Shown here in pieces: positions 1 to 33,662 of a stretch of DNA of 33,662 nt. Below the pieces are notes generated by a model. That model did no database searches. It saw only the letters and a list, made by a program, of their open reading frames with translations, and was not told the DNA's origin. Position 1 is the first letter of the stretch; each line of letters starts with the position of its first letter. The DNA is from Planctomycetales bacterium 4484_113 (lineage in GTDB: Bacteria; 4484-113): assembly GCA_002050035.1 (NCBI GenBank), contig MVCR01000014.1, positions 1 to 33,662 of the forward strand. The letters are read 5' to 3'. A program made the position numbers and the translations under genes.

Positions 1-139
1 TAACAGACGGCGAAGCGGCGTGCCCGGCGTGCAGTCGCGCGCGCTGAAAGCGGGAATCGCTGCGAAGAAAGAAGCTGACCTGCCCGGAGCCTGTTGCCGG
101 CGAATCCGCATCGCTTGCCGGCGAGGTTACGAAGTCATC

Positions 140-2773
140 CTACTCCTCTGGCCAGATCAAACCGTACTCGTCGTCGGCGCGGATGTAGATGAGCTCCTCC
201 GCAACACGGTTACCATACGCCATCGCCGGACGACCGGCGACCTGGGCAAGGGTGATGCCGTCGCTTACATCAGTTGCGGGGTCAACGGTAATCGGCTCAT
301 TCCACTCTGTTCCCTCCGCGTTCTTGGCTACGACATACTTGACGAAATAACAGATTGTCCCTGGCGTATGGCTGTATGCGATTGCCGGTCGTCCGTTAAT
401 CTCTGCAAGGCAGATTCTTCCCCCAGTCCCGACAACACCGCCAGCTTCAAGGCTGACAACCGTCACCACATCATCCCACTGAGAGCCGTCGGCATTAAGC
501 GCTCGCCGAAAGACCAGCTCATGCGGGAGTTCCCCGCCGATTTCTATCGCTACCGCCGGATTGCCGCCAATCAGAGCCATCGACGATCTGACGCCCATCT
601 TCTGCTGCGTGATGTCCATCGGCTCGCCCCACGATTCTCCCAGCGTGTCCAACGCCCGCACGAAGATGGTGCCGCCCCACCAGGTGTGCAGAATCGCTGG
701 CTTGCCGTCCGCGATAATCATGCTGGACTGGGCATTGGACGAACCACTGAGTGATGTCACCACGGTAGGAGTCAGAGGCCAAGTGCAACCCTCAACACAA
801 GTCGCCCGCATATAGAGGAGCTTGCAATCCTCGAGGTCGTCGTTGGAGAAAGCGACTGCCGGATAACCATCAACTTCGCAGACCCCGGGCGCGGTGGGAG
901 CTATGGTGAAACCGTCCCAGACCTTGTGGGCAACTCCCCAGATGCTGCCGGCCTCATCCTGGGCACGGCAGAAGGCGATGCGCCCGCCTTCTATCATATA
1001 CCCAACCGAGCTCGCCACCGCTGGCTTCCCGGCAACGATGCACATCAGGTTGTTTGAGTAGATGCCGATGGCACCAGTCTGGTTATGGCATTCACCCCAT
1101 TCGGCGCCCACGGCGTCCTTAGCACGCACGGAGTACGGCAGACTGTCCTCGTCTTTCGTGAAGACGATTACGGGACTGCCCTGAGCCACCAGCATACTGG
1201 GATGACTCGCGCCAACTGGCGCAGCGACGACTTTGAAACCAGAGCCCGCAGGGCTGACCTCAAGCGTGAACGGGAAGGTAGCGCTTCCCGCGGCATTCTC
1301 TGCTGTCAAGCTGGCTTCATAGCTGTCAGCGGCCAGCAGCTCCACCTTTACTTGTGGCCCGGACGTTTCAGGCGTATTCGGATTGGCTCCGCCATCGAAA
1401 TCCCACAGATAAGTGATTGGCTCATCTCCCGAAACCGTCGCGGTGAAAACCACCTCGTTGCCCTCGATTCCGCTCCTCGGCTGAACGTCAGCTATCTGCG
1501 GCGGCTGTGGTGGCGGCGTAACTGTAAGCTCGAAGCCGAAGGTATCCTCGCCAGCTTCATTCTCCGCGGTGACAGACGCGTCGTGATACTGCCCTTCGGC
1601 AAGGAGCGTCACCGTGACCTCCGGTGCGGTGGTTTCGGGTGTGTCTGGACTGGCACCGCCGTCGAAATCCCACCTGAAAGTGAACGGCGGCGTGCCGGTA
1701 AGGGTCACGGTGAACTTCACATCGCTGCCCGACTGCCCTTCGGTCGGGCTTACGCCTTCAATCTGCGGCGGCATGACGGTTACAGTGAGGGTAAAGTTGA
1801 AACTATCCTCGCCGAATGCATTGGTGGCGGTAAGCGACACCTGGTACTCGCCAACATCCCCTAGCGTGACCGTGGGATTGCGCGCATGGGAAGTACTTGG
1901 CTCCGCGGCTGTGCCGAAATTCCAGGTGTAGCTTATCGGCGGGGTTCCAGAAACGGAAGCGGTGAACTGCACTTCGGAGCCGGCAGCTCCCTCAGTCGGC
2001 GACACTCCAAGAATCTCCGGCGGCGACAAATCGACCGGCACCACATTGCTGGGCTCCCCCAGCCCGCCGTAGGCGTCAATGGGCACCACGCGGAAGAAGG
2101 AGAACCCTCCGAGGTCGAAGCTCGCGCTGAAAGCAAGTCTTCCGTTGGCTTGAGCATCCTTCAGCTCAACCTCCCCCACTCGCTCGAAGTCGTCTCCCAC
2201 CGCCACCTTCCCCTGCACTTCGTAGGCTTCGCAAGATACGAAGAAGTGCGCCGCCAGTGGTGTTATGTCCATTATGTTGATGACACCATCGCCGCTTCCA
2301 TCGATCCATTCGTTGGATTCGTCGACGGGCTCATTGAAATGCACCGCCAGCGGCGTGAGGTCGGAAACACCTACCAAACCGTCCTGATTGTAATCGCCGA
2401 CATTGACATAGTGCCAGGCAAGACTGACGGTGGTGGCAGTCACGCCGGTTACCGACAGGTCGGTCACGCGGTTGCTCTCGCCGATGGGAGGCGCGGCGAC
2501 GAGCTTTGAGGTTCCGCGTTCCGCGCTCTGTGTTCTGAGTTGATGGGCAAGCGCGGATCTCAGCTCGGAGAAGACTGCTTCGTCCACGCCTTCGGGAGTC
2601 GGCAAAGCGTCAAGCTCGGCGAGTGCTTCATTCAGGCTCACCGGCGCAGCGGAAGGACGAGAGTTGCTCCCCGATAGCGAGACGAGTGATGCTTCGCGGT
2701 GATGTCCCCCGCAGGACAGGAGCAGCAGCGCCGCCACGATGGCGATTCCTGCCCACAAACACGCAGCCTTCAT
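140..2773 (-). CDS. Lipoprotein with N-terminal dockerin-like EF-hand pair, three PKD domains and C-terminal seven-repeat propeller-like region
   Basis: ORF 140..2911; likely start is internal ATG at 2773 (MKAACLWAGIAIVAALLLLSCGG lipobox, preceded by GGAGGACAATAGAGGA). GDYNQDGLVGVSDLTPLA and IDGSGDGVINIMDITPLA loops; three PKD-like repeats (SPTEG..G..V.F....G..P....W.F); seven G-x-P-[AV]...W repeats. Confidence 0.85.
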   Translation of the reverse strand: MKAACLWAGIAIVAALLLLSCGGHHREASLVSLSGSNSRPSAAPVSLNEALAELDALPTPEGVDEAVFSELRSALAHQLRTQSAERGTSKLVAAPPIGESNRVTDLSVTGVTATTVSLAWHYVNVGDYNQDGLVGVSDLTPLAVHFNEPVDESNEWIDGSGDGVINIMDITPLAAHFFVSCEAYEVQGKVAVGDDFERVGEVELKDAQANGRLAFSASFDLGGFSFFRVVPIDAYGGLGEPSNVVPVDLSPPEILGVSPTEGAAGSEVQFTASVSGTPPISYTWNFGTAAEPSTSHARNPTVTLGDVGEYQVSLTATNAFGEDSFNFTLTVTVMPPQIEGVSPTEGQSGSDVKFTVTLTGTPPFTFRWDFDGGASPDTPETTAPEVTVTLLAEGQYHDASVTAENEAGEDTFGFELTVTPPPQPPQIADVQPRSGIEGNEVVFTATVSGDEPITYLWDFDGGANPNTPETSGPQVKVELLAADSYEASLTAENAAGSATFPFTLEVSPAGSGFKVVAAPVGASHPSMLVAQGSPVIVFTKDEDSLPYSVRAKDAVGAEWGECHNQTGAIGIYSNNLMCIVAGKPAVASSVGYMIEGGRIAFCRAQDEAGSIWGVAHKVWDGFTIAPTAPGVCEVDGYPAVAFSNDDLEDCKLLYMRATCVEGCTWPLTPTVVTSLSGSSNAQSSMIIADGKPAILHTWWGGTIFVRALDTLGESWGEPMDITQQKMGVRSSMALIGGNPAVAIEIGGELPHELVFRRALNADGSQWDDVVTVVSLEAGGVVGTGGRICLAEINGRPAIAYSHTPGTICYFVKYVVAKNAEGTEWNEPITVDPATDVSDGITLAQVAGRPAMAYGNRVAEELIYIRADDEYGLIWPEE

Positions 2774-3015
2774 TCCTCTATTGTCCTCCCGCAGAAGGTG
2801 TCTACCGCTTTGTATTATACCGCCGAATACCGCCAACGAGACACCTTCCGAACTTCCGGTAATGCCTGGCACAGCGACTTCACGAGCGCACAGCGTGGTC
2901 TTTGGAAGCACACAGAATCGAGGGGTATCCGTGTGCCTGCGCCGATGGCGCAGCGGCGTTAGCTTGTGCTATAAGTGTAGAGAAGACTACGAACTCCCGA
3001 TGGAGGATGGATGCG

Positions 3016-3510
3016 ATGGTAATAGTGCCTGAAGAGGGAATGAGCCTCGCTGAGAAGGCGTATGCGGCGTTTCTTAACGCCGGAAAAACGCTGGCGACGG
3101 CGGAAAGCTGCACCGGCGGGCTCCTGTCGTCCGCGCTGACGAAGCTCCCCGGCGTCTCAGACATCTATCTGGGCGGCGTGGTCGCCTACTCCAACCTGGC
3201 GAAGGAACGGCTGCTGGGAGTCTCGCCGGATACTATCAAAGAAAAAGGCGCGGTTTCGGAGGAAGTGGCGGCGCAGCTCGCCACCGGCGTGCGGGAGAAG
3301 CTCTCGGCGGATGTGGGTGTGGGAATCACCGGAATCGCCGGCCCCAGTGGGGGCACCGACGAAAAGCCGGTCGGGCTGGTCTATGCCGGATTCACCGACG
3401 GCAAGCAGCATATCGTGCGCGAGTATCGCTTCGAGGGAACCCGCGAGGAGATTCGGCAGGCGACGGTGGACGCGGTGCTGACCGAACTCGCGCAGCTCGC
3501 GAAAGGATAG
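3016..3510 (+). CDS. pncC: CinA C-terminal domain protein (nicotinamide-nucleotide amidohydrolase, PncC family)
   Basis: [42 protein letters not shown]...[23 protein letters not shown]. Start ATG 3016 (alternative 3007) with GGAGG at 3002-3006. Confidence 0.88.
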
Positions 3511-3542
3511 ACATCTCCGCCGTGTTCTCTTCCACAATGGAC

Positions 3543-3562
3543 GACGGGCGTCCCCGCCCGTC
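3543..3562 (+). terminator. Putative intrinsic terminator hairpin downstream of the CinA-like gene
   Basis: Perfect 8-bp stem GACGGGCG-TCCC-CGCCCGTC followed by attgccTTTTc. Confidence 0.5.
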
Positions 3563-3624
3563 ATTGCCTTTTCTGAGTACGCGAGGCTTACCCGCCTGTG
3601 GAGGGCTGGCCCGCGCCGCCCCTC

Positions 3625-3633
3625 TGCTACAAT
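3625..3633 (+). promoter_or_regulatory. Extended -10 (TGC-TACAAT), 6 nt before trmO ATG; predicted leaderless
   Basis: tgcTACAATcgcgccATGG; a -10 at -12..-7 puts +1 on the A of ATG 3640. Confidence 0.6.
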
Positions 3634-3639
3634 CGCGCC

Positions 3640-4143
3640 ATGGACGCTCCCCACTTACGCGACTGGACGATGCGCCCCATCGGGGTGATTCACACGCCCT
3701 TCAATGCCATGGCGAATACGCCTATTCAACCGACCGCTACGGAATCCGCGCATGGCACGGTCGAGGTATTTCCCCAGTTTGCCGAAGGGCTCGCCGACCT
3801 TGAGGGCTTTTCGCACATCTACCTCATCTACATCTTCCACAAGGCGAAAGGATACCGGCTCCAGGTGGTGCCCTACCTCGACGATGTGGAGCGCGGGCTT
3901 TTTGCCACCCGAGCGCCGGGACGACCGAATCCGTTGGGGCTTTCTATCGTGCGTCTGCATTCGCGGCGCGAGAACATCCTGGAAGTAAGCCGCCTGGATA
4001 TTCTCGATGGCACGCCGCTTCTGGACATCAAACCGTATGTGCCCTTCTTCGACGAGGACAGCGAAATCCGCACCGGCTGGCTGGAGAACGCCCCCGGCAG
4101 GAAGCAGCCAAAGCGCTGGAAGGACGATGGGAGATTCGGCTAG
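3640..4143 (+). CDS. trmO: TsaA/TrmO-like tRNA (N6-threonylcarbamoyladenosine37-N6)-methyltransferase
   Basis: RPIGVIHTPF...P.QPTATESAHGTVEVFPQFAEGLADLEGFSHIYLIYIFHKAKGY...FATRAPGRPNPLGLSIVRL. Confidence 0.9.
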   Translation: MDAPHLRDWTMRPIGVIHTPFNAMANTPIQPTATESAHGTVEVFPQFAEGLADLEGFSHIYLIYIFHKAKGYRLQVVPYLDDVERGLFATRAPGRPNPLGLSIVRLHSRRENILEVSRLDILDGTPLLDIKPYVPFFDEDSEIRTGWLENAPGRKQPKRWKDDGRFG

Positions 4144-4244
4144 GGGGCGTTTCTGCCTGTGGTTGAAGGAGCGGAGGACTCGTACCATGGGCAAGCATAA
4201 CCACAGCCCACTTGTCGCACTACTGGCACCAGGGCAAGCCAGCA

Positions 4245-5765
4245 CTAGCGTTTCCTGCTCATTCCCTTTCCCCAGCGGCGCTCTAGAAGTTCCTTGACCT
4301 TCTTCTCGGCGCCCTCATCCTTGGGGAAGTAGAAGCGCTTGCCGGCGAGCTTCTCCGGCAGGTAATTCTCAGCGATGAAGCCGCCGAGGATGTCTTCTTG
4401 CTCGGCTTGCGCTTCGCTGGTTGTTGGTCTTTGATTGTTGGTTTTTGGTGTGCGGTCTTTCTCTTTGCCGACACCTGACCGCTCACTCGCCTCGGCTGGC
4501 AAATCCCTGACGCCTTTCTTATGCGGATAGTTGTAACCCTCGCCGTATCCGAGCTCCTTCATCAGCGAAGTTACCGGATTGCGAATGAAAAGCGGCACCG
4601 GCTCGGCGCCATACTCGGCTACTGCTTTCTTCGCCGCGGTCTGGGCGAGATAGGCGGTATTGCTCTTCGGCGCCGCCGCGAGATATATCGTAAGCTCCGC
4701 CAGCGCGCAGTCGCACTCCGGCATCCCGACAAGCTCCACCGTGCGGAAGGTCTCCGTCGCCAGCACCAGCGCAAAGGGGTCCGCCAGCCCAATGTCCTCG
4801 CTCGCCATCCGCACCAGCCGCCGCGCGATGTATTTCGGGTCCTCGCCTGCCTCAAGCATTCGGTTTAAGTAGTAGAGCGCGGCGTCGGGGTCGCTTCCGC
4901 GAATGGACTTATGCAGCGCCGAGACGAGGTTATAATGCTCCTCGCCGGTCTTGTCGTATAAGAGCTCGCGCCGCGTCAGCACTTGCTGCAAGAAGTCCAT
5001 ATCTATGCGCAGCCCTTTCCGCTTCTTCGCAGGCTTGCCCGGCTTGGCTGTCTTGGCGGGCTTTTTCTTCGCCAGCAAATCCGCCGCCAGCTCAATCGCG
5101 TTCAGCGCGAATCGTGCATCGCCGTCCGCAGCCCGCGCGAGATACATAAGCGCATCGTCGTCCAAAGAGATTCCGGCATCGCCGAGCCCCCGCTCCTTAT
5201 CGGTAAGCACCGCGCGGAGAATCTCCGCGATATTCTCATCGGTCAGGCGATTCAGCACCAGCACCTTGCAGCGCGACAGCAGCGGCGAGATGACTTCGAA
5301 GCTCGGGTTCTCCGTCGTCGCGCCGAGGAGCACAATCGTCCCGCGCTCCACATGCGGCAGAAACGCGTCCTGCTGCGCCTTGTTGAAGCGGTGGATCTCA
5401 TCGATGAAGAGAATCGTCGGACGGTTGAAGAGGCGGCGGCTGCGGTCGGCGAACTCGATAACCTCGCGCACTTCCTTGACCCCGCTGGTAACCGCGCTCA
5501 TACGCACGAATTCGTAGGCAGGCAGCCGTCCGAGGATGTAGGCGAGCGTGGTCTTGCCGCTTCCGGGCGGCCCCCAGAAGATGAGCGACGGCACTTTGCC
5601 GCTCTCGATGATGCGGCGGAGAAGCCCGTCCGCGCCGGTGAGGTGCTCCTGCCCCACGAATTCGTCGAGCGTTCGCGGTCGCATCCGGTCCGCCAGCGGT
5701 GCCCGTGCGAGGTCGGCCTCGGACGGTATCGAAGCTGTCTGCCCGCCTGACTCCTTCTCGGTCAC
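4245..5765 (-). CDS. rarA: Replication-associated recombination protein A (MgsA/RarA AAA+ ATPase)
   Basis: PLADRMRPRTLDEFVGQEHLTGADGLLRRIIESGKVPSLIFWGPPGSGKTTLAYIL...FIDEIHRFNKAQQDAFLPHVERGTIVLLGATTENPSFEV; GTG start. Confidence 0.95.
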   Translation of the reverse strand: MTEKESGGQTASIPSEADLARAPLADRMRPRTLDEFVGQEHLTGADGLLRRIIESGKVPSLIFWGPPGSGKTTLAYILGRLPAYEFVRMSAVTSGVKEVREVIEFADRSRRLFNRPTILFIDEIHRFNKAQQDAFLPHVERGTIVLLGATTENPSFEVISPLLSRCKVLVLNRLTDENIAEILRAVLTDKERGLGDAGISLDDDALMYLARAADGDARFALNAIELAADLLAKKKPAKTAKPGKPAKKRKGLRIDMDFLQQVLTRRELLYDKTGEEHYNLVSALHKSIRGSDPDAALYYLNRMLEAGEDPKYIARRLVRMASEDIGLADPFALVLATETFRTVELVGMPECDCALAELTIYLAAAPKSNTAYLAQTAAKKAVAEYGAEPVPLFIRNPVTSLMKELGYGEGYNYPHKKGVRDLPAEASERSGVGKEKDRTPKTNNQRPTTSEAQAEQEDILGGFIAENYLPEKLAGKRFYFPKDEGAEKKVKELLERRWGKGMSRKR

Positions 5766-5771
5766 ACATCT

Positions 5772-5780
5772 ATTCTATCA
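5772..5780 (-). promoter_or_regulatory. Extended -10 (TGA-TAGAAT), 6 nt before rarA GTG
   Basis: Minus strand: tgaTAGAATagatgtGTGACC. Confidence 0.55.
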
Positions 5781-5790
5781 GCATCCGCGT

Positions 5791-5867
5791 TGTAGGGCGG
5801 GTCTCCATCTGCCGCCTTCGCTACTTGTTGGGTATCGATGAAGGGCACGGCGTGCCGTGCCCCTACA
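5791..5867. repeat. REP/MITE-like palindromic element with TGTAGGG...CCCTACA ends
   Basis: TGTAGGG at 5791-5797 and CCCTACA at 5861-5867; internal near-perfect palindrome GGGCACGGCgtGCCGTGCCC. Confidence 0.55.
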
Positions 5868-5916
5868 GTTCGCATCGGGGGATTTACTCTCCCCACATAG
5901 TCATTGGGGAAGGGAA

Positions 5917-5945
5917 GTAGGCGGGGCACGGGTCCCTGCCCTACA
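5917..5945. repeat. Second, shorter palindromic element ending in CCCTACA
   Basis: GTAGGCGGGGCACGGGTCCCTGCCCTACA; GGGCA/TGCCC arms and the same CCCTACA end as the adjacent element. Confidence 0.45.
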
Positions 5946-6618
5946 GATGACCCGTAACAACGAACCTTCCAAACCATATCAGCAGATACGCATTCGCGCC
6001 CGCATGCAGCGCCCAGGGAATCATCAAGCCGCGAGTCGCCAGCGCGATGTATCCGAAGACGATGCCGGCGAAGAAAACCACCAGCGACGCCAGCCAGAGG
6101 TCGCTGAACATCAGCGCAATCGGCATCACGTGGAATCCCGCGTAGAGAACCGCCTGCACCACATTGGGAATGGCGGCGCCGGAAGTGTCGCCTGCGAGCA
6201 GCGGGAGCGCTCGACCCCGCCAGAGCGCCTCTTCCGCCAGCGGATTGGCGAGCCCGAAGTAGATGGCGATGGGGATGTAGGTCTTCGCGTTGACCCCCAG
6301 TGCCGCTAGCGGCGCAGTCGTCACATCGGGAAGCACGCTTGCGGGAAGCACCGGAACGACGAGCTCCATTGCTGCCCAGGTGAGGAAGCACCCGCCGGCG
6401 GCCGCGAACACCCAAAGCTCCCACCGCTTCGGATTAAACGACGGCGCGCGCTCTGACCGCAGGAGCATCCAGCCGCCCCCGCAGAGCGCCAGGTGATAGA
6501 CGACCATCGTGAGCAGCGCATTCTTGAAGACGAACAGTCCCAGCGCCACCCAGAGGTAAACCAGGGCGCACCAGAGGACGAGGCGGAGCCAAGGATTTCG
6601 CGCCTGCACGCCTTGCAC
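5941..6618 (-). CDS. CPBP family intramembrane metalloprotease (type II CAAX prenyl endopeptidase-like)
   Basis: NPLAEEALWRGRALPLL (EExxxR), YAGFHVMPIALMF, FAGIVFGYIALATRGLMIPWALHAGANA; multiple TM segments; GTG start. Confidence 0.85.
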   Translation of the reverse strand: MQGVQARNPWLRLVLWCALVYLWVALGLFVFKNALLTMVVYHLALCGGGWMLLRSERAPSFNPKRWELWVFAAAGGCFLTWAAMELVVPVLPASVLPDVTTAPLAALGVNAKTYIPIAIYFGLANPLAEEALWRGRALPLLAGDTSGAAIPNVVQAVLYAGFHVMPIALMFSDLWLASLVVFFAGIVFGYIALATRGLMIPWALHAGANAYLLIWFGRFVVTGHL

Positions 6619-6624
6619 GCACTT

Positions 6625-6630
6625 ATGATA
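6625..6630 (-). promoter_or_regulatory. -10 (TATCAT), 6 nt before the CPBP gene GTG
   Basis: Minus strand: ggcTATCATaagtgcGTGCAAGGC; lacks the TGN extension. Confidence 0.45.
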
Positions 6631-6670
6631 GCCGAAGCCGGTGCCCCGCCGCGCGGCACTTCCTTTCCGC

Positions 6671-6676
6671 TATAAT
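6671..6676 (+). promoter_or_regulatory. -10 (TATAAT) 16 nt before cdsA ATG
   Basis: TATAATcgcggcgagggagcgaATG; implies a short leader containing a GAGGGAG-like SD. Confidence 0.45.
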
Positions 6677-6692
6677 CGCGGCGAGGGAGCGA

Positions 6693-7559
6693 ATGGTGAT
6701 TCGCATAATTTCCGGCGTTGTCGGCGCAGTGATTCTGCTGGGGCTCTTGATGCTTCCGCAGCCGATTCCGCCGATACTGGTCATCCTCGCCGGGCTCTTC
6801 GCCGCCTACGAATTCATCGTCCTCACCCGCGCGAAATGGGGATTCGTCGCGGGGGGATTGCTGTTGAGCGCGCTTGTGCTGGCGCTGCTGGCGTTGACGG
6901 CAATGTTGACTGGGGAAGATATCAGTGCCCGGTTCAATCTGTGGGGGCTGATAATAACCTCCCTGCTGTTTCTGCAACTAGTACTCGTGCTGAGATTGAT
7001 CAACGGGGTTCAACGCGCTCGACCGATGCCCGCATCTTGGACCGTGCTCTGGGGGCTTCCTCTTCTGGTGGCGTGGCCGTTCACACTCCTTGCCTATTTG
7101 GCGTGGGTGCCTGCCCCTTTGAGTGCTGGAATCCTGGTCATCATTCTGGCGCTGGCGTGGTCTGCAGACACGGGCGCCTTCGTCTGCGGGAAGCTCTTCG
7201 GCAAGCGCAAGCTGATTCCGAAAGTGAGTCCCGGCAAGACCTGGGAAGGATACATTGGCGGCTGTTTCGCGGTGTCCACTGTGCTCTTCGTCGTGGCGTT
7301 ACTGGCTCCCTCCTATCATAGCTTCGTTTTCATCCCGCGGGTGTTCTTTCATGCCTCAGTTGGCGCGACCGCCCTTTACTCTTTGGCTTTGGGCTTCGTT
7401 CTTGGGACTGCTGCTTTGATTGGCGACCTCGCGTTTTCGGCTGTGAAGCGTGCTCGCGGCGTGAAGGAAAGTGGGACTTTCTTGCCTGGACACGGAGGGA
7501 TTCTCGATCGTATCGATGGATTGGTCTTCTTCCGACAATTGCCATCCTCGCAGTCCTAG
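6693..7559 (+). CDS. cdsA: Phosphatidate cytidylyltransferase, C-terminus abnormal
   Basis: AWSADTGAFVCGKLFGKRKLIPKVSPGKTWEGYIGG...IGDLAFSAVKRARGVKESGTFLPGHGGILDRIDGLVFF; then non-homologous RQLPSSQS and stop. Confidence 0.9.
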   Translation: MVIRIISGVVGAVILLGLLMLPQPIPPILVILAGLFAAYEFIVLTRAKWGFVAGGLLLSALVLALLALTAMLTGEDISARFNLWGLIITSLLFLQLVLVLRLINGVQRARPMPASWTVLWGLPLLVAWPFTLLAYLAWVPAPLSAGILVIILALAWSADTGAFVCGKLFGKRKLIPKVSPGKTWEGYIGGCFAVSTVLFVVALLAPSYHSFVFIPRVFFHASVGATALYSLALGFVLGTAALIGDLAFSAVKRARGVKESGTFLPGHGGILDRIDGLVFFRQLPSSQS

Positions 7560-7561
7560 CG

Positions 7562-8842
7562 GTGGTCATCATCATCCACGAAGCCGGGCATATGCTGGCG
7601 GCGAAGATGTGCGGCGTGCCGGTCAGCGACTTCTCGGTCGGCTTCGGTCCGTCGCTCGTTTCGTGGGAGTGGCACGGGACGCGCTATCACATCTCCGCTT
7701 TCCCCATCGGCGGCTATGTGAAGGTCGCTGGGATGGAGCCGGATGAGCCGCTCACGCCGAATTCATTCAAGGTGCGCCCATGGTGGCAGAAGGTGTTCAT
7801 ACTTGCCGCGGGCGCTCTGGGCAATTTCGTGCTCGCGGTGATTCTCATCTTCGTGCTCTCCTTCATCGGCTTTCCGAGGCAGGCGGTGCTGGTGCAGGCG
7901 GTGATTCCCGGCGGGCCAGCGGCGGAAGCGGGTTTTGAACCGGGCGATGTCGTCTATACGGTGAACGGGCAACGGGTGAAGGACCAGTTCACGCTGCGAC
8001 GGGCGATTATGAGCGCGGAGGGGCGGGAGATGACATTTGTGCTGGAGCGCCGCGGAGAGAAAGTGGAAAAGCAGGTGATTCCGCGCAGCTTTGAATACGT
8101 GAACGCGGAAGGGCAGACCGTGCCCTACAACGAAGGAGCTCCCTCCATCGGCGTGATGCACGCGATTGTGATCCTGGTGCTGCCGAAAGTGCAGATCGTG
8201 CTGCCCAATTCGGAGGCGGCCAAGGCGGGCATCAAGCCCGGAGACGTCATCACGGCGGTGAATGATAAGCCAGTAACGCTGGGAAGCGATCTTTACTACC
8301 TCGTCAGCGGTGAAGCGGGGTCGCCATCGCCGCTCAAGCTCGCGCTCAGCCGTGGCGGGAAGAAGCTCACGGTGGAGCTTCCTTCCGGCACCACCATCAA
8401 CTCGCTGGGCATTCTCTTTGCCAGCGAGCTGGAGCGGCTGCCGTTTCTCCAGACGGTCACGCGGGCGCTGGAGGCGGTTTACACGACGACAGTTCTTTTC
8501 ATCCAGGGCCTGGGGCAACTGGCAACCAAGGAAGGTCTCGAGATGGTTTCGGGGCCGGTCGGCATCGGCGCCATCATCGCGCAGTCGGCAAAAAGCGGCA
8601 TCTACACGCTCATCCAGATTGCGATGGTGATAACGCTGAATCTGGGGCTGCTCAATCTCCTTCCGATTCCGGCGCTCGACGGCGGACGTATCGTCTTCGT
8701 CGCGCTCGGTCTCGTTGGCATTCGCATCAGTGAGAGGAAGGAAGCGATGGCGCACACGGTCGGACTCGTATTCTTGCTTTCGCTGATTCTGCTCATCACT
8801 TTCCGCGATCTGATGGGGATGCTGCGACTAAGTCTCCCATAG
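7562..8842 (+). CDS. rseP: RseP-like site-2 protease (M50) with two PDZ domains; N-terminal TM coded upstream of the first canonical start
   Basis: HEAGHMLAAKMCGVPVSDFSVGFGP...FPIGGYVKVAGME; NLGLLNLLPIPALDGGRI. In-frame upstream codons 7520-7561 encode IGLLPTIAILAVLA, matching a typical RseP TM1, without ATG/GTG/TTG. Confidence 0.9.
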   Translation: MVIIIHEAGHMLAAKMCGVPVSDFSVGFGPSLVSWEWHGTRYHISAFPIGGYVKVAGMEPDEPLTPNSFKVRPWWQKVFILAAGALGNFVLAVILIFVLSFIGFPRQAVLVQAVIPGGPAAEAGFEPGDVVYTVNGQRVKDQFTLRRAIMSAEGREMTFVLERRGEKVEKQVIPRSFEYVNAEGQTVPYNEGAPSIGVMHAIVILVLPKVQIVLPNSEAAKAGIKPGDVITAVNDKPVTLGSDLYYLVSGEAGSPSPLKLALSRGGKKLTVELPSGTTINSLGILFASELERLPFLQTVTRALEAVYTTTVLFIQGLGQLATKEGLEMVSGPVGIGAIIAQSAKSGIYTLIQIAMVITLNLGLLNLLPIPALDGGRIVFVALGLVGIRISERKEAMAHTVGLVFLLSLILLITFRDLMGMLRLSLP

Positions 8843-8965
8843 GTGTTTCTCGCGCTGCGCGCGCCAGCTCGCAACTCCATCACTCCTCGCAATGATGCCT
8901 GACTCCGCCGCAGGCGCTCCTGCCTGCATCCGGCAAACACTTTCTCCGCTCAAGCGTCTAATTGT

Positions 8966-9541
8966 ATGGCAGGCACGCTCGCGACCGGTGCGGGCTATAA
9001 TGAATGGCTAGCGCGCCGTGCCGCAGAACAACCTATGTGGTGGAGTCTGGATTTCTGGCTGAAGAATCACTTTGTCCCCTGGGGACGCATCGGCTCGTTC
9101 GCGCTGCTTGTCGTCCACCTCTACCTTGTCTGGTGGGTCTACCGCGATGCCGAGCGGCGGTTTCACAACGGTGTCTGGTTCGCCCTGTTCGCGGCGATCT
9201 TCCCGCTGGGCGGCTGGCTGTTCTACCTCGTCTACCGCAGCTCCAGCCTGCCGATGAAAGCCATTGGCGCAAGTATGCAGCACGCTCTCTCCCCTCGCCG
9301 GCGCCGCTTGCAGGAGAAGATGGAACTCCTGAGGCTGCTCACCGAGGTTCCGGTGCCGGATGACCAGCTCGAAGAGCTCATCTATCAGGGCAACCTGCCG
9401 GTTGCCCGTTTGTACTGCGAGGATCAGCTTATGCTCGCAAAGGAGCAGAACGACGAGCGGCGGATCATCAGCTACGAGCGTTATCTGCACCGAGTGCAGG
9501 AGCTGGAGCGGCGCGAGAGCGAACGCGATGATACCCACTAG
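8966..9541 (+). CDS. Small membrane protein of unknown function, two TM segments and charged C-terminal tail
   Basis: IGSFALLVVHLYLVWWVYRDAERRFHNGVWFALFAAIFPLGGWLFYLVYRSSS; start uncertain (8966 or 9035). Confidence 0.65.
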   Translation: MAGTLATGAGYNEWLARRAAEQPMWWSLDFWLKNHFVPWGRIGSFALLVVHLYLVWWVYRDAERRFHNGVWFALFAAIFPLGGWLFYLVYRSSSLPMKAIGASMQHALSPRRRRLQEKMELLRLLTEVPVPDDQLEELIYQGNLPVARLYCEDQLMLAKEQNDERRIISYERYLHRVQELERRESERDDTH

Positions 9542-9617
9542 ACCAGAGCTGGCTCGAGAGCAGATGGCGCTGTGCTAGAATGATTTCCGCAGCACTCTCT
9601 GACGAGGTTATGCACTT

Positions 9618-11561
9618 ATGCGCTTGATGGAACGAATCAGGAAGCGATTCCGCGCCTTTCTCATCAGCTTCGCCATTATTTTCGTGATTTCGGTTTTCGG
9701 CGGTCTGGGAATCGGCGGCTATTACATGGGCATGGGCGCGCGGCGCGGCGGTGTCGGCGCTCCCGCGGGCGCGGGCGGCTATCGCTCCTTGGTGCCCGGC
9801 GTGCTTGCGGTAGCTAGGCTGGGCGACCGCGAGCTTCCGCCCGCCGAGTTCTTTCGCCGCGTTACCGAGATTCGCAGCATTCTGGAGGATAGAGGACAGA
9901 GCCCCGGCAACGACCCCATTTCTCAGCTCGAGCTGCAGAACGCGGTGCTCGAGCAGCTCTTCCGCGAGGAAGTCCTGGTGCGCTATGCCCGCGCCAATGG
10001 CATCAGAGTCAGCGATGCCGAGGTGCGCAAGCAGATAAACGACATCCTAGATCGCATCGCTCCCCAAGCCGAGAAAGAAGGTCATGAGAAGACCATCGCC
10101 GGAGAAATCGCGCGCAGCGTGAAGACCAGCAGCGAGCGCCGCAAAGCTCTTGCCGACTACCTCGAGCGACTGGGCACTACCCGCCGCCAGTTCAGCGAGC
10201 AGATTGGTCATGAGCTTCTGCTCACCAAGACGCAGGACGCGATCAGCGATGAAGAGAAGGTCAAGGCCGAGAAGGCGGCGCAGGAGAAGGTGGACAAGAT
10301 CAAGCAGGCGCTTGATGCCGGCGAGGACTTTGCCGATGTCGCCAGGAAGTACTCGGATGATGAGAGCAGCCGCGAGAAGGGCGGGAAAGTGGAGTCCTTC
10401 CTCAAACGAGGACTCCTGGGTAACGACGTGGACAAGGTCGCCTTCTCCCTCAAAGTTGGTGAGGTCTCCGATGCTATCAAGACCACTTTCGGCTACGAGT
10501 TCATCAAGGTGCTGGAGAAGATTGAAGCATCGGGAAGGGAGTTCGAGCGTCAGAAGCCGGACATCATCAAACGCCTCAAGGAGCGGCACCAAGATGAGGT
10601 CGACTACGAACCCACGGAAGAGGAAATCAAGAATCAATACGAGAAGATCAAGATTGCCCACATCGTCGTGCGCAATCTCTACCGTTCAAAGGCGGAAGCC
10701 CGCATCCAATGGATGACCGAGGCGTTGGAGAAAACCATCTATGATCCATCCCTGCTCGCCTACCGCGCGTTCAACCAACTCCCGCTTTACTTCCCGCAGG
10801 TGCAGGAAACAACAATGGAGGATATCGCCCGTCAGGCGCTGATGAAAGAAGGTGCCGACTTGAGTGTCCTGCCGGAGCTGGCACACAACTACCTGCTCAA
10901 TCACGTGGAGACACTGCAAAAGACCTACGGAGACCCGCCGGAAGAGCTCCGCGACCAGTTCACCGCGCTGGGGCTGGAACCCATGTCCTCCACCGACGAG
11001 CAGAGCTCTGGCAAGCAAGCTGAGTCGTCCGTCTCCGCGCCAGTCGAAGCGAAGGAGGATTCCCCTGCCGATGAGGAGACGGAACGCCTGACGATTCCCG
11101 CCTACCCGCTGGCCGTTGGCTTGATGATGGAGGCGCTGAAGAACCAGCACTCACGGTCCGACCTCGACTACGACGCTGCTTACTTCTACAACGAATGGCT
11201 GAGCAATGATGCAGCTCGCAGCCATTTCCCCGTTGACCCGGACGCGGTGCGGGGCGAGATCGAGCGGCTACTCAACGAAGCCATCAGCAAGTACGAGTAC
11301 TCCGCCTACTACTACGCTCTCGCAGGCGAGAACTACGCAGCCTGGGTGAAGCCCGAGCAGGCCCGGGAGATGCTGGCCAAGGCGGAGACTTACGCCGGTC
11401 GAGACGCCGACCTGCTCACCCAGATTCTGTCTGCCTACGATGAGAATGGCGATGCTGAAAAGAGCGCCGAGCTGCGCAAACTGGTAGGCGAAATCCGCCT
11501 GGAAGAACAGAAACAACGCGCCGCCCGAATGGGGCAGCCCAGGAAGTTGCCCAACCCGTAG
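9618..11561 (+). CDS. SurA-N/PpiC (parvulin)-type membrane-anchored peptidyl-prolyl isomerase
   Basis: N-terminal TM; VARLGDRELPPAEFFRRV...LEQLFREEVLVRYARANGIRVSDAEVRKQI; parvulin segment KIKQALDAGEDFADVARKYSDDESSREKGGKVESFLKRGLLGNDVDKVAFSLKVGEVSDAIKTTFGYEFIKVL. Confidence 0.85.
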   Translation: MRLMERIRKRFRAFLISFAIIFVISVFGGLGIGGYYMGMGARRGGVGAPAGAGGYRSLVPGVLAVARLGDRELPPAEFFRRVTEIRSILEDRGQSPGNDPISQLELQNAVLEQLFREEVLVRYARANGIRVSDAEVRKQINDILDRIAPQAEKEGHEKTIAGEIARSVKTSSERRKALADYLERLGTTRRQFSEQIGHELLLTKTQDAISDEEKVKAEKAAQEKVDKIKQALDAGEDFADVARKYSDDESSREKGGKVESFLKRGLLGNDVDKVAFSLKVGEVSDAIKTTFGYEFIKVLEKIEASGREFERQKPDIIKRLKERHQDEVDYEPTEEEIKNQYEKIKIAHIVVRNLYRSKAEARIQWMTEALEKTIYDPSLLAYRAFNQLPLYFPQVQETTMEDIARQALMKEGADLSVLPELAHNYLLNHVETLQKTYGDPPEELRDQFTALGLEPMSSTDEQSSGKQAESSVSAPVEAKEDSPADEETERLTIPAYPLAVGLMMEALKNQHSRSDLDYDAAYFYNEWLSNDAARSHFPVDPDAVRGEIERLLNEAISKYEYSAYYYALAGENYAAWVKPEQAREMLAKAETYAGRDADLLTQILSAYDENGDAEKSAELRKLVGEIRLEEQKQRAARMGQPRKLPNP

Positions 11562-11597
11562 GATCGATAGACTCGCTCGGCGCTGACGTGCGCTCGA

Positions 11598-12518
11598 CTA
11601 CTCCTGCGGTCGCTCGCCAACGGCAAGCTCCAGCTCTATTTGCTTTCCACCGCGATCAATAACCACGCGAATCTTCTGCCCAGGACGCAGGCGTCGCAAT
11701 AGCTCCGCGAATGCCTTCAGGTCGGCAATAGGCTCATCATCAATCCGCAGCAGTATGTCGCCCGCCTGGATTCCCGCAGCCTCTGCCGGACTTCCCGGCT
11801 GCACTCCGGAAAGCGCAACCCCATGTTCCACTTTCCGCGCGAAATCGGGAACCGTTCCCAGGTACGGACGCCGACCGCCGGATGGGGCAATCCCTCTTTC
11901 CTCCAGGCGCAGCCAGCAGTAATCGGTCGGCGAGCCGAGTCGTTGCAGCAAGCGCACCGTGAAGTCCGCTATCTCCGAGATGCCTCGGTAGTTCAGTCTA
12001 TCAGGCGTATCCGTCATCCGGTCGTACTCGGCGGTTACGCCGGTGAAGAGGTAAAGAAACGGCACCCCTGCACGATAGAAGGAATAGTGGTCCCCCGCCT
12101 GCCATCCGGATCTCATCAGCTCAAGTTCAACCGGCTGCGGAAGAGCCCTGGCCACAGCTTGCAGTTCATCCTTGAACCGCTCAGAGCCATTCCGGGCGCA
12201 TCGCTTCCTTTCAGCGCAGGTCGCCACCAGCAGCCGATGCTGCGTCAGTGTGCCCACCATGTCGAAGTTGATGTTGAATGCATTCGTGAGCGCAAGCGGT
12301 GGCTTCTTCACCAGTGCCTGCGAGCCCTTGAGCCCTCGTTCTTCACCGTCGAAGAGCGCAATCACCACCGGATACCGGCTCTTCCATCCCAGCAGGGTCA
12401 GTCGGCGCGCCACCGCCATCACCGCCGCCACTCCGCTGGCATTGTCGTTAGCTCCCGAGAAGTAACGCCAGCCTTCCGTCGTAATCCGGTATCCGAGATG
12501 GTCATAGTGAGCACTCAT
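11598..12518 (-). CDS. M28-family metallopeptidase with C-terminal PDZ domain; N-terminally truncated
   Basis: SAHYDHLGY...FSGANDNASGVAAVMAVARRL...VVIALFDGEERGLKGSQALV (M28 metal ligands); PDZ GVALSGVQPGSPAEAAGIQAGDILLRIDDEPIADLKAF. Confidence 0.8.
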   Translation of the reverse strand: MSAHYDHLGYRITTEGWRYFSGANDNASGVAAVMAVARRLTLLGWKSRYPVVIALFDGEERGLKGSQALVKKPPLALTNAFNINFDMVGTLTQHRLLVATCAERKRCARNGSERFKDELQAVARALPQPVELELMRSGWQAGDHYSFYRAGVPFLYLFTGVTAEYDRMTDTPDRLNYRGISEIADFTVRLLQRLGSPTDYCWLRLEERGIAPSGGRRPYLGTVPDFARKVEHGVALSGVQPGSPAEAAGIQAGDILLRIDDEPIADLKAFAELLRRLRPGQKIRVVIDRGGKQIELELAVGERPQE

Positions 12519-12607
12519 GCTGCGGTGGCGGCAAACTGCACACCGGCGAATGCGAGCAATGCGGTAAACACCGAGAGAATACGCTGCCGGAAAAGAAAAG
12601 CTTTCAT
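12515..12607 (-). pseudogene. Orphan signal peptide ORF just upstream of and out of frame with the M28 peptidase
   Basis: MKAFLFRQRILSVFTALLAFAGVQFAATAA* (n/h/c regions, AxA-like site); its TGA overlaps the M28 ORF ATG (ATGA). Confidence 0.5.
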
Positions 12608-13518
12608 ACGCCCGTCTGCACGAACAACCTGGGGGGAAAGCAGTAGAGAAGCAATGTCAGAATCGCTCCCGCAAGCACCAGCCATCCGAAGATCGCATTG
12701 CTGAAGCGCGGCTTGCGCAGCCGCGTCGGGCTGAAGCGGAAAAGGTCCCACCGAACCAGCAGGATGATGCCAAAAAAGAGCAGAAGCACCTCGGTTCGGA
12801 TATCCGCGAAATTGTGTCCCGGCGGCCAACCGCCCCACCCTCGACCGACGCCAAGCGCGGCTCCGTGCAGATATGTGCTCAGCACGATACCGGCGACAAA
12901 CAGCGTCAGCCACCCCCACCGCACGCTCTGGTGCGCTCTGGAGGCGGTGGCTTTCTGCGCTAACTCTCCCATCCTTCCGAAAAGGATGAGGAGCACATAG
13001 TAGACTCCGTGCAGAAGGAAAACCGCCGCGCCAATCATCAGGGTCAAATAGAGAAGCTGCACCCACGGGTTGACCGGCGACTCCCATCGCGTCCGCAGCA
13101 GCGGCTCCTGGGGCGCTGAAGGAGGAATGCTGACACTCGCTCCCGCCCCATCTATCGCCGTGATGTAGTAGGAATACGACTCCCCCATCGACAGCGCCGG
13201 AAGTTCTCCTACCCAACGATCATCAGTGCCAACGAGCTGCATCGGAACCGAAAGAAAGTCATCCTGCCCCTTCTGGCGATACAGTATTTCCACTCTCACG
13301 ATTTCGGCATCGCGATTCGACCAGATAGCCGCCGATACCAGGTGTCCCCGTCCGACACCCTCACAACCATCCACCACCATCCGGTATCCAATCGGCTCTG
13401 TCAGCGCCTTCTCCTCATACGTTTTCTGCACAATCGCCGAACGCAGTGTAACGAACAGAAGCACGCCCGCAAGCAAGACAATGAAAATCATCATAATCTG
13501 TTGGCGGTTGCTGGGCAT
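12604..13518 (-). CDS. Multi-pass membrane protein with N-terminal extracytoplasmic beta domain, unknown family
   Basis: MMIFIVLLAGVLLFVTL anchor; ...EILYRQKGQDDFLSVPMQLVGTDDRWVGELPALSMGESYSYYITAID...; then several TM helices. Stop overlaps the next start (GTATGA). Confidence 0.7.
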   Translation of the reverse strand: MPSNRQQIMMIFIVLLAGVLLFVTLRSAIVQKTYEEKALTEPIGYRMVVDGCEGVGRGHLVSAAIWSNRDAEIVRVEILYRQKGQDDFLSVPMQLVGTDDRWVGELPALSMGESYSYYITAIDGAGASVSIPPSAPQEPLLRTRWESPVNPWVQLLYLTLMIGAAVFLLHGVYYVLLILFGRMGELAQKATASRAHQSVRWGWLTLFVAGIVLSTYLHGAALGVGRGWGGWPPGHNFADIRTEVLLLFFGIILLVRWDLFRFSPTRLRKPRFSNAIFGWLVLAGAILTLLLYCFPPRLFVQTGV

Positions 13519-13533
13519 AGGTTCTCCTCGGAG

Positions 13534-13785
13534 CTATCGTTCGTCCATTCTAGCAAGCTCCGCTTCTGCTTGCAACGACCAGTAGCCCTGCGGCTCCAGC
13601 TCAAGGTAAAGCTCGAATGCCATCCTGGCGAGCTGAGGAAGCTCCAGCGCCTTGAACGCCAGCCCGACATTGTAGAAGGCTCCGATGTAGCTCGGGTCGC
13701 CCTGGAGTTCCTTCAGGAGCGCCCGGATGGCTCCGACAGGGTCGCCCCGCTCAATCATCCGTTGGAACTTGATACATCTGCTCAT
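13534..13785 (-). CDS. Small TPR-like protein
   Basis: KFQRMIERGDPVGAIRALLKELQGDPSYIGAFYNVGLAFKALELPQLARMAFELYLELEP; SD GAGGAC upstream. Confidence 0.65.
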   Translation of the reverse strand: MSRCIKFQRMIERGDPVGAIRALLKELQGDPSYIGAFYNVGLAFKALELPQLARMAFELYLELEPQGYWSLQAEAELARMDER

Positions 13786-13939
13786 GGTTCGTCCTCAGGT
13801 TCACTACGGCATGCATCGTGAAAGCAGAAGCATTATAGAGCCGCCGGTCGCACTTACCCGCTTCTTCCAAAACGCAGTATAATTTGGATGGGTGAAACAT
13901 TATCCCCCCTTGATGAGTCTAAGCAGTTGAGGAGAATAT

Positions 13940-15727
13940 ATGCCTATGGATATGGCAACAAGAGAAAACAGACATAGAGCGTTTGCGGGGCTAGGCATCG
14001 CTGCTGTCTGTCTGCTTCTTCTTGCTGGAGCGGCAGGAGCGTCTCCCGCTCGTGTTACGGGCGTGGAAGCGGGAGTTTTTCCCGACCGCGAGCTCGTGGT
14101 TATCCGACACGAAGGTGGTGTTTCCCTGTCTCCCCGCTACACATGGCTGAAAGCTACCTCAACCCTCACCATTCTCCTGCGCAACGTAGTGGTCTCGCAG
14201 ACAACCCGCATCAAGCCATCCCAACCTCTTATCCGCAGCGTTGAACTTGCACCCGTGCCGGGGAAGAACGACGCGGTGCTCAAGCTCACCGTGAGCGACA
14301 GTGATGTCATCGAGCGCAGCAACTGGCGCTTCGGCAACTACTCGAAACAGATTGTGCTGGTGGAGTTCTTCCCCCTCAAGACCAAACGCGAAGAGGCGCC
14401 GAAGATCCGCGACTTAGAGAGATTCTGGAAGCAGCGCGCCAGCGGAGAGAGGAACCAGCCGCTTTTTTCAGCGGAGGAAACGCTGAACCTCAGCATGCCA
14501 GCGCGAGAGGTTGACGCCGCTCTTCGCGCACGCAATCTGTATGACCCGCACGTTCCGTTCACCGTCATCAGTCAGGGCGCCGGCGCCATCTCCACCCCGC
14601 AGGGTCAGGCGGGATTGGACGAGCTGCTCGTCGAAGAAGTGGTGGACGAACTACTGCTCATAGGGAAGCCGGAGGCAATCGCTCAAGCGCGCGCCGCTAT
14701 CCAGGATGTGGAATCGTCGGTAAATGAACGGGAGTCTACTGAGAAAACGCAGCAGCCAGCGAGGTCGCCCTCCTCCAGCAGGAGCGGTTCCATCGACTCC
14801 GACTACCCTCCGCTAACCCCCGGTGCGCCCTCCGAGCCCGGAAACTATCAGCAGCTCAAGCATCGGCTCTCCGATATCCTGGTCAATCTTCAGGCGACCA
14901 ACGGGCTCAACTTCTGGGCGACGATAATGCTGCTCTCACGAATGAGCGGCGTCTCCATCATCATTGACCCTTATGCTGTAGACCTGCCCACCGGGAGTCG
15001 CCGCAAGACTCTGATAGAATCTCCCGGCTCGACCCAGGGCGGCCCCGGCACCGGCTTCAGGGAAGCGCGCCAGTTCCAGCCCGAGAGCCTTCAGGGCGCC
15101 ACCAATACCGTCATCGGCAACCTTGAAGCGGTGCCTTTTGACCTTGCACTGCGAATCATCCTTACCACACACAACCTAAGCTACTTGGTATTCTCGACTC
15201 CAGAGAGCGGCTTCACCAAACCGGTCATCCTCGTAAGCAGCAAAGAACGCATCCAGCAGGAGATCGCCGGCGCCAACCAGATTGACCTCTATCAGGAGCA
15301 CTACGCCGATCCGCAAGAGCTCTACAACATCCTGGACAATATGGATCTCCTGCCTTCACGCGAGCGAGGCTGGTATGTTTACCGCAATCCCTACGGAGGT
15401 TACGGCGGAGGCGGCGGTCGTGGCGCTGGGGGGGGCGGCTATGGCGGAGGCGGGAGTCGTGGCGGCGGAGCAGGTGGCGGCGCCGGTGGAGCAGGTGGAG
15501 GCGCTGGCGCGGGGATGCTCTTTGAAGGCTTCATTCCCACTCACGCGCAGGCACTCCTGGTTGAAGTCACTCCGAACAGCCGTAACGCCACTCTGTCCGA
15601 GCTTGTGCGCATCGCCCGCAGGTATCCTGAACTGACCATGCTGGACATTCACTTCTCCCGTGAAAGCAAAACAGCGGATGAAGAAGCGCCGCAGCTCCAC
15701 CGCGCCCTGGTGCTCTGTCTGCCCTGA
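13940..15727 (+). CDS. Exported AMIN / secretin N0-N1-like protein lacking a secretin pore domain, with Gly-rich insert
   Basis: Signal peptide; AMIN-like RVTGVEAGVFPDRELVVIRHEG...; STN-like LEAVPFDLALRIILTTHNLSYLVFS; N1-like QEHYADPQELYNILDNMD...HAQALLVEVTPNSRNATLSELVRIARRYPEL; SD GAGGAG. Confidence 0.65.
   Translation: MPMDMATRENRHRAFAGLGIAAVCLLLLAGAAGASPARVTGVEAGVFPDRELVVIRHEGGVSLSPRYTWLKATSTLTILLRNVVVSQTTRIKPSQPLIRSVELAPVPGKNDAVLKLTVSDSDVIERSNWRFGNYSKQIVLVEFFPLKTKREEAPKIRDLERFWKQRASGERNQPLFSAEETLNLSMPAREVDAALRARNLYDPHVPFTVISQGAGAISTPQGQAGLDELLVEEVVDELLLIGKPEAIAQARAAIQDVESSVNERESTEKTQQPARSPSSSRSGSIDSDYPPLTPGAPSEPGNYQQLKHRLSDILVNLQATNGLNFWATIMLLSRMSGVSIIIDPYAVDLPTGSRRKTLIESPGSTQGGPGTGFREARQFQPESLQGATNTVIGNLEAVPFDLALRIILTTHNLSYLVFSTPESGFTKPVILVSSKERIQQEIAGANQIDLYQEHYADPQELYNILDNMDLLPSRERGWYVYRNPYGGYGGGGGRGAGGGGYGGGGSRGGGAGGGAGGAGGGAGAGMLFEGFIPTHAQALLVEVTPNSRNATLSELVRIARRYPELTMLDIHFSRESKTADEEAPQLHRALVLCLP
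15392..15516 (+). repeat. Low-complexity Gly-rich coding repeat
   Basis: YGGYGGGGGRGAGGGGYGGGGSRGGGAGGGAGGAGGGAGAG. Confidence 0.85.
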
Positions 15728-15800
15728 ACCAGAGCGCCCCTGTTGCCGACGAGCCATCGTCAGTCGCCGGCTGCCAGAACCGCATCGTCGCAGCTACACT

Positions 15801-16082
15801 TCAGGAAGCTTCCACACAATGAGGTAGTTCCCCTCCACGGAATCCTCGGCGGACAGCACCGACTCGCATGCCTCCAGAGCGGTTAGCGTGGAGAGGTCGT
15901 GGAACCGCATTCCCCTCCACGGAATCCTCGGCGGACAGCACCGACTCGCATGCCTCCAGAGCGGTTAGCGTGGAGAGGTCGTGGAACCGCAGCGGGGCGG
16001 CGACCCAGAGCATAGGCCCCACTTCACCCGCATCGCGGTAGGCACGTTTCTCGGTGAAGATGCGCGCGACCTCCTCCCGCAT
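15801..16082 (-). CDS. Small ORF following the hydantoinase-A-like gene; 3' end frameshifted by tandem duplication
   Basis: MREEVARIFTEKRAYRDAGEVGPMLWVAAPLRFHDLSTLTALEACESVLSAEDSVEG... begins 4 nt after the upstream TGA with GAGGG as SD. Removing one 82-bp unit gives ...EDSVEGNYLIVWKLPEV*. Confidence 0.5.
   Translation of the reverse strand: MREEVARIFTEKRAYRDAGEVGPMLWVAAPLRFHDLSTLTALEACESVLSAEDSVEGNAVPRPLHANRSGGMRVGAVRRGFRGGELPHCVEAS
15828..15991. repeat. Perfect 82-bp tandem duplication (two copies)
   Basis: 15828-15909 and 15910-15991 are identical: TTCCCCTCCACGGAATCCTCGGCGGACAGCACCGACTCGCATGCCTCCAGAGCGGTTAGCGTGGAGAGGTCGTGGAACCGCA. Confidence 0.98.
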
Positions 16083-16086
16083 TCGT

Positions 16087-17982
16087 TCAGCACCCTCTAT
16101 CTGCTGCCACTGGCACCCACCCGCGCATGAGCAGACGGCTTCGCCCCAGCCGGTCAAGTAGCAGCAGGTAGCGTCTTCTTCCCAGCCAGCCACTCCGTCT
16201 CTCTACAGCGAAGGCGATGAAGCTGGCGTTGGCGAAAACATCGTCCAGCGAGACGTCCGCTTCCACCCCCAGCAGCTCACGCGCGCGCTCCAGCAGCTCA
16301 TCCGGCGAAAGCTGCCCCGCTCGCTCAAAAGGACGCTCCGCCGTGGCTGTCACGCGCAGCATACCTGCGCTTGCCTCATATCGATAGTCGAAGCTCGCCC
16401 TTTCTGGAGGAATACCGGTTACTGAAAGCTCTGCAATCGCCAGTTCTCGGGCATGTTCGATATCAGCGGAACTGCCATCCGCAGATGGAATACGCACGCT
16501 CACGGTGGACGCGGCGAGTGCGGCGCCAACTGCGCTTATCTGAGGATACCGGGCGACGACGTCAAAGGGCAGCTTCAGCTCGCGCGAGATGAAGGGAAGC
16601 GCCGAATACACTCCACCGCCTCCGCCAACCAGTCGCATAAGAGCACGCTCCGGCTTGAAACTCCGGGTGTACTCAGCCACCGCCGGACGCACTCTCGCGG
16701 CAATGCGCGCAGTCACCACTCGCAGAAGCGCTTCTTCAGTCAGTTCCAGTCGCTCCAGCAGCGCGGCGAAAGGAGCCCGCAGTTTGTCCCGCTCGCAGAA
16801 CGCATCGTCCTCTTGCGGAATCACCCCTTGCAGGTTGGCGAAATCAGTAAGTGTGAAGCCGGCGCGGCTGCCATCTGCGAGCTGCCACGCGTAGTAGGTG
16901 GACGCCGCGTCCCCTTCTTGGTACACAACCAATCTCCCCGCTGCCATCTCACTCTCGGGAACGAAAGAAAGGTACTTCAGACCCGCCACGTGAGCACTGC
17001 GCGGTCCCAGCGTCACCCCACCATGGCGGTCACGTCCGATGAGGGAGCCGCCACCAAGCGCCACCGTTCGCAGATCCAGCGTTTCCACCTGCAAGCGGTG
17101 TCCTCCCACCGACGCCGGACGGAAACCGACTCGACCCTGATGAATGAACGCAATGTCGGTCGAGGTTCCGCCGACTTCCAGGAAGAGCCCCAGGTTCACG
17201 CCGGCGAAGTGAAGCGCTGCTGCCGCTCCCGCTGCCGGTCCCGACAGCAAGCAGCTCAAAGGCTTGCGGAACACCACTTCCGCTGGCATCACCCCGCCAT
17301 CGCTCTTCAGCACCATCAGCGGAAGTCCCGGCGCCACCGATTGCAGAGCCCGCTCGGTGAAGTCCAGCGTTGCCAGCATCGTCGGCAGCATCGCGCAGTT
17401 AAGAATACCGGTCTTCACTCGGGACTTCACTCCCAGCAGGCGCGAGATCTCCGTTGCCGGTTGCAGGAGCACAGCTCTCCCAGGCTCGTCCGCCTCCGCG
17501 ATCCAGCGCCGGCATACCTCCCGCTCCAACTCGCCTTCCGAATCCACCAGCGTCTCGGCAACCAGCGTTGGCCGGTCGAGCTTCGGAGCTGACGGGATGC
17601 GGCTACGCAGATGAAGCGCGATCTCCACGGGAACCCTGCTTTCGGGTGAAAGGCGGAAGCTGCGAAACCCCAGTTGCCGGCGCAGCAAGAATCCTTCGCC
17701 AGGTCGATAGAAAACGTGCACCGCTACCGGAGAGAGGTCCCCCTCCAGCAGGGCATTGGTTGCCTGCGTGGTCGAGTGGTTCACCGCAGCCACGCTCTCT
17801 GGCGGAATCCCTTCAAGCAGTTCCTTCAGGCAGGCTGCCACGCCCGCCGCCACGCCCATCTGTGCCCGGTGAGTGGTTGGCACCCTCACTGACTTCACCA
17901 ATCGCGTCTCGGCATCCAGCAACACGCCATGGGTGAAGGTGCCTCCAACATCAATGCCCAGTCGCAGCTTCCCGCTATTCAT
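16087..17982 (-). CDS. Hydantoinase/oxoprolinase A (HyuA-like) family protein
   Basis: LRLGIDVGGTFTHGVLLDAETRLVKSVRVPTTH...VNHSTTQATNALLEGD...LSGPAAGAAAALHFAG...EVGGTSTDIAFI. Confidence 0.85.
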   Translation of the reverse strand: MNSGKLRLGIDVGGTFTHGVLLDAETRLVKSVRVPTTHRAQMGVAAGVAACLKELLEGIPPESVAAVNHSTTQATNALLEGDLSPVAVHVFYRPGEGFLLRRQLGFRSFRLSPESRVPVEIALHLRSRIPSAPKLDRPTLVAETLVDSEGELEREVCRRWIAEADEPGRAVLLQPATEISRLLGVKSRVKTGILNCAMLPTMLATLDFTERALQSVAPGLPLMVLKSDGGVMPAEVVFRKPLSCLLSGPAAGAAAALHFAGVNLGLFLEVGGTSTDIAFIHQGRVGFRPASVGGHRLQVETLDLRTVALGGGSLIGRDRHGGVTLGPRSAHVAGLKYLSFVPESEMAAGRLVVYQEGDAASTYYAWQLADGSRAGFTLTDFANLQGVIPQEDDAFCERDKLRAPFAALLERLELTEEALLRVVTARIAARVRPAVAEYTRSFKPERALMRLVGGGGGVYSALPFISRELKLPFDVVARYPQISAVGAALAASTVSVRIPSADGSSADIEHARELAIAELSVTGIPPERASFDYRYEASAGMLRVTATAERPFERAGQLSPDELLERARELLGVEADVSLDDVFANASFIAFAVERRSGWLGRRRYLLLLDRLGRSRLLMRGWVPVAADRGC

Positions 17983-17987
17983 CAGCC

Positions 17988-18842
17988 CTACCCCAGCCAG
18001 GCTGCAAGCCCGCAGGCCGCCAGTCCCGCCACCGCCGTGCTCGCCAGATTCGTCAGATTATTTCCCCAGGCTTTGTAGCGCTGCTCGGCAAGCTCTCCCA
18101 GCACCGAGTCAAACGCGTTCCCGATGATGGCTCCGGCCGCAATCGCCACCAGGAAGCCCCAGCTTGTGCCCATATGCATCAACCATGCCGCAAGGACGAA
18201 GAGCAATACCGTCAACAGCATCACACTGGTGCCGAGAACACTCACTCCGCCGGTAGTGCCGGCGAGCACCCGCTGCCGCCTGATAAGCAGATAGGTTCCA
18301 CCGCGGGTGGTCACGCCCACCTCATGACTCGCCGTATCAGCCGCAGCCGATGCCAGACTCGCAACCAGTCCCGCAATCAGCGCCGACGACGCGGGAAAGG
18401 AAGTGGCGAGATTCCTCCACAGTGCCAGCGGACAGCTCGCAGCCGTCAATCCAGGATGCCAGAACTGCACGTCGAACAAGTAGTATGCAAGCGCGAAGGC
18501 GCAACCAACCGCTCCGTTCGCAGCCATCTGCTTCCAGTCGGGCGACAGGCGCGGACGCTTCTGCGGAAGCTCTTCCTCCACCACCAGCGGCGGTTGCGCA
18601 CCCGTCGCTTCCGCTTCCCGTATCTGCGCTTTCTCCCGCCACAGGCGTATCTGATGCGAGAGATGCGTGCTGATAGGGAAGAAAAGCGCCAGTATGATAA
18701 TGCCCGGCACGCCGGCTCCAAGCAGTATTATGAACGCCACGACGAAACCGAAGAGCGCTGCCGGGATGCTGATGAGATCCGCCGACCAGGCGAGTCCCGC
18801 AAGAACGAAAGCAACCAGTCCTGCATCAAGTAGCCGGTACAT
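17988..18842 (-). CDS. DUF92 family (TMEM19/VTE6-like) membrane protein
   Basis: ALIAGLVASLASAAADTASHEVGVTTRGGTYLL...GGVSVLGT...AGAIIGNAFDSVLGELAEQRYK. ATG 18842 lies 4 nt after the pmbA stop; TTG 18860 is an alternative. Confidence 0.75.
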   Translation of the reverse strand: MYRLLDAGLVAFVLAGLAWSADLISIPAALFGFVVAFIILLGAGVPGIIILALFFPISTHLSHQIRLWREKAQIREAEATGAQPPLVVEEELPQKRPRLSPDWKQMAANGAVGCAFALAYYLFDVQFWHPGLTAASCPLALWRNLATSFPASSALIAGLVASLASAAADTASHEVGVTTRGGTYLLIRRQRVLAGTTGGVSVLGTSVMLLTVLLFVLAAWLMHMGTSWGFLVAIAAGAIIGNAFDSVLGELAEQRYKAWGNNLTNLASTAVAGLAACGLAAWLG

Positions 18843-18846
18843 CTCG

Positions 18847-20178
18847 CTACTGCCCGGCAACCATCATTTTCTTCACTCGAAGCGTCGGCGCATAGAACGG
18901 ACGCGTAAGGTCAAGGTCGTCTCCCACACCGTCGATATCGTGCAGCAGATCCAGCATTTGCGCGGCGATAGTGACCTTGCTCACCGGCTCGGCGACCTTG
19001 CCCTGACGAATGCACCAACCTCGCGCACCCGCCGAGAACATACCCGAAGTTACATCTAGCCCTCTGCCCATCATATCGTGCACCAGGAAACCATCATCAA
19101 TCTCTGCCAGCAGCTCGTCAACCGGCGTTGTCCCGTTGAGTATGTGCAGGTTGTAAGTGCCGATTGCGGGTACCCCCGAATAACCGGCACGCTGGGCGTT
19201 TCCAGTCGGTTCCATCCCTGCACGGTGCGCGGAGTAGAGGTTGTGGAAGTAGTACTTGATTATGCCTTGCGCCACCACATCTTTGCGGCGGGTGGGCACC
19301 CCTTCACCGTCCCACAGCGCCGACTCGATACCGCCGGGCAGGAGAGGGTCTTCCCGCAGGTTCACAAGCTCGCTTCCAATCGCCTCTCCCATCTTGCCGG
19401 CAAGAAAGCTCACACCCATATTCACCTGCTCACCGTCCAGAGCCTGCGCGAGAAAGCTCAGGAGCTGTCCCGCAGCAAGGGGAGTGAAAACCACGGTGCG
19501 CTCGCCGGATGCAACCGGCTTGCCGCCCAGAAGCGATACCGCGAGGCTCCCCGCCTCCTGCCCCAAACGCTTGGGAGCGAACAGCTCACGGCGCAACCGT
19601 CTCACACTGTAGCTATACGCTTGCTCCAGTCCGTCGGCGCCTTCGGCCAGCGCTTCCACTGACAGGGAGTATGCCGTCAGTGTGTTCGCCAGCTCTACGC
19701 CGTTCGAGTTGGCAAGCCAGACCGAGCTCCGTCGGCTACTCGCGCGCGCCTCCGCCACCCGCTTCACGCCGTCAACCTGCAACGCCGACTGCTCCATCTC
19801 CCGCGCCTGTTCGGTCAGCCAGTGCGGGCCGATTTCAGCGTCATCGGCGGCGGCAATGTCCACCTCTTCAACTTCCTCCTTCGGTGCGAGCAGATTGTGC
19901 TCATCGGGCTCGATCACAGAGAGAACCGAATCCAGCGTCTCCTCAACTTCCCTCAGACCCGTCGCGGAGAAATCAGTCGTATAGGTGAAAGCGAGCCGCC
20001 CAGCCTTCAGCGCTCGCACACCTAGACCGCGGCTGGAACTCTCTTCCAGCTTCTCCACCTTGCGCTCCCGCACCAGAACCTCCATCGCATCGTCCTCGCG
20101 GTGGTAAAGCTCTACGCCATCCATACCGTTCCGGAGCAGTTTCTCCATGAAGTCCAAGAACGCCTGTCTCAGCAGCAT
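18847..20178 (-). CDS. pmbA: PmbA/TldE-type metalloprotease homologue
   Basis: DDAMEVLVRERKVEKLEESSSRGLGVRALKAGRLAFTYTTDFS...DGEGVPTRRKDVVAQGIIKYYFHNLYSAHRAGMEPTGNAQR...DVTSGMFSAGARGWCIRQGK. Confidence 0.88.
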   Translation of the reverse strand: MLLRQAFLDFMEKLLRNGMDGVELYHREDDAMEVLVRERKVEKLEESSSRGLGVRALKAGRLAFTYTTDFSATGLREVEETLDSVLSVIEPDEHNLLAPKEEVEEVDIAAADDAEIGPHWLTEQAREMEQSALQVDGVKRVAEARASSRRSSVWLANSNGVELANTLTAYSLSVEALAEGADGLEQAYSYSVRRLRRELFAPKRLGQEAGSLAVSLLGGKPVASGERTVVFTPLAAGQLLSFLAQALDGEQVNMGVSFLAGKMGEAIGSELVNLREDPLLPGGIESALWDGEGVPTRRKDVVAQGIIKYYFHNLYSAHRAGMEPTGNAQRAGYSGVPAIGTYNLHILNGTTPVDELLAEIDDGFLVHDMMGRGLDVTSGMFSAGARGWCIRQGKVAEPVSKVTIAAQMLDLLHDIDGVGDDLDLTRPFYAPTLRVKKMMVAGQ

Positions 20179-20184
20179 GGCGCG

Positions 20185-20193
20185 ATTGTAGCA
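20185..20193 (-). promoter_or_regulatory. Extended -10 (TGC-TACAAT), 6 nt before pmbA ATG
   Basis: Minus strand: tgcTACAATcgcgccATG, identical 18-mer to trmO. Confidence 0.6.
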
Positions 20194-20275
20194 CAGCTCT
20201 CTCTCGCCCAAAGAGCAAGGATCACATCGGCTCCCGCGGGCAAATCCGCAAGCCGCATCGTGTCCGGCATAACGC

Positions 20276-20284
20276 TGGTATAAT
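20276..20284 (+). promoter_or_regulatory. Extended -10 (TGG-TATAAT), 6 nt before GTG of the cytochrome-like gene
   Basis: tggTATAATcttagaGTGATG. Confidence 0.6.
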
Positions 20285-20290
20285 CTTAGA

Positions 20291-20785
20291 GTGATGACGC
20301 CGCACCGTCACCATAGGATGAACGCACTCGCAAGCAGGCACGCACTCACGCTGGCTCTGCTCGTGTTTGTTGTGCTGCTGGCTTGTGCCGCGACGGTCGC
20401 TTCCTGCCATCCCCGAAGCCGTGCGCAAACAAAGAGCGGCGCGGTGCCTCAAGGAAACGTCGACCTCAACGAGCCAGCTCCAGAACCGCCATCGCAAGGG
20501 CCTGGGCTGGGCGACATTGCGCATATGACGACCGAGGAGCTGTGGGTCAGCCGCTGCAGCCAGTGCCACAAGAAGGAGCTGGGACTTGACAAGTATAAGG
20601 GTCGTGAGTGGCATCCCATCATCGCTCGAATGATGAAGAAGCCACTCTCACACATTAACGCGGCAATAGCGAGGGAGCTGTACGTCTATCTCTACAAGAA
20701 AACCGCGGGCGAGGAGCCGCCCGACATAGAGGAATACGAGAACGCGCCGGTCTCATCGGCGGGAGAGACTTTTGGCGGCGACTGA
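20291..20785 (+). CDS. Exported mono-haem cytochrome c-like lipoprotein
   Basis: Signal/lipobox-like ALTLALLVFVVLLACAATVASC; single CSQCH haem motif; MKKPLSHINAAIARELYVYLYKK. Confidence 0.7.
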   Translation: MMTPHRHHRMNALASRHALTLALLVFVVLLACAATVASCHPRSRAQTKSGAVPQGNVDLNEPAPEPPSQGPGLGDIAHMTTEELWVSRCSQCHKKELGLDKYKGREWHPIIARMMKKPLSHINAAIARELYVYLYKKTAGEEPPDIEEYENAPVSSAGETFGGD

Positions 20786-20821
20786 GCCGGCAGCCACGAT
20801 ACCTCTCCGTCGGCTACAGCT

Positions 20822-22354
20822 TCAGTCGAGACTCCCTACCGCGGCTTCGACTGCTTCCACAAACCGTCCCGACCGCACCACGTCCGCCAGCCGGTTGATG
20901 TCGTCATACAGCGGGCGATCCTCTTCCATAAACGCGACCTGCTCCCGCACCAGCTCATACGCCGCCTGACTGCCCTTACCGGGTCGATGCGGCTTGCGGA
21001 AGTCCAGCGCCTGCGCTCCCGCCAGAAGCTCAACCGCCAGCACGCCAGAGGCATTGTCAAGTATCTGACGCGTCTTGATTGCAGTCGTCATTGCCATGGA
21101 AACGAAGTCTTCCTGATCCGCCGCCGCCGGAATGGAGCCGGTCGCTGCCGGGTGCACCAGCACACGATTCTCCGCCACCAGCGAGCCCGCGGTGTACTGC
21201 GCGAGCATCAGCCCGCTCATCATTCCCGCACCGCGGGTCAGAAACGGCGGCAGACCGACTGAAAGATGCTGGTTCATCAGCCGATTGACGCGCCGCTCCG
21301 AGAGCACGCTCACAGCGGTAACGCCAATACCCAGCAGCTCCAGTGCGAAGCCGAGCGGAGTCCCTTGAAAGTTTGCACCGGTGACGACCTCACCATCATC
21401 GGGGAAGAAGAGCGGATTGTCCCCCACCCCGTTCAGTTCAATCTCAAACTGCTCGCGCGCAAAGCGCCACGCATCGCGTGCCGAGCCCGTCACCTGCGGA
21501 GTCGAGCGCAGCGAATACGCATCCTGCACCTTCTTCTTCCCCAGCGCGTCCCCGTAGAGCAGCTCGCTTCCTTCGGTAATCCGGCGGATGCTGGCCGCCG
21601 AAGCCACCGCCCCAGGATAGCCTCGCGCTCTGTGCAACCTCTCATCAAACGCCGCCATCTGCGCGTTGAGCGCTTCCAGCGTCATTGCCGCGGCGATCTC
21701 GCTCGTCTTCAGCCAGCGCCACGCGTCGTTGAGCTGCAGCGCTCCCATACCGGCAACCACGTTGGAGCCGTTGATGACGGCAAGCCCGTCGCGAGCTTCA
21801 AAGCTGACCGTCGGGATGCCGGCACGCTTCATAGCTTCCGCTCCCGGCATCCGCTCGCCCTCATAGAACGCCTCGCCCTCACCCATAAGCACCAGCGCAA
21901 TCTGACCCATAGGCGAGAGGTCCCCGCTCGCTCCCACCGAGCCGCGCTGGCATACCACTGGCGTAACTCCGCGATTGAGCATCGCCAGAAGCGTCTCGTC
22001 CACTACCGGACGCAATCCGGAAAGACCGTGGCAATGCACATTCAACCGCGACAGCATCGCCGCCCGCACATCCTCCTGCGCCATCGGCTCCCCATAACCT
22101 GCCGCATGGGAATAGACCAGATAGCGCTGAAATCGTTGCGTCTCTTCCGGCGTCAGCACAACTTCGGAAAGCTCACCAATGCCGGTGGTCACACCATACA
22201 TCACTTCAGCGCCGGCGACCTTCTCATCGAGGAAGGCGCGGCACCGACGAATGCGCTCCCAGGCATCCTGCGCGATTTCCACCGCTTCCCGCCCGCGCGC
22301 AACCAGCTCCAGCTTCTCAAGAGTAAGATGAGAACCATCAAGTACAACCGTCAT
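20822..22354 (-). CDS. hutH: Histidine ammonia-lyase (HAL/PAL aromatic amino acid lyase family)
   Basis: MYGVTTGIGELSE...YLVYSHAAGYGEP...GSVGASGDLSPMGQIALVLMGEGEAFYEG (MIO Ala-Ser-Gly); QEDFVSM; adjacent hutI and fchA. Confidence 0.88.
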   Translation of the reverse strand: MTVVLDGSHLTLEKLELVARGREAVEIAQDAWERIRRCRAFLDEKVAGAEVMYGVTTGIGELSEVVLTPEETQRFQRYLVYSHAAGYGEPMAQEDVRAAMLSRLNVHCHGLSGLRPVVDETLLAMLNRGVTPVVCQRGSVGASGDLSPMGQIALVLMGEGEAFYEGERMPGAEAMKRAGIPTVSFEARDGLAVINGSNVVAGMGALQLNDAWRWLKTSEIAAAMTLEALNAQMAAFDERLHRARGYPGAVASAASIRRITEGSELLYGDALGKKKVQDAYSLRSTPQVTGSARDAWRFAREQFEIELNGVGDNPLFFPDDGEVVTGANFQGTPLGFALELLGIGVTAVSVLSERRVNRLMNQHLSVGLPPFLTRGAGMMSGLMLAQYTAGSLVAENRVLVHPAATGSIPAAADQEDFVSMAMTTAIKTRQILDNASGVLAVELLAGAQALDFRKPHRPGKGSQAAYELVREQVAFMEEDRPLYDDINRLADVVRSGRFVEAVEAAVGSLD

Positions 22355-22430
22355 TGAATTCCTCCCGCGTTACCCCAGCGACATAGCACACGCCACAAGC
22401 CTGATTGCACATACCAAGACCTCATTGCGC

Positions 22431-23045
22431 CTAGAGCCCAAGCTCCACTTTCACCGTCTCCATAGCCTGCTCCACCAGCCCCTGGAAGCGCTCACCGGTA
22501 TCGCCCAGCCATCGCTCGTACGGCTCTCGCGTGTCCGCATCCATGTTCCCCAAGTTGATTCGCACGTTGAACTCCGCTCCGCGGAACGCGGTTTCCAGGC
22601 AAGCCACCGCCACACCGACATCGCTGATGGCATTCTTGTTCCCGATTGGCGCCAGTTCAGCCGCCACTTCCAGCCCGCTGAGCGCCGTCTTCATCGTAGA
22701 TTGCGGAACCTCGATGCAGGCACGCTCCGCGTCCGCCATTTCGCGCTTCTGCTCTTCCGTCATTTCCTTCAGCTTGAAGAAGGCAAACAGGCGATTGAAC
22801 GCCGCGGTGTCTTCGTCCAGCAGCTCAACAAAACGGCTGCGCAGTTCCTCCGCGCGAGTAAGCAGATCATTCACCTGAGATTCCACATCCCGATACTTCT
22901 TCTTGCCAATGGTGAGATTGCACACCATGCTCAGAAGCGCGCATCCGAAAGCACCAACCGCTGCGGACACGCTCCCGCCGCCTGGTGCGGGCTTCTTCGA
23001 TGCCACCTCCGACAGAAGTTCCCGGTATCCCAGTTCTTTCAGCAT
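22431..23045 (-). CDS. fchA: Formiminotetrahydrofolate cyclodeaminase
   Basis: SKKPAPGGGSVSAAVGAFGCALLSMVCNLTIGKKKY...LLDEDTAAFNRLFAFFKL...GNKNAISDVGVAVACLETAFRGAEFNVRINL. Confidence 0.9.
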   Translation of the reverse strand: MLKELGYRELLSEVASKKPAPGGGSVSAAVGAFGCALLSMVCNLTIGKKKYRDVESQVNDLLTRAEELRSRFVELLDEDTAAFNRLFAFFKLKEMTEEQKREMADAERACIEVPQSTMKTALSGLEVAAELAPIGNKNAISDVGVAVACLETAFRGAEFNVRINLGNMDADTREPYERWLGDTGERFQGLVEQAMETVKVELGL

Positions 23046-23107
23046 AATCGCTCCTCCTTCCGAGGTTGAATATGACCATTCCTCATTCCGCGATTGAATG
23101 CCCCTCT

Positions 23108-24442
23108 TCAGAAGCGAATGATCTCATCCGAGCGAGCCGATCCCGCCGCCTGCTCCTGATTCGGGGCGAGGCTCTCCTTCATCACGCCCTTCTCCTTCAG
23201 TATCCCCCCTCCAGCGATGACCGTATCCACAAGATCGGCGCCGACTCCGTAGGCAAGGTCGCGGTAGTCATCCGTGGCAAGCACCAGAACATCGGCGTCA
23301 AAGCCGGGAGCGAGGCTGCCCTTAGTGTAGCCCCGCGAGAGTGCGAAGGCGGCGTTCTTGGTGAACGCAGCGATGCCTTCCTCGGCTCCTATCCCCAGTT
23401 CCAGACTCGCCAGCGTCATAATCAACGACGGGTCAAAGATATGGCTGGAGCCGGGATTTAGGTCGGTCGCCAGGGCAACCACCGCACCGGATTCAATCAA
23501 CAGCCGAGCCGGCGGTCGCAGCGGGCTCCTGCTGAAGAACGCCGCACCGGGAAGGAGCACGCAGACGGTATCACTGGCTGCTAGCCGCCGCGCCGTCTCC
23601 TCACCGATAGCGTCGAGGTGATCCACGCTCACCGCGCGCAGCTTCATCGCCAGGTCGGCAGCTCCGGCATCACTGAACTGGTCGGCGTGAAGCCGCAGTC
23701 TGAATCCAGCATCCGACGCTGCTCTGAGCACAAGCTCCGCTTCCGCAAGCGTGAAAGCCTGCTCGTCTACAAATACATCGCAGAACTCCGCCAGCCGCTG
23801 CTCCCTGATCGGCGTTAGCGCGGCGACTGCTTCCGCCACGTACTTCTGCCGGTGAGACTTCTTCTCCGGCGGAATGATATGAGCGCCCAGGTAAGTGGAA
23901 ACCAGCGTCCCAGCGAACTCATCCTTCAACCGCCTTAGGACCCGCAGCATCCGCAACTCGCCTTCCGTGGTCAGCGCATATCCACTCTTGCCCTCCAACG
24001 TGGTCACGCCATGGCGTACCAGCTCGCGTAGATTCCGCCGACCCACCGCCAGCAGCTCATCCTCACTTGCCCGCAGCGTCTGCTCTCGCGTATAGGCAAT
24101 CCCTCCACCCTCCGCGGCGATGTCCTGATAGCTCTTCCCCTGGCAGCGAGCGAAGAACTCACCGGCGCGACTGCCAGCCCAGATAAGATGATTGTGGCAA
24201 TCAACGAAGCCTGGCATTACCACGCGGTCGCCCGCATCCAGCTCGATCACCTCGGCATTCATCAGTGTGGTCGCGGGAGCCTGCGAGGAAACATAGGTTA
24301 TCTTCCCCGCGAAGCGGTCCAGACCAAGGAAGCCGCCAGCCAGAACATCAAGCTGCCCGAGCGATTCCCTGCGCTTCGGGAGGTGATGCGGCTCGCTCAG
24401 AGTGACAATGGGTCCGCTCGTACGAATGAGCAGCGAAATCAC
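23108..24442 (-). CDS. hutI: Imidazolonepropionase
   Basis: VVMPGFVDCHNHLIWAGSRAGEFFARCQGKSYQDIAAEGGGIAYTREQTLRAS...VTTLEGKSGYAL...STYLGAHIIPPE...LHADQFSDAGAADLA. Confidence 0.92.
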   Translation of the reverse strand: MISLLIRTSGPIVTLSEPHHLPKRRESLGQLDVLAGGFLGLDRFAGKITYVSSQAPATTLMNAEVIELDAGDRVVMPGFVDCHNHLIWAGSRAGEFFARCQGKSYQDIAAEGGGIAYTREQTLRASEDELLAVGRRNLRELVRHGVTTLEGKSGYALTTEGELRMLRVLRRLKDEFAGTLVSTYLGAHIIPPEKKSHRQKYVAEAVAALTPIREQRLAEFCDVFVDEQAFTLAEAELVLRAASDAGFRLRLHADQFSDAGAADLAMKLRAVSVDHLDAIGEETARRLAASDTVCVLLPGAAFFSRSPLRPPARLLIESGAVVALATDLNPGSSHIFDPSLIMTLASLELGIGAEEGIAAFTKNAAFALSRGYTKGSLAPGFDADVLVLATDDYRDLAYGVGADLVDTVIAGGGILKEKGVMKESLAPNQEQAAGSARSDEIIRF

Positions 24443-24450
24443 AATGCGCT

Positions 24451-24459
24451 AGTATAGCA
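24451..24459 (-). promoter_or_regulatory. Extended -10 (TGC-TATACT) 8 nt before hutI GTG
   Basis: Minus strand: tgcTATACTagcgcattGTG. Confidence 0.45.
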
Positions 24460-24484
24460 CCGTTTGCTTCCGCATCGCGTCTTC

Positions 24485-25561
24485 TCAGCGCAGTGCCGAC
24501 CGAGAAGATTCCGCCTCTGCGAGCGCCGCAGCCTCCGCTTTGAGCTGCATGAGATTCTGGTAGTCGATAACCCTCCACAGCCCTTCCGCAACGAGGCTGC
24601 CGGGCTGCTCGCCATAGACGCGGAAGTAGAAGAACTTGTGATTGCTCATAATAAGCGCGACGTCGGCTTCAATGTGCTCCTTGGAAAAAAGAGGAAAGCC
24701 TCTGCCGCGTGGCGGATTCCACTCATTCTCAGCGGAATCCGTGCCCTCCGCCGCGTTCGCCTGTTGCCTTTGCTGACGCTTCTTCGCCACTTCAACCAGG
24801 CGAGAGCGTACGGCATTGGCGATCCGCTCCAGCGCATCCGGCGCCATGATCTGCCGGATGTATCCGTTGCCCGCACTGAAGGACGGATGCCACGGCTCGA
24901 AGAAGCGCCCGCTCACCGGACTGGCGAAGCGCGGCAGCCAGTTGTGCTCCAGCATGCGACGGAATCGCTCACGGTCCCGCTCGCACTCCAGCCACAGGTT
25001 CGTCAGCTCCTGCCGGTCACTCGTATGCCAGAGCCGCTTGAGCGCTTCCGGTCCATCCACGAAATCCAGACCGGCGATGTTCATTCGCGCGATAATGGTC
25101 TGCCAGCAGGTGAACTCAAGTCCCGGGTCGGCGGTCCAATCCATCCATAACAGCAGCCGCTCCTTCCGACTCAACCGGTCAAACGGAACCAGGTCTTCAG
25201 TCAGCTTCCATCCTTCCACTTCGCCTATCTGACGGAAGATATCCGGGTAGTCCCCCCGCTGCCACACCGCCTTCACATGCTCACAGGGAGAGCGCCCGGT
25301 CTTCTGCTCGTAATCCATAAGTGCATGAATTTCCTGCTCCGGCAGTGAAAGCTCTGGCAGCAGCTCGGCGAAAACCTCCATCGCCTCTTGAGCATCTTCA
25401 GCACTCGGCCGAACCAGTGCCGCCGGTGTCGCCGAACTCTTGCCATCGGAAGCCGCCTTCATATCTCGGTCAATGCACCCGCCGAGACCAACCGCCAGTA
25501 ACGTCATCACGATGCTGGCAACCAGCCCTCTCCACAAGCTACACCAACGCCACCCGCGCAC
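24485..25561 (-). CDS. Lipoprotein with one copy of an unassigned module (ASPVS...FEP..GY...YYFR.YGE...AEGL)
   Basis: Signal/lipobox LLAVGLGGC; FASPVSGRFFEPWHPSFSAGNGYIRQI...FFYFRVYGEQPGSLVAEGL, paralogous to the next gene. Confidence 0.75.
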   Translation of the reverse strand: MRGWRWCSLWRGLVASIVMTLLAVGLGGCIDRDMKAASDGKSSATPAALVRPSAEDAQEAMEVFAELLPELSLPEQEIHALMDYEQKTGRSPCEHVKAVWQRGDYPDIFRQIGEVEGWKLTEDLVPFDRLSRKERLLLWMDWTADPGLEFTCWQTIIARMNIAGLDFVDGPEALKRLWHTSDRQELTNLWLECERDRERFRRMLEHNWLPRFASPVSGRFFEPWHPSFSAGNGYIRQIMAPDALERIANAVRSRLVEVAKKRQQRQQANAAEGTDSAENEWNPPRGRGFPLFSKEHIEADVALIMSNHKFFYFRVYGEQPGSLVAEGLWRVIDYQNLMQLKAEAAALAEAESSRSALR

Positions 25562-25567
25562 GCTTTC

Positions 25568-25576
25568 ATTCTACCA
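25568..25576 (-). promoter_or_regulatory. Extended -10 (TGG-TAGAAT), 6 nt before GTG of the lipoprotein
   Basis: Minus strand: tggTAGAATgaaagcGTGCGC. Confidence 0.6.
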
Positions 25577-25624
25577 GAGCAGGAAACAAGAGTCGTTTCG
25601 CACCAAGAAAAGCTGGCTTTCCCG

Positions 25625-27535
25625 CTATGGAATCAATCTCAGCCCTTCCGCGAGAATCCTGTCCTCACCATAAAGTCGGAAGTAATAGACCGCTTCTGGC
25701 GTATATCCTGCCGCTTTCGCCACACGCGCCAGCTCCTTCTCATCGGTTATCTTCGCGAAATACCCCTCCCACGGCTCGAAGTCGCGGAAGATCGGCAGCA
25801 TCAGCTCGCTGCTGACAGGCGCGGCATATGGCGGCGGCACCTCCAGCCGCAGATACCTTCTGAACTCCGGCGTCTTCAGAGTCCCCCACTTCAGAAGCAT
25901 CTCGCGAAGCTGCTCCGGCGTGAACGCCACCCGCAGCCACTGCTCCATAGAGTCGATTCGCTCAATGCCCAGCCCCATAAACCACGAAAGCGCCGAATCC
26001 TCGCCGCTGAGAAGCCCGACGATGGTCGCCTTATCGTATGCGGCGAGTTCGGAAAGCGGTTGAAGCGGGTCGCGCAGAGGAAGCCCCTCCACTGTGTCCA
26101 GCGCACCCATCGGTAGGTCGCCCCTGCGCAGCCTCTCAACTTCAGTATCGCTGAAGTGCGCTCCCGAAACTGAGTATTTCGCCGTCACCGGATAGAACGC
26201 CAGCGCCTCCTCCCGCAGCAGAATCTCCGCCACTTCCTGGTCGCTCCTTGCGGCTAGCCACTCCTCGTAGTTGGCCATCCGCGCCTTTAGCCGCTCTCGT
26301 CGCTCCTTCCAGCGGGTGCGGTATTTCGGGTCTTTGCCCTGGTAGGTCAGCGGCGCGGGTGGCCAGCTATTGCGCCATCTGGGCAGCAACCCTTCGGCGA
26401 TGACCGAGCCTTCTTTCTCACCATAGAGTCGGAAGTAATACCAGGAAACATCGGACAAATCCCAAATGTGTCCCGGCTCTGCGGGAACGAATCGCCCATA
26501 CGTCCATGAGCGTAGCAGGACCATCCCGGCTTGCTCCACCGCCTGATTTATCGCCGCGACCGCCTCCGGCTCGGTGATTCGACGCACGTAACCGTCTCCC
26601 CGCGAGTATGTGGGATGATCCGGCTCGAACACGCGGCGACTCACCGGACTCGCGTAGCGCGTTAGATGATTCCGGGCGAACCAGCGCTCGTATTCCGCAC
26701 GAGTGAATGCGCTTTCGGCAAGGATGGCATCGCCGCCTAGCCCACCCTCGTTCTTCAGGCACTCCAAAGCGCTCACTTCCCTGAGCTTGCGGCGTTGCAG
26801 CACCCAAATCGTCGCTTCAATTGGACCCCAGATATAGTTATCTCCGGTCTGACCTCCCAGGTAGTTCTGATAGGGGAAGTACGGCCAGAGCAGCGCACGC
26901 TCCGCCGGCGTTAGCTCATCAATCGGCTTCACCGGCGAGTCAAGCGGCAAGCCTTCAACCTCGGTCAGTATCCCCCGAATCGGCTTCCACCCATACTGCC
27001 TCCACGAAAGCGAGAACTGCCGGTCCGCTTCCACCTCTTCCTCCGTCAAAAATGCCCCGCTCCAGGACTTCGCAGAGCCGGCAATCTTCGTTTCCTCAGC
27101 CATCACATCAGCGACGTTGCGATACTGCACGGCGAACTCCTCCGGGAGCTCCATCGCCATCAGGCGATTGATGTACTTCTGCTCAATCCGTGCTTCGAAT
27201 ATGTCTTCGATTAGCGGGATGAACTTCTCCTCCCAGACCTCCTGCCAGCTTTGCGAGGAGTGACCGGTAACCGTCAGCAAGCCCCGCCCCAGCTCGAAGC
27301 CGAGCATTCGCACCTCACCTTCTCTCGGCAGTGGAAGCAACAGAGCGACGATGACCAGCACTCCAAAGCCAAGAACCAGCCGCCTGCGGAGTCCTCGCCT
27401 GCGACTCCATCGCCCGCAAACTTCTCCAGCTCTGTCGAGCGTCATTTCGGCGGTGTTCAGCGTCGCGCTCCCACTATAAGAGATCCGCATGCGGTCCAGC
27501 GCGGCATCCACCAGTTGCCCGTTCTCACGCTTCAT
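25625..27535 (-). CDS. Single-pass membrane protein with two copies of the same unassigned module; candidate partner or anti-sigma of the ECF factor
   Basis: About 50 aa cytoplasmic tail, TM LVLGFGVLVIVALLLPL, then YASPVSRRVFEPDHPTYSRGDGYVRRI...YYFRLYGEKEGSVIAEGL and YAAPVSSELMLPIFRDFEPWEGYFAKI...YYFRLYGEDRILAEGL. Start overlaps the end of the sigma gene. Confidence 0.75.
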   Translation of the reverse strand: MKRENGQLVDAALDRMRISYSGSATLNTAEMTLDRAGEVCGRWSRRRGLRRRLVLGFGVLVIVALLLPLPREGEVRMLGFELGRGLLTVTGHSSQSWQEVWEEKFIPLIEDIFEARIEQKYINRLMAMELPEEFAVQYRNVADVMAEETKIAGSAKSWSGAFLTEEEVEADRQFSLSWRQYGWKPIRGILTEVEGLPLDSPVKPIDELTPAERALLWPYFPYQNYLGGQTGDNYIWGPIEATIWVLQRRKLREVSALECLKNEGGLGGDAILAESAFTRAEYERWFARNHLTRYASPVSRRVFEPDHPTYSRGDGYVRRITEPEAVAAINQAVEQAGMVLLRSWTYGRFVPAEPGHIWDLSDVSWYYFRLYGEKEGSVIAEGLLPRWRNSWPPAPLTYQGKDPKYRTRWKERRERLKARMANYEEWLAARSDQEVAEILLREEALAFYPVTAKYSVSGAHFSDTEVERLRRGDLPMGALDTVEGLPLRDPLQPLSELAAYDKATIVGLLSGEDSALSWFMGLGIERIDSMEQWLRVAFTPEQLREMLLKWGTLKTPEFRRYLRLEVPPPYAAPVSSELMLPIFRDFEPWEGYFAKITDEKELARVAKAAGYTPEAVYYFRLYGEDRILAEGLRLIP

Positions 27536-28049
27536 CGTCTTTCACCTCGCGTTCAGTCTCGGCGCGCAGGAGCTTCGCCAGCCGTCGCCGCGCCCGCACC
27601 AGCCGCATCTTCACCGCACCGACTCTCGCCCGCACGATCCGCGCCGTCTCGCGCACGCTGAAGCCCTCCAGCTCGTGGAGCATCAGTGCCTCGCGCTCTG
27701 CTCGCGGAAGCGCCGCCAGCATGCCGGCAAGCCATGCCTCATCAGAAGGGCTCATCATCCGCGTATCACTTGCGGGAACGTCGCCGGCGACACTCAAAGG
27801 CTCCACCTTTCGCAGCCGGTAGCGCCGCCACGCGCTCCGATAGCGATTCCGCATAATGGCGAAGAGCCAGGGACCGAACCTCTCTTGGTTACGCAGATGG
27901 CGGAATTTCTCAAGAGCCATCGCCACGCTTTCCGCCAGCAGTTCCTCACCGGCATCCTCGGCACCCGCGAGATAGCGGGCGAAGCGGCTGGCACGTGCGT
28001 GCACATCTCGGTAGAGCGTCATAAAGTCAGCCCGCGACTCGTCGCTCAC
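27525..28049 (-). CDS. ECF-type RNA polymerase sigma factor
   Basis: LYRDVHARASRFARYLAGAEDAGEELLAESVAMALEKF...RFGPWLFAIMRNRYRSAWRRYR (region 2); LPRAEREALMLHELEGFSVRETARIVRARVGAVKMRLVRARRRL (region 4). Confidence 0.92.
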   Translation of the reverse strand: MSDESRADFMTLYRDVHARASRFARYLAGAEDAGEELLAESVAMALEKFRHLRNQERFGPWLFAIMRNRYRSAWRRYRLRKVEPLSVAGDVPASDTRMMSPSDEAWLAGMLAALPRAEREALMLHELEGFSVRETARIVRARVGAVKMRLVRARRRLAKLLRAETEREVKDDEA

Positions 28050-28217
28050 ATCATCTCCCAGCGCCGTTCATTATGCACGACGCGCGAGACGGCTCGGTGG
28101 CAACGTCACTGGCACTGGAGAAAGGTCAGGGAGAAGCAAGCTCGCCGGCTCCATATACTGTGAGTTCCCCTCACCTGCCGGCAGCAGTCCGTTCGCGTGT
28201 TCGATAAGCGTGCGGCC

Positions 28218-28271
28218 TCTCACTTTGCACTTCGCGCTCCCCACCTCGCACTTCGCACTCTGCACTTCGCG
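28218..28271. repeat. Degenerate short-unit (GAAGTGC/AAAGTGC) intergenic repeat array
   Basis: Minus strand: GCGAAGTGCAGAGTGCGAAGTGCGAGGTGGGGAGCGCGAAGTGCAAAGTGAGAG. Confidence 0.6.
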
Positions 28272-28293
28272 TTGAAGACTTGCGACCGCGCCC

Positions 28294-29676
28294 CTATCCC
28301 ACTTCCGGCTCCGCCTGCGGCAGCTCAAGCTGACCGTCTTCCCCCTGGGGCGGCTCCACAACCTCTTCATCTTCATCCCTCGGCGCAAACGGAACGATGG
28401 GTCCTTCAGCAAACGCCGCCCGCACATCCTTCCGGTCGATGACCAGCGTAGATTCACGGTCCTGACGCGACGGCAGATCGTACATATAGTCCAGCAGGAG
28501 CTTCTCGGTAATGCTTCGGAGACCGCGCGCGCCGGTACCGCGCTTCTTCGCCAGGCGTGCGATCTCCCTCATCGCCCCGCGGGTGAACTTCAGCTCCACC
28601 CCGTCTTCGGAGAACATATACTGATACTGCTTGACCAGGGAGTTGGCGGGCTTGTAGAGAATCTCGATGAGCGCCCGCTCATCCAGGTCCTCCAGCGCTG
28701 CTATCACCGGCAGCCGCCCTACCAGCTCCGGTATCAGCCCGTACTTGATGAGGTCCTCCGGCTCGCAATGACGCAGCACTTCGTAGGCGCTCTCGCCCCG
28801 CGACACCGCCTCCAGGCTTTGCGCACGGAAGCCGATGCTGCGGTGCCCCAGCCGCCGCTCCACAATATTCTCCAGCCTGTTGAAGGTGCCACCGCAGATG
28901 AACAGGATGTTGCTGGTGTTTATCTGGATGAACTCGTCTTGCGGATGCTTGCGCCCTCCGTGAGGCGGCACATTCGCCACCGTGCCTTCAAGAATCTTCA
29001 AGAGCGCCTGCTGCACTCCCTCGCCGGAAACATCGCGCGTGATGGACGGATTTTCGCTCTTGCGGGCGATCTTATCCAGCTCATCGATGTAGATGATGCC
29101 GCGCTCGGTGCGAGCGAGGTGCTCCGCCGGACTGGCGTTCGGCGCCTGGGTCTGCGCCACCTGATAGAGCCGCAGCAGGATATTCTCCACGTCCTCACCC
29201 ACATAGCCCGCTTCGGTGAGCGTGGTGGCGTCGGCGATACCGAAGGGCACATCAAGAATCGAGGCGATCTTCTGCGCCAGCAGGGTCTTGCCGACACCGG
29301 TGGGGCCGATAAAGAGCACATTGGACTTCTGCAGCTCCACATTCGGACGCGTGAGCGATCCCACCCGTTTGTAGTGGTTGTAAACCGCCACCGCCAGCAC
29401 TTTCTTGGCGTAATCCTGCCGGATCACGTACTGGTCGAGGTAGCGCACGATTTCTGCGGGCGTGGGCAGCTCCTTGAGGGCGATTTTCGGCTCAACCTGG
29501 AACTTGGGCCCCTCCAGCAGCTCCTTGCAGATATTCACGCAGTCCTCGCAGATATAGACGCCGGGACCCTTGATCATGCGCACGTTATTCGCCGTCTGCT
29601 CCTGACCGCAGAAGCTACAACGCGGCGCGCCCGTATAGCGACTTCCCTTCCCCCGCTCATCGCCTTCCTTAGCCAT
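28294..29676 (-). CDS. clpX: ATP-dependent Clp protease ATP-binding subunit ClpX
   Basis: Zinc finger CSFCGQEQ...[33 protein letters not shown]...[90 protein letters not shown]. Confidence 0.97.
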
Positions 29677-29682
29677 AGGGGA

Positions 29683-29691
29683 ATTATACCA
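29683..29691 (-). promoter_or_regulatory. Extended -10 (TGG-TATAAT), 6 nt before clpX ATG
   Basis: Minus strand: tggTATAATtcccctATGGCT. Confidence 0.65.
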
Positions 29692-29851
29692 CTCTCAGCA
29701 ATTGCGGCTGAGATAACGCGCCCTCAAGCCAGCCCAGAGTCACTGATCCGCCGTCATTGTCTATCGCAACTTGTATCACTTACGATTCTCGCCCCTTCAC
29801 TGCGCTGCATTTTCTTCAGGCGCACCCACAATCCCGTAAGTCAAGAGCGTC

Positions 29852-30061
29852 TTACTCCTCGCCGCGTTTCCCGCGCTTGCCCATGGCGCTATCAACCGTT
29901 CTTCCCACCAGCAATCGTCCCAGCTTCTTGTGTCCCACTTTCAGGTAGTGGCGCTTCCACAGTTCCGCCACCTCCTCCTTGGTCTGGCAGGCGTCAAGCT
30001 CCGCCTTCACCTGCTTCAGGTAGGCCTTTTCTTCTTCCGGATCAGCAAACACGTATGGCAT
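29852..30061 (-). CDS. Small charged protein (69 aa), unknown function
   Basis: MPYVFADPEEEKAYLKQVKAELDACQTKEEVAELWKRHYLKVGHKKLGRLLVGRTVDSAMGKRGKRGEE; good SD GGGAGG and upstream TAAAAT. Confidence 0.6.
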   Translation of the reverse strand: MPYVFADPEEEKAYLKQVKAELDACQTKEEVAELWKRHYLKVGHKKLGRLLVGRTVDSAMGKRGKRGEE

Positions 30062-30185
30062 AACTATCCTCCCGCTACCATTTTACGAGCCTTCTCGCGC
30101 GGCGTCAACGCTGCGTAGGAACGAAGCGACAACAAGCTTGTGCAGAGTCCAATCGCCCAAGCTGCGATAAGAATGCGTCTTCACC

Positions 30186-30191
30186 TATAAT
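30186..30191 (+). promoter_or_regulatory. -10 (TATAAT) 11 nt before nadA ATG
   Basis: TATAATagagtgcagatATGTCC. Confidence 0.5.
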
Positions 30192-30202
30192 AGAGTGCAG
30201 AT

Positions 30203-31216
30203 ATGTCCAACCTGCCAAACCAGGAGGCTTCCGGCAAGGCGACGGCTGCCACCGCTGCTCCCGACAGGGTAACTCCCGACCGCTTCACGCCGCCGGCACG
30301 CCTCGCCGATAACCCCACCGTGCGGCGCATCTATGAACTCAAGCGCGAGCTTAACGCCGTCATCCTGGCACACAACTATGTGCTCCCCGAAGTGCAGGAA
30401 ATCGGCGACTTTCTGGGCGACAGCCTGGGGCTGGCACGTCAGGCGGCGCAGACCGACGCCGACGTCATCGTTTTCGCCGGCGTTACCTTTATGGGCGAGA
30501 CCGCGAAGATTCTCAGCCCTGAGAAGCAGGTGCTGATGCCCACCCTCGATGCTCGCTGCCCGATGGCGGAGATGGTGCGCGCCCCGCAGGTTCTCGCGCT
30601 CAAGAAGAAGTACCCCGCCGCGGCAGTCGTTTCCTACGTGAACACGCTCGCCGAGGTGAAGGCTATCTCTGATGTCTGCTGCACTTCAGCCAACGGCATC
30701 CAGGTGGTTAATTCCGTGGAGGCTGATGAAATCATCTTCATCCCCGACCGCAGCCTGGGCGAGTATGTGCAGCGCCACACCAGGAAGAAGCTCCACTTCG
30801 CCGCCGGCTACTGCCCGACGCATCATCGCGTCTTCGCCGACGATATCCTCCGCCTGAAGCGCGAGCATCCACACGCCGCTGTGCTGGTGCATCCCGAATG
30901 CACCGGCGAGGTGATAGATGTCGCAGACCGTGTGGGTTCCACCGCGCAGATTGCGCGCTTCGTCGAGGAGATGAAGGAGAGCTTCGACACCTTCGTGATC
31001 GGAACCGAAGTCGGCATGCTCCACCGGCTCCAGCGCGATCATCCGGAGCTGACCTTCATCCTACCGGGACCGCTTGTGGTCTGCCCCGCGATGAAGCGCA
31101 ACACGCTCCGGCGTGTCGTTGATTGTATGGAGAAGTGCGCACCGGAGATAACCATACCCGAGGACATTCGCCAGCTCGCACTCGGCGCCGTCGAGCGCAT
31201 GCTCGCCGTGACGTAA
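30203..31216 (+). CDS. nadA: Quinolinate synthase NadA
   Basis: AVILAHNYVLPEVQEIGDFLGDSLGLARQAAQTDADVIVFAGVTFMGETAKILSPEKQVLMPTLDARCPMAEM; VHPECTGEV; TEVGMLHRL; CPAMKRNTL. Confidence 0.95.
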   Translation: MSNLPNQEASGKATAATAAPDRVTPDRFTPPARLADNPTVRRIYELKRELNAVILAHNYVLPEVQEIGDFLGDSLGLARQAAQTDADVIVFAGVTFMGETAKILSPEKQVLMPTLDARCPMAEMVRAPQVLALKKKYPAAAVVSYVNTLAEVKAISDVCCTSANGIQVVNSVEADEIIFIPDRSLGEYVQRHTRKKLHFAAGYCPTHHRVFADDILRLKREHPHAAVLVHPECTGEVIDVADRVGSTAQIARFVEEMKESFDTFVIGTEVGMLHRLQRDHPELTFILPGPLVVCPAMKRNTLRRVVDCMEKCAPEITIPEDIRQLALGAVERMLAVT

Positions 31217-31238
31217 TCGCACCTTCCACATTCTCTTC

Positions 31239-31275
31239 GCGTCGCGAACCGACAACTACCACTCGGTCGCGACGC
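31239..31275. terminator. Inverted repeat between convergent genes, possible terminator
   Basis: GCGTCGCGAaCCG ... CGGTCGCGACGC, 12-bp stem with one bulge; no strong T-tract. Confidence 0.35.
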
Positions 31276-31289
31276 TCCGAAGCAACTCC

Positions 31290-33425
31290 CTATTCCGTAA
31301 CCGTTATATCGAATTCCGCCAGATCGTCAAACAGGTTGTGCGCACCGCCGGTGGTGGAGGTGTAGTAGGTCGCGTCAATCGGGTCGCCGCCCTCGGTCTC
31401 CGAGTACTGGCTGATAAAGCGCACGTGGGCGGTTCCCGCGGAAACACCGACGAACTTGAAGTTGAAGACGTAGCCCGCACCACCGGCGTCAAAGGCATAG
31501 GTGCCGCCGTCGGGCAGAGCCCTTGCCTCAATGTACTTGCGGCCCGCAGGCACGTGCACGCCGTCCACCCAGTAGTCGGCATCGAAGGGACCGAAGGTGC
31601 TGTACTGGTCAGGCGTCGGCAGTATCTTCATATTCGCGGTGTCGAACAGCGCCCAGAAGTCATCCGCCGCATCCGGCGCGTCACCCCACAAACCAACGTT
31701 GTAGCTCGCAGTCGGGTCGATATCAAGCTTGTCATCGAACTCGATGCGAACCGACGGGAACTCCCGAACGTCTGCCGCCGAGTTGAAAAAGTACACTATC
31801 GCCCGAAGCTCCTCGCCGACTTTCACACTGTCGCCCACCACAGTCATGTTGATGGAGTTGTCGGCGCCGTGCTGCCCCTGCGCCATCACAGGAGAGGAAG
31901 CATCACCTTTCACTGGGGGATTCACTCCGTCATCCACCACGCATGAGGGCACCGCGCCGCCAGGCACATCCATCAGTATCCAGTTGTAAAGCTTCGAAAT
32001 CTGCGTGTACTGAGTCGTCGGCGCAACATCCGTGGGCACTAGTTCCCAGTATGGATTCGACATCATGAACCCGAAGTGGAACTCCAGGGGGTCACCATCA
32101 ATATCGTCGGCCACCGCGGTAACGGTGTCACCGGACACAGTGACTTCCACCGTTGGCGGATGATTCACCGAGCTGATATGCAGGGTGAAGGGGTAGCTGT
32201 CGCTGCCAGCAGCATTGGTCGCCGTGAGCGAAGCCGGGTAGTCAGTCGCGGTCTCTGACAGGGTCACCGTAACATCAGGCATATCCGTCTGCGGGGTGTT
32301 GGGGTTAGCACCCCCGCCGAAGTCCCAGTCGTAGGTGATGGGTTCATCACCGGTTACCGTGGCAGTGAATTTCATCTCTTGACCGGGAGAACCGCTGGTT
32401 GGCGAGACACTCGTAATCTCCGGCGCCACGCCTAGATGGATGACCTCATAGTGGAAGTCAAACGTGTCCTCCCCAATAGCATTGGTAGCGGTGACTGAGC
32501 CATCGTATTCACCCGCACTTCCCAGGGTCACCGAGACATAGGGCAGCTCCGTATCGGCTGTGGCAGGAGTCGCGCCGTCTCCCATCTCCCAGTGGAACGC
32601 CATCGGCTGGCTGCCGGTCACGGTTGCGACGAAATCAACCTCATCGCCTTCGTTGCCCGAATCCGGAGTCACGCCCGTGATTTCCGGCGGCGTGGCCGAA
32701 GCCTGCACCACATTGGACTCCGCACCTTCGTTGTCCTGCCCGTCAATAACCACCACCTTGAAGGCGTGATTCGTTGAGGCGTCCACCGAGTACTCAAACG
32801 ACAATTGTCCCCCGTCCTCAACCGCATCTGCCAGGGCAACCGTATCGAGAAGGTCAAAGGTCTCCGTCGGGCTGGTCGCTCCCTTGACGCGGTAGCCGGC
32901 GCAATCCACATTGAAGTTCGCCGCCAGCGGGGTCAGATCCATGATGTTGATCGTCCCGTCTCCGTTGCCGTCAATCGCCGCATACTCGGGATGCTCCGTC
33001 GTTGACTCGTTGAAATGCGCCGCCAGGGGCGTAAGGTCCATGATGTTAACAATCCCATCCAGGTTGTAGTCGCCGGTACTGCGATACTGCCATCTTAGGG
33101 TGAAGTAAGTTCCCGCACTCGGCGTAGCCGTAAGAGTAGGCGCGTCATCAGGCGGCTCCGAAACCAGTTTGCTTACGCCCCGTGCCCTCAGCTCGCCTGC
33201 GAGCGCATCTTTCAATCCCTGAAACACCGCCGCATCCACTCCCGGCGGCGGCGCGAGCTCATCAAGCTCCGCCAGTTGTTCCGCAACGGAAGAAGACACC
33301 TGCACAGACGGCGTGGACGGGCTCCTCCGCCTGCCGCAGGCAACCAGCAGTACACCAGCCAGGATGATAATCAAGACAATCGCCAGAGGAACCATTCCCC
33401 GGCGCCAGTTATGAATAAATCCCAT
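31290..33425 (-). CDS. Lipoprotein with N-terminal dockerin-like EF-hand pair, PKD domains and possible cohesin-like C-terminus; paralogue of 140..2773
   Basis: Lipobox VLLVAC; GDYNLDGIVNIMDLTPLAAHFNE, IDGNGDGTINIMDLTPLAANFN; PKD repeats EITGVTPDSGNEGDEVDFVATVTG..., EITSVSPTSGSPGQEMKFTATVTGDEPITYDWDFGGGANPNTP; SD GGAGG. Confidence 0.85.
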   Translation of the reverse strand: MGFIHNWRRGMVPLAIVLIIILAGVLLVACGRRRSPSTPSVQVSSSVAEQLAELDELAPPPGVDAAVFQGLKDALAGELRARGVSKLVSEPPDDAPTLTATPSAGTYFTLRWQYRSTGDYNLDGIVNIMDLTPLAAHFNESTTEHPEYAAIDGNGDGTINIMDLTPLAANFNVDCAGYRVKGATSPTETFDLLDTVALADAVEDGGQLSFEYSVDASTNHAFKVVVIDGQDNEGAESNVVQASATPPEITGVTPDSGNEGDEVDFVATVTGSQPMAFHWEMGDGATPATADTELPYVSVTLGSAGEYDGSVTATNAIGEDTFDFHYEVIHLGVAPEITSVSPTSGSPGQEMKFTATVTGDEPITYDWDFGGGANPNTPQTDMPDVTVTLSETATDYPASLTATNAAGSDSYPFTLHISSVNHPPTVEVTVSGDTVTAVADDIDGDPLEFHFGFMMSNPYWELVPTDVAPTTQYTQISKLYNWILMDVPGGAVPSCVVDDGVNPPVKGDASSPVMAQGQHGADNSINMTVVGDSVKVGEELRAIVYFFNSAADVREFPSVRIEFDDKLDIDPTASYNVGLWGDAPDAADDFWALFDTANMKILPTPDQYSTFGPFDADYWVDGVHVPAGRKYIEARALPDGGTYAFDAGGAGYVFNFKFVGVSAGTAHVRFISQYSETEGGDPIDATYYTSTTGGAHNLFDDLAEFDITVTE

Positions 33426-33561
33426 CTTGTATCACTCCTCCAAGATATTCCCGCAGGGCGGACGCACCTACGCCCTCTCCCGCGAGTCACTATAGTTTAC
33501 CATCAGTCGCAAATCTCACGGTCGTTTCAACCCTCAGTGTCCCGCTCAACTGCACCTGCGG

Positions 33562-33567
33562 TAGAAT
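33562..33567 (+). promoter_or_regulatory. -10 (TAGAAT) 9 nt before ATG of the terminal partial CDS
   Basis: TAGAATgacgacactATGCCC. Confidence 0.4.
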
Positions 33568-33576
33568 GACGACACT

Positions 33577-33662
33577 ATGCCCAAACTCACTCTCGGTCTC
33601 GTAGGTCTTGGTAACATCGGCAGCTATCTCGTTCGCGGCATCGGCGAACACAACCTGCCCTA
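33577..33662 (+). CDS. Partial N-terminus of an NAD(P)-binding Rossmann oxidoreductase (aspartate dehydrogenase NadX possible)
   Basis: MPKLTLGLVGLGNIGSYLVRGIGEHNLP, GxGxxG-type motif; runs off the window. Confidence 0.5.
   Translation, partial: MPKLTLGLVGLGNIGSYLVRGIGEHNLP

Follow-up and report, generated by a model that had tools for sequence, protein, structure and literature searches.

A 33,662-nucleotide stretch of DNA from Planctomycetales bacterium 4484_113 (the window) codes for an ECF sigma factor, a single-pass membrane protein and a lipoprotein. We read the first two, at a probability of roughly 55%, as a sigma/membrane anti-sigma pair, probably co-transcribed, whose sensor would be formed by two copies of an orphan domain, with a lipoprotein homologous to this sensor encoded downstream. 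By profile, PDB and Foldseek searches the module is a previously undescribed envelope protein domain.

An ECF sigma factor and its candidate membrane partner

The sigma factor gene (27525-28049, minus strand; GTG start) codes for a protein of 174 aa with matches over the Pfam cut-offs to Sigma70_r2 (25 bits, cut-off 24) and Sigma70_r4_2 (47.8 bits, cut-off 25.7), and over the NCBIfam cut-off for the sigma70-ECF superfamily (55.6 bits). Its size and content are those of ECF-type sigma-70 factors, which comprise sigma-70 regions 2 and 4 only in ~170-200 aa. The start of the downstream gene (25625-27535, minus strand; 636 aa) overlaps the end of the sigma ORF by 11 nt, an arrangement expected of anti-sigma genes, which adjoin or overlap that of their ECF factor; a Shine-Dalgarno-like GAGGTG stands ahead of its ATG. 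The encoded candidate anti-sigma factor begins with a charged tail of ~51-52 residues (27383-27535, minus strand), the candidate sigma-binding segment, followed by a single TM segment (27329-27382, minus strand) that starts at about residue 53 and reaches a hydropathy of 3.19 over 15 residues. The motif RRRGLRRR precedes this segment, and by the positive-inside rule points to an N-in/C-out topology. The gene overlap, the ECF identity of the upstream ORF and the single TM segment with a short cytoplasmic tail had all been recorded in the first-pass annotation, and are upheld here. After a gap of 63 nt on the same strand comes the lipoprotein gene (24485-25561, minus strand), with a GTG start and no clear ribosome-binding site ahead of it, whose product combines a signal sequence and LGGC lipobox with one module. 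Elsewhere in the window (31290-33425, minus strand), a lipoprotein-like protein carries dockerin type I and PKD domains, both over the Pfam cut-offs.

In many cases an anti-sigma factor is encoded together with its ECF factor, and in the class II factor CnrY two helices wrap the cognate ECF (PMC7406223). The locus resembles such ECF/membrane anti-sigma pairs (CnrH-CnrY of class II; RpoE-RseA and RskA of class I) in its layout: an ECF gene, then a gene overlapping it whose N-in product has one TM segment, a short tail in the cytoplasm and a large portion outside the cell membrane. It differs from them in that no anti-sigma domain of Pfam matches the TM protein, whose tail is a candidate for sigma binding, and in that the putative sensor consists of two copies of an undescribed domain, with a lipoprotein containing the same domain encoded next. 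We propose that the N-terminal tail might hold the sigma factor like a short class II-like anti-sigma domain, that the two extracytoplasmic modules would sense a change, perhaps via contact with the homologous lipoprotein, and that the sigma factor, presumably co-transcribed with its partner, would then be released by proteolysis or a conformational change.

A lineage-restricted domain of the cell envelope

The three module copies are related far above chance: BLASTP aligns the lipoprotein with copy 1 of the TM protein at E = 3e-20 (30% identity over 246 columns), copy 1 with copy 2 at E = 9e-10, and the lipoprotein with copy 2 at E = 7e-6. A profile of the family recovers the lipoprotein module at 24545-25264 (E = 1.0e-56), copy 1 at 26363-27001 (E = 5.3e-52) and copy 2 at about 25637-26131 (E = 7.1e-36), all on the minus strand, and the bounds assigned to the three copies in the first-pass annotation lie close to these. 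The three motif blocks by which it had characterized the module are likewise all present, with the correction that copy 2 reads TVEG in place of [EV]VEG. The module spans ~165-240 aa, with near-invariant residues at E105, G202, R285 and G288 (lipoprotein numbering).

That the domain had not been described before, as already suggested from the sequence, agrees with all the database searches: no family of Pfam (37 members searched) or NCBIfam (28 members searched) matches the module family, none of four module proteins has a match among the PHROGs, and sequence searches of the PDB with the module found nothing. AlphaFold2 predicts its fold confidently, both for the lipoprotein module (37 sequences; mean pLDDT 87.2, pTM 0.83) and for a distant single-module member (pLDDT 86.7, pTM 0.84). 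The lipoprotein model consists of helices and three core strands near GYIRQ, FFYFRVYG and SLVAEGLWRV. Foldseek searches, which covered the PDB with both models and BFVD with the lipoprotein model, returned no match below E ~1.

With the TM protein as sole query, further copies are found in its own genome and in two genomes of the same family. A 14-member profile extends the family to nine of the ten genomes of the class, and a 25-member profile to all ten (1-8 matches each) with none in 375 other genomes. A 28-member profile, run on two additional sets of 386 genomes that share members with each other and with the first set, gave a single marginal match from outside the class (G381, E = 3e-4). 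This protein (L149:1267-1962, on G381:C300) is exported and contains two YYxxTGxLPxSxxEL...NPxT...PG repeats. A search of genome contigs with a single protein recovered nothing; with a three-sequence alignment it recovered three loci, all in the two same-family genomes, and a tblastn search of plasmids for the module was empty. None of the genomes in the first list of relatives is labelled as belonging to the same phylum, and hence the class may represent the whole phylum among the genomes searched. Most members have a single module with a signal or anchor sequence, and several a lipobox; the family is a lineage-restricted one of paralogous, exported proteins. One two-module protein (L018:10800-13136, on G001:C26) shows sub-threshold CarboxypepD_reg/MG4-like matches between its modules, at residues 329-375.

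Linkage of the module and of the sigma factor in related genomes

The first-pass annotation had tied its proposal of a sigma/anti-sigma/lipoprotein sensing system to a module-ECF linkage shared with relatives. We compared the coordinates of all sigma region 4 matches in the ten genomes with those of the module matches, and module and sigma genes lie side by side at the window locus only: none of the ~35 other module loci, a few of which lie at contig ends, has an adjacent sigma gene. The nearest other case (G003:C52) has a sigma gene 2.7 kb from a module, with other genes between. What stands of that proposal is the membrane anti-sigma architecture of the TM protein; that the module defines such a system finds no support, and its ECF linkage is not conserved. 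In one same-family genome (G001) the same clpX locus lacks a sigma gene and holds a pair of two-module proteins. The closest relatives of the lipoprotein, found in both G001 and G002, are encoded after a BioY-like gene in a sigma-less BioY/HD-hydrolase-like neighborhood (gene names assigned by eye). The closest homolog of copy 2 (38% identical) belongs to a G002 gene cut off by the end of contig C48, where flanking linkage is out of view. As the sigma pairing is seen in this genome only, the module is better regarded as a general envelope part than as a sigma-factor component.

The sigma factor itself is conserved within the family, with three relatives in the two same-family genomes, namely a tandem pair in G001 (49 and 52% identity) and one in G002 (51%). 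Downstream of each, and overlapping it, lies a gene whose product is a single-TM protein of 649-656 aa with a 46-aa tail. The ectodomains of these partners are related to one another; neither hmmsearch nor hhalign detects any similarity between them and the module, and internal duplication in the partners is not significant; a relative of this ectodomain is also found in a tail-less form with no sigma gene (G001:C6). Similarity between the window tail and the 46-aa tails is not significant (shuffle P 0.20 to 0.54), nor is any between the regions upstream of the sigma genes of the window and of G001, which were compared for a conserved promoter. The two tandem units of ECF sigma factor and 650-aa TM partner in G001 (L042:7578-12669, on G001:C26) have a near-identical stretch of >50 bp ahead of each sigma gene.

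These neighborhoods bear on whether the sigma and module genes of the window are coupled at all. Ordinary members of the envelope family might already have resided at the clpX locus and an ECF gene been inserted beside them, with no functional coupling; indeed, the sigma-less module proteins at that locus in G001 raise the possibility that the modules were in place before the sigma gene. The isolation of the window case among the module loci fits this account, and with several module genes per genome chance is a possible cause: for the ~5 ECF and 6 module genes of this genome we estimate chance adjacency at the order of a few percent. Against it, the two genes overlap by 11 nt, and the ~52 aa charged tail is confined to the sigma-adjacent member. 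It alone among the ~35 module proteins has such a tail, with no Met just before the hydrophobic segment; some others have earlier in-frame starts, yet also a Met close to that segment. Moreover, this gene arrangement recurs in the relatives of the sigma factor, there with different tailed TM proteins. Accidental adjacency is in our view rather unlikely, but stays a serious rival to a sigma/anti-sigma pair because the module-ECF linkage is seen once only. For the lipoprotein alone, a place outside the sensor, either as one of the products of an operon under sigma control or as a neighbor transcribed on its own, is somewhat less than an even prospect and compatible with the sigma/anti-sigma pair: its nearest relatives dwell in a different, sigma-less neighborhood, and the 63-nt gap and poorly marked GTG start point the same way, whereas the shortness of that gap and the strand and domain it has in common with the TM protein argue for a joint role.

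A further question concerns the origin of the domain and leaves the sigma link untouched. The module might be a type IV pilin-like globular domain that has diverged and lost the prepilin helix. Its distant members loosely follow the order of features of type IV pilins and T2SS (GspG-like) pseudopilins (helix, P-turn, NPxTG, PGxxY, strand pair), with a helix ending in YYxxxGxxPxSxxEL followed by NPxTGxP, SPGDxYI and YYxRxYG, and the model likewise runs from helix through loop to strands. However, hhalign gives no significant similarity to pilins from these genomes, the Foldseek search of the PDB, pilins included, gave nothing below E ~1 with either model, and the members seen bear signal or anchor sequences instead of a prepilin start. 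Membership in the type IV pilins or pseudopilins proper fails on these same counts, and even a more distant pilin ancestry appears improbable. Matches to the prepilin N-terminus number 5 to 19 in each of the class genomes (G000-G009); many of them lie in proteins 300-400 aa long, and several are arranged in tandem.

Possible recruitment of extracytoplasmic sensors

Returning to the sigma/anti-sigma pair, the best reading of the gene architecture is that the sensor half of the candidate anti-sigma factor would have been recruited from the orphan module family. Given that the ectodomain relative on G001:C6 also lacks both tail and sigma gene, both ectodomain families look as though they were recruited onto sigma-linked tails. 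It is conceivable, if doubtful, that the ECF sigma factors of this lineage swap whole sensors, whereby the tail and TM segment are kept and the ectodomain is exchanged among unrelated orphan envelope families, one of them lineage-specific and with a fold absent from the PDB.

The module occurs in all searched genomes of a single uncultured class of bacteria and is nearly absent elsewhere, which makes it a lineage marker, and its confidently predicted fold without a PDB match makes it a good target for structure determination. The comparison of the sigma factors offers a testable example of a single ECF clade with different extracytoplasmic sensors, and such pairing would bear on the question of how existing sigma factors become connected to new stimuli.
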